Below, piece after piece: positions 1-38,862 of a stretch of 38,862 nucleotides of DNA (within the stretch, counting starts at the first letter, position 1; each line of letters starts with the position of its first letter). Made by a program: the position numbers and the translations under genes. Location of the stretch: NCBI GenBank assembly GCA_025965475.1, contig JAOPWV010000011.1, forward strand, positions 1 to 38,862, written 5' to 3'. The notes under the pieces are model-generated. The model was not told the DNA's origin. It worked only from the letters and a program-made list of their open reading frames with translations, and did no database searches. The DNA is from Frankiales bacterium (lineage in GTDB: Bacteria; Actinomycetota; Actinomycetes; Mycobacteriales; SCTD01).

Positions 1-33
1 TTCCGCCCTCCCTGCACAGCTCGTCGCCTCGCG

Positions 34-822
34 TCAGTGGATCCGCACGATCAGTTCCCCATGCAGGACGCTGAACCAGGCGTTCTCGCGGTTCACAAAG
101 GTTCGCCACCCGGCGGTCATGAGGTCGAGGTCGTCCTGGGTGGCCAGCCCGGAGGTGAGCAGTTGGTCGGCGAGGGCGGACTGTTGGACGCGCTCGGCCC
201 ACATGCCGCCCCAGTACGCGCGGTCCTCCGCCGTCCCGAAGCACCAGGTGCTCGAGCTGGGCACGACGTCGGTGAGCCCGGCCTCGAGGGCCCAGGACAG
301 GAGCCGGCGGCCGGCCTGAGGCTCACCCCCGTTGGCGGCAGCCGCCTTCTGGTACCGGTCCATCCACAGGTCCAGACCGGCGCAGGCCGGAAACCAGGTG
401 AAGCCCAGGTAGTCGCTGTCCCTGACCGCGACCAGCCCGCCCGGCTTGCAGACCCGAGCCATCTCTCGCAGGGCATGGACGGGATCGGCGACGTGCTGCA
501 GAACCTGATGAGCGTGGACGACGTCGAAGGTGTCGTCCGGCATGTCCAGAGCATGCACGTCTCCCCGCACGACGTCGGCGTTGGCGACTCCCGCCAGCCG
601 CTCACGTGCGATCGCGACCGCGCCGTCGGTCGCCTCGACGCCGGTCACGTGCGCGACCAGGTCGGCGAATTCCACAGTGATCGTGGCGGGGCCACACCCC
701 ACGTCGAGGAGGCGCTGCTCAGGGCCCAGGAAGGGCAGCAGATACGCCGCCGAGTTGCTCACCGTCCGCCAGCGATGTGAGCGGAGGACCGTCTCATGAT
801 GTCCGTGCGTGTAGGTGGTCAT
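34..822 (-). CDS. Class I SAM-dependent methyltransferase
   Basis: 262 aa soluble protein with the Rossmann methyltransferase fold signature. Motif I (LLDVGCGPA) is at about residues 38-46, the acidic ribose-binding residue is probably Glu63, the GD/DVVHAHQVLQHV segment (about 88-111) covers motifs II and post-II, and KPGGLVAVRD (about 126-135) is motif III. The layout is that of the UbiE/MenG-like methyltransferases; the acceptor substrate cannot be read from the sequence. The C-terminal 110 residues carry a Trp-rich segment that probably forms the substrate lid. The ATG start is supported by a TAACGT box exactly at -12 to -7, which would make the mRNA leaderless; there is no Shine-Dalgarno sequence. 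The gene ends near the window edge but is complete. No clear functional partner is adjacent. Confidence 0.88.
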   Translation of the reverse strand: MTTYTHGHHETVLRSHRWRTVSNSAAYLLPFLGPEQRLLDVGCGPATITVEFADLVAHVTGVEATDGAVAIARERLAGVANADVVRGDVHALDMPDDTFDVVHAHQVLQHVADPVHALREMARVCKPGGLVAVRDSDYLGFTWFPACAGLDLWMDRYQKAAAANGGEPQAGRRLLSWALEAGLTDVVPSSSTWCFGTAEDRAYWGGMWAERVQQSALADQLLTSGLATQDDLDLMTAGWRTFVNRENAWFSVLHGELIVRIH

Positions 823-828
823 GCCACG

Positions 829-834
829 ACGTTA
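829..834 (-). promoter_or_regulatory. -10 box of a predicted leaderless methyltransferase mRNA
   Basis: TAACGT lies at -12 to -7 relative to the ATG at 822, so transcription would start at or next to the start codon. No Shine-Dalgarno sequence precedes the ATG, which agrees with leaderless expression, common in actinobacteria. Confidence 0.5.
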
Positions 835-863
835 GCCGCGCATCTCACATTTTGACACTGCTT

Positions 864-878
864 TCCCACATGTTGGGA
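864..878. promoter_or_regulatory. Inverted repeat TCCCA-N5-TGGGA
   Basis: A perfect 5-bp inverted repeat with a 5-nt spacer (TCCCACATGTTGGGA) lies 42 nt upstream of the methyltransferase start, overlapping where its -35 region would be. It could be a repressor site. The arms are short, so chance is possible. Confidence 0.25.
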
Positions 879-915
879 TGGGAAGGTCGACCGTCCGCTC
901 CCCCTCGCGACGCGC

Positions 916-1458
916 TCAGCTGGGCTGAGTGGCCTCGTCCGCCCGACCCGGCACCACCGTGACGGGAACCCTGGCGTGGTGAACGACCTCGGTGCACGTC
1001 GAACCCATCATCAGCCGGGTGAACGCGCCGGCGCCGCGCGCGCCGACGACGAGCAGCGCAGCGTCCTTCGCGGCCTCCAGCAGCACTTGGCTCGCGCGGC
1101 CGCGCACGACGGTTGTCTCCACGAGCACGGACGCGCCGGTGGTATTGCTCGCGACGGTGTCGGCGGCGTCCTTGACCAGCGACTCGCAGGCCTGCTGGAG
1201 GCCGTCCTCGTACGGGGCGAGGTTGAGCCCGGCCGAGTAGCCGTAGCCCCCCGCCCGGACGTCGTGACTCGCGACGATGCGCAGGACGGCGTGGCGCAGT
1301 TGCGCCTCGTGGGCGGCGAACAGCAGGGCCTGGTCGGAGGCGGCCGAGCCGTCGATGCCCACCACGACGATCGGTTGGGCGCCTTGGGTCGGCGCGATAG
1401 CAGGGTGGCCGAGGTCGCGGGGTTGGTCAGCCGGTGCGGACGATTGCAGGTTGGTCAT
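916..1458 (-). CDS. Universal stress protein (UspA family, ATP-binding type)
   Basis: 180 aa single-domain universal stress protein. The first beta strand carries VVVGIDGS (about 31-38). The C-terminal nucleotide loop fits the ATP-binding Usp signature G-X2-G-X9-G-S: Gly139, Gly142, Gly152 and Ser153, followed by HARVPVTVVP. A 28-residue polar N-terminal extension precedes the domain. Known relatives bind ATP and act in dormancy, hypoxia or general stress; the exact role is not readable here. The start has a good AAGGAG Shine-Dalgarno, and the upstream 73-aa ORF overlaps the start by 32 nt, suggesting translational coupling. A DevR/DosR-like box about 68 nt upstream of that ORF suggests hypoxia/redox control of the pair. 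Confidence 0.93.
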   Translation of the reverse strand: MTNLQSSAPADQPRDLGHPAIAPTQGAQPIVVVGIDGSAASDQALLFAAHEAQLRHAVLRIVASHDVRAGGYGYSAGLNLAPYEDGLQQACESLVKDAADTVASNTTGASVLVETTVVRGRASQVLLEAAKDAALLVVGARGAGAFTRLMMGSTCTEVVHHARVPVTVVPGRADEATQPS

Positions 1459-1648
1459 GGTGCTCTCCTTGAGGTGCCGGACGCGCCGCCATTGCGGCAG
1501 AGGGTGTGGCTGGGGCTGTCGTGCGGGTGGCCAGCTCCCGCTCTTCGCAGTCTTCGGCGTAGCTGCTCGCGGCTGTCAGGAACCGGGACAAGCCGTACTG
1601 CAGGCCGAAGGCGGCGATGACCTCGGCGGCGACAAGGGTCTTGCTCAT
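1427..1648 (-). CDS. Small 73-aa protein coupled to the Usp gene
   Basis: I do not recognise this protein. The ATG at 1648 has a clear GGAGGA Shine-Dalgarno 5 nt upstream, which is the main support for translation. Residues 1-20 are mildly hydrophobic and amphipathic (MSKTLVAAEVIAAFGLQYG), followed by an acidic patch and an Ala/Thr/Pro-rich tail. The stop lies inside the Usp gene, a 32-nt out-of-frame overlap, so ribosomes finishing this ORF could re-initiate on Usp. It may be a small stress protein of its own or mainly a coupling ORF. Confidence 0.55.
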   Translation of the reverse strand: MSKTLVAAEVIAAFGLQYGLSRFLTAASSYAEDCEERELATRTTAPATPSAAMAARPAPQGEHHDQPAIVRTG

Positions 1649-1715
1649 GGGTCCTCCACGGATACGAGTGCTCGAGGTCATGACCGCAGCGTCGTCCTCG
1701 CCGCCGGAACCGGGT

Positions 1716-1730
1716 AGGGCCCAAGGTCCC
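1716..1730 (-). promoter_or_regulatory. Putative DevR/DosR box upstream of the small ORF-Usp pair
   Basis: On the minus strand the sequence is GGGACCTTGGGCCCT, very close to the mycobacterial DevR (DosR) consensus of the form GGGACTTNNGGCCCT. Its near end is 68 nt upstream of the 1648 start, a usual distance for an activator site. In mycobacteria and streptomycetes many Usp genes belong to this hypoxia/NO regulon. DevR itself is not in the window. Confidence 0.5.
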
Positions 1731-1790
1731 GTCTGCCGGGCTGAGCTGTTCCCGCCACGACTGCATCAGGTGGTCGCGGAGCTCGGGCGT

Positions 1791-3923
1791 TTACCGTTCG
1801 GTCGGCTTGAGCGCCCGCTGGAGTCGGGCGCCGAGAACGGGTGCAAGCCACCGGGTGAAGGCCGTGGACAGGTGGTTGTCGTCACGGAACACCAGCAGAT
1901 TCCCCACGACGACGGCGCAGGTGTGCGAGGTACAGACCCAGGGTGACACGTCCAGGTAGGTCCCTCCCGCCGCCTGCACGACGGCCTGCTCGGCGCGGGT
2001 GCCCTGCTCGTTCACGGCCAATGCGCGGGAGGGGGTGCAGCGAGCGAGATCGCGTGGATGCGCCGCTAGGCAGTCCGGTTCGTCGAACTCCGGCTTGGGG
2101 GTGGGCCCGAGCACCAGCACCTGCGAGCCATTGGCGCGCAACTGGCGCACGGTCGAGCCCAGCGCAGTCAGCCAGGCACGTCCGTACACCCGGAAGGTGT
2201 ACTCCGGCCCGTAGTGCCGAGCGACCCCAAGTACCACCAGCGCCGGGCGCTCGGACGCCAGGCGGGCCAGGACAGCGCGCCGCCATCGGACGCACTCCGT
2301 GAACGGTCGTCTCAGCACGGGGCTGAAGATCGGCACGTCCAGCGGAGGACAGGTGGACTTGCTCAGCGACTCCAGCCGCCAGTTGTGCTGCTCCGCCGCG
2401 GCGCGTAGTGCCGGGAACCATTGGGCCGCGTGCGAGTCGCCGAAGGCAACTACCCGCGTGGGTGAACGCACGTCGCCGTAGCCGCAGGCCGGCTGCCGGC
2501 TGTCGAGGAATGCGAGGTTGCAGCCGTCGAGGAACGGCAGCGCGTCGTCCTGGTGCGCCTGCTCCAGCGAGGGCAGGAGGTTGGCCGGCAGCGTCCGGAT
2601 GGTGACCGCCTGGGCAATGGTGCTCGTGACGCGGGCTTCGGCGCCCGGCGGCGCGGAACGCTGCGGGCGGGCTGGCAGAGGGGTCGCAGCGCGGGCTGAG
2701 GGTGCCAGCGGTGCTGGCGCCGGCACGGCGGGCCCGGCGTCCACGGGCGGCAGCACGGCGGCAGAGCCTGCTGCGACGAAGACGGCGCCCGCGCTAAGCG
2801 CGCCGCCCAGGGCCAGGCCGCGGACCGGGGATCGCAGCCGGCGGGCGAACCGCACCGGGTTCTCGACCAGCACCACTGTCAAGGCCGCGAGCAGACCGCT
2901 GCCGAGGACGATCAGGAGCCGACCGACCGGCGGTAGCGGGCGCCCGAAAGCCTCGGGGACAAGCACGATCAGCGGCCAGTGCCACAGGTACCAGGGGTAG
3001 GAGAGCCGGCCTGTCAGCTGCAGCGGCCCGCGGCCAAGGAGCACCTGCGCGCCCCCGCGTGGCGCGGATGCCCCGGCCAGCAGGACAGCGGCGGTGCCGG
3101 CCACCGGCAGCAGCGCTGCAGGCCAGGGAAAGGGCGTCGCGCCGCCGAGCAGCAGCACGCTTGCCACGATCGTCAGCAACCCGATCCAGCCCAGAGGCGT
3201 GGCCAGCCAGGAGGGCAGTTGTCGGCCCCGCTCGGCCGCGAGCGCCACGGTGGCGCCGGCCGTGAGCTCCCAGGCCCGGGCCGGCAGGGAGAAGAAGGCC
3301 CACGGCGGCGCTGCGCTGGCCAGCCAGGCGCACACCGCCAGGGAGCCGGCCCCCACCGCCAGAACGGCCAGGGAGGCCGCCGGGCGACGCGCCCGGCGCA
3401 CCAGCAGCAGCAATACCGGCCAGAGCAGGTAGAACTGCTCCTCTACCCCCAGCGACCAGTAGTGCTGGAGCGGTGAGGGTGCGGCGTCCCCCAGGTAGTC
3501 GGTCCCCAGCAGAGCAAACCGGTAGTTGCCGACGTACAACGCGACCGCGACAGCGTCGCCGAGCACCGGCCGCGCCCGCAACGGCGAGAGCAGGAGCAGT
3601 GAGACGCCCAGGGTGACCAGCAGCACCACCAGGGCGGCCGGGAGGAGCCTGCGGGCCCGGCGCGCGTAGAACGCGACCAGTGCAATCCGGCCGGTCGTGG
3701 CTACTTCGCGCCGGAGCAGCCCGGTGATGAGGAAGCCGGACAGGACGTAGAAGACGTCCACCCCGACGTAGCCGCCCAGCGGGCCCAGCCGGGCGTGGTA
3801 GAGCAGCACCGCGAGCACCGCGACCGCGCGCAGACCCTCCACGTCGCGCCGGTACGGCATGGACGACGGGTTGCGAGTGAGCACGAGCACGGGCAGCGCC
3901 GCGCGGCGCCACGATGCAGGCAT
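1791..3923 (-). CDS. Acyltransferase-3 / SGNH membrane O-acyltransferase (OafA-like)
   Basis: About 710 aa, two-domain integral membrane enzyme of the OafA/YrhL type. The N-terminal half (about 25-400) is an acyltransferase-3 domain with about ten membrane helices; it starts with RRDVEGLRAVAVL, contains the conserved LYHAR His (about 43), VDVFYVLSGFLITGLL, and SLGVEEQFYLLWP. A Pro/Ala-rich linker follows. The C-terminal part (about 480-710) is an SGNH hydrolase-like domain with GDSH (about 495-498) and the closing DDNH (about 681-684). Family members move acyl groups from the cytoplasm to cell-surface glycans or glycolipids. The start is uncertain: the ATG at 3923 is used, with the ATG at 3860 (just before YRRDVEGL) the alternative; neither has a strong Shine-Dalgarno. 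The open frame continues to 4625 but that part has no protein character. Confidence 0.9.
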   Translation of the reverse strand: MPASWRRAALPVLVLTRNPSSMPYRRDVEGLRAVAVLAVLLYHARLGPLGGYVGVDVFYVLSGFLITGLLRREVATTGRIALVAFYARRARRLLPAALVVLLVTLGVSLLLLSPLRARPVLGDAVAVALYVGNYRFALLGTDYLGDAAPSPLQHYWSLGVEEQFYLLWPVLLLLVRRARRPAASLAVLAVGAGSLAVCAWLASAAPPWAFFSLPARAWELTAGATVALAAERGRQLPSWLATPLGWIGLLTIVASVLLLGGATPFPWPAALLPVAGTAAVLLAGASAPRGGAQVLLGRGPLQLTGRLSYPWYLWHWPLIVLVPEAFGRPLPPVGRLLIVLGSGLLAALTVVLVENPVRFARRLRSPVRGLALGGALSAGAVFVAAGSAAVLPPVDAGPAVPAPAPLAPSARAATPLPARPQRSAPPGAEARVTSTIAQAVTIRTLPANLLPSLEQAHQDDALPFLDGCNLAFLDSRQPACGYGDVRSPTRVVAFGDSHAAQWFPALRAAAEQHNWRLESLSKSTCPPLDVPIFSPVLRRPFTECVRWRRAVLARLASERPALVVLGVARHYGPEYTFRVYGRAWLTALGSTVRQLRANGSQVLVLGPTPKPEFDEPDCLAAHPRDLARCTPSRALAVNEQGTRAEQAVVQAAGGTYLDVSPWVCTSHTCAVVVGNLLVFRDDNHLSTAFTRWLAPVLGARLQRALKPTER

Positions 3924-4594
3924 GGGCGGGTACGACGACAGCCTCACCGCAATCGGAGCAAGCTGCAGGACTGAGCGATACCTACCGGCGCCTGGCACGA
4001 CGACACGAACCGGCAGCCGAACCCGGGACGGTATCCGGGCGTACGGCGTTGCTGCGCGTCGTCCCGGTCCGCTCGTCGTGACCCATGAGGAGTGGCTGAC
4101 ATCATGAGCCTGCCTGATCGGGCAACCCTGACGAGGATTGACCGGCATCACCGAGGGTGTGCGGCGCGGTCCGTCGTCGCGCATCGCCACAACTGGCTCA
4201 GGGAGACGGTCACGAGCCGCCTGATCGACGTGGGCGTGGACGTGGACGTCATCGACACCCACGCGAACGGCCCTTGCAGCCGTGATCCTGGAGCAGCCCG
4301 ACCTCGTGCTCTTCGAGGACTGCACGCGTGTTCCCATCGGCTGGACAAGCCGGCCGTAAGACCGGCTCTGCGCGAGCGGGTCAGGCAGCCCCTCGACTGC
4401 AAGGGTCAGCGGCATCCTCGCCGCAACCGGGGTACGAGCGGTCAGAACAGCAACAAGTAACGCCAATCCGGACGAGCGACCCCGAGGGTCTGGCCTGCGA
4501 TCGCCAGCTCCAGTGCCTACCGTCCGCCTGCCGCCGCCGCCGTCCGGGCGAATCCGGACGCGTAGCCCGTTGACCAACCCTTGACCAGAACGAC
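3924..4594. other. Gene-poor stretch between acyltransferase and tRNA
   Basis: About 670 bp without an intact gene. The only protein-like signal is the frameshifted receiver-domain remnant at 4170-4359 on the plus strand. The remaining open frames have no family-like character, no convincing ribosome binding site and atypical composition. I see no transposase, integrase or attachment repeat. Confidence 0.6.
4170..4359 (+). pseudogene. Degenerate, frameshifted response-regulator receiver fragment
   Basis: In one frame (about 4170-4271) the translation resembles the first half of a receiver domain: SVVAHRHNWLRETV (beta1/alpha1), then a VDVDVIDTHANG segment like the beta2 region of NarL-type regulators. 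After about 4261 the match continues in the +1 frame as ALAAVILEQPDLVLFED (alpha2 to beta3) until a TAA at 4357. In real receivers beta1 ends in an acidic pair and beta3 in Asp; here the acidic pair is replaced and the phospho-Asp position reads Glu. With the frameshift, lost acidic pocket and no output domain, this is best read as a decayed remnant. A chance resemblance is possible. Confidence 0.4.
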
Positions 4595-4632
4595 CAAGGG
4601 CATGATCACCAGCTTCGGTGATCATGCCCTTG
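4595..4632 (-). terminator. Perfect 16-bp hairpin downstream of tRNA-fMet
   Basis: The arms CAAGGGCATGATCACC and GGTGATCATGCCCTTG form a perfect 16-bp stem with a 6-nt loop. It sits 18 nt beyond the 3' end of the tRNA, so it most likely terminates the tRNA transcript. No clear U-tract follows on either strand, common for actinobacterial terminators. Confidence 0.65.
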
Positions 4633-4649
4633 ACCTGCGTTTTGCGTTG

Positions 4650-4723
4650 TAGCGGGGGCAGGATTTGAACCTGCGACCTCTGGGTTATGAGCCCAGCGAG
4701 CTACCGAGCTGCTCCACCCCGCG
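4650..4723 (-). tRNA. Initiator tRNA-fMet (CAT)
   Basis: The minus strand folds into a complete cloverleaf. The acceptor arm starts CGCGGGG and ends CCCCGCT plus discriminator A, with the first base unpaired (C1 opposite U72), a hallmark of initiators. The anticodon stem is CTGGG/CCCAG around the loop CTCATAA, giving three consecutive G:C pairs next to the loop, the second initiator hallmark. The T arm reads GCAGG-TTCAAAT-CCTGC. The 3' CCA is not encoded. Confidence 0.96.
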
Positions 4724-4776
4724 TCGGTGTTCCATCAGCATACGTCGCCCCTTGCCCGGCAGGCAAACTGGTGGCC

Positions 4777-5133
4777 ATGACGCACATCACGGTGTGGGCG
4801 AACAACCACTGCAGCAAGAGCAGGGGCGCGGAGGCACTGCTCCAGGAGCGCGGCCTGACGTACGAGCGCATCCCCTACCTGCAGCAGCCCCCGAGCCGCG
4901 ACGAGCTCAAGCGGGTCCTGCGCCTGCTGGGCACCGACGACCCGGCAGTCCTGGTGCGTACGACCGAGCCGCAGTACGCCGAGCTCAGCCTGGCCGGTGC
5001 GGATCGCGAGGCGGTGCTCGACGCCCTCGCGGCGCACCCGGTCCTGCTTCAGCGGCCCGTGGTGATCTACGGCGACCGGGCCGTCGTGGCCCGGCCGCCG
5101 GAGAAGGTCCTCGAACTACTGGACGGGCACTAG
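4777..5133 (+). CDS. ArsC-family glutaredoxin-fold protein (arsenate reductase-like)
   Basis: 118 aa, the usual length for ArsC/YffB proteins. The active-site region is NNHCSKSRGA with the nucleophilic Cys at residue 12, the same place as in glutaredoxin-coupled arsenate reductases; Arg61, Arg93 and Arg106 are close to the three arginines (60, 94, 107 in the plasmid R773 enzyme) that bind the oxyanion. The segment QRPVVIYGDRAVVARPPE near the C-terminus is typical. Real arsenate activity is not proven: many chromosomal ArsC-like proteins are general thiol proteins, and no ars operon genes are nearby. The ATG at 4777 is chosen because it starts the fold directly; the Shine-Dalgarno is weak. Its TAG stop overlaps the UPF0182 stop on the other strand. 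Confidence 0.9.
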   Translation: MTHITVWANNHCSKSRGAEALLQERGLTYERIPYLQQPPSRDELKRVLRLLGTDDPAVLVRTTEPQYAELSLAGADREAVLDALAAHPVLLQRPVVIYGDRAVVARPPEKVLELLDGH

Positions 5134-8090
5134 CGCGGCGAAGCGCTGGTCGACGGAGCCGGCGAAGCCGCCGCCGACGCCTTCGGGGCCAGCTGGGACA
5201 GGCGCTGCAGCGCGGCCTTCAGCCGCTCCTGTGCCTGGCCGTACGCCGCGAAGTTGCCCTGCTGCAGGGCCGTCTGGCCGGCCCGGAAGGCCGCGTCGGC
5301 CTCGGCGATGGCCTGCGCCAGGTCGCCGGTCGCCGGCACCACGGTGGTCCCCGGCGGCGCCGAGGGAGCCGGGCTGCCGGACGGGCCACCAGCCGGGACG
5401 CCGGCGCCGGCGCCCTGGCCGAACAGCGCGTCCAGCGCCTGCTGCAGCGTCGGCTCGAAGGCGATCTTGTCGCCGAAGGAGACGATGACGCGCTGCAGGA
5501 GCGGGTAGCTCTCCCCACCGCTGGCCTTGACGTAGACCGGCTCGATGTAGAGCAGGCCGTTGCTGACCGGCAGCGTGAGCAGGTTGCCCAGCGTGACCTG
5601 GGAACCACCGCGGCGCAGCAGCGACAGCGACTCGGCCACCTGCGGCGAGGACTCGAACAGGCCGGCGACCTGCCCGGGCCCGTTGATCGCCGTGTCCCGC
5701 GGCACCTGGAGCACCCGGATGTTGCCGTAGTCCGTGGTGTCGGAGGACACGGCCGCGAAGGCGGTCAGGTTCGGCCGGCCGCGCGCGACGAACGACGTCG
5801 TCAGCGAGAACCGCGGCCCGGTGCCGCCGGGGACCTGCAACAGCGCGTAGTACGGCGGCTGGTCGCCGGAGCTACCGACGGCCGGCCCCGCGGCATTGGT
5901 GGTGTCCGAGTTGGCGGCGAGGCTGGCGGCCCCGGACGGGTCGGCCGGTACGGCCCAGAAGTCCTCCTTGTTGTAGAAGGCCTGGGCGTCCTGGACGTGA
6001 TACTGGGCGAGCAGGTCGCGCTGCACCTTGAACAGGTCCTCGGGGTAGCGCAGGTGGGACAGCAGGTCCGGGCTGATCGCGCTCTTGGGCTGCATGACGC
6101 CGGGGAACGCCTTGGCCCAGGTCCTGAGGACGGGGTCCTTCTCGTCCCACGTGTAGAGGGTCACCTTGCCGGTGTAGGCGTCGACGGTGGCCTTGACCGA
6201 GTTCCGGATGTAGTTGACCTGCTGCTGCAGCAGGCCCTGTCCCCCGTTGCGGCTGTCGGCCGTGGCGGTCCCGAAGTTGGTGCGCTGGGCGTAGGGGTAG
6301 CCGTCGCTGGTCGTGTAGCCGTCGACGATCCACACGATCTTGCCGTCCACGACGGCCGGGTACGGGTCTTCGTCGAGCTGCAGGAACGGTGCGACCTTCT
6401 GCACCCGCTCCTTCGGCGTGCGGATGTACATCAGCCGCGACTCCGAGGTCAGGGCGTTGGACAGCAGCAGGTTCTTCTCGCGGAACTTCAGGGCGTACGC
6501 GAGCTTGCGGATCGGGCTGGACAGCTGGACGCCGCCCGTCCCGTCGTATGTCGACGTGGCCTGGTCGGTGCTGTTGTTGCCACCCGGCCCGTCGATCTCC
6601 AGCTGCTTGGTCCGCACCACGGAGTACTCCGGCGACTTCTCGCCGTAGTAGACGCGCGGCTGGTCGATGCGGATCGGCGACGGGCCGCCGTTGAGCCCGG
6701 TGGGGGGCACGTTGCCGACGGCGAACACCGGCCGTCCACCGGCGTCCACCGTGTTGGCCGGCGCGGCCACGAAGCCGTTGCCGTGCGTGTAGGTCAGATG
6801 CAGGTTGATCCAGTTCCGCTGATCCGGGTTGAGGCCGCTCTGGTCGAGCTCGCGGGCCGCGACGATGTAGTCCTGGGTCTTGCCGTCGATCGTGTACCGG
6901 TCGATGTCCAGCTGGTTGTTGAAGCCGAAGTACGACCGGATCCGCTGGAACTGCTGGAAGGTCGGCGCGATGACGTTCGGGTCGAGCAGCCGGGCGTTCG
7001 GGATCGTGCCCGTGTCGGCGCGCAGCGCGGACGGGGTGGCCGTGGTGCTCGCGGCGTACTGCGTCACGACGGCCTTGTCGATGGCGTACGCCGCCCGGGT
7101 CGCCTCGATGTTGCGCTTGATGTACGGCGCCTCGCGCTGGACCTCGTTGGGCTTGACGCGGAACTGCTGCGTGTAGGCCGGGTAGATGCCGCCGATCACG
7201 ACCGCGGAGACCACCAGCAGCGCGAGGGCGCCGGCCGGCAGCAGCACGTTGCGGACGACGATGTTGGCGAAGAACAGCAGCGCGCAGATCACCGCGATGC
7301 CGACCAGGATGTTCTTGGCCGGGAGCACCGCGTTGACGTCGGTGAAGGACGCGCCCTGCACCACGCCGCGCAAGGAGAACGCGAGGCCGTACCGGTCGAG
7401 CCAGTAGGCGGCCGCCTTGAGCAGGACCACGAGACCGAGCAGCACCGACAGGTGCACCCGGGCCGCGGCGCTGACCTTGTCCCCGGCCGTCTGCAGACGC
7501 AGGCCGCCGAACAGGTAGTGGGTGGCGGCCGCGACGATGAGCGACAGCACGACCGCGGTGATGACGAAGCCCAGCACGAAGCGCTGGAACGGGTAGATCA
7601 TCGCGAAGTAGCTGATGTCCTTGTGGAACTGCGGGTCGACCTGGCCGAACGGCGTGGCGTTGCGCCACAGCATCCACAGCTGCCAGCGGCTCGCAGCGGA
7701 CAGCCCGGCGAACAGCCCGAAGATGCCGCTCGTGACCAGCAGCACCGGAACCAGGTACGGCTCCACGGCGACCCGGTAGCGCTCGAGGTTCTGCTGCTCG
7801 ACCGACATCGGCCGGAACGGTGGCCTCGTCCGGTAGGCGATCGCGACGTTGATCCCCACCAGGACCGCCATCAGCAGACCGAAGGCGACGAAGAGCAGCA
7901 CTTTCGTGCGCAGGACGGTCGTGAAGACCTCGCTGAAGCCGACCTCGCGGAACCACAGCAGGTCGGTGTACAGGGCGACGCCGACGCCGCCCAGGATCAG
8001 CAGGACCGCGACGATGACCAGCACCGGCGTCAGCAGGCGTGGGCGGGCGGGCAGACCCGCCCCTGGGGTGCGGATGGCCACGCGTCTCAC
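5130..8090 (-). CDS. UPF0182 family membrane protein
   Basis: 986 aa. The N-terminal third (about 19-340) has seven predicted membrane helices, beginning with a long helix followed by YTDLLWFREVGFSEVFTTVL, a very characteristic segment of this family. The remaining 600 residues form a large, probably extracytoplasmic domain, followed by a low-complexity Gly/Pro/Ser linker (about 885-915) and an Ala/Gln-rich helical tail that resembles a coiled segment. The family is near-universal in actinobacteria and is the relative of Rv3193c in the mycobacterial block; its biochemical function is unknown. The start is a GTG at 8090 with a poor Shine-Dalgarno; a second GTG at 8083-8081 is possible. Confidence 0.93.
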   Translation of the reverse strand: MRRVAIRTPGAGLPARPRLLTPVLVIVAVLLILGGVGVALYTDLLWFREVGFSEVFTTVLRTKVLLFVAFGLLMAVLVGINVAIAYRTRPPFRPMSVEQQNLERYRVAVEPYLVPVLLVTSGIFGLFAGLSAASRWQLWMLWRNATPFGQVDPQFHKDISYFAMIYPFQRFVLGFVITAVVLSLIVAAATHYLFGGLRLQTAGDKVSAAARVHLSVLLGLVVLLKAAAYWLDRYGLAFSLRGVVQGASFTDVNAVLPAKNILVGIAVICALLFFANIVVRNVLLPAGALALLVVSAVVIGGIYPAYTQQFRVKPNEVQREAPYIKRNIEATRAAYAIDKAVVTQYAASTTATPSALRADTGTIPNARLLDPNVIAPTFQQFQRIRSYFGFNNQLDIDRYTIDGKTQDYIVAARELDQSGLNPDQRNWINLHLTYTHGNGFVAAPANTVDAGGRPVFAVGNVPPTGLNGGPSPIRIDQPRVYYGEKSPEYSVVRTKQLEIDGPGGNNSTDQATSTYDGTGGVQLSSPIRKLAYALKFREKNLLLSNALTSESRLMYIRTPKERVQKVAPFLQLDEDPYPAVVDGKIVWIVDGYTTSDGYPYAQRTNFGTATADSRNGGQGLLQQQVNYIRNSVKATVDAYTGKVTLYTWDEKDPVLRTWAKAFPGVMQPKSAISPDLLSHLRYPEDLFKVQRDLLAQYHVQDAQAFYNKEDFWAVPADPSGAASLAANSDTTNAAGPAVGSSGDQPPYYALLQVPGGTGPRFSLTTSFVARGRPNLTAFAAVSSDTTDYGNIRVLQVPRDTAINGPGQVAGLFESSPQVAESLSLLRRGGSQVTLGNLLTLPVSNGLLYIEPVYVKASGGESYPLLQRVIVSFGDKIAFEPTLQQALDALFGQGAGAGVPAGGPSGSPAPSAPPGTTVVPATGDLAQAIAEADAAFRAGQTALQQGNFAAYGQAQERLKAALQRLSQLAPKASAAASPAPSTSASPR

Positions 8091-8220
8091 TTCCGTTGTT
8101 CGGATCCTTCAGCGACTTCTCAGCTAGCAAACTCAACCACAGGCCGCTGGGTTCCCGGTCTGGGCGAGATCTTCCGAGGGCCGCCCGCGGCGGCCTGACC
8201 GGGCCCCCCACAATGGCGCA

Positions 8221-8727
8221 ATGCCCGCACCGCTTTTCCATGTCGTCGGCGAGGTCGAGCAGCACGTCGCGGAGGCGGGCTGGGACCAGCCGCCTCAGCT
8301 GTTCGCGCTGGTCGACACCGAGGAGCTGCTGCGGGCCGAGCCCCAGCTGGCCGGCACCATGGGCCTGGTCGCCGCCGTCCCCGGTGGCCTCACCCCGATC
8401 GCGCAGGAGCCACTGGCCGAGGGGCCGCTCGACGAGGCGCTGGCCGGAATCGTGTTCGGGACAGAGGTGCTGGGGGTGGTGCTGGTCCACGAGGTCGTCG
8501 TCCTGCCGCCGGCGGCGGAGGCGGCCGTCGGCGAGGCCGACCCGGTGGAGTACGCCGCCACGCACCCCGACCGCCGGGAGGTGCGGATGGTCGTCGGCGT
8601 GCTGCGTGACGGATCCCGCGAGGCGGTGCTGCGCCTGCGCGCCGGTTCGGACGGCGAGGACGACCGGCTCAGCGGACCCGATCTGGCGCCGGCGCTGGCG
8701 GACGCGCTGCTCGCGACCCTGGACTGA
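8221..8727 (+). CDS. PPA1309 family protein
   Basis: 168 aa acidic soluble protein recognised as the PPA1309 family, a set of actinobacterial proteins of unknown function that typically sits next to the UPF0182 and PDZ-protease genes, as here. Recognisable segments are the start (FHVVGEVEQHVAEAGWDQPP), the QLFALVDTEELL helix and the later DRREVRMVVGVLRDGSR strand region. The ATG at 8221 is preceded by CACAAT at -12 to -7, so the mRNA may be leaderless. The 3' end overlaps the 3' end of the convergent histidine kinase by 59 nt, so both C-termini are encoded by the same DNA. Confidence 0.85.
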   Translation: MPAPLFHVVGEVEQHVAEAGWDQPPQLFALVDTEELLRAEPQLAGTMGLVAAVPGGLTPIAQEPLAEGPLDEALAGIVFGTEVLGVVLVHEVVVLPPAAEAAVGEADPVEYAATHPDRREVRMVVGVLRDGSREAVLRLRAGSDGEDDRLSGPDLAPALADALLATLD

Positions 8728-11395
8728 CAGGCTCGTCGGACAGCGGCAGGTCCAGCCCGAACTCCGAGCCTCGGCCGACGGCCGACGTGAACGACAGCGG
8801 GAAGCCGGCCTGGTCAGCAAGCCGTCGTACGAACGACAGGCCGAGGCCGAGGCCGCCGACCCGCCGGGTGGCGGACCCGTCCACCTGCTCGAACGACGTG
8901 AACAGCGTGCGCCGGTCGTCCTCGGCGATGCCCGGGCCCGCATCGCGCACCGCCACGCGCACCGCGCCGCCGTTCAGCCGCGCGGTGAGGGTGATGGCGG
9001 TCCCCTGCGGCGTGTACTTCACCGCGTTGTCGATCAGCTCGTCGAGAGCCTTGCCCACCCAGGTCGGATCCACCATCACCGGGGGCAGCCCCGCCGACAG
9101 CCGCCGGGTCAGATCGGCCGCCCGGGCAGGGGCCTTCGCGCGCCAGGCGGCGAGCCGCCCGTCCACCAGCTCCTGCACGGCCACCGGCCGAGGGCTGACG
9201 GTGACCCGGCCGGCCTCGATCGCGGCCACGTCGACCAGCAGGTCGACCACCCGGCCCATCCGCAGGCTCTCGTCGCGGATGGTCGTCGCGAAGGCCGTCA
9301 CCTTCTCCGGCTCGAGGTCCGGGCGGGCGAGCAGGATCTCGGCGTAACCGCGGATGGGGGTGAGCGGCGTCCTGAGCTCGTGGCTCACGTTGGACAGGAA
9401 CTCGGTCTTCATCCGCTCGACCTCGCGCTCCCGGGTCGTGTCGCGCAGCACGAGGACGACGCCGTCGCCGCTGTCGAGCGGCGCCAACGCGACTCGCACC
9501 GGCACGGTCCCCTCGCCATCGGGTGCACCGCCCCGGTGCACCTCCCCCGCGGCGTCGAGCAGCCGGAGCGAGGGCACCGCCAGGGCGGTACCCGCGGCGT
9601 CACGTACGTCGACCACGTCGCCGAGCGGACGCCCGACCGCCTGCTCCGCGGAGGCGAGGCCGACCATCGCCAGGGCCGCCGGGTTGATGCTCGTGACCCG
9701 GCCCTCGGCGTCGGTGGCCACCAGGCCGTCGGACATGGAGGTGAGAACGGTCTGCAGGCGGGCCGCCGAGGACCGCAGGTCGTCGGTGAGCCGGGCCAGC
9801 GAACCGGTCATCGCGTCGAACGTCCTCGCCAGCGTCCCCACCTCGTCGGGGCTGGCGACGGCGGCCGTCACCGTCAGGTCGCCGCGAGCCACCCGGTTGG
9901 CCGCCGAGGTCAGCCGCCGTACCGGCTCCACCGTCCGCCGGCCCAGCAGGACCGCCAGGCCGCCGACCAGGGCGGTGGCCAGCAGCGCCGTGACGAGCAG
10001 GGCACGCAGGGCGTCGCGCTGGGCGGCCAGGGCGACCTTCGCGTCTCGCGACACCGCGATCACCCCGACCGGCTGTCCCGATCCACTGAGCACCGGCGCG
10101 AAGTGCACCGTGGGCCGCGCGCCCTGGGCCGGCACGGTCGTACCGGCGTCGGGCAGGCCCTGGCGCACACCGGCTGCGGTGGCGATCTGCGCGAGGCCGC
10201 GCCGCTGCCCCGCCGGCAGGTTGCTCGCCACGATCCGGCCGTCGATGAGGAACGACAGGCCGTACTCACCGCCGGCGTCGATGTCGTTGGTCGTGTAGGT
10301 GTCGTCGAGGCGGACGCCGTAGACGACGGCCGACGTGGGCGCGACCGGCCGGTCGACCGCCACGGCGACCACCGCCAGTCGCGGCGTCGACCCCACCAGT
10401 CGGACGCTGTCGGTCGGGACCTCGTTGAGCCGGACCGTACTGGCGAAGACCGCCTCGAGGGCCGGGTCCTGGGCCAGTCCGAGCGCCTCCGACGGGCTCA
10501 ACGGCGAGCGCCCGCCGAGTCGCTGGGTCCGCCCGTCGCGGGTCACCCGGACCACGAAGTCGCCGGTCGTCTCCCCGCTGGTGAACTGCTCGAGCGCCTG
10601 CTGGCACTGCCCGGCCGTGCAGGCCCGGGCGGCGATCGGAGCGAAGATCCGGGCCGCGTCCGCGACCCGGGTGACGTTCGCGACCCGGTCCCGGGTCGCG
10701 TCCTCGACCAGCACGTTGGACTGGCGTTGGAACGACGACACCACGACCGTGCCGACGACACCGACCGCGGCGACGGCCATCGCCAGGACACCACCGAGGA
10801 CCGCGGCCCCGACCTTGGCCAGCAGGCTGCGGCGGGCCAGGAGCACCAGGGCGACGAGGAGTGCGACCGCGCACAGCCCGCGCAGCGCGATCACGGCCAG
10901 CGCGCCGCGGGCGCTGCCGTCCGCCAGCGGTGCTGCGGCGCCGGCAGCCGCCGCGGCGAGCAGCCCCACGGCCAGCAGCGCCCCGGCCAGATCGCGCCGC
11001 GTACGCACTGACGCCACGGCGGCAAGCAGGCCGCACGCTCCGACGAGCCAGGCGGCTGCCGGGGTCGACCCGAGCGGGACGACGACGCCGGCCAGCGCGG
11101 CCGGCGGCGTGAGCGTCCGCCGCCGGGCGGGAGCGAGCGCACCGGCGTACAGCCCGGCCCCGAGGAGGACCGCACCGGCGGCCCGGCCGAGGGCGAGGGC
11201 GTCCGAGGTGGACGTGCCGAACTGCAGGGCCGTCCGGATCTCGACGACCGCGAGGACGAGGCAGCCGGCGGCGACCAGCAGTGCGCCGTGCCGGCCCCGG
11301 CGCAGGGCGAGCGCCGCACCACCGAGGGTGGCCCAGGCAGTGACCAGCAGCAGCTGGACGGCGCCGAGGAGTGCGAACGGGACCCCGGCCTCCAT
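8669..11395 (-). CDS. Large membrane sensor histidine kinase (dCACHE-like sensor, HAMP, PAS, HisKA, HATPase)
   Basis: 908 aa. The N-terminal part (about 1-230) has roughly eight hydrophobic helices. A 240-residue extracytoplasmic region follows (with CTAGQC, about 258-263), closed by another helix (about 475-500), a HAMP linker (VEPVRRLTSAANRVARGDL), a PAS domain (about 545-650), and the kinase core: H-box SNVSHELRTPLTPIRGYA with His672, N-box DELIDNAVKYTP (Asn about 790), G1 DAGPG (about 818) and G2 GLGLGL (about 848). All catalytic motifs look intact. It should autophosphorylate in response to an external or membrane signal, but no response regulator lies nearby. It follows the PDZ-protease gene by 35 nt, so it is probably co-transcribed with it. 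Confidence 0.92.
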   Translation of the reverse strand: MEAGVPFALLGAVQLLLVTAWATLGGAALALRRGRHGALLVAAGCLVLAVVEIRTALQFGTSTSDALALGRAAGAVLLGAGLYAGALAPARRRTLTPPAALAGVVVPLGSTPAAAWLVGACGLLAAVASVRTRRDLAGALLAVGLLAAAAAGAAAPLADGSARGALAVIALRGLCAVALLVALVLLARRSLLAKVGAAVLGGVLAMAVAAVGVVGTVVVSSFQRQSNVLVEDATRDRVANVTRVADAARIFAPIAARACTAGQCQQALEQFTSGETTGDFVVRVTRDGRTQRLGGRSPLSPSEALGLAQDPALEAVFASTVRLNEVPTDSVRLVGSTPRLAVVAVAVDRPVAPTSAVVYGVRLDDTYTTNDIDAGGEYGLSFLIDGRIVASNLPAGQRRGLAQIATAAGVRQGLPDAGTTVPAQGARPTVHFAPVLSGSGQPVGVIAVSRDAKVALAAQRDALRALLVTALLATALVGGLAVLLGRRTVEPVRRLTSAANRVARGDLTVTAAVASPDEVGTLARTFDAMTGSLARLTDDLRSSAARLQTVLTSMSDGLVATDAEGRVTSINPAALAMVGLASAEQAVGRPLGDVVDVRDAAGTALAVPSLRLLDAAGEVHRGGAPDGEGTVPVRVALAPLDSGDGVVLVLRDTTREREVERMKTEFLSNVSHELRTPLTPIRGYAEILLARPDLEPEKVTAFATTIRDESLRMGRVVDLLVDVAAIEAGRVTVSPRPVAVQELVDGRLAAWRAKAPARAADLTRRLSAGLPPVMVDPTWVGKALDELIDNAVKYTPQGTAITLTARLNGGAVRVAVRDAGPGIAEDDRRTLFTSFEQVDGSATRRVGGLGLGLSFVRRLADQAGFPLSFTSAVGRGSEFGLDLPLSDEPVSPGSRAARPPAPAPDRVR

Positions 11396-11430
11396 GCGCG
11401 GAGTCTAGGAGTGCGCGGCCGCCATGCGGG

Positions 11431-12471
11431 TCAGCTCGCGCATCCCGTCGTGGCGGCGCCGCTGTGGAGCCGGCCGAGCTCGGACAGGGCGCTCTTGAAC
11501 GTGCTGACCTTGACCAGCCGCAGGCCGGCCGGCGGTGACGACAGCGCCTCCGCGCAGTTGGCCGCCGGCACCAGGAAGATCGTGGCGCCCTTCTCGCGGG
11601 CCCCGATGAGCTTCTGCTGGATGCCGCCGATGGGTCCGACCACCCCGGCGGCGTCGATGGTGCCGGTCCCGGCGATGAACCGGCCGTCGGTGAGGGACCC
11701 GGGCTGGAGCTTGTCGTAGATGCCGAGGGCGAACATCAGCCCGGCGCTCGGGCCGCCCACGTCGGTCAGGCTGATCGTCACCTTCACCGGCGACTCGGAC
11801 CGCTCGCGGGTCTCCACCCCGATCACCGGCCGGACGGTGCCGTCGGCGCCGGTCGCCGACGCGGTCGTCAGCGTGACCTCGGCGGTCCGACCGCCGCGCA
11901 GATAGGTCAGTCGGACCGTGTGGCCGGGGCTCCGCTTGCCGATGAGGGTGCGCAGCTGGGCAGCGTCCGTGACCGCCGTACCGTCCACCGCGACCAGCTC
12001 GTCGCCGGCCTGAAGCTTGCCGTTCGCCGGCGCGGTCGGCTCGACCTTGGTGACCTCGACGTGCACCTTGCCGAGCCCGAGCTCCCGCAGAGCCGCACTG
12101 GTGGCGCTGTCCTGAGACTGGCGCATCGCGGCGGCGTCGAGCTTGCGCACCTCACCGTCGGTCTGATCCGGCGGGAAGATGACGTCCCGCGGGACGACGG
12201 CCAGGTCGTGCTGGAACCAGCCACGCAGCGCCTGCGCGAGCGTCAGGCTGGGCACGACGCTGATCGTCGTCATGTTCAGGTGGCCGGTGTGGGTGTACGT
12301 CGGGCGCCCGACGATGGAGATGACCGGCTTGCCGGTGTCGTCCTTGGACAGCGTGTCGTACGACGGCCCGGGGGCCAGCGCGACGTAAGGCACCTTGGCC
12401 ACGGCGACGACGAGCACCATCCCGACCGCCAAGAGGCTGGCGAGCAGCAGGGTCAGGGTGCGCCGGGACAC
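11431..12471 (-). CDS. YlbL-type PDZ/Lon (S16) membrane protease
   Basis: 346 aa. A single N-terminal helix (about 6-28, signal anchor) is followed by VALAPGPSYDTL, typical of YlbL. A PDZ domain occupies about 130-205 (KLQAGDELVAVDG), then a Lon-like S16 peptidase domain. The catalytic dyad is visible: Ser242 in GGPSAG and Lys287 in QQKLIGAREKGA, 45 residues apart as in Lon. Family members are membrane-anchored proteases acting outside the membrane; substrates in actinobacteria are not established. This is the counterpart of Rv3194c. It is the fourth gene of a probable minus-strand operon and is followed after 35 nt by a histidine kinase, which suggests envelope surveillance by inference only. 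Confidence 0.94.
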   Translation of the reverse strand: MSRRTLTLLLASLLAVGMVLVVAVAKVPYVALAPGPSYDTLSKDDTGKPVISIVGRPTYTHTGHLNMTTISVVPSLTLAQALRGWFQHDLAVVPRDVIFPPDQTDGEVRKLDAAAMRQSQDSATSAALRELGLGKVHVEVTKVEPTAPANGKLQAGDELVAVDGTAVTDAAQLRTLIGKRSPGHTVRLTYLRGGRTAEVTLTTASATGADGTVRPVIGVETRERSESPVKVTISLTDVGGPSAGLMFALGIYDKLQPGSLTDGRFIAGTGTIDAAGVVGPIGGIQQKLIGAREKGATIFLVPAANCAEALSSPPAGLRLVKVSTFKSALSELGRLHSGAATTGCAS

Positions 12472-12509
12472 GTTCCGAGCGTAATGGCCTGTCGCGCGGG
12501 GACCCGGGA

Positions 12510-12704
12510 CTAGCGGGCCTTGGCGGGCTTGTCGGCGCGCGGCGCGGGCACCGGCGCGGTCATCGCCTGCCGGAAGCGGTCGTAGGCCTCGACCGAGTCG
12601 ATCGCCTCGACCGGGCCACGGGTCCGGCTGCTCCAGGACGTCCAGGCGATGGCGCCGAGGGTCGCCAACGGAACGGGCGACAGCCAGATCAGCCAGGCAG
12701 GCAT
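12510..12704 (-). CDS. Small single-helix membrane protein
   Basis: 64 aa. One hydrophobic helix (about 3-24, containing PAWLIWLSPVPLATLGAIAW) is followed by a charged cytoplasmic tail with the segment RTRGPVEAIDSVEAYDRFRQA. I know similar small proteins beside MoaE and the PDZ protease in other actinobacteria but no function. It lies 67 nt downstream of moaE and 38 nt upstream of the PDZ-protease gene, in the same direction. A membrane-protein partner role is conceivable but unsupported. Confidence 0.75.
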   Translation of the reverse strand: MPAWLIWLSPVPLATLGAIAWTSWSSRTRGPVEAIDSVEAYDRFRQAMTAPVPAPRADKPAKAR

Positions 12705-12771
12705 CCGGTTCTCCGGGGGATCGAAGGCGGACGTGAGGACGCGGCCACTGTAACCCCGGGATGCCCGACTT

Positions 12772-13197
12772 CTACGGTGATCCGACCCACTCCTGGTCGC
12801 CTTCGCGGAACACCTGCCGCTTCCAGATCGGCGTCTGCTCCTTGAGGTCGTCGATCAGCCGCCGGGCCGCCTCGAACGCCTGCCCGCGATGCGCGGCGGA
12901 CGCCGCCACGACGACGGCGATGTCACCGACCGCAAGGAGCCCGGTGCGGTGCACCGCGGCCAGCGCGCGGACCGGCAGATCCGCCGCGACCGCCTCCGCG
13001 ACCCGGCGGAGCGCCGCCTCCGCATCGGGGTGGGCGACGTACTCCAGCTCGGTGACGTCGCGGCCACCGTCGGAGTCCCGGACCAGGCCGGTGAACGAGA
13101 CGACACCCCCGGCACCGGCGTCCTCGACGGCAGCGAGCACCTCCGCCACGTCGAGCGGGGTGTCGCGCAGGGCCAGCAGGCGTACGACATCAGGCAC
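12772..13197 (-). CDS. moaE: Molybdopterin synthase catalytic subunit MoaE
   Basis: 141 aa, standard MoaE length. It transfers sulfur from MoaD thiocarboxylate onto precursor Z (cPMP) to make molybdopterin. Visible features: VVSFTGLVR with Arg40, HRTGLLAVGDIAVVVA (about 83-98), the AAHRGQAFEAARRLIDDLKE helix, and Lys119 and Lys126 in DDLKEQTPIWKR, corresponding to the two catalytic lysines of the E. coli enzyme. No moaD or other moa gene is in the window, so MoaE acts with partners encoded elsewhere. It is 9 nt after the epimerase gene stop, in a probable operon. Confidence 0.95.
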   Translation of the reverse strand: MPDVVRLLALRDTPLDVAEVLAAVEDAGAGGVVSFTGLVRDSDGGRDVTELEYVAHPDAEAALRRVAEAVAADLPVRALAAVHRTGLLAVGDIAVVVAASAAHRGQAFEAARRLIDDLKEQTPIWKRQVFREGDQEWVGSP

Positions 13198-13206
13198 GGG
13201 CAGAGA

Positions 13207-14256
13207 TTAGAGCCCGCGACGCCGGCGGCGCGTCTGGCGGACCAAAGCGGCGGTTCCGAGCAGCGCGACCGTGGCCCCGGCCGCGGTGTACGCGGCGGTC
13301 CGGCTGTCCCCCGTGCGGGCCGCCAGATGCGCACGCAGGGCCGCCTCGTTCGTCCACATCGGGGCCCAGCCGGCCGCGCGGAGCCGTTCGCTGGAGACGA
13401 CGAGTGGGGCCTGCAGGTGGTCGAGCTCGCGCGGCGATCCGGTCGTGACGCCGAGCCGGTACAGCCGCTCGGCGGTGCTGACCGCCACGCCGGCCGGGAG
13501 CGCCACGCGCCGCTTGCCGCTCAGCTCCTCCACCACCGTCTGGGGCAACCATCCCTCGCAGGCCACCGTCGCCGGCCCGTCGACCTCCCCGACCGCGGCC
13601 AGTTCGAGGGCGGACAGCAGGTCGTCGGTGTGACACAGCTGCCAGAGCGGCTCGATCCCCCGGACCGCGAGCAGCCGCGGCGAGGACAGCTGGCGCAGCA
13701 TCGTCCCGTCGTACGCCGGACCCAGCGCACCCCCGACGAGGGTGGCCGGCCGCAGGATCGTCACCTCCAGTCCGGTGCGGACCGCGTGGGCGGCGAGCCG
13801 CTCGACCTCGACGTGGTCGCCGACGAGACCGTCGTCGGGCTCGGCCCGCAGCGGCGCGCCGTCAGGGAGGGGAACCGGGGTGCCCGGCAGCGCGCCGTAC
13901 ACCTCCGCGGACGTCACGAGCACGGCCCGGACGACACCGGCGAGACGGGCAGCCTCCAGCAGCGCCGCGGTGCCGCGGACGTTGAGCGCCCGGCGCACGG
14001 TGCCGTCGAGCCCGCCGTCGTACGTCGTCGCGAGGTGGACCACCGTGGTCACGCCGGCCAGCCGGTCGGCCAGCAGCGGATCGCGGACATCGGCGGTCCG
14101 CCAGGTGACGCCCTCGGTCCGGCCGGCAGCCGCGTCGACGCCGATCAGGCCGCCGAGATCGTCGCGCCGGGCCAGCCGCTCCAGGAGGGCCTGGCCGAGC
14201 CCTCCGGCCGCGCCGGTCACGGCAACGACCGGACGCGTTCGCCGACGGCGGATCAC
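13207..14256 (-). CDS. NAD-dependent epimerase/dehydratase (extended SDR family)
   Basis: About 349 aa. The N-terminal Rossmann motif PVVAVTGAAGGLGQALL is at about 9-25, followed by a negatively charged cofactor-binding region and LATTYDG; SAEVYG corresponds to the extended-SDR active-site strand, although the usual YXXXK is not clear, so catalytic activity is doubtful. The C-terminus ends in a hydrophobic helix (about 315-338, ATVALLGTAALV) and a basic tail, suggesting membrane attachment. The start is taken as the GTG at 14256; GTG codons at 14259 and 14298 are also in frame. It is first in the minus-strand run with moaE and the PDZ protease. The substrate is unknown. Confidence 0.85.
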   Translation of the reverse strand: MIRRRRTRPVVAVTGAAGGLGQALLERLARRDDLGGLIGVDAAAGRTEGVTWRTADVRDPLLADRLAGVTTVVHLATTYDGGLDGTVRRALNVRGTAALLEAARLAGVVRAVLVTSAEVYGALPGTPVPLPDGAPLRAEPDDGLVGDHVEVERLAAHAVRTGLEVTILRPATLVGGALGPAYDGTMLRQLSSPRLLAVRGIEPLWQLCHTDDLLSALELAAVGEVDGPATVACEGWLPQTVVEELSGKRRVALPAGVAVSTAERLYRLGVTTGSPRELDHLQAPLVVSSERLRAAGWAPMWTNEAALRAHLAARTGDSRTAAYTAAGATVALLGTAALVRQTRRRRRGL

Positions 14257-14285
14257 CACGGCATGCCCTGGGGCGCCAACAGGGT

Positions 14286-14291
14286 TAGCGT
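14286..14291 (+). promoter_or_regulatory. -10 box of the DUF2342 metalloprotease gene
   Basis: TAGCGT, a TANNNT element, lies 24 nt upstream of the GTG start at 14316. A start site near 14298 would leave an 18-nt leader carrying the GGGAGC Shine-Dalgarno. No convincing -35 was found. Confidence 0.4.
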
Positions 14292-14315
14292 GGACCACAT
14301 GCCTGGGAGCACGAC

Positions 14316-15656
14316 GTGACGCGCCCTCCGTTCGGCTTCGGGCCGTCCGGCCGTCCCGACGAGCCCGAGGACGGGGACGGCGGCGACGACCCGTTCGGCC
14401 TGTCCGCCCTGTTCGGCGCGGGCGCGGGCGGCGGCGACCTGCTCGCCCAGCTCACCTCGCTCATGTCCTGGAGCGGCGGCCCGGTCAACTGGGACCTCGC
14501 CACCCAGGTCGCGACGACCGCCGCCAAGGAGCACGACCGGGCAGCGACGGCCGAGGAGGCGCGCGCCGTGGCCGACGCCTGTCGACTCGCCGACCTGTGG
14601 CTCGAACCCCTGACCACGCTCCCGGGTTCCGGCGGCGAAGGTCAGGCCTGGACGCGGGTGGGCTGGATCGAGACGACCCTGCCGGTCTGGCGCCAGCTCG
14701 TCGACCCGGTCGCCGGGCGCGTCGTCGCCGCGATGGCCGGGGCGATGGAGAAGGGCCTGCAGGGCGGGTTCGGCGGCGCCGTGCCCCCCGAGATGATGGG
14801 CATGCTCGCCGGCGCCGGTCCCCTCAAGGGAGTCATGGAGCAGATGGGCGGTCTGGTCTTCGGCGCCCAGGTCGGTCAGGCCCTGGGCGCGCTGGCCGCG
14901 GAGGTCCTCGCCTCCACCGACATCGGGCTGCCCCTCGGTGACCCCGGCCGGCCCGCACTGCTCCCCGCCAACATCGCCGAGTTCTCGCAGGGACTCGAGG
15001 TCCCCGAGGACGAGGTGCGGCTCTACCTCGCGCTGCGCGAGAGCGCGCACCAACGGCTGTTCGCCCACGTCCCGTGGCTCAAGTCCCACCTGTTCGACGC
15101 GGTCGACGCCTACGCGCGCGGCATAGAGGTCGACCCGGCCGCGATCGAGCGGGCCGTCGAGTCGATCGACCCGGGTGACCCGGAGAGCCTGCAGCGGGCG
15201 ATGGGCGAGGGCGTGTTCGACCTGCAGCCGACACCGGCCCAGGAGGCGGCGCTGGCGCGGCTCGAGACCGCGCTCGCGCTCGTCGAGGGCTGGGTGGACG
15301 CGGTCGTGGACGCCGCAGCCCAGGGCACGCTGTCGTCGGCCGCCGCGCTGCGCGAGACGGTGCGTCGCCGCCGCGCCTCGGGCGGGCCGGCCGAGCAGAC
15401 CTTCGCCACGCTCGTCGGCCTGCAGCTGCGTCCGCGCCGGCTGCGGGAGGCGGCGGCCCTGTGGGCCGCGGTCGCGGAAGCCCGTGGCATCGAGGGCCGG
15501 GACGCGCTGTGGGCACACCCCGACCTGCTGCCCGGGCCGGACGACCTCGACGACCCGGCCGGCTTCATCGCCCGGACGGGAGCGGGCGGCTCGGGATCCC
15601 ACCAGGACAGCGGCGTCGACTGGGACGCCGAGCTCCGGGGACTCGGGGACTCCTAG
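14316..15656 (+). CDS. Zinc-dependent metalloprotease-like protein (DUF2342 / zincin-like)
   Basis: 446 aa. A Gly/Asp-rich N-terminus is followed by the family segment SLMSWSGGPVNWDLATQVA (about 48-66), VGWIETTLPVWRQLVDPVA (about 113-131), and LRESAHQRLFAHVPWLK (about 240-256), the conserved motif that led to a zincin assignment. The classic HEXXH is not present, so peptidase activity is an assumption. These proteins are near-universal in actinobacteria; this is the counterpart of Rv3195, and its position next to the ABC1-kinase block matches. The GTG start has GGGAGC 8 nt upstream. It is divergent from the epimerase gene with only about 60 bp between the starts. Confidence 0.87.
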   Translation: MTRPPFGFGPSGRPDEPEDGDGGDDPFGLSALFGAGAGGGDLLAQLTSLMSWSGGPVNWDLATQVATTAAKEHDRAATAEEARAVADACRLADLWLEPLTTLPGSGGEGQAWTRVGWIETTLPVWRQLVDPVAGRVVAAMAGAMEKGLQGGFGGAVPPEMMGMLAGAGPLKGVMEQMGGLVFGAQVGQALGALAAEVLASTDIGLPLGDPGRPALLPANIAEFSQGLEVPEDEVRLYLALRESAHQRLFAHVPWLKSHLFDAVDAYARGIEVDPAAIERAVESIDPGDPESLQRAMGEGVFDLQPTPAQEAALARLETALALVEGWVDAVVDAAAQGTLSSAAALRETVRRRRASGGPAEQTFATLVGLQLRPRRLREAAALWAAVAEARGIEGRDALWAHPDLLPGPDDLDDPAGFIARTGAGGSGSHQDSGVDWDAELRGLGDS

Positions 15657-15676
15657 CCCGCCAACGACGGGGCCGC

Positions 15677-16210
15677 TCACTCGTCCGACAGGTCGAGTTG
15701 TGCCCCTGCGGCGATGCCCTCGAGGTAGCCGCGGGCCCGCTCCGTGCGCGGGTACCGGCCGACCAGCCCCCAGAAGGCCGGGTCGTGGCCGGGTTGGAGC
15801 AGGTGCGCGAGTTCGTGGACGAGCACGTAGTCGACGACCCAGTCCGGCAAGCCTTGCAGCCGGCTCGAGAGCCGGATGGTCCGGTCGGCCGGCGTGCACG
15901 ACCCCCAGCGGCCGTTCTGCCGGGTCGACCAGGTGACACTCACCGGGACCGCGCGCCCCTCGAGATAGCGCTCGGACAGCCGTCCGGCCCGCTCCTCGAG
16001 CGCCTCACGGTCCGGCGTACGCCGGGCGTCCTGCCGGGCCAGCCGCCCGACCATCTCGGCGACCCACCTGTCCTCGTCGACCTGCGACATCCGCCCGGGC
16101 AGCAGCACCACGGTGCGCCCGTCCTGCCGGTACGCCGACACCGTCCGGCGTCGCCGGTCGCTGCGCACGACCTCCACCCCGTCCGGACGGGTGCGGCGGA
16201 CCGGGGGCAT
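15677..16210 (-). CDS. YgjP-like (DUF45) metallopeptidase
   Basis: 177 aa. It contains NGRWGSC (about 99-105) and the zinc-binding HELAHLLQPGHDPAFW (about 132-147), where His132, Glu133 and His136 form HEXXH and His142 is a plausible third ligand. This is the YgjP/SprT-like minigluzincin pattern, often annotated as M48-type. Family members are predicted soluble zinc peptidases, poorly characterised. The ATG at 16210 is preferred over the GTG at 16216 because a TAGCGT box at 16218-16223 predicts a start site at 16210-16211, a near-leaderless mRNA. It converges with the DUF2342 gene, 20 nt apart. Confidence 0.9.
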   Translation of the reverse strand: MPPVRRTRPDGVEVVRSDRRRRTVSAYRQDGRTVVLLPGRMSQVDEDRWVAEMVGRLARQDARRTPDREALEERAGRLSERYLEGRAVPVSVTWSTRQNGRWGSCTPADRTIRLSSRLQGLPDWVVDYVLVHELAHLLQPGHDPAFWGLVGRYPRTERARGYLEGIAAGAQLDLSDE

Positions 16211-16328
16211 GGCCACGACGCTACGGCTTCACGCTCGGACGTCCAGATCGACGCGCCCAAGGCGCAACGGCGCCCCGGGGGTCGCCCGGCGTTTGGCCAC
16301 CGATGTATCACGGCTCCGGACTTTCTTT

Positions 16329-16470
16329 TCATCCACAGCCCGTGGAGAGCGTTTGCGCAGGTCAGGGGCCTCATGACAACGGTGTCCACAAGTTCTTGCA
16401 CAGCTGCGTCCGGCGGGTCTCCACAGGGACACGCCACCTTGTCCCCACCTCCCCCACAGGTCCGTCCACA
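16329..16470. promoter_or_regulatory. Cluster of DnaA-box-like 9-mers
   Basis: TCATCCACA (16329-16337), GTGTCCACA (16382-16390), GTCTCCACA (16417-16425) and CCGTCCACA (16462-16470) all share the TCCACA core and each is one or two bases from the DnaA consensus TTRTCCACA; TCTTGCACA (16394-16402) is weaker. All face the same way within 142 bp. No dnaA, dnaN or AT-rich unwinding region is near, so this is not oriC; it could titrate DnaA or be chance. Confidence 0.3.
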
Positions 16471-16488
16471 GGGGTACGCCGGGGGACG

Positions 16489-16518
16489 TTGACGCTGCCA
16501 GCGGCAGCCTCGTAGCGT
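16489..16518 (+). promoter_or_regulatory. Sigma70-type promoter of the S8 protease gene
   Basis: The -35 TTGACG (16489-16494) and -10 TAGCGT (16513-16518) are separated by 18 nt. The predicted start site at about 16525 leaves a 262-nt leader before the ATG at 16787. It is the best-formed plus-strand promoter in the window. Confidence 0.55.
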
Positions 16519-16524
16519 CCACGG

Positions 16525-16599
16525 CGACGGAGCCCCCGGTGCTCCGGACCCGCTCGCAAGGGGAAGGCGAGCGGATCCGGCAGCCCGGGGGCGCCGTCG
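16525..16599 (+). promoter_or_regulatory. Long structured 5' leader hairpin of the S8 protease mRNA
   Basis: Starting at the predicted +1, the RNA can fold into one nearly continuous helix: CGACGG with CCGTCG, an A/G mismatch, GCCCCCGG with CCGGGGGC, GCT with AGC flanked by single-base bulges, CCGGA with TCCGG, a C/A mismatch, and CCGCTCGC with GCGAGCGG, closed by the 9-nt loop AAGGGGAAG. That is about 30 base pairs in 75 nt. It matches no riboswitch class that I recognise. It could stabilise the mRNA, bind a protein, or, since a TTTCT follows, act as an attenuator or as a small RNA. Confidence 0.5.
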
Positions 16600-16628
16600 T
16601 TTCTGCGCCGTCGTTTCTGCGCCGTCGT
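16591..16628 (+). repeat. Tandem 14-mers after the leader hairpin
   Basis: GCGCCGTCGTTTCT occurs twice head to tail (16591-16604, 16605-16618), followed by a partial third copy GCGCCGTCGT (16619-16628). The first copy supplies part of the 3' arm of the hairpin, so copies two and three could pair alternatively with the 5' arm CGACGG, giving competing structures. Confidence 0.8.
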
Positions 16629-16693
16629 CCGGGCAGGCGTCCGGCACCGCGCCCCCTCGCCCGTCGCGGCGCCGCCGCCTCTTCGGTCCCCAT

Positions 16694-16711
16694 GTCACCC
16701 GTCCGGGTGAC
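16694..16711. promoter_or_regulatory. Inverted repeat GTCACCC-N4-GGGTGAC
   Basis: A perfect 7-bp inverted repeat with a 4-nt spacer lies 76 nt upstream of the S8 start. It is nested within a wider inverted pair CATGTCA (16691-16697) and TGACATG (16739-16745). It may be an operator or a second leader hairpin. Confidence 0.4.
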
Positions 16712-16786
16712 CGGTCGGCCGGTGCCGGACCCGACACATGACATGGCCGGTGAACGGTTGGCCATGCTGAGGACGAGGGACGGTTC

Positions 16787-18487
16787 ATGCCACACAACTC
16801 CACGCTGACGCTCCGGCACACGGCCGCTCTGCTCGCGGCCGGGCTCGCGGCCTCCACCGTGCTGGCCGCCGCTCCCGTCACGGCCGCCGGCGCAAGCGCC
16901 GAACATCGTGTCGTGGTCACCGCCCTGTCGGGCGACGTGGCGGCGGCGGCCTCGGCCGTCCGCGCCGCCGGCGGCCGCATCCTCGACCGCATCCCGCTCA
17001 TCGGCGGCGTGACGGCCAGTCTGCCGGCGGGCACCGTCCTCGCCCCGGCGTACCGCGTCGCCCCTGACCGGCCGCTCAGCGTCGCCGCGGCTCGGGACCG
17101 TCGCGGCGACAACAGCGACGGCAACGGCAACGGCAACAAGGGCGGCGCGGGCAAGGCCGGCTCCGCTGTGTCCGGCGCGGGCAACGGCATCACCGTTGCC
17201 GTCGTCGACACGGGTGTGGCCGACGTGGCCGACCTGGGCGGCCGCGTGACCCACCTGAACGTGAGCGGCCGGGGCAGCGGCGACGGCTTCGGCCACGGCA
17301 CGTTCGTGGCGGGTCTCGTCGCCGGCGACGGCACGAGCTCCCAGGGGAAGCACACCGGCGTGGCCCCCGGCGCCTCCGTCCTCGACGTCCGGGTCGCCGA
17401 CGCCCAGGGCAACTCCAACCTGATCACCGTGCTGCGGGGCCTGCAGGCCGTCGCCAACTACAACGAGAACCACAAGGTCTCGGTGCTCAACCTGTCGCTG
17501 GCGTCCGGCAGCCCGCTGCCGTACCAGATCGACCCCCTGAGCTCAGCCCTCGAGGCCCTCTGGAACAGGGGCGTCACGGTCGTCGTGCCGTCCGGCAACG
17601 ACCCGGACCAGGTCAGCTCCCCCGGCAACGACCCCGTACTGCTCACCCTCGGTGCACTGGAGCAGGGCGCCGCCGCCGACCACAGCGCCGACACCGTGGT
17701 GGAGTTCTCCGGCCGCGGCCCCGCCGCACAGGGCGTCGCCAAGCCCGATCTGGTGGCGACCGGTTCCCACGTCGTGTCCCTTCGGGCTCCCGGCAGCGTC
17801 ATCGACTCGGCGAACCCGGGCAGCCGGGTGGACGGCTCCTACTTCCGCGGATCGGGCACCTCGTTCTCGACGGCCGTCGCCTCCGGGGCGGTCGCCGTGC
17901 TGCTCTCCCAGCGCCCCGGCCTCACGCCCGACCAGGTCAAGGCGCTGCTGACCGCGACCGCGTACCAGGCCCCCGGTCTTGCCGATCGCAGGGCGGCCGG
18001 CGCCGGCGGTCTGGACCTGGCAAAGGCGCTCGCCGCGCCGACCCCGGCCGACCCCGGCAACACGTCGGTCCAGGTCCCCGGCGACCCCGAGCTCTGGGCG
18101 ACGTTCCTGTCGGCCGTGATCTCCGGCGACCGCAAGGCGGCCGCCAGCAGCTGGTCCAGGCTCTCCCCCGAGGCCCGCAACTGGGCGGCCAGCAGCTGGT
18201 CCTCGCTCAGCTTCGAGGCCCGCAACTGGGCGGCGCGTAACTGGGCCGGACGCGACTGGGCCGGCGCGGACGGGACCGCCGAGGAATGGGCGGCGCGCAA
18301 CTGGGCCGCCCGCAACTGGGCCGCCAGCAGCTGGAGCGCCAGCAGCTGGAGCGCGCGGAACTGGGCGGCGCGCAACTGGGCCGCGAGCAGCTGGAGCGCC
18401 AGCAGCTGGTCGGACGACGACTGGGCCGCCCGCAACTGGGCCGCGAGCAGCTGGTCCGCCCGCAACTGGGCCGGCATCTGGAGGTAG
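16787..18487 (+). CDS. Secreted S8 subtilisin-like protease with Trp-pentad tail
   Basis: 566 aa. Residues 1-33 form a signal peptide with likely cleavage after an Ala motif near 30-38. Residues 40-100 look like an inhibitor-I9-type propeptide, followed by a Gly/Asn-rich linker (about 107-135). The subtilisin domain (about 135-415) has the full triad: Asp141 in AVVDTG, His170 in GHGTFVAG and Ser359 in GTSFSTAVASG, with oxyanion Asn271 in PSGND. The C-terminal 110 residues are built from RNWAA- and SSWSA-type pentads, with Trp on a strict 5-residue register; I know no named domain like this. No LPXTG or membrane anchor is present. The ATG has GAGGGA 6 nt upstream. The histidine kinase gene starts 57 nt downstream, so the two are probably co-transcribed. 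Confidence 0.95.
   Translation: MPHNSTLTLRHTAALLAAGLAASTVLAAAPVTAAGASAEHRVVVTALSGDVAAAASAVRAAGGRILDRIPLIGGVTASLPAGTVLAPAYRVAPDRPLSVAAARDRRGDNSDGNGNGNKGGAGKAGSAVSGAGNGITVAVVDTGVADVADLGGRVTHLNVSGRGSGDGFGHGTFVAGLVAGDGTSSQGKHTGVAPGASVLDVRVADAQGNSNLITVLRGLQAVANYNENHKVSVLNLSLASGSPLPYQIDPLSSALEALWNRGVTVVVPSGNDPDQVSSPGNDPVLLTLGALEQGAAADHSADTVVEFSGRGPAAQGVAKPDLVATGSHVVSLRAPGSVIDSANPGSRVDGSYFRGSGTSFSTAVASGAVAVLLSQRPGLTPDQVKALLTATAYQAPGLADRRAAGAGGLDLAKALAAPTPADPGNTSVQVPGDPELWATFLSAVISGDRKAAASSWSRLSPEARNWAASSWSSLSFEARNWAARNWAGRDWAGADGTAEEWAARNWAARNWAASSWSASSWSARNWAARNWAASSWSASSWSDDDWAARNWAASSWSARNWAGIWR
18146..18475 (+). repeat. 15-bp tandem repeats encoding Trp pentads
   Basis: Twenty-two consecutive 15-nt units in the S8 gene. 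Trp stands at residues 456, 466, 471, 481, 486, 491 and then every five residues from 501 to 561; residue 476 is Phe, while 461 and 496 lack an aromatic. Two unit types alternate, CGCAACTGGGCCGCC-like (RNWAA) and AGCAGCTGGAGCGCC-like (SSWSA). Synonymous differences between units show some age, while the near-identical ones suggest recent duplication. Confidence 0.95.
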
Positions 18488-18544
18488 TTCCGCCGGACCT
18501 GCCTCCCGCCGGAGGGGGCAGACCCGCGACGAGGAGGTGAGCAC

Positions 18545-20965
18545 GTGCCCGGGTTGCGCCGCCTGGTGACGTCGCTCGTCCTGATCGGGGTCGCCTTCCA
18601 GGTCGGCGTCGGGTTCGTCCTGCACGGCGCCGGACCGGTCATCTCCCTCGAGGGCGAGATGCCCTGGGCACACGAGCCACTGCTCCTGGTCCTGCTGCTC
18701 GGCCTCACCATGGTCGGCGACCTGGTCTCGGTCCGCGTCCGCCATGGGGAGGAGAGCGAGGAGCTCACCCTCTTCGAGGCCGCCGTCGTCATCGACGTCC
18801 TGCTGCTGCCGGCCGGTTGGGCGCTGCTCGTGCCGGTCGCCGCGAGCGTCCTGTGCTCCGTCATCCGCCGGCGCGAGCTGGTCAAGACCGTCTTCAACGC
18901 CGCCAACCAGGCCGCGGCCACCGCGATCCTCGTCGCGATCGTGCACCCGCTTTCCGGGCAGCCGGGGCAGACGCTGCACTGGCGCGTGGTGCTCGCGCTG
19001 GTGGTCGGGACGCTGGCGTTCACCATGGCCAACCTGGTGGCGCTCTCCCGCATCTACGGCCTGCTCGGCGACGACCCGTGGTCCATGGTCCGCGACGGGG
19101 TCCGGTTGTCTCTCGTGATGGCCCTCGGCATGGTCGGGGTCGGTGGCACCGCCGCGACCCTCGCCGGGGCGGCGCCTGCCCTGCTGCCCTTCACCGTCAT
19201 CCCGGCGGTCGCGCTGACCTTCGCCTACCGGGCCGCGGCGCAGGAGTCCGAGGAGCGCCAGCGGTCCTCCCGGCTACTGGCGCTGTCCCAGGTCCTTGCC
19301 GGTCGCCTCGAACCCGAGGATCTGGTCGCGGCGTTCCTGGACCTCACCCGGCAGGCCTTCGGGGCCGACCGCGCCGTCGCCATCCGCGAGGTCACGACGG
19401 CCGCCGGCGCCGTACTGACCAGCGTCGTCGACGACCGGGAGGACGGCCGGGCCAGCCGCTCCACCGATCCGGTCGAGCGCCTCCTGCTGCTGCGGTCCGC
19501 CCAGGAGGGGGTGCTGGCCCTCGACGAGGACCTGCCCGGGGGCTGGGTACGGACCATCGTCGCGCCGCTCGAGGCCGAAGGCCGCCGGCTCGGTGCGCTC
19601 GTCCTCCTCACCCGCGACCGCCACCAGGCGCTCGGCCGCCGGGAGCTGACGCTGCTCACCCCGCTGGCCAGCGCCCTCGCGGTCGCGCTGCGTGGTGCGG
19701 CGCACGTCCAGCGCCTGACCGAGGAGACGAGCAAGCTCAAGGCCGTCGTCGACCAGTCCTCGGACGGCATCCTCGTGCTCGACGGGGCGGGCCGGGTCCA
19801 GCTCTGGAGCCCGGCGCTCGAACACCTGACCGGCCGGTCCGAGCACGCCGCCCTGGCTCGCCCTCTCGGACAGCTCATGGCCACCCTGACGGCGGACGGC
19901 GTGCCGGTCGACCCGTTCGTCGCCGGCCACTCGCTGCTGACCCCGGCCGAGCCGCGGGCGACCGTCGAGCTCACCGTGCTGCGGGAGGACGGCGAGCAGC
20001 GCGTGATCCGGTGCGCCCACGCGGCGGCGTACGACGACGCGGGCCTGCTGGTCCGCGACGTCGTGATCGTGCACGACGTGACGCGGGAGCGGGAGGTCGA
20101 GCGGCTCAAGGCGGACTTCATCGCGACGGTCTCGCACGAGCTGCGCACCCCCATCACGCCGATCAAGGGGTACGCCGACCTGCTGCGGCGCCGGGGGGAA
20201 GCCATGACGCCCCAGAAGCGACTCGAATGCCTGGAGATCATCAGCAGCCGTACCGAGCACCTGGCCCGGCTCGTCGAGGACCTGTTGCTCGCGTCGCACA
20301 TCTCCGCGCGGGCCGGCGCGGCCGCCGCCAAGGTGGAGATGTCCACCGGCGACCTCGTCGCGCTGACCTCGCGCGCCTGCGCGGACTTCGGCACGGACGG
20401 CGATCGGCTCACGCTGACCCTGCCGCCGGGCCCCGTGACCGTCGCCTGCGACCCCATGCGCGTCGTACAGATCCTGACGAACCTGGTCGGCAACGCGCTG
20501 AAGTACTCCGGCGCCGGCACCCCGGTCGACGTACGCCTGCTCGTCAGCGCCGGCCGGGCCATCGTGGAGGTGGAGGACCACGGGCGCGGCATCCCTGCCG
20601 ACCAGCTCGATCGGGTCTTCGAGAAGTTCCACCGGGTCGAGGACCCGATGCGCATGACGACCGGCGGCACCGGCCTCGGGCTCTACATCGCACGGGAGCT
20701 GGCTGCGGCGATGGGCGCGACGCTGACGTGCCGGTCCAGCCTCGGGGTGGGTTCGGCGTTCTCCGTGGCGCTGGCCGTCGTGCCCGTCGACGGCAGGCCG
20801 GCCGCCGCACCGGCGACGCGGGACGCGGCCTCGCGGCCGACCTTCGGCGACCCGGCGACCGCCGTGGCGCGCCTGCGCGGACCCCGCACGATGGCGCCGC
20901 GGGACCTCGTCGCGCCACGCCCGGACGCGGATGCCGGGGCTGCCGCCACGCTCACGCTAGGCTGA
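18545..20965 (+). CDS. Membrane sensor histidine kinase (MASE-like 5-6 TM, GAF, PAS, HisKA, HATPase)
   Basis: 806 aa. About six N-terminal membrane helices (1-225) with the pattern ELVKTVFNAANQAAATAIL resemble MASE-type integral sensory domains. A GAF-like domain follows (about 245-385), then a PAS domain (about 395-515, SSDGILVLDGAGRVQLWSP), and a complete kinase core: His531 in TVSHELRTPITPIKGYA, N-box NLVGNALKYS (Asn about 650), G1 DHGRG (about 678) and G2 GTGLGL (about 708). A 60-residue disordered tail ends the protein. No response regulator is adjacent. The GTG start has a strong GAGGAGGTGA Shine-Dalgarno. It lies 57 nt after the S8 protease, and its PAS-to-H-box linker (TREREVERLK) is nearly identical to that of the other kinase in the window. 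Confidence 0.93.
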   Translation: MPGLRRLVTSLVLIGVAFQVGVGFVLHGAGPVISLEGEMPWAHEPLLLVLLLGLTMVGDLVSVRVRHGEESEELTLFEAAVVIDVLLLPAGWALLVPVAASVLCSVIRRRELVKTVFNAANQAAATAILVAIVHPLSGQPGQTLHWRVVLALVVGTLAFTMANLVALSRIYGLLGDDPWSMVRDGVRLSLVMALGMVGVGGTAATLAGAAPALLPFTVIPAVALTFAYRAAAQESEERQRSSRLLALSQVLAGRLEPEDLVAAFLDLTRQAFGADRAVAIREVTTAAGAVLTSVVDDREDGRASRSTDPVERLLLLRSAQEGVLALDEDLPGGWVRTIVAPLEAEGRRLGALVLLTRDRHQALGRRELTLLTPLASALAVALRGAAHVQRLTEETSKLKAVVDQSSDGILVLDGAGRVQLWSPALEHLTGRSEHAALARPLGQLMATLTADGVPVDPFVAGHSLLTPAEPRATVELTVLREDGEQRVIRCAHAAAYDDAGLLVRDVVIVHDVTREREVERLKADFIATVSHELRTPITPIKGYADLLRRRGEAMTPQKRLECLEIISSRTEHLARLVEDLLLASHISARAGAAAAKVEMSTGDLVALTSRACADFGTDGDRLTLTLPPGPVTVACDPMRVVQILTNLVGNALKYSGAGTPVDVRLLVSAGRAIVEVEDHGRGIPADQLDRVFEKFHRVEDPMRMTTGGTGLGLYIARELAAAMGATLTCRSSLGVGSAFSVALAVVPVDGRPAAAPATRDAASRPTFGDPATAVARLRGPRTMAPRDLVAPRPDADAGAAATLTLG
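20958..20963 (+). promoter_or_regulatory. Possible -10 box for the DUF5679 gene
   Basis: TAGGCT overlaps the end of the histidine kinase gene, 75 nt upstream of the DUF5679 start. No convincing -35 was seen, so read-through from the kinase gene is an alternative. Confidence 0.3.
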
Positions 20966-21038
20966 ACTGATCGTCGCGCGCCGACCGGCTGCGCGAACTC
21001 GGGGCACGGCCCCGTCGAGACCTGACCTGGAGGACCCC

Positions 21039-21191
21039 GTGGCCGAGAGCTACAACGGTTACTGCGTGAAGTGCAAGGAGAAGCGTGACTTCGACGGCGA
21101 GGTCAAGGTCAGCGACTCCGGCCGCCGGATGGCGCAGGGCCTGTGCCCGGTCTGCGGCACCAAGATGAACCGGATCCTCGGCAAGGCCTGA
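21039..21191 (+). CDS. DUF5679-type small zinc-ribbon protein
   Basis: 50 aa with a GTG start and GGAGG Shine-Dalgarno 5 nt upstream. Two zinc knuckles are visible: GYCVKCK (Cys9, Cys12) and LCPVCGTK (Cys38, Cys41), separated by a basic, strand-forming segment. This matches the DUF5679 family of very short actinobacterial zinc ribbons, whose function is unknown; many such proteins bind nucleic acid or ribosomes. A long hairpin terminator follows directly. Confidence 0.9.
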   Translation: MAESYNGYCVKCKEKRDFDGEVKVSDSGRRMAQGLCPVCGTKMNRILGKA

Positions 21192-21215
21192 CACAGGGCC
21201 GATCCCCAGCACGTC

Positions 21216-21257
21216 CGACGAGGGCGGCGCACCCGTACGGGGGCGCCGCCCTCGTCG
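21216..21257 (+). terminator. Intrinsic terminator of the DUF5679 gene
   Basis: A 15-bp perfect stem (CGACGAGGGCGGCGC with GCGCCGCCCTCGTCG) encloses a loop that can itself extend the helix through CCCGTACGGG. It lies 24 nt past the DUF5679 stop. There is no U-tract. Confidence 0.75.
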
Positions 21258-21528
21258 CGTTCAGCCGTCCGACCCGGAAGATGCGGGCGCGGACCCGCCC
21301 GAGGCCAGCAGCACGATGGTCATCGTCCCTACATGACCGCACCTTGATCACGCTGTCCAGCGATCGTCAGCCCATTCGGATCCCGGCGCCGGGCGGATGC
21401 CGGCGGCACGGTCCGCCTCCGACAGCCCTGCCGGGTTCGGCGTGTCGCTGTAGGGCCGTGGACGGGGAGGCCCTCGACCTACGTGGCGAGCTCGGCGGGG
21501 CAGACAGCTGGAGGGTGGACGGGACCCC

Positions 21529-21657
21529 GTGCGCGAGCTCGCCGTCGTACTGGCGGCAGGTCGCAGCCTGCGCCAACGGGTCTTCGCGGCCGCCGCCTGC
21601 GTGCCGTTGTCCGCCCTGGGTTTCCTCGCGTTCCTGTCGGGCGGCTTCGGCCGGTAG
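21529..21657 (+). CDS. Possible 42-aa single-helix membrane peptide
   Basis: GTG-initiated ORF: a short basic N-terminus (RELAVVLAAGRSLRQR) followed by a hydrophobic helix (about 19-38, containing AAAACVPLSALGFLAFL) and SGGFGR at the end. A GGAGGG element lies 15 nt upstream, a little far for a ribosome site. The amphipathic plus hydrophobic arrangement and compact stop support a real small membrane protein, but nothing else does. I do not recognise it. Confidence 0.3.
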   Translation: MRELAVVLAAGRSLRQRVFAAAACVPLSALGFLAFLSGGFGR

Positions 21658-21769
21658 AGCCTTCCCGGCAGGACGCGCCCCGTCTCCCCCGAGGGCGCTT
21701 CTGTGGAAGGTCCCCCGCGCTGTGGACGGCGTACGGCGGACCGTCGCCACGGGTGCCAGCCTCTGCCGG

Positions 21770-22795
21770 GTGAGACCTCTTCTGACGCCCTTCGCCCGCC
21801 GGCTCTGGCGCGACCGCGAGACCCTGCAGCTCGGCAGGAACCCCGGCCGCGCCGTCGTCCTCGCGGGGGTGGACCCGACACTGCGTGCGGTGCTGGCGCT
21901 CCTCGACGGCACCCGTGATCACGCGGGCGTGCTCCGCGCGGCCGGGGACGCGGGGTGCCCAGGGCCGCGCACCGCGGCCGTACTGACCCTCCTCGCCGAC
22001 GCCGGGCTGCTCGATGACGCCGCAGACGACCGCTCCGCGTTGGCACGGCTCGCGCGTGCCGAGCGCGACCGGCTGGCGGCCGACCTGGGTTCGCTGCAGC
22101 TCGTGCGGCCGGACGGAGCGCTGCCGGTGGCCCGGCGCAGGCTCGAGGCGCGTGTCGTCGTCGAGGGCGCGGGACGGGTCGGGGCTGCGGTCGCGGGCCT
22201 GCTCGCCGCGTCCGGGGTGGGCGCGGTCGACGTGGCCGACGACGGGACGGTCCGGCCGGAGGACTGCGGGGTGGGCGGTCTCGGCCTCGACCAGGTGGGG
22301 CGGCGGCGCGGCGACGCCGCCCGGGACCTCCTCCGGACGGTGGCGCCGTCGGTCCGGACCGGCACGCTGTGCCTGCCCGACCTGGTGGTCCTGGCACCGG
22401 CCGCCGGGCTGCCCCCGCCGGACGCTCCCCGGTTGGTCCCGCACCTGCTCGCCGAGGTCCGCGACGGGACGGGGGTGGTCGGACCGCTGGTCCAGCCGGG
22501 TGCCAGCGCCTGCCTGCACTGCTTGGACCTGGCCCGGACCGACCGGGATCCGGACTGGCCGGCGGTCGCCGCACAGCTGTCCCTGCCGGCCGCCGGGGTG
22601 GCTCCCTGTGACGCCGGGCTGGCGCTGGCGGTGGTGGCGCAGACGGCACTCCAGGTGCTGACCCTGGTCGACGGGGCGGCGGTACCCGCGACGGTGGGCG
22701 GCACCCTGGAGCTGGCCCTGCCGGACTGGCGCTGGCGGCGCCGGAGCTGGCAGATCCACCCGGACTGCCCCTGTGCGTGGCGCGAGGCCGGCTGA
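21770..22795 (+). CDS. ThiF/E1-like protein (TOMM cyclodehydratase-like)
   Basis: 341 aa. The N-terminal 100 residues (containing FARRLWRDRETLQLGRNPGR) resemble the peptide-recognition part of thiazole/oxazole-modified microcin (TOMM) proteins. An E1-like Rossmann region follows with VEGAGRVGAAVAGLLAASGV (about 127-146). Four cysteines form a likely zinc site: Cys248-X2-Cys251 in ACLHCLDL and Cys333-X-Cys335 at the C-terminus. The usual E1 arginine and catalytic residues for adenylation are not clear, so it may bind peptide rather than activate it. It sits 41 nt upstream of an ABC1 kinase, the same order as many actinobacteria (Rv3196/Rv3197 region). The GTG start at 21770 lacks a clear Shine-Dalgarno. 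No YcaO or precursor peptide is nearby. Confidence 0.8.
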   Translation: MRPLLTPFARRLWRDRETLQLGRNPGRAVVLAGVDPTLRAVLALLDGTRDHAGVLRAAGDAGCPGPRTAAVLTLLADAGLLDDAADDRSALARLARAERDRLAADLGSLQLVRPDGALPVARRRLEARVVVEGAGRVGAAVAGLLAASGVGAVDVADDGTVRPEDCGVGGLGLDQVGRRRGDAARDLLRTVAPSVRTGTLCLPDLVVLAPAAGLPPPDAPRLVPHLLAEVRDGTGVVGPLVQPGASACLHCLDLARTDRDPDWPAVAAQLSLPAAGVAPCDAGLALAVVAQTALQVLTLVDGAAVPATVGGTLELALPDWRWRRRSWQIHPDCPCAWREAG

Positions 22796-22836
22796 CCCGA
22801 CGAGCGGGCGGGCGCCGGCCGGGCCACACTGTCCAG

Positions 22837-24276
22837 GTGAGTGACATCCCCCGTCGTGCGGTGACCCGTACCGCCAAGCTGGCCTCGCTGCCCCTCGGAG
22901 TGGCAGGGCGGGCGACGCTCGGGCTGGGCAAGCGGATCGGCGGCCGGCCGGCCGAGGTGGTCGCGGCCGAGCTGCAGGCACGCACCGCCGAGCAGCTGTT
23001 CCAGGTCCTGGGCCAGCTCAAGGGCGGCGCGATGAAGTTCGGCCAGGCCCTGTCGGTGTTCGAGGCGGCCCTGCCCGAGGAGGTCGCGGCCCCGTACCGG
23101 GCCGCCCTCACCAAGCTCCAGGAGGCGGCTCCCCCCCTGCCTGCGGCCGCGGTCCACAAGGTGCTCGCCACGGAGCTGGGCGAGGACTGGCGGGACCGGT
23201 TCGTCGAGTTCTCCGACACACCGGCAGCGGCGGCGAGCATCGGGCAGGTCCACCGGGCCGTCTGGGCGGACGGCCGCGAGGTCGCCGTGAAGATCCAGTA
23301 CCCGGGTGCCGGACCGGCGCTTTTGTCCGACCTGAAGCAGCTCGGCCGGGTCGCCCGGATGTTCTCGGCGCTCTCCCCCGGCCTCGACCTCAAGCCGCTG
23401 CTCAGGGAGCTGCAGGTCCGGGTCGCCGAGGAGCTCGACTACAAGCTCGAGGCGGAGAGCCAGGAGACCTTCGCACAGGCGTACGACGACGACCCGGAGA
23501 TCCGGGTGCCGCACGTCGTCGCGGGCGGCGAGCACGTGCTGGTCACCGAGTGGCTGGAAGGCACGCCGCTGTCCACGATCATCAACGAGGGGACGCCCGA
23601 GCAGCGCGATCGAGCGGCGGTCCTGCTCGCCCGGTTCCTGTTCTCCGGGCCGGTGCTCGCGGGCCTGCTGCACGCCGACCCGCACCCGGGCAACTTCCGC
23701 CTCCTGCCCGACGGCCGGCTGGGCGTCATCGACTTCGGGGCGGTCAACCGGCTCCCCGACGGCGCCCCCGAACCCATCGGGCGCATCACCCGGCTGGCGC
23801 TGTCAGGGGATGCGCAGGCGGTCCTCGAGGCGCTGCGCGAGGAGGGTTTCGTCAAGGCGAACATCGAGGTCGACGCCGAGGCGGTGCTCGACTACCTGCG
23901 GCCCCTGCTCGAACCGGTGGCTGCCCCCACGTTCCGCTTCAGCCGTGCCTGGCTGCGCGGCCAGGCGCTGCGGATCGGCGACCCGCGCTCCCCCGCGGCC
24001 CAGCTGGGGCGTCAGCTCAACCTCCCGCCGGCGTACCTGCTCATCCACCGCGTGACGCTGGGCACCATCGGCGTGCTGTGCCAGCTCGGTGGCGAGGCGT
24101 CGTTCCGCAGCGAGATGGAGCGCTGGCAGCCCGGATTCGCCGAACCCGGCTCGACAGCGGCGGACGAGGCCGCGGCGGCAAGTGCGCGGCGGCTTGAGCC
24201 ACCGGCCGGGGTCCCGACACCTGAGCAGACGTGCATCGTGGAGCCGCCACCGGACGACACCCTGCTCAGCGGCTGA
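22837..24276 (+). CDS. ABC1/AarF (UbiB-like) atypical kinase
   Basis: 479 aa with a GTG start directly before SDIPRRAVTRTAKLA. The family motifs are complete: KXGQ region LKGGAMKFGQALS (KFGQ about 67-70), the Ala-rich nucleotide loop AAAASIGQVHRA, VAVKIQYPG with the ion-pair lysine, EELDYKLEAES, the catalytic HADPHPGN (279-286) and the metal-binding DFG (299-301). In E. coli UbiB acts in ubiquinone biosynthesis; in actinobacteria, which use menaquinone, the substrate is unknown. It is the counterpart of Rv3197. The tail (after about 445) is disordered. In mycobacteria whiB7 and uvrD2 follow this gene; here they do not. Confidence 0.93.
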   Translation: MSDIPRRAVTRTAKLASLPLGVAGRATLGLGKRIGGRPAEVVAAELQARTAEQLFQVLGQLKGGAMKFGQALSVFEAALPEEVAAPYRAALTKLQEAAPPLPAAAVHKVLATELGEDWRDRFVEFSDTPAAAASIGQVHRAVWADGREVAVKIQYPGAGPALLSDLKQLGRVARMFSALSPGLDLKPLLRELQVRVAEELDYKLEAESQETFAQAYDDDPEIRVPHVVAGGEHVLVTEWLEGTPLSTIINEGTPEQRDRAAVLLARFLFSGPVLAGLLHADPHPGNFRLLPDGRLGVIDFGAVNRLPDGAPEPIGRITRLALSGDAQAVLEALREEGFVKANIEVDAEAVLDYLRPLLEPVAAPTFRFSRAWLRGQALRIGDPRSPAAQLGRQLNLPPAYLLIHRVTLGTIGVLCQLGGEASFRSEMERWQPGFAEPGSTAADEAAAASARRLEPPAGVPTPEQTCIVEPPPDDTLLSG

Positions 24277-24285
24277 CGCCGCCTG

Positions 24286-24447
24286 CTACCACCAGGCCTC
24301 GTCCAGCCGGGCCTCGATCGACCGCAGGTTGTCGCGCGTGCACGTATCGCACAGCCAGACCGGACCGCGCTCCTCGACCTGCAGGGACCAGGTGGGCGGC
24401 CGCTCCTCGGCGACCCGCCCACAGGATCCGCAGCTGACCTGCTCCAT
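24286..24447 (-). CDS. 53-aa zinc-ribbon protein
   Basis: Two CXXC knuckles are present, SCGSCGR (Cys6, Cys9) and LCDTCTRDNL (Cys33, Cys36), with Trp residues between them (PPTWSLQVEERGPVWLC) and a helical acidic end. It should bind one zinc. The ATG has AGGA about 9 nt upstream. The gene is convergent with the ABC1 kinase gene (9 nt between the stops) and lies 31 nt downstream of the sigma-like gene, so it is probably co-transcribed with that. I do not know its function. Confidence 0.75.
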   Translation of the reverse strand: MEQVSCGSCGRVAEERPPTWSLQVEERGPVWLCDTCTRDNLRSIEARLDEAWW

Positions 24448-24478
24448 GCCGTGATCCTGCCCTGCCCGCGGGCTGACG

Positions 24479-24775
24479 TCAGGCGTCGTCGATGTCGACG
24501 TCGGCCAGCGCGGCACGCAGCAGCTGCAGCGCGTTGCGGGTGAGCGCATCGGCGTCCGCGCTGTCCAGGTCCAGTTCCACGGCGGCACCGACCGGCCCCT
24601 CGCCGTAGCCGTGCGCCGCCACGACGGCAGTGCGCTCCTCCGCTGGCAGCGCAGCCAGCGCGAGCTCGAGCCGGTGCAGCAGCTCGGCGCGGGAGGTCGT
24701 CGGGGTCGTGTCGATGACCTCCGCCACGACGGCTGGCGGCAGCGGACGGCAGCGAGGGGGACGCTCGGAAGCCAC
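24479..24775 (-). CDS. Small protein resembling sigma-factor region 4
   Basis: 98 aa from a GTG with AAAGGA 6 nt upstream. From residue about 31 the order of helices LHRLELALAALPAEERTAVV, AHGYGEGPVGAAVELDLD and ADALTRNALQLLRAAL resembles the helix-turn-helix region 4 of ECF sigma factors (LPxxxRxVV, then a recognition helix, then a helix ending in LR). Region 2 is absent, so it cannot be a complete sigma factor; it may be a DNA- or polymerase-binding accessory protein, or a degenerate sigma. Acidic residues in the recognition position argue against normal DNA contacts. The call rests on pattern reading and is tentative. Confidence 0.6.
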   Translation of the reverse strand: MASERPPRCRPLPPAVVAEVIDTTPTTSRAELLHRLELALAALPAEERTAVVAAHGYGEGPVGAAVELDLDSADADALTRNALQLLRAALADVDIDDA

Positions 24776-24875
24776 AGGATCCTTTCCACGAACAGGTGCC
24801 ACACGCACGTACGGCCGCCCCGGTTGCCCGGAACGGCCGCAGTACACCGACCCTCAGGTCGCCTCTCGGCGGTGC

Positions 24876-24895
24876 GTCGCTCGTAGCGACATTTT
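24876..24895 (+). terminator. Hairpin with T5 on the plus strand
   Basis: GTCGCT-CGT-AGCGAC forms a 6-bp stem with a 3-nt loop, followed by ATTTTT. This is one of the few U-tract terminators in this GC-rich window. No plus-strand gene ends within 600 nt (ABC1 stops at 24276), so it may terminate read-through antisense RNA or an unseen small transcript. Confidence 0.45.
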
Positions 24896-24980
24896 TGGGA
24901 CCGGGGGCCATGTATGGGTCGGCACCTCTAGTCAACCAGCCCTGCCGGGGTGCTGTTCCGCGAATGGCCCCCGAATGCGG

Positions 24981-25012
24981 CGAGCCGGCACCCGATGAGG
25001 GGGGCCGGCTCG
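24981..25012 (-). terminator. Hairpin after the RQPGEP-repeat gene
   Basis: CGAGCCGGC and GCCGGCTCG form a 9-bp stem with a 14-nt loop, 16 nt beyond the stop codon of the minus-strand gene ending at 25028. No U-tract follows. Confidence 0.55.
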
Positions 25013-25027
25013 CGAACCGCGATCAGA

Positions 25028-25792
25028 TCAGGCGTTGTCGCCGGTACCGCCGAAGGCGCTGTCGTCACGTGCCACTGCCGGCTCCGTCGCGGTGGCCACG
25101 GCCACCGACTCGGGCGTCGAGCTGCCGGGGTCGGCGGTCGACGAGCCGTCCCCGCTGCGGGCCGGCTCGGCAGCCGGCGCGGGAGCATCCGTCGTCACGG
25201 GAGCGTCCGCTGTTACGGGGGCGGACGGTGTGCTCTCGACAGGGGTGCTGGGCTCAGCGGCGGTGGACGGCGCGGAGCCGTCGGGCGCCTCGGCCGGTGC
25301 GGCCTGCTCGACGTCACCGGTTCCCTCGGCGCGCTCCGGCCGACGGTCGGGCCGCTCGCCGCGCTGTCGGGCCTCGCCGGGCTGGCGGGGCTCGCCGGGC
25401 TGACGCGGCTGACGGGGCTCGCCGGGCTGACGGGGCTCACCGGGCTGACGGGGCTCACCCGGGCGCCGCTCCTTGCCCTGCCGGCGGCCGCGCGGCTCGT
25501 TGCCGCGGCCGGGACCCTGACGGTCCGGGGCGCCCAGGTCCATCGCCTCGGCGACGGCGTACTCCTGGACGAGCAGCTCGAGCCGCTCCTTCTCGGTGCC
25601 GGTGGCGTCCACGACGCGGCTCTCCGCGAGCGTCCGCAGGTCGGCGAGGCGCCGACGGCGACGGCCGGGATCGTCGCCGGGGTGGCGCATCAGGACCGCG
25701 TGGGCGGTACACGTCGCGGTTCCGCCGACGGAGGTGACGGCCTCGCGCACGAGCGCGAGGTCGGAAAGACAGGGGGCGCACTGCTCACTCAT
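25028..25792 (-). CDS. Disordered RQPGEP-repeat protein with Cys-containing N-terminus
   Basis: 254 aa from the ATG at 25792. Residues 1-75 form a compact region: MSEQCAPCLSDLALVREAV with Cys5 and Cys8, Cys28 in GTATCTAHAV, and a helical segment RRRRRLADLRTLAES, suggesting a small metal-binding or redox domain. Residues about 85-155 are basic and carry RQPGEP repeats. The rest (about 155-254) is an acidic Thr/Pro/Ala/Ser tail. I recognise the N-terminal CXXC/helix arrangement from small actinobacterial hypothetical proteins but know no function. The split into basic repeat and acidic tail resembles nucleic-acid-associated or phase-separating proteins, which is only an inference. It is 70 nt downstream of the SLT-like gene on the same strand. 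Confidence 0.7.
   Translation of the reverse strand: MSEQCAPCLSDLALVREAVTSVGGTATCTAHAVLMRHPGDDPGRRRRRLADLRTLAESRVVDATGTEKERLELLVQEYAVAEAMDLGAPDRQGPGRGNEPRGRRQGKERRPGEPRQPGEPRQPGEPRQPRQPGEPRQPGEARQRGERPDRRPERAEGTGDVEQAAPAEAPDGSAPSTAAEPSTPVESTPSAPVTADAPVTTDAPAPAAEPARSGDGSSTADPGSSTPESVAVATATEPAVARDDSAFGGTGDNA
25370..25462 (-). repeat. 18-bp tandem repeat (RQPGEP)
   Basis: On the plus strand, units close to GGGCTGACGGGGCTCACC recur in tandem, with one shortened unit. They encode RQPGEP hexapeptides in the disordered protein on the minus strand. The antisense frame reads a Leu/Gly repeat, which is a by-product. Confidence 0.85.
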
Positions 25793-25861
25793 GCGCACAT
25801 CTTTGCCCACGCGGGCCCCGGCACGCTCACCGCCTCGCCGACGCGGCTCCACGCGGGACGG

Positions 25862-26668
25862 TCAGGCGTACCGGATCGCCAGGCCAGCGGCGGCGTACGC
25901 CGACCATTGCCCCGACTTCGCGGTCCACCGGCGGCCGCGGACGGCGACCTCCTGCAGGCCGAGATCTGAGGCGTGCGCCACCAGCCACGAGGCTGCCACC
26001 CACGACGGCTGTTCGACCTGCGTGGCCAGCGCGCCGGTGCCCAGTTCCAGTGCGGCACGCGCGCTGACGGCCGCCGCACCGGCCGGAGTCACCGGATCAA
26101 CCAGGGTGCAGGCCAGGCCGGCCGGGATCTCACCGGTGAGGGCGCTGGCCAGGACCCGGGCCTGTTCTTCCCACTGCGCGTACGCCGAGGGGAACCCGCT
26201 GCGCTGCACGGCCTGCGCGGCCACGGTCACCGGTAGCGTCTGCCAGTTCGGGATCGTGCGCAGCCGGACGTAGAAGGCGGCGGCAGCCAGCCGAGGTACG
26301 AGGATCCGGTCCGCGGGCCCCCAGCCCTGCGACGGCCGCTGCTGGAACAGCCCGAGCGAGTCGCGGTCGCCGTACGCCAGGTTGTGCAGCTTGGACTCCT
26401 GCAGCGCGGTCACCAGCGCCACCGTCACTGCGTGGTCGGGCATGCCGAGCCGCTTGCCGACCCCCGCGATGGTGGCGGCGTTCTGCGCCTGCTCGAGATC
26501 GAGCAGCATGGGGCTACGACCGGGCAGCGCCGCCGAGCAGCCGGCGGTCGGGGCCGGTGCGCCGCCACACGCGGAGCAGACGAGCAGGACGAGCAGCGCC
26601 CCCAGGAGGGCACCCAGCCGCAGGCGGCGTGCGCGGGGCGCACCGGGGTCCTCACGCGAGCGCCTCAT
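25862..26668 (-). CDS. Secreted SLT-like (lytic transglycosylase/lysozyme-fold) protein
   Basis: 268 aa. A basic N-terminus and hydrophobic helix (about 16-33) form an export signal; Cys31 or Cys34 could be lipidated but the lipobox is not standard. The segment VALVTALQESKLHNLAYGD, with Glu91, followed by SLGLFQQRPSQGWG, is the ES...GLFQ signature of lytic transglycosylase/goose-lysozyme folds; Glu91 would be catalytic. Similar actinobacterial proteins are often mislabelled as heavy-metal transporters. The predicted role is peptidoglycan cleavage outside the membrane. TAATCT at about 10 nt before the ATG suggests a near-leaderless mRNA. The gene is divergent from the first PucR regulator, with 75 nt between the starts. 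Confidence 0.8.
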   Translation of the reverse strand: MRRSREDPGAPRARRLRLGALLGALLVLLVCSACGGAPAPTAGCSAALPGRSPMLLDLEQAQNAATIAGVGKRLGMPDHAVTVALVTALQESKLHNLAYGDRDSLGLFQQRPSQGWGPADRILVPRLAAAAFYVRLRTIPNWQTLPVTVAAQAVQRSGFPSAYAQWEEQARVLASALTGEIPAGLACTLVDPVTPAGAAAVSARAALELGTGALATQVEQPSWVAASWLVAHASDLGLQEVAVRGRRWTAKSGQWSAYAAAGLAIRYA

Positions 26669-26743
26669 GTTCGTCCCAGATTATCCGCCGGAACCGTCGA
26701 CCGGCGTCAGCTCGGCGGCGGGTCGGAGGTGGAGGATGTGCCG

Positions 26744-28324
26744 GTGACCGACGCCGCCGAGGACCGCACCGGGCTCCCGGCCGAGCCGTCGGCCGGCCCC
26801 ACCGTCGCTGTCGTCGCGGCCGACCGGAACCTCGGCCTGCGCGTCGTCGCCGGTGGCGAGGGCATGTCGCGCGGCGTACTCGCCGCGCACACCAGCGAGC
26901 TGCGCGACCCGACCCCCTGGCTGCACGGCGGCGAACTGCTCATGACCACCGGGCTGCAGCTCGACCAGGACGACGCAGGCCTGGCGGCGTACGTCGAACG
27001 GCTGGCCACGGCGGGGGTGGCCTGCCTCGCGGTGGGCATCGGTCCGCGCCTCACCCTCGACCGGGTGCCCGCTGCACTGAGCGAGGCCGCGCTGCGGGTC
27101 GGGCTTCCGGTGCTCGAGGTCCCGGAGGGGACACCGTTCCTGGCGGTGACGGAGACCGTGTTCGCGCACCTGGCCGCCGCCCGGTACGCCGAGCAGGTCC
27201 GGGCCCTCGAGGCGCAGCGCACCCTCACCGCCTCCGCGGTGCACCCAGGTGGCACGCAGGCCGTCGTCAGCGCCTTCGCGGACCTCACCGGGATGGACGT
27301 GCTGGTCACGGACCTGGCGGGCCGTCCGATCGCGTCGTCACCGGACGGGCCGGCTCTGCGCGCCGACCTGCTCCCGGAACTCCCGCGGCTGCGGGCGCAC
27401 GGCCTCCACGCGACGGCCAGCCTCCAGTCCCCGGGCCGCGACGTGCGCGTCCAGCCGCTCGGCTCGCAGCAGCTGCGCGGCTTCCTCGTCTGCGCGGCCT
27501 CGACCGCCCCGACCGGGTTCGACCGCCAGCTCGCGGCCGCGGCGGTCAGCTTGCTCACCCTGGAGCTGGAGGACCTGAGCCGCGCGGGCGACGCCGAACG
27601 CAGGCGGCGCTCGGAGGTCGCGCGGACCCTGCTGGCCGGCACGCGGGACGAGCCGGCCGCCCGCGACCTGCTGGCATCGGTGGGGCTGCGTGCGGCGACG
27701 GTGCGCGTGGTCGCCGTCGTGGCGTCCCAGCCGTGTGCCGGACCGGGGCCGGTCGAGGCGACGCTGGGCCGACTCCTGGAGGCTCTGCCCGACGCGCTGA
27801 CGGCGGACGACGGCGACCGCGCCCTGCTGCTCGTCCCGGACCCGCCGGAGGGGCTCGCGGACCTGGTCCAGGAGGCGGTGGGGGCCACGGCGGACGCGGC
27901 CGCCGGCATCGGCGCCACCGTCGCACCGTCGGCCGCGGCCCGCTCTGCGCGCTCGGCCTGTCGCGCCGCGGAGGTCGCCCGCGCCACCGGCCCGCGGGTC
28001 GTCGACGTCCTGGCGCTGGCCAGCAGCCGGTTGCTGCTCACCCTGCAGCCGCACGGGGCTGTCGCCGCCTTCGCCGACGCGGTACTCGGACCGGTCGAGC
28101 AGGCGGGCGGTCGTGGGGGCGCGCTCCTGTCGTCGCTGCGCGCCTTCCTCGAGTGCAACGGCTCGTGGGAGGAGGCCGCCGCACGGCTCGGCGTGCATCG
28201 GCACACGCTGCGCCAGCGGTTGCGCCGCGTCGAGGAGCTGTCCGGCCGCCGCCTGGACTCCGGGCACGATCGGATGGAGCTGCTGCTGGCCTTCGAGGCC
28301 CGCGACCTGGCCGGGCACACCTGA
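26744..28324 (+). CDS. PucR-family transcriptional regulator 1
   Basis: 526 aa. The N-terminal PucR domain (about 15-140) contains GVLAAHTSELRDPTPWLHGG and ELLMTTGLQL; a central GGDEF-like/CdaR-type region follows (about 290-420), then the C-terminal PucR helix-turn-helix (about 460-515) with GSWEEAAARLGVHRHTLRQR. Such regulators control purine, polyamine and GABA catabolism. It stands at the edge of the GABA genes (converging with the aminobutyraldehyde dehydrogenase gene), so it probably controls them. The GTG at 26744 has GGAGG 8 nt upstream; a GTG at 26738 is equally placed relative to a second GGAGG. Confidence 0.92.
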   Translation: MTDAAEDRTGLPAEPSAGPTVAVVAADRNLGLRVVAGGEGMSRGVLAAHTSELRDPTPWLHGGELLMTTGLQLDQDDAGLAAYVERLATAGVACLAVGIGPRLTLDRVPAALSEAALRVGLPVLEVPEGTPFLAVTETVFAHLAAARYAEQVRALEAQRTLTASAVHPGGTQAVVSAFADLTGMDVLVTDLAGRPIASSPDGPALRADLLPELPRLRAHGLHATASLQSPGRDVRVQPLGSQQLRGFLVCAASTAPTGFDRQLAAAAVSLLTLELEDLSRAGDAERRRRSEVARTLLAGTRDEPAARDLLASVGLRAATVRVVAVVASQPCAGPGPVEATLGRLLEALPDALTADDGDRALLLVPDPPEGLADLVQEAVGATADAAAGIGATVAPSAAARSARSACRAAEVARATGPRVVDVLALASSRLLLTLQPHGAVAAFADAVLGPVEQAGGRGGALLSSLRAFLECNGSWEEAAARLGVHRHTLRQRLRRVEELSGRRLDSGHDRMELLLAFEARDLAGHT

Positions 28325-28399
28325 GCCAGCAGACCTGAGCCAGCGCACCTGCCGGGCCCGACCTCGTCCGGCCGGCGCGCACCGCGGCGTGGGCGGATG

Positions 28400-28453
28400 C
28401 ATCCACCTCCCGGACGGCCGGGCTGGCCCGCAGCCACCGGCAGGAGGTGGATG
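28400..28453. terminator. Bidirectional terminator hairpin
   Basis: CATCCACCTCC and GGAGGTGGATG form an 11-bp perfect stem around a 32-nt loop that contains its own small hairpin (CGGG-CTGG-CCCG). It lies between the convergent PucR1 and aminobutyraldehyde dehydrogenase genes, 75 and 112 nt from their stops, and can serve both. Confidence 0.6.
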
Positions 28454-28565
28454 TTGTTGCTCCCGCCGGGACCGGAGTGACGGTCGCTGGCCGGGCGCCG
28501 CTGACCCCCATCGGCCCGCCGCCACACACTCGCGAGGCGCGGCAGCGACGCCGGGCCCGGGACGA

Positions 28566-30008
28566 TCAGGCGTCGAGGTTGGTCATGACGTGCTTGATGC
28601 GCGTGTAGTCCTCGAAGCCGTACATGGACAGGTCCTTGCCGTACCCGGAGTGCTTGAAGCCGCCGTGCGGCATCTCGGCGACCAGCGGCACGTGGGTGTT
28701 GATCCACACGCAGCCGAAGTCGAGCCGCTTGGCCATCCGCATCGCCCGGCCGTGGTCCTTGGTGAAGACGCTGGACGCGAGGCCGTACTTGACCCCGTTG
28801 GCCCACGCGACGGCCTGGTCCTCGTCGGTGAACCGCTGCACCGTGATGACCGGGCCGAAGACCTCGTTCTGCACGATCTCGTCGTCCTGGCGCACGCCGC
28901 TCACCACGGTGGCCTCGTGGAAGAAGCCGGGCGCGAGCTTGCCGAGGGCGCGGTGCCCGCCGGCCCGGATGTCGGCGTGGTCGGGCAGCCGGGACAGGAA
29001 CCCCTGGACGCGCTCGAGCTGGCCGGCGTTGTTGACCGCGCCGAACAGGACGTCCTCGTCGTCCGGCATGCCGGTGCGCGCGGAGTCGCGCGCCTGCTCG
29101 GCCAGGGCGGCGACGAAGTCCTCGTAGACACCGGGCGCGGCGAGCACCCGGCTGGCCGCGGTGCAGTCCTGACCGGCGTTGAAGTAGCCGCCGATCGCGA
29201 TCGCCTCGGCGGCGGCGGCGATGTCGGCGTCGTCGAACACGACGACGGGCGCCTTGCCGCCGAGCTCGAGGTGGGTGCGCTTGAGGTCACGCGCGGCGGA
29301 CGAGGCGACCTCCATGCCGGCGCGGACCGAGCCGGTGATGGAGACCATCTGCGGGGTCGGGTGCTCGACGAGGGCGCGACCGGTGTCCCGGTCCCCACAG
29401 ATGACGTTGAAGACGCCCGGCGGGAGGAACTCGGCCAGCAGCTCGCCCATCATCACGGTCGTGACCGGGGTGGTGTCGGACGGCTTGAGGACGACGGTGT
29501 TGCCGGCGGCGATGGCCGGCGCCCACTTCCAGACGGCCATCATCATGGGGTAGTTCCACGGCGTGACCTGGCCGACGACCCCCACCGGCTCGCGCCGGAT
29601 CATCGACGTCATGTTGGCCATGTACTCGCCGGCCGACCGGCCCTCGAGCAGCCGCGCCGCGCCGGCGAAGAACCGGATCTGGTCGACGATCGGCGGCAGC
29701 TCCTCCGTCGCCGTCAGACCGAGCGGCTTGCCGGTGTTCTCCGACTCGGCGCGGACGAACTCGTCGGCCCGCGCCTCGATCGCGTCGGCGATGCGCAGCA
29801 GCGCCCGCTGGCGCTCCCCCGGCGTCACGTCACGCCAGACCTCGAAGGCCTGCTCCGCCGCGGCGTACGCCGCATCCACGTCCTCCGCCCCCGAGACGGG
29901 GGCGGAGGCGAAGACCTGACCCGTGGACGGGTTGATGATCTCGCTGGTGCGCCCGGACAGGGCCTCCACGCTCTTGCCGTTCACGACGTTGCGCAGGACC
30001 GAGACCAT
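28566..30008 (-). CDS. patD: Gamma-aminobutyraldehyde dehydrogenase (PatD-like)
   Basis: 480 aa NAD(P)-dependent aldehyde dehydrogenase. The catalytic Cys282 lies in GQDCTAAS, the general-base Glu248 in LELGGKAP, and the cofactor-binding VGVVGQVTPWNYP and SITGSVRAG segments are intact. Overall the sequence looks like the E. coli PatD/YdcW type, which oxidises 4-aminobutyraldehyde to GABA in putrescine breakdown. It follows gabT by 42 nt in the same direction and is probably co-transcribed. The ATG at 30008 has a GGGGAG Shine-Dalgarno. Related betaine-aldehyde dehydrogenases have the same motifs, so the substrate is assigned partly from context. Confidence 0.85.
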   Translation of the reverse strand: MVSVLRNVVNGKSVEALSGRTSEIINPSTGQVFASAPVSGAEDVDAAYAAAEQAFEVWRDVTPGERQRALLRIADAIEARADEFVRAESENTGKPLGLTATEELPPIVDQIRFFAGAARLLEGRSAGEYMANMTSMIRREPVGVVGQVTPWNYPMMMAVWKWAPAIAAGNTVVLKPSDTTPVTTVMMGELLAEFLPPGVFNVICGDRDTGRALVEHPTPQMVSITGSVRAGMEVASSAARDLKRTHLELGGKAPVVVFDDADIAAAAEAIAIGGYFNAGQDCTAASRVLAAPGVYEDFVAALAEQARDSARTGMPDDEDVLFGAVNNAGQLERVQGFLSRLPDHADIRAGGHRALGKLAPGFFHEATVVSGVRQDDEIVQNEVFGPVITVQRFTDEDQAVAWANGVKYGLASSVFTKDHGRAMRMAKRLDFGCVWINTHVPLVAEMPHGGFKHSGYGKDLSMYGFEDYTRIKHVMTNLDA

Positions 30009-30050
30009 GAGGCTCCCCAGTGAGGACGGGCGGGTGGGACGGACAGCAGG

Positions 30051-31421
30051 CTAGAGCTCGGAGAAGGCCTGCTCGAGGATCGACAGGCCTTCGTCGAGCA
30101 GGGCGTCGGAGATGACCAGCGGCGGCAGGAAACGCAGGACGTTGCCCCACGTGCCGGCGGTCAGGGTCACCAGGCCGAGCTGGTGGCAGGCCTTGGAGAT
30201 CGCCGCGGTCGCCGCCGGATTGGGCGTGCGGTCGTCGGCGCCCTGGACGAGCTCGATCGCGATCATCGCGCCACGGCCGCGAACGTCGCCGATGACCGGG
30301 TACTTCTCCTGGAGGGCGCGCAGACGCGGCAGCATGATCTCGCCGATGTGCCGGGCCCGCTCGACGAGGTTCTCCTCCTCGATCGTGGCGATCGCGCCGA
30401 GGGCGGCGGCGCAGGCGACCGGGTTGCCGCCGTACGTGCCACCGAGGCCACCGGCGTGCGGGCCGTCCATGATCTCCGCGCGGCCGGTCACCGCGGACAG
30501 CGGGAAGCCGCCGGCGATGCCCTTGGCCATCGCGATGAGGTCGGGCACGACGCCCTCCGCCTCGCAGGCGAACATGTCGCCGGTACGCGCGAAGCCGGTC
30601 TGCACCTCGTCGGCGATGAAGACGATCCCGTTGTCGCGGCAGAACTGCGCGATCGCGGCCAGGAAGCCCTCGCCCGGGACGATGAATCCGCCCTCGCCCT
30701 GGATGGGCTCGATGATGACGGCCGCGACCTGGTCGGCACCGATCTGCTTCTGGATCGTGTCGATGGCCTGCGCCGCGGCCTCGGTGCCGCTGTTCTCCGG
30801 CCCGGTCGGCCAGCGGTACGGGTAGGACATCGGCACCCGGTAGATCTCGTTGGCGAACGGCCCGAACGAGTGCTTGTACGGCATGCTCTTCGCGGTCAGG
30901 GCCATCGTGAGGTTGGTGCGGCCGTGGTAGGCGTGGTCGAACGCGACGACGGCCTGCCGGCCGGTGTACGAACGGGCGATCTTGATCGCGTTCTCCACGG
31001 CCTCCGCGCCCGAGTTGAACAGCGCCGAGCGCTTCTCGTAGTCGCCCGGGGTGACCCGGGCGAGGGCCTCGCAGACCTCGACGTACCCCTCGTACGGCGT
31101 GACCATGAAGCAGGTGTGCGTGAAGCGCGCGACCTGGTCCTGCACGGCACTCACGACGCGGTCGGCGGCGTTGCCGACGCTGACGACGGCGATGCCGGCG
31201 CCGAAGTCGATCAGCGAGTTGCCGTCGACGTCGACCAGGACGCCGCCACCGGCGGCCTCGATGAACACCGGCAGCGTCGTCGAGACGCCGCGGGCGACCA
31301 CCTTGTCGCGGCGGGCCATCAGCTCACGCGAGCGCGGGCCGGGAATCTCGGTGACGAGGCGGAGCTCCTGCGGCAGGCGCGGACCACCCACGGGCTCGGA
31401 CGACGTGGACGCGGTGCTCAT
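30051..31421 (-). CDS. gabT: 4-aminobutyrate aminotransferase GabT
   Basis: 456 aa class-III PLP aminotransferase. The PLP lysine is Lys300 in AMAKGIAGGFPLSAV; FNSGAEAVENAIKIAR and FDHAYHGRT are the cofactor-phosphate and aromatic-stacking regions, IEPIQGEGGF and ADEVQTGFARTG complete the cofactor site. These segments are nearly diagnostic for GABA transaminase, which converts GABA and 2-oxoglutarate to succinate semialdehyde and glutamate. The ATG has a TGGAGG Shine-Dalgarno. The -10 TAGCGT lies 31 nt upstream of the start. It is the first gene of a two-gene operon and is divergent from the second aldehyde dehydrogenase gene. Confidence 0.95.
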   Translation of the reverse strand: MSTASTSSEPVGGPRLPQELRLVTEIPGPRSRELMARRDKVVARGVSTTLPVFIEAAGGGVLVDVDGNSLIDFGAGIAVVSVGNAADRVVSAVQDQVARFTHTCFMVTPYEGYVEVCEALARVTPGDYEKRSALFNSGAEAVENAIKIARSYTGRQAVVAFDHAYHGRTNLTMALTAKSMPYKHSFGPFANEIYRVPMSYPYRWPTGPENSGTEAAAQAIDTIQKQIGADQVAAVIIEPIQGEGGFIVPGEGFLAAIAQFCRDNGIVFIADEVQTGFARTGDMFACEAEGVVPDLIAMAKGIAGGFPLSAVTGRAEIMDGPHAGGLGGTYGGNPVACAAALGAIATIEEENLVERARHIGEIMLPRLRALQEKYPVIGDVRGRGAMIAIELVQGADDRTPNPAATAAISKACHQLGLVTLTAGTWGNVLRFLPPLVISDALLDEGLSILEQAFSEL

Positions 31422-31451
31422 GGAACCTCCAGGTAGCCAACAGACACGACG

Positions 31452-31457
31452 ACGCTA
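31452..31457 (-). promoter_or_regulatory. -10 box of the gabT-patD operon
   Basis: TAGCGT on the minus strand, 30 nt before the gabT ATG at 31421. The predicted start site near 31445 leaves a leader of about 24 nt with the TGGAGG ribosome site. It is identical to the -10 of the divergent aldehyde dehydrogenase gene at 31551. Confidence 0.45.
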
Positions 31458-31478
31458 CGGACGCGGACCCCGCGTGAC

Positions 31479-31516
31479 GAGTGGCCGAAGTGGCGCGTTC
31501 GATTCGGCGAACACTC
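31479..31516. promoter_or_regulatory. Inverted repeat between the divergent GABA promoters
   Basis: GAGTG-GCCGAA pairs with TTCGGC-GAA-CACTC: 6 bp plus 5 bp, with a 3-nt bulge (GAA), separated by 13 nt. It lies between the two opposed -10 boxes, upstream of both, so it is well placed as a shared regulatory site. GTTCG...CGAAC is a second, overlapping inverted repeat. Confidence 0.4.
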
Positions 31517-31550
31517 CAGATCGGCGCGTCCGCGAGCGTGATCGCGACGG

Positions 31551-31556
31551 TAGCGT
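31551..31556 (+). promoter_or_regulatory. -10 box of the gabD-like gene
   Basis: TAGCGT lies 27 nt upstream of the ATG at 31583. The leader of about 20 nt carries the AGAGGTGG ribosome site. No -35 resembling TTGAC is present at the right distance, which fits activator dependence. Confidence 0.45.
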
Positions 31557-31582
31557 CTGCGGACCGAACGAGAGGTGGTCAC

Positions 31583-33025
31583 ATGACGGACGTCCGTGAG
31601 TTCTGGGTCGCAGGACAGCTGGAGACGGCGGAGGAGACCTTCGAGGTCCGCGCGCCCTACGACGGCAGCCACCTGGCGACCGTGGCGGTGACCAGCCCCG
31701 AGCAGACCGAGCGCGCCGTGGCGGCCGCCGTCGCCGTCGGCCCGGCCCTCGCCGGCCTGCCGGCCCACCGGCGCTCCGCGGCGCTGGCCCACGTGTCGCG
31801 GCGCATCGCCGAGCGCGCGGACGAGTTCGCCCAGCTCATCAGCAACGAGAACGGCAAGCCCCTCAAGTGGGCGCTGGCCGAGGTCGGGCGCGCCACGTCG
31901 ACGTTCCAGTGGGCGGCCGAGGAGGCCCGCCGCTGGTCCGGCGCGCTGCAGCGGCTCGACACCGACCCGAACGGCGAGGGCCGGATGGCCGTCGTCCGCC
32001 GGTTCCCCCGCGGCCCCGTGCTGGGCATCTCGCCCTTCAACTTCCCGCTCAACCTGGTGGCCCACAAGGTCGCGCCCGCACTCGCCGTCGGCGCGCCGAT
32101 CGTGCTCAAGCCGGCCCCGAAGACCCCGCTGTCGGCGCTGCTGCTCGGTGAGCTGCTCGCCGAGACCGACCTGCCTGCCGGCGCCTGGTCGGTCATCACC
32201 GTGCCCGACGCCCGCATGCCCGAGCTGGTCGCCGACCCGCGACTGCCCGTCGTCTCCTTCACCGGCTCCGGCCCGGTCGGCTGGCGGATCCGCGAGTCGG
32301 TGCCGACCAAGCACGTCACCCTCGAGCTCGGCGGCAACGGCGCCGTCCTCGTGGCCGCCGACTGGTCCTCCCCCGAGGACCTGCGCTACGCCGCGGAGCG
32401 GATCGCACGCTTCTCCAACTACCAGGCCGGCCAGTCCTGCGTCGCCGTCCAGCGCGTCTACGCCGACGCGGGCGTGCACGACGAGCTGCTGGCTGAGATC
32501 GTCAAGGCCGTCGAGGCGCTGCGCACCGGCGACCCGCGTGACGCCGCCACCGACGTCGGCCCGCTGATCGACCTCGCCTCCGCCGAGCGCGTCGAGGCCT
32601 GGGTCGACGAGGCCATGGCCAAGGGCGCCGTACTCCGCACCGGCGGTCAGCGCGAGGGCACGACGTACGCCCCGACGGTCCTCACCGGCGTACCGGCGGA
32701 CGCGACGCTGGCCCGCGAGGAGGTGTTCGGCCCGGTGCTGTTCGTGGAGAGCGTCGCCGACCTGACGGAGGGCCTGGCGCGGGTCAACGACAGCCAGTAC
32801 GGCCTGCAGGCCGGCGTCTTCACGCACGACATGACGACGGCGTTCCGCGCGCACCGCGAGCTCGAGGTGGGCGGCGTCATCATCGGCGACGTCCCGACGT
32901 TCCGCGCCGACCAGATGCCGTACGGCGGGGCGAAGGCCTCCGGCGTCGGCCGCGAGGGCCTGCACGCCGCCATGGAGGACATGACCGTCGAACGGGTGCT
33001 CGTCCTGTCGGGTCTCGACCTCTGA
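31583..33025 (+). CDS. Aldehyde dehydrogenase, probable succinate-semialdehyde dehydrogenase
   Basis: 480 aa. Catalytic Cys286 lies in AGQSCVAVQR and Glu248 in LELGGNGAV; cofactor segments LGISPFNFPLNLVAHK and SFTGSGPVGWR are intact. By sequence it is not a typical GabD (different loops around the Cys), but it is related to NAD(P)-dependent aldehyde dehydrogenases of small aliphatic aldehydes. Context favours oxidation of succinate semialdehyde: it is divergent from gabT with 161 nt between the starts, and the other three enzymes of the pathway are in the same 10 kb. The ATG at 31583 has AGAGGTGG upstream. Alternative substrates such as lactaldehyde or methylglyoxal cannot be ruled out. Confidence 0.8.
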   Translation: MTDVREFWVAGQLETAEETFEVRAPYDGSHLATVAVTSPEQTERAVAAAVAVGPALAGLPAHRRSAALAHVSRRIAERADEFAQLISNENGKPLKWALAEVGRATSTFQWAAEEARRWSGALQRLDTDPNGEGRMAVVRRFPRGPVLGISPFNFPLNLVAHKVAPALAVGAPIVLKPAPKTPLSALLLGELLAETDLPAGAWSVITVPDARMPELVADPRLPVVSFTGSGPVGWRIRESVPTKHVTLELGGNGAVLVAADWSSPEDLRYAAERIARFSNYQAGQSCVAVQRVYADAGVHDELLAEIVKAVEALRTGDPRDAATDVGPLIDLASAERVEAWVDEAMAKGAVLRTGGQREGTTYAPTVLTGVPADATLAREEVFGPVLFVESVADLTEGLARVNDSQYGLQAGVFTHDMTTAFRAHRELEVGGVIIGDVPTFRADQMPYGGAKASGVGREGLHAAMEDMTVERVLVLSGLDL

Positions 33026-33051
33026 GCTGGTCTTTCGACCCGGCCCGGCGC

Positions 33052-33456
33052 TCAGGCGTCCGGGTCGGGCGAGAGGTGTTCGTGCACGGCGGTCCAGGTC
33101 CCGTCGCCCTGGCTCCGGAAGACGATGGTCTCGCGCTCGCGCAGGTCCTGGTCCTCCCCCGCGAGCCGCGTCCGCACCCGGTGGGTGAAGACCGCGGTGT
33201 CCGCGGCGACGACCGACACGGCCTGCTCGGTGGACACGCACGACTCCACCCGGAAGCCGTCCGCCTCCCAGGACGCCCACAGCCGCTCGTAGTCCGCACG
33301 CGACGGCAGCCACTGCGGCGTCGTGTGGAACACGAAGCTCGCCTCGGGCGCGAACGCGGCGAAGTACCTGCCGGTGTCGTGCGCGCCGAAGGCCTCGACG
33401 AGGTCGGCCGCCGTGGCCAGGACCTCCCCGACCACGCCGTCCTTCGGCGCGGTCAC
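33052..33456 (-). CDS. NTF2-like / SnoaL-type small protein
   Basis: 134 aa, predicted alpha+beta barrel of the NTF2-like superfamily: an N-terminal helix (VGEVLATAADLVEAFGAHD), the conserved FAAFAPEASFVFHTTP strand pair, a central helix (RADYERLWASWEAD), and the paired strands VFTHRVRTRL and TWTAVHEHLSPD. These proteins bind small molecules or act as isomerases or hydratases; the substrate is unknown. Its GTG start overlaps the permease stop (GTGA), so translation is coupled to the permease. That pairing suggests a role near the permease substrate, or in scavenging the aldehydes of the pathway. Confidence 0.82.
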   Translation of the reverse strand: MTAPKDGVVGEVLATAADLVEAFGAHDTGRYFAAFAPEASFVFHTTPQWLPSRADYERLWASWEADGFRVESCVSTEQAVSVVAADTAVFTHRVRTRLAGEDQDLRERETIVFRSQGDGTWTAVHEHLSPDPDA

Positions 33457-34928
33457 ACGACCACCGGCTCGCTGCCGGCGCCGGCCAGCGCGGCCTCGCT
33501 GCGCGCCACGTCGGTGCGCTCAGCGGACAGGTCGAGGCTGCGACTGAACAGGTAGTACGCCCCGCCGGCGACGACGAGCCCGACGGCGAACGAGTAGTCG
33601 ACGCCGGAGAGCAGGTCCTTGGCGATCGGCCCGGTGTAGAAGCTGCCCAGCACGGCGAACGGGATCTCCGCCAGGATGCCGATGACGTATGCGGCCAGTC
33701 CGCGCCACGCCCAGCGCCCGTAGATGCCGCCGTCCGGCCGGAACATGTCGGTGATCGCGTACTGCTTGCGCCGGACGAAGAAGTAGTCGACGAGGTTCAC
33801 GGCCGTCCACGGCACGAGCAGGTACAGCATGATCAGCAGCGTGTTGTTGAGCACCGTCGTGGCGTTCTTGTCGCCGATGACGCCGATGCCGATGACGGCC
33901 CAGATCACGCCGAGCGCCAGGATCGTGATGACCCGCAGGCGGCGGGTCGGGGTGATCGGCCGGAACGAGTCGAACGCCGTGATGAAGGTGAGCATGCCGC
34001 TGTAGGCGTTCAGGCCCATCGTCGCGACGAGCGCCAGCACCGAGATGACCGCCAGCAGGCTGCCCAGGCCGCCGATGAACGAGTTGCCGGCGTGGTGGAT
34101 GCCGGTGAGCGCGTCGGTCGTCCCGAGCCGGGAGGCCATCCAGGCGCCGAGCGGGATCAGCCACATCGGCGAGCCCGCCGCACCGAAGAAGACCGCGGCC
34201 ACGATGCGCGAGGTCTTGGTGTCCCGCGGCAGGTACCGCGAGTAGTCCGAGACGTACGGCGCGTAGGTGATGTTGTACGACGCGGCGACCGTGAACTGGA
34301 CCATGAACGCGACGAGGGTGAACCCTGCCTTGGCGGGCGTGGAACCGCCTGCGTGGCCGAGGAAGACCCCGAGGGTGAGCAGCGCCCACAGCGGGAGCGA
34401 GAGGAAGAACAGGATCCGGAACGCCCGGTGCAGCCAGTCGTGGCCGTAGATGGCCAGTACGACGGCGAGCGCGGTGATGGCCAGCCCGACCGCGGTCGGG
34501 TTCCAGCCGAAGATGTTGTGCAGGCCCTGGTCGATGATCACCACGTCGATGACGTTGAAGCCGATGAAGGTGAACGCCGTGGCGGCCAGCGCGAGCAGCA
34601 CGCCCTGGTAGCCCAGTTGCGCCCGCGACTGGATCATCTGCGGCAGGCCGAGCTGCGGTCCCTGCGAGGCGTGGAACGCCATGAAGAACGTGCCGAAGGC
34701 GATGCCGAGCAGGCTGGCCACGATCGTCCAGGTCAGACTCAGCCCGAGCCCGGGCCCGATGAGGCCGATGCCGAGGGTGAACGGCTGGAAGTTGCCGAGG
34801 AACCAGAACGGTCCCTGTTGCCAGACCTTGCCGTGCCGCTCGTCCTCGGGCACGTAGTCGATCGACCGCACCTCGATGGCCGAGGCGACGCGCGGCGTGG
34901 CGGTCTCGGTGGCGCTGCTGGCGGTCAC
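33453..34928 (-). CDS. NCS1-family permease (purine-cytosine permease type)
   Basis: 491 aa with about twelve predicted membrane helices. The N-terminal FWFLGNFQPFTLGIGLIGPG and HASQGPQLGLPQMIQSRAQ (about 90-108) segments are typical of the nucleobase:cation symporter-1 family, as is LVPWTAVNLVDYF. Known members carry cytosine, purines, hydantoins or allantoin. Here it neighbours polyamine/GABA genes and is divergent from a PucR regulator, so putrescine or GABA uptake is a reasonable context-based guess that the sequence cannot confirm. The GTG start has GAGGAGAG upstream. The NTF2-like gene overlaps its 3' end by 4 nt. Confidence 0.9.
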   Translation of the reverse strand: MTASSATETATPRVASAIEVRSIDYVPEDERHGKVWQQGPFWFLGNFQPFTLGIGLIGPGLGLSLTWTIVASLLGIAFGTFFMAFHASQGPQLGLPQMIQSRAQLGYQGVLLALAATAFTFIGFNVIDVVIIDQGLHNIFGWNPTAVGLAITALAVVLAIYGHDWLHRAFRILFFLSLPLWALLTLGVFLGHAGGSTPAKAGFTLVAFMVQFTVAASYNITYAPYVSDYSRYLPRDTKTSRIVAAVFFGAAGSPMWLIPLGAWMASRLGTTDALTGIHHAGNSFIGGLGSLLAVISVLALVATMGLNAYSGMLTFITAFDSFRPITPTRRLRVITILALGVIWAVIGIGVIGDKNATTVLNNTLLIMLYLLVPWTAVNLVDYFFVRRKQYAITDMFRPDGGIYGRWAWRGLAAYVIGILAEIPFAVLGSFYTGPIAKDLLSGVDYSFAVGLVVAGGAYYLFSRSLDLSAERTDVARSEAALAGAGSEPVVV

Positions 34929-35015
34929 GAACTCTCCTCATCCGGACGCGGCGCACGCGGAAGCGGCGCCGTGGTGGCGGCGGAAGTATGCGGAGGCCCT
35001 CACTGGCCTGTCCAT

Positions 35016-35028
35016 CGTGACGATCACG
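35016..35028. promoter_or_regulatory. Inverted repeat CGTGA-CGA-TCACG
   Basis: A perfect 5-bp inverted repeat with a 3-nt spacer in the divergent permease/PucR2 region, 17 nt before the longer palindrome. It may be part of a shared operator. Confidence 0.35.
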
Positions 35029-35044
35029 GACTTCGCTGTTGGCT

Positions 35045-35060
35045 TTGTGGCCGGCCACAA
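35045..35060. promoter_or_regulatory. Perfect 16-bp palindrome, probable PucR operator
   Basis: TTGTGGCCGGCCACAA is a perfect palindrome 15 nt upstream of the PucR2 GTG (35076) and 117 nt upstream of the permease start. A 16-bp dyad in a divergent regulator-permease region fits autoregulation by a dimeric factor. The core GGCCGGCC is GC-rich but the flanking TTGT/ACAA arms are less likely to be chance. Confidence 0.5.
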
Positions 35061-35075
35061 GGGATGCTGCGCGCC

Positions 35076-36575
35076 GTGACAACCCGAGGACTCCAGGTCG
35101 AGGAACTGATCCGCTCCCCCGCGCTCCAGCTCACGGTGCTCGCGGGGCAGGGCGGCCTGGCCCGCACCCTGTCCTGGGCGCACGTCAGCGAGCTCGAGGA
35201 CCCGACACCGTGGCTGCTGGGGGCCGAGCTGATCATGACCACCGGCCTGGCCGTCCCCCGGTCGGCGGCCCGGCAGCGCGCGTACGTCGAGCGGCTGGAC
35301 GACGCGGGCGTCGCTGCCCTTGCGCTGTCCGCCCAGCTCCACGTACCGCCGCTGCACCCGGCCTTCTTCGCGGCTGCCGAGGAGCGGTCGATGCCGGTCC
35401 TGCAGGTGCCGCTGCCGGTCCCGTTCATCGCCGTGGCCCAGGAGGTGGCGGCCGCCCTCCAGACCAACGTCCGGCAGCGGCTGGGCGCGCAGCTGCAGGT
35501 CTTCGGCGCGGTCCGCTGGCTCGCCGCCGAGGACCTCGACGTGGCCGAGGTGTTCGCCCGGCTGGAGCGCCTGTCCGGCTACACCTTCTATCTGTGCACC
35601 CCTCAGGGCCGGGTGCTGCTGGAGGGCACCTCGGTGCCGCCGCCCCACCTCGCGGCGCTGCTGCCGGCCTCCGCGGACGCCCCGCCGACCGTGCCGGGCG
35701 GGTTCGTCCTGCCGGTACCCGCGCCCGGCGACACCGCCGGCTTCCTGCTCGCCCAGGAACGCGAGGGGGCCCATCCCGCGGGCCTGGCCGTCGTCCAGCA
35801 CGTCGCCACCGTGGCAGCCCTGCTGCTCACCTTCCGCCGCCACGAGCGCGAGATCCGCTTCCGCGAGGGCGCCGAGACCCTCGCCGAACTGCTCCGGCAC
35901 GTGCTGGAGCCGACGACCGCGCGGCGCCGGCTCGAGCGCGCCGGCTTCCCGCCTGGCGCGCCGGTGGCGCTCTGCGTCGTACGCGGTGCGGGCACCAGTC
36001 CCCCGGACGCGGTCGTCGAGCCGGCCGTGGTGCGCGCCGTGGACGAGGCCGGCGCGCCGGTACTCCTGCTCCGCCAGCAGGACGTGCTGTACGCGCTCGT
36101 CCCGCACGACCCCGACGTCCTCGCCGCCCTGGGTGGCGCCGCGGACGTGCACGTCGGCGTCAGCCAGCCGTTCGCGGCAGGCGAGCCGCTCGACGTCCCG
36201 CGCCGGGAGGCGCTGTGGGCGGTGGCCCGCGCCGTCGACTCCGGCCGGCCGGTGGTGGCGTACGGCGACGACGACGTGACCGGCCGCTGGCTGCCCGGCG
36301 ACGCCGGCGTACTGGCGGGCCTCGTGGAACACGTCCTCGGCGCCGCGCTCACCTACGACTCCCGCCACGGCAGCAGCCTCGTGCCGTCGGTCCGCACCTG
36401 GCTCGAACGCGACCGGCACACCGAGGAGGCGGCCCGCGCCCTCGGGGTGCACGCGAACACGCTGTCGTACCGGCTCAAGCGCTTCGGCGACATCACCGGC
36501 CGCGACCTCGCCTCGACCGCCGCCATGACCGAGGTGTGGATGGCCCTGACCGCGGCGCGTCATCTCGGCGACTGA
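35076..36575 (+). CDS. PucR-family transcriptional regulator 2
   Basis: 499 aa from the GTG at 35076 (an ATG at 35064 is also in frame but leaves no room for a ribosome site; AAGGG at 35059-35063 fits the GTG better). The N-terminal PucR domain contains LARTLSWAHVSELEDPTPW and LIMTTGLAV; a middle region (about 130-330) is variable; the C-terminal HTH (about 440-495) holds HTEEAARALGVHANTLSYRL. It is divergent from the NCS1 permease and 115 nt upstream of the omega-aminotransferase gene, so it probably controls both. It differs clearly from PucR1 outside the N- and C-terminal domains. Confidence 0.92.
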   Translation: MTTRGLQVEELIRSPALQLTVLAGQGGLARTLSWAHVSELEDPTPWLLGAELIMTTGLAVPRSAARQRAYVERLDDAGVAALALSAQLHVPPLHPAFFAAAEERSMPVLQVPLPVPFIAVAQEVAAALQTNVRQRLGAQLQVFGAVRWLAAEDLDVAEVFARLERLSGYTFYLCTPQGRVLLEGTSVPPPHLAALLPASADAPPTVPGGFVLPVPAPGDTAGFLLAQEREGAHPAGLAVVQHVATVAALLLTFRRHEREIRFREGAETLAELLRHVLEPTTARRRLERAGFPPGAPVALCVVRGAGTSPPDAVVEPAVVRAVDEAGAPVLLLRQQDVLYALVPHDPDVLAALGGAADVHVGVSQPFAAGEPLDVPRREALWAVARAVDSGRPVVAYGDDDVTGRWLPGDAGVLAGLVEHVLGAALTYDSRHGSSLVPSVRTWLERDRHTEEAARALGVHANTLSYRLKRFGDITGRDLASTAAMTEVWMALTAARHLGD

Positions 36576-36690
36576 CACGCGGACCGGCACCTGCTGTCCC
36601 CGCTCCAGGACCGGATCGGGCAGCATGGCCGTTGCCAGCCCCCGCGATCGGGCGGAACCTGGGCGGACCCGACCCGACGAGGAGTTCTGC

Positions 36691-38073
36691 GTGACGACGG
36701 ACCACAACCTCGACCACGACGCCCTGCAGGAAGCCGCCAAGCGGCACCTGTGGATGCATTTCACCCGGCTGGGCTCCTACGCCGAGCGGGACGTACCGGT
36801 CATGGTCCGCGGCGAGGGCTCGTACGTCTGGGACTCGGCGGGGCGCCGCTACCTCGACGGGCTGTCCGGCCTGTTCGTCTCGCAGATCGGTCACGGGCGT
36901 CAGGAGCTGGGTGAGGCGGCGGCGAAGCAGTCCAACCAGCTGGCGTACTTCCCGATCTGGAGCTACGGCCACCCGGCCGCCATCGAGCTCGCGGAGCGGC
37001 TGGCCGCCCGCGCGCCCGGTGACCTCAACCGGCTGTTCTTCACCACGGGCGGCAGCGAGGCCGTCGAGTCGGCATGGAAGCTGGCCCGGCAATACTTCAA
37101 GATGACCGGCCAACCCGGCCGCCACAAGGTCATCAGCCGCCAGTGGGCCTACCACGGCGTCACCATGGGCGCCCTGTCGATCACCGGCGTCCCGGCGATC
37201 AAGGCGCCGTTTGAGCCGCTCGTGCCGGGTGCGGTGAAGGTGCCCAACGCGCACTTCTTCCGGGCGACCGACCACGCCGACGACGAGGTCGCGTACGGCC
37301 AGTGGGCCGCCGACCAGATCGAGCGCGCGCTGCTCATGGAGGGCCCGGAGAGCGTGGCCGCCGTCTTCCTCGAGCCGGTGCAGAACTCCGGCGGCAGCAT
37401 CCCGCCCCCGCCCGGCTACTTCCAGCGGGTCCGCGAGATCTGCGACAAGTACGGCGTGCTGCTCGTCTCCGACGAGGTCATCTGCGCGTTCGGCCGGCTC
37501 GGCCACACCTTCGGCGCCGAGCGGTACGGCTACCAGCCGGACATGATCACCTTCGCCAAGGGCGTCACCAGCGGCTACGCCCCGCTGGGTGGCGTGGTCG
37601 TCAGCGACCGGATCGCCGAGCCCTTCCAGTCCGGTACGGCATCCTTCGTGCACGGGATCACCTTCGGCGGCCACCCGGTCTCCTGCGCGGTGGCGCTGGC
37701 GAACCTCGAGGTCTTCGACCGCGAGGACCTGCTCGGCCACGTGCGGACGCAGGAGAGCGCCCTGCAGGCCACGCTCGACAAGCTCCGGGACCTGCCGATG
37801 GTTGCGGACGTCCGCGGGGCCGGCTACTTCTGGGCCCTCGAGCTGGTCAAGGACAAGAACGGCCACGTGCGCTTCGACGCCGACGAGCGCGAGCGGCTGC
37901 TGCGCGGCTTCCTCGGGCCGGCACTGCTCGACGCCGGCCTGATCGCCCGGGCCGACGACCGCGGCGACTCGATCATCCAGCTCGCCCCGACGCTGATCAG
38001 CGAGCAGTCCGAGTTCGACGAGATCGAGCAGATCCTGCGCGCGGTGCTGACCAAGGCGCAGTCGCTGATCTGA
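36691..38073 (+). CDS. Class-III omega-aminotransferase, putrescine aminotransferase-like (SpuC type)
   Basis: 460 aa PLP enzyme. The PLP lysine is Lys290 in TFAKGVTSGYAPLGG; FFTTGGSEAVESAWKLAR binds the cofactor phosphate, WAYHGVTMG stacks on the ring, and LEPVQNSGG and LVSDEVICAFGRLG complete the site. The length and the HLWMHFTRLGSY start segment resemble SpuC-like putrescine/polyamine:pyruvate aminotransferases, which form 4-aminobutyraldehyde. With the following enzymes encoded in the same cluster it would open the pathway. Beta-alanine or taurine transaminases share this architecture, so the substrate is inferred. The GTG has GAGGAG upstream. A hairpin follows the stop. Confidence 0.85.
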   Translation: MTTDHNLDHDALQEAAKRHLWMHFTRLGSYAERDVPVMVRGEGSYVWDSAGRRYLDGLSGLFVSQIGHGRQELGEAAAKQSNQLAYFPIWSYGHPAAIELAERLAARAPGDLNRLFFTTGGSEAVESAWKLARQYFKMTGQPGRHKVISRQWAYHGVTMGALSITGVPAIKAPFEPLVPGAVKVPNAHFFRATDHADDEVAYGQWAADQIERALLMEGPESVAAVFLEPVQNSGGSIPPPPGYFQRVREICDKYGVLLVSDEVICAFGRLGHTFGAERYGYQPDMITFAKGVTSGYAPLGGVVVSDRIAEPFQSGTASFVHGITFGGHPVSCAVALANLEVFDREDLLGHVRTQESALQATLDKLRDLPMVADVRGAGYFWALELVKDKNGHVRFDADERERLLRGFLGPALLDAGLIARADDRGDSIIQLAPTLISEQSEFDEIEQILRAVLTKAQSLI

Positions 38074-38088
38074 CCCGCAGCGGTCCGC

Positions 38089-38110
38089 CGCCGCCCGCGA
38101 CCGGGCGGCG
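38089..38110 (+). terminator. Terminator of the aminotransferase gene
   Basis: CGCCGCCCG and CGGGCGGCG form a 9-bp stem with a 4-nt loop, 16 nt beyond the stop. The GC-only stem lacks a U-tract. Confidence 0.6.
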
Positions 38111-38338
38111 CCGGGCCGGCCGGCTACGTGGCCGCTCAGCACCGTCGCCACAACCGCTGTCACTCCCTGATGCAGTTGACATCGGCATCGTCGCGCAGCG
38201 GCCGGACCGACCTGGCCAACCTCGTCAATCAATAAGCCATCCCCCCGTGCCAGCCAGTGCACGGGTTCGGCTTGGCGAGTCACGTGCCGGGTCAGGTGGC
38301 CTAGGCGGTGAATGCACCACGTCTTAGGACACCCCCAG

Positions 38339-38344
38339 TAGGTT
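38339..38344 (+). promoter_or_regulatory. -10 box of a leaderless gene
   Basis: TAGGTT lies exactly at -12 to -7 of the GTG at 38351, so the start codon would be the first transcribed codon. The rest of 38111-38338 shows no gene; an isolated TTGACA at 38176-38181 has no matching -10. Confidence 0.5.
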
Positions 38345-38350
38345 TCGTCC

Positions 38351-38862
38351 GTGGACTCTGCTGAGGCAGCACTCTGGTTGGGCGGCGCGGGCACCACCGT
38401 CCTGGGCGCCGCGATCGCGTGGACCGGACAGTCCCGGCTCGCGCAGCGCCAGCGCGTGTGGGCGTTGGAGGACCTTGCGCTGATCCATGAACACGATCGC
38501 GAGGTCCGTGATCGCGACATCAGGGAGGCTCGCTTCCAGCGGCTCCGGTCAGAGCGGCGCGAGGTCTATGTGAGGGCGCTAGACGCGGTTGAAGAGTCCG
38601 TGGAAGCGTTGAGAGACCTTCGTGACGCCGGACTACCCGAGGATGTCGAGGTGAAGTCAGTTCCGGACGTCGAACAGGTGCATCCGATCGCGGCACGTGC
38701 GCTGCACTGCATGACGACTCAGCGACGCCTCGACTCCGACGTCATCCTCATCGCCGACCGCGGCGTCCGAGACAACTTCCTGCTCCTCTCGCAGTTGCTT
38801 CGCGAGGCCTTTCGAGAGGCGGTCGAAGGCAGAGATGGGCTGCCTTCGGTGCATACGCAACT
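38351..38862 (+). CDS. Membrane-anchored coiled-coil hypothetical protein (partial, runs off window)
   Basis: At least 170 codons are open from the GTG to the window edge with no stop, so only the 5' part is seen. One hydrophobic helix (about 6-24, ALWLGGAGTTVLGAAIAW) is followed by a highly charged, Arg/Glu-rich helical stretch (about 30-85) that should form a coiled coil, then a mixed region with SDVILIADRGVRDNFLLL. This arrangement, an N-terminal anchor then a long charged helix, is common in small hypothetical membrane proteins found in accessory regions. I do not recognise a family. AT content and codon use (GAA, TTG, CAT) look less GC-biased than in its neighbours, a hint of acquisition. 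Confidence 0.6.
   Translation, partial: MDSAEAALWLGGAGTTVLGAAIAWTGQSRLAQRQRVWALEDLALIHEHDREVRDRDIREARFQRLRSERREVYVRALDAVEESVEALRDLRDAGLPEDVEVKSVPDVEQVHPIAARALHCMTTQRRLDSDVILIADRGVRDNFLLLSQLLREAFREAVEGRDGLPSVHTQ

Follow-up and report, generated by a model that had tools for sequence, protein, structure and literature searches.

A subtilisin-type protease with a tryptophan repeat tail and its partner membrane sensor in Frankiales: a possible peptide-receptor pair

The protease and its tryptophan array

The stretch of DNA analyzed here (the window; 38,862 nucleotides of a Frankiales bacterium contig, JAOPWV010000011.1) encodes on its forward strand a secreted 566-aa protease of the S8 (subtilisin) type with a C-terminal array of Trp-centered repeats (16787..18487; start and stop taken from the open reading frame). 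The next gene on the same strand, beginning 57 bp after the protease stop codon, encodes an 806-aa sensor histidine kinase (18545..20965), in which a domain search found a membrane domain, GAF, PAS, HisKA and HATPase_c. Just upstream of the protease gene, at 14316-16216, lie two genes predicted to encode metallopeptidases (Zincin_2 and YgjP-like), and a second, unrelated histidine kinase (HAMP, PAS, HisKA and HATPase_c) is encoded on the reverse strand at 8669-11395. All features of the protease and its partner described below lie on the forward strand.

Residues 1-34 of the protease (16787..16888) probably form a Sec signal peptide, judging from the basic start, the long Ala/Leu stretch and the low pLDDT of this part in an AlphaFold2 model. 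They are followed by a domain resembling the subtilisin propeptide at about residues 36-100 (16892..17086; pLDDT 85-97 over residues 41-100) and by the catalytic domain (17180..18004), where the Pfam family Peptidase_S8 (PF00082) covers residues 132-406 with an E-value of 2.9e-40. D141, H170, N271 and S359 show no variation among 19 relatives, nor do they in a second set of 26; with this domain and a D/H/S triad (D141, H170 and S359), the sequence assigns the protein to the S8 peptidases (subtilases). The AlphaFold2 model, for which 26 relatives were aligned, showed the subtilisin core and the propeptide-like domain with high confidence, and these aligned from residue 33 with pro-Tk-SP (3afg) at a Z-score of 48.9. 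The likeness to Tk-SP therefore concerns the catalytic core and the propeptide fold; we know of no Trp array and no partner sensor of Tk-SP. Behind the core, residues 434-472 (18086..18202) were modeled as helices (pLDDT about 70-84), and this segment is conserved in close orthologues. PF00082 was the only Pfam match to the whole protease at an E-value of 0.1, with no pentapeptide-repeat family among the results. We also considered IteS and mycosin (NCBIfam) as identities for the protein, and rejected both because the matches were far below the cut-off.

The array extends over residues 456-561 (18152..18469). The original prediction, which had marked positions 18146-18475 (residues 454-563), described Trp at 19 of 22 successive every-fifth positions and Phe at one more, and this was confirmed by a position count, in which the three exceptions were Phe at 476, Pro at 461 and Gly at 496. 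Residues 431-566 contain 15 pairs of Trp at a lag of five, whereas 20,000 shuffles averaged 3.0 and reached no more than 10. The protein terminates with ...RNWAGIWR, so that its last three codons (18479..18487) read Trp-Arg-stop, a W-x-stop ending that is shared with many other arrays and with the small peptides described below. At the DNA level the tail is a degenerate array of 15-bp units. Five TGG at 15-bp spacing occur 20 times in the window's own genome, all of them in three loci and every one in an S8 gene, whereas the reversed pattern, used as a control, occurs five times. Another tandem repeat in the window, with 9/18-bp units at 25354-25464, belongs to a 274-aa open reading frame on the minus strand (25028-25852) with repeats rich in Gly, Glu, Pro, Arg and Gln (GEPRQP).

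Two further Trp-array S8 proteins are encoded in the window's own genome, and genomes of the same family contain one to thirteen S8 matches each, many of which carry the array. The relatives that could be named were Frankiales metagenome assemblies, Actinoplanes, Pseudosporangium, Virgisporangium, Dactylosporangium, Blastococcus and Cellulomonas. Their units vary (RNWAA, RQWSA, HRWAA, SMWGA, STWSG, NAWTG, QSWYG and others) while the spacing of Trp is constant, with mostly small residues three positions before and two positions after Trp. Thus, the Trp register is conserved in homologues, as originally anticipated, and so is the expectation of a variable unit number borne out, given that the window protease contains 22 Trp in total and its closest orthologues 24-32. 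Among 136 arrays, the commonest Trp spacing was 5 in 91 and 6 in 35; in the Acidobacteriota and some Gammaproteobacteria, Trp recurs mostly every six residues and less regularly, and the acidobacterial tails have no W-x ending. Of 68 period-5 arrays, 35 stop exactly one residue past the last Trp, while any other single exact ending is found in six at most, and 13 continue for more than seven residues past it.

We then considered the structure of the tail. For most of residues 473-566, the AlphaFold2 model had pLDDT values of about 28-48, and the Trp tail is thus predicted to be disordered, a low-confidence model that, with a shallow alignment of 26 sequences, does not exclude a fold. The original prediction had proposed a quadrilateral beta-helix or a Trp ladder that binds cell-wall glycan, and the strict register in many arrays would be in keeping with such a structure. 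However, the identity between units at non-Trp positions declines smoothly over 46 arrays (0.454, 0.448, 0.431 and 0.421 at lags 5 to 20), which argues against the four-unit turn of a pentapeptide solenoid and leaves no 20-residue super-period. The six-residue and irregular spacing in other phyla also speaks against a solenoid, as does the position two before Trp, which is not limited to small residues in the arrays; in pentapeptide-repeat proteins, the corresponding position is restricted to small residues. For the glycan-binding ladder we found nothing in support. Disorder together with a loss of the register in homologues had been named as the outcome that would count against a distinct domain; the disorder is predicted here, but the register is kept. 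The tail does lie outside known domains, as had been claimed, with no model in Pfam or NCBIfam profile searches covering it. Taken together, we regard a Trp-centered solenoid or wall-binding ladder as very improbable. We give still less credence to a functionless tail expanded by replication slippage: 15-bp units in variable number are what slippage would produce, but it would not explain why the Trp spacing is fixed despite divergence elsewhere, in several phyla and next to the same gene partner.

The partner gene and its membrane domain

The protease-kinase pair is conserved in relatives, with orthologues at 56-74% identity. Next to paralogous array proteases, the following gene encodes a GGDEF-EAL protein, a SpoIIE protein or a protein without an output domain. 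An iterated profile built from the first 245 residues of the kinase showed that a single membrane domain of about 235 residues is common to the partners. Among 60 partners, 31 carried GGDEF and EAL, 23 HisKA and five SpoIIE domains, with GAF in 33 and PAS in 30. We counted unique S8 genes in the fetched loci, leaving out contigs that end too early, and found that 95 of 123 array-bearing S8 genes adjoin a member of this sensor family (83 downstream on the same strand, and 12 divergent, such as L140, L142, L146 and L151) and 28 do not, in contrast to only two of 26 array-less S8 genes (24 without a sensor). The odds ratio is 41 with a p-value of 2.6e-11, a value uncorrected for relatedness among genomes many of which are metagenome assemblies. 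In 83 cases the sensor domain starts at a median of 47 nt past the protease stop.

We also conducted an independent check, in which eight TGG at 15-bp spacing were searched for in 297 genomes of the class using neither the S8 nor the sensor sequence, and 30 loci were kept. Thirteen arrays lay inside S8 open reading frames, and 11 of these had a sensor 14-275 bp downstream, one was on a contig cut short and one had none. Neither S8 nor sensor was present at the remaining 17 loci, most of which were simple DNA repeats. The pairing of the protease and sensor genes is therefore well supported. It was foreshadowed by the original suggestion that the tail binds the partner kinase: the linkage of the array to a membrane sensor gene has become the main feature of the system. 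In two Virgisporangium species (L118, 7372-9198; L121, 7235-9064), an HSP90/HATPase-like protein follows the Trp-array protease instead of a sensor. A locus that appeared to encode a 1426-aa protease-sensor fusion (L083) actually consists of two overlapping long frames.

Sensors with and without an S8 link cluster in part on the sensor tree, where the label changes 15 times compared with 30 on average after shuffling; the S8 link has thus been gained or lost many times. Among the period-5 pairs, the correlation of the repeat sequence with the sensor is weak when the protease core is controlled for (partial Mantel test; partial r 0.085, compared with 0.34 for the array with the core), and lock-and-key co-evolution of the repeat and the sensor finds no clear support in it.

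These features may also be read in terms of tethering, where the array is a multivalent handle that keeps the protease at the sensor or membrane, and the sensor reports the state of the protease or its substrate with no peptide being released. A tail modeled as disordered, the tight gene coupling, the weak co-variation with the sensor, and the retention of Trp while the repeat sequence varies, as multivalent weak binding would predict, are all consistent with a handle. However, an exact W-x end in half of the arrays would be unexpected for it.

Next, we modeled the membrane domain of the sensor (AlphaFold2; pLDDT 92.9, pTM 0.89). The model comprises an extra N-terminal helix resembling H0 (residues 2-25; 18548..18619; compare PMC11109136) and a MASE9-like membrane domain (residues 40-212; 18662..19180). 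Structure comparison of residues 40-212 with Foldseek and VIA-align yielded 21 ECF S-component entries at Z-scores of 9.7-13.7, including RibU, FolT, ThiT, BioY, PanT and CbiM/NikM, and the next unrelated protein scored 6.6. The domain is thus predicted to have the six-helix S-component fold with an extra N-terminal helix. The window sensor matched MASE9 (PF20972) at 13.6-16 bits, below the curated cut-off of 24.3, and had no match to PF07694 in Pfam; in other words, it reaches the cut-off of none of the named sequence families. Yet the weak likeness to MASE9 is repeated among the sensor partners, six of 60 matching at an E-value of 0.001 or better, and one relative (L040) scored 24.6 bits, just above the cut-off. 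To our knowledge, no ligand of MASE9 has been reported. The pockets of S-component-type domains hold small, often aromatic, molecules, and a Trp side chain or the end of a short peptide could sit in such a pocket. No relative of the sensor domain was found in plasmid records.

It has previously been reported that the 5TMR sensor kinases have the S-component fold with an extra helix in front (Partipilo and Slotboom, PMC11109136). The window sensor resembles the members BtsS and YpdA in this extra N-terminal helix, the six-helix S-component fold and the cytoplasmic signaling domains (PMC11109136). It differs in lacking PF07694 and matching, weakly, PF20972; moreover, the ligand of BtsS is pyruvate (PMC11109136) and not a peptide.

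Small Trp peptide genes upstream of protease-free sensors

Many members of the sensor family have no S8 gene, and two of them belong to the window's own genome. We examined the upstream regions of 79 such genes and found that they are often preceded by open reading frames ending in W-x-stop. Within the 300 nt before the sensor, frames of 18-260 codons with this ending numbered 26 of 147 on the sensor strand and two of 128 on the opposite strand. When shorter frames were included, TGG lay two codons before 37 of 388 stops, compared with 26 of 690 in control windows. No W-x-stop was found upstream of 47 of the 79 sensors, including the two in the window's genome (G000:C101, L233 1621-3072; G000:C142, L234 1951-3225), which have neither an S8 gene nor a W-x micro-ORF upstream.

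The peptides are of several types. In the first, a signal-peptide-like stretch is followed by three to four copies of AGTSWH, GAVWN, GASWN, GATWN or ASNGWQ; overall, precursors with a signal peptide contain one to four copies, as exemplified by ...AGTSWHKSTVVAGTSWHTAGTSWH and by a fourfold ...GAVWN. The second type is leaderless and consists of DGNTWTFV (five copies), DGGSWTFA (four copies) or PGTGWHLIT repeats. Micro-ORFs of 7-9 codons, which have no signal peptide and lie about 105 nt before the sensor domain, occur in tandem at three loci (MRGATWG, MQLDGTHWG and [M/V]RANGWS, two copies each). Each has its own Shine-Dalgarno sequence, and apart from ATG/GTG starts and TGA/TAA stops, their codon differences are synonymous. 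In the genus of G037, where DNA similarity to the sensor region was used to retrieve 20 loci, a heptapeptide frame M-x-x-x-[D/E]-W-x-stop (ATG-NNN-NNN-NNN-GAN-TGG-NNN-stop) was present at all 20, among them MSAHEWL, MSAHEWN, MKSHEWT, MRGNDWL and MRSTEWN (twice in one locus). It starts 125-140 nt before the sensor domain (at one locus also 221 nt) and was never found on the opposite strand. Conserved DNA blocks before the heptapeptide frame at these loci (L408-L427; around ttgcgcata..gacattta) resemble a shared promoter, and at L424 an apparent decayed copy (MRRTD-stop) lies beside an intact MRSTEWG micro-ORF upstream of the sensor gene. An acidic residue before the terminal Trp is a weak signal overall (8/35 vs 44/487, p 0.016), and we rejected a strongly acidic residue at this position as a common rule.

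A conserved small peptide gene beside a receptor gene is a trait of peptide pheromone systems, and it is found here, where the sensor's role as partner is suggested by adjacency. Given that period-5 arrays often end one residue past Trp and that the window tail ends in ...GIWR, a C-terminal W-x is common to the protease tail and the small peptides. A similarity search for stand-alone array peptides in 250 genomes of the order gave true matches only in the sister genomes G031 and G334; the candidates in G420 and G453 were rejected because they belong to other long frames, whose repeats have a period of 8 and which have no sensor in the vicinity. Pairs of a protease-free sensor and a small Trp peptide need no handle, and we consider the tethering role described above unlikely.

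The second main rival to a peptide input is that the W-x-stop before the sensor gene acts in cis as a translation or attenuation signal, the peptide having no receptor. The Trp leader and TnaC-type peptides are precedents for such leaders, and the micro-ORFs would suit this role, being 7-9 codons long, each with a Shine-Dalgarno sequence, near the sensor domain and sometimes in tandem; many S8 arrays also end in W-x-stop near the sensor start. However, a leader does not account for the roughly 20 Trp that precede the last one or for the signal peptides on the small precursors, and at 12 loci the sensor is transcribed divergently from the array. The divergent loci and the signal peptides suggest that a leader is not the general answer, and we find this explanation improbable.

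A possible peptide-receptor system

Based on these results, we propose that the S-component-fold sensor takes as its input peptides ending in Trp-x, whether these are part of a protease tail or have genes of their own, and we give this reading a probability of roughly 0.55. The S8 protease would be secreted with its own propeptide, with some 20 short Trp motifs along a disordered tail that ends in W-x-COOH, and this tail would supply the peptide of a peptide-receptor pair. The S-component-type domain of the membrane receptor encoded by the next gene would take up the Trp-containing peptide end, either as the tethered tail or as pieces cut off by this or another protease. Binding may then set the cytoplasmic output, which would be a kinase here and c-di-GMP turnover, SpoIIE or others elsewhere, and the peptide may signal between cells or report on the cell's own protease. 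Related receptors without a protease would use the same type of peptide from separate small genes. Counting against a peptide input are the weak co-variation of repeat and sensor, the 28 arrays without a sensor, the 47 of 79 sensors without a small frame, the acidobacterial tails that lack a W-x end, and the absence of signal peptides from the micro-ORFs.

In its broadest form, the proposal would introduce a new class of bacterial peptide signaling, with Trp-x-COOH peptides, S-component-fold receptors and interchangeable outputs, where the peptides come in three formats: frames of 7-9 codons, secreted precursors of one to several copies, and dedicated S8 tails of about 20 copies. We put this forward tentatively, as somewhat short of an even chance. 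There are precedents for tandem pheromone precursors with maturation by extracellular proteases, and for kinases with the S-component fold. In the open literature that we searched, we found no system in which an array-carrying protease, a Trp-x motif and a partner with the S-component fold come together. That literature contained nothing relevant on MASE9 with S8, Trp repeats or micro-ORFs, and work in closed journals is possible.

The yeast alpha-factor, Kex2 and Ste2 offer a likeness of design only: tandem Trp-containing peptide copies, an S8-type processing protease and a seven-helix receptor, but eukaryotic, in separate genes and with an unrelated receptor. Among bacteria, the Rap-Phr systems of Bacillus use short peptide pheromones that are encoded as tandemly duplicated Phr propeptides and matured by extracellular proteases (PMC11343458); in a passage of that article (its reference 23), maturation is ascribed to subtilisin, Epr and Vpr. 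The systems are alike in their repeated short-peptide precursors, and the present system may also resemble Rap-Phr in maturation by an extracellular protease. They differ in that here the array is fused to an S8 protease, the motif is Trp-centered, and the putative receptor is a membrane protein of the S-component fold in contrast to the cytoplasmic Rap. By the features compared, the present system does not belong to Rap-Phr (RRNPPA), given that its partner is a membrane sensor with kinase or c-di-GMP domains and that there is no cytoplasmic TPR receptor.

If this proposal is true, then a ligand type would be predicted for a common but orphan group of membrane sensors in bacteria, of which many are c-di-GMP enzymes. 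It would be readable from the genome alone, with the peptide encoded beside its receptor. It would also mean that a protease can bear its own signal array, and that the S-component fold extends from vitamin binding to the sensing of peptides.
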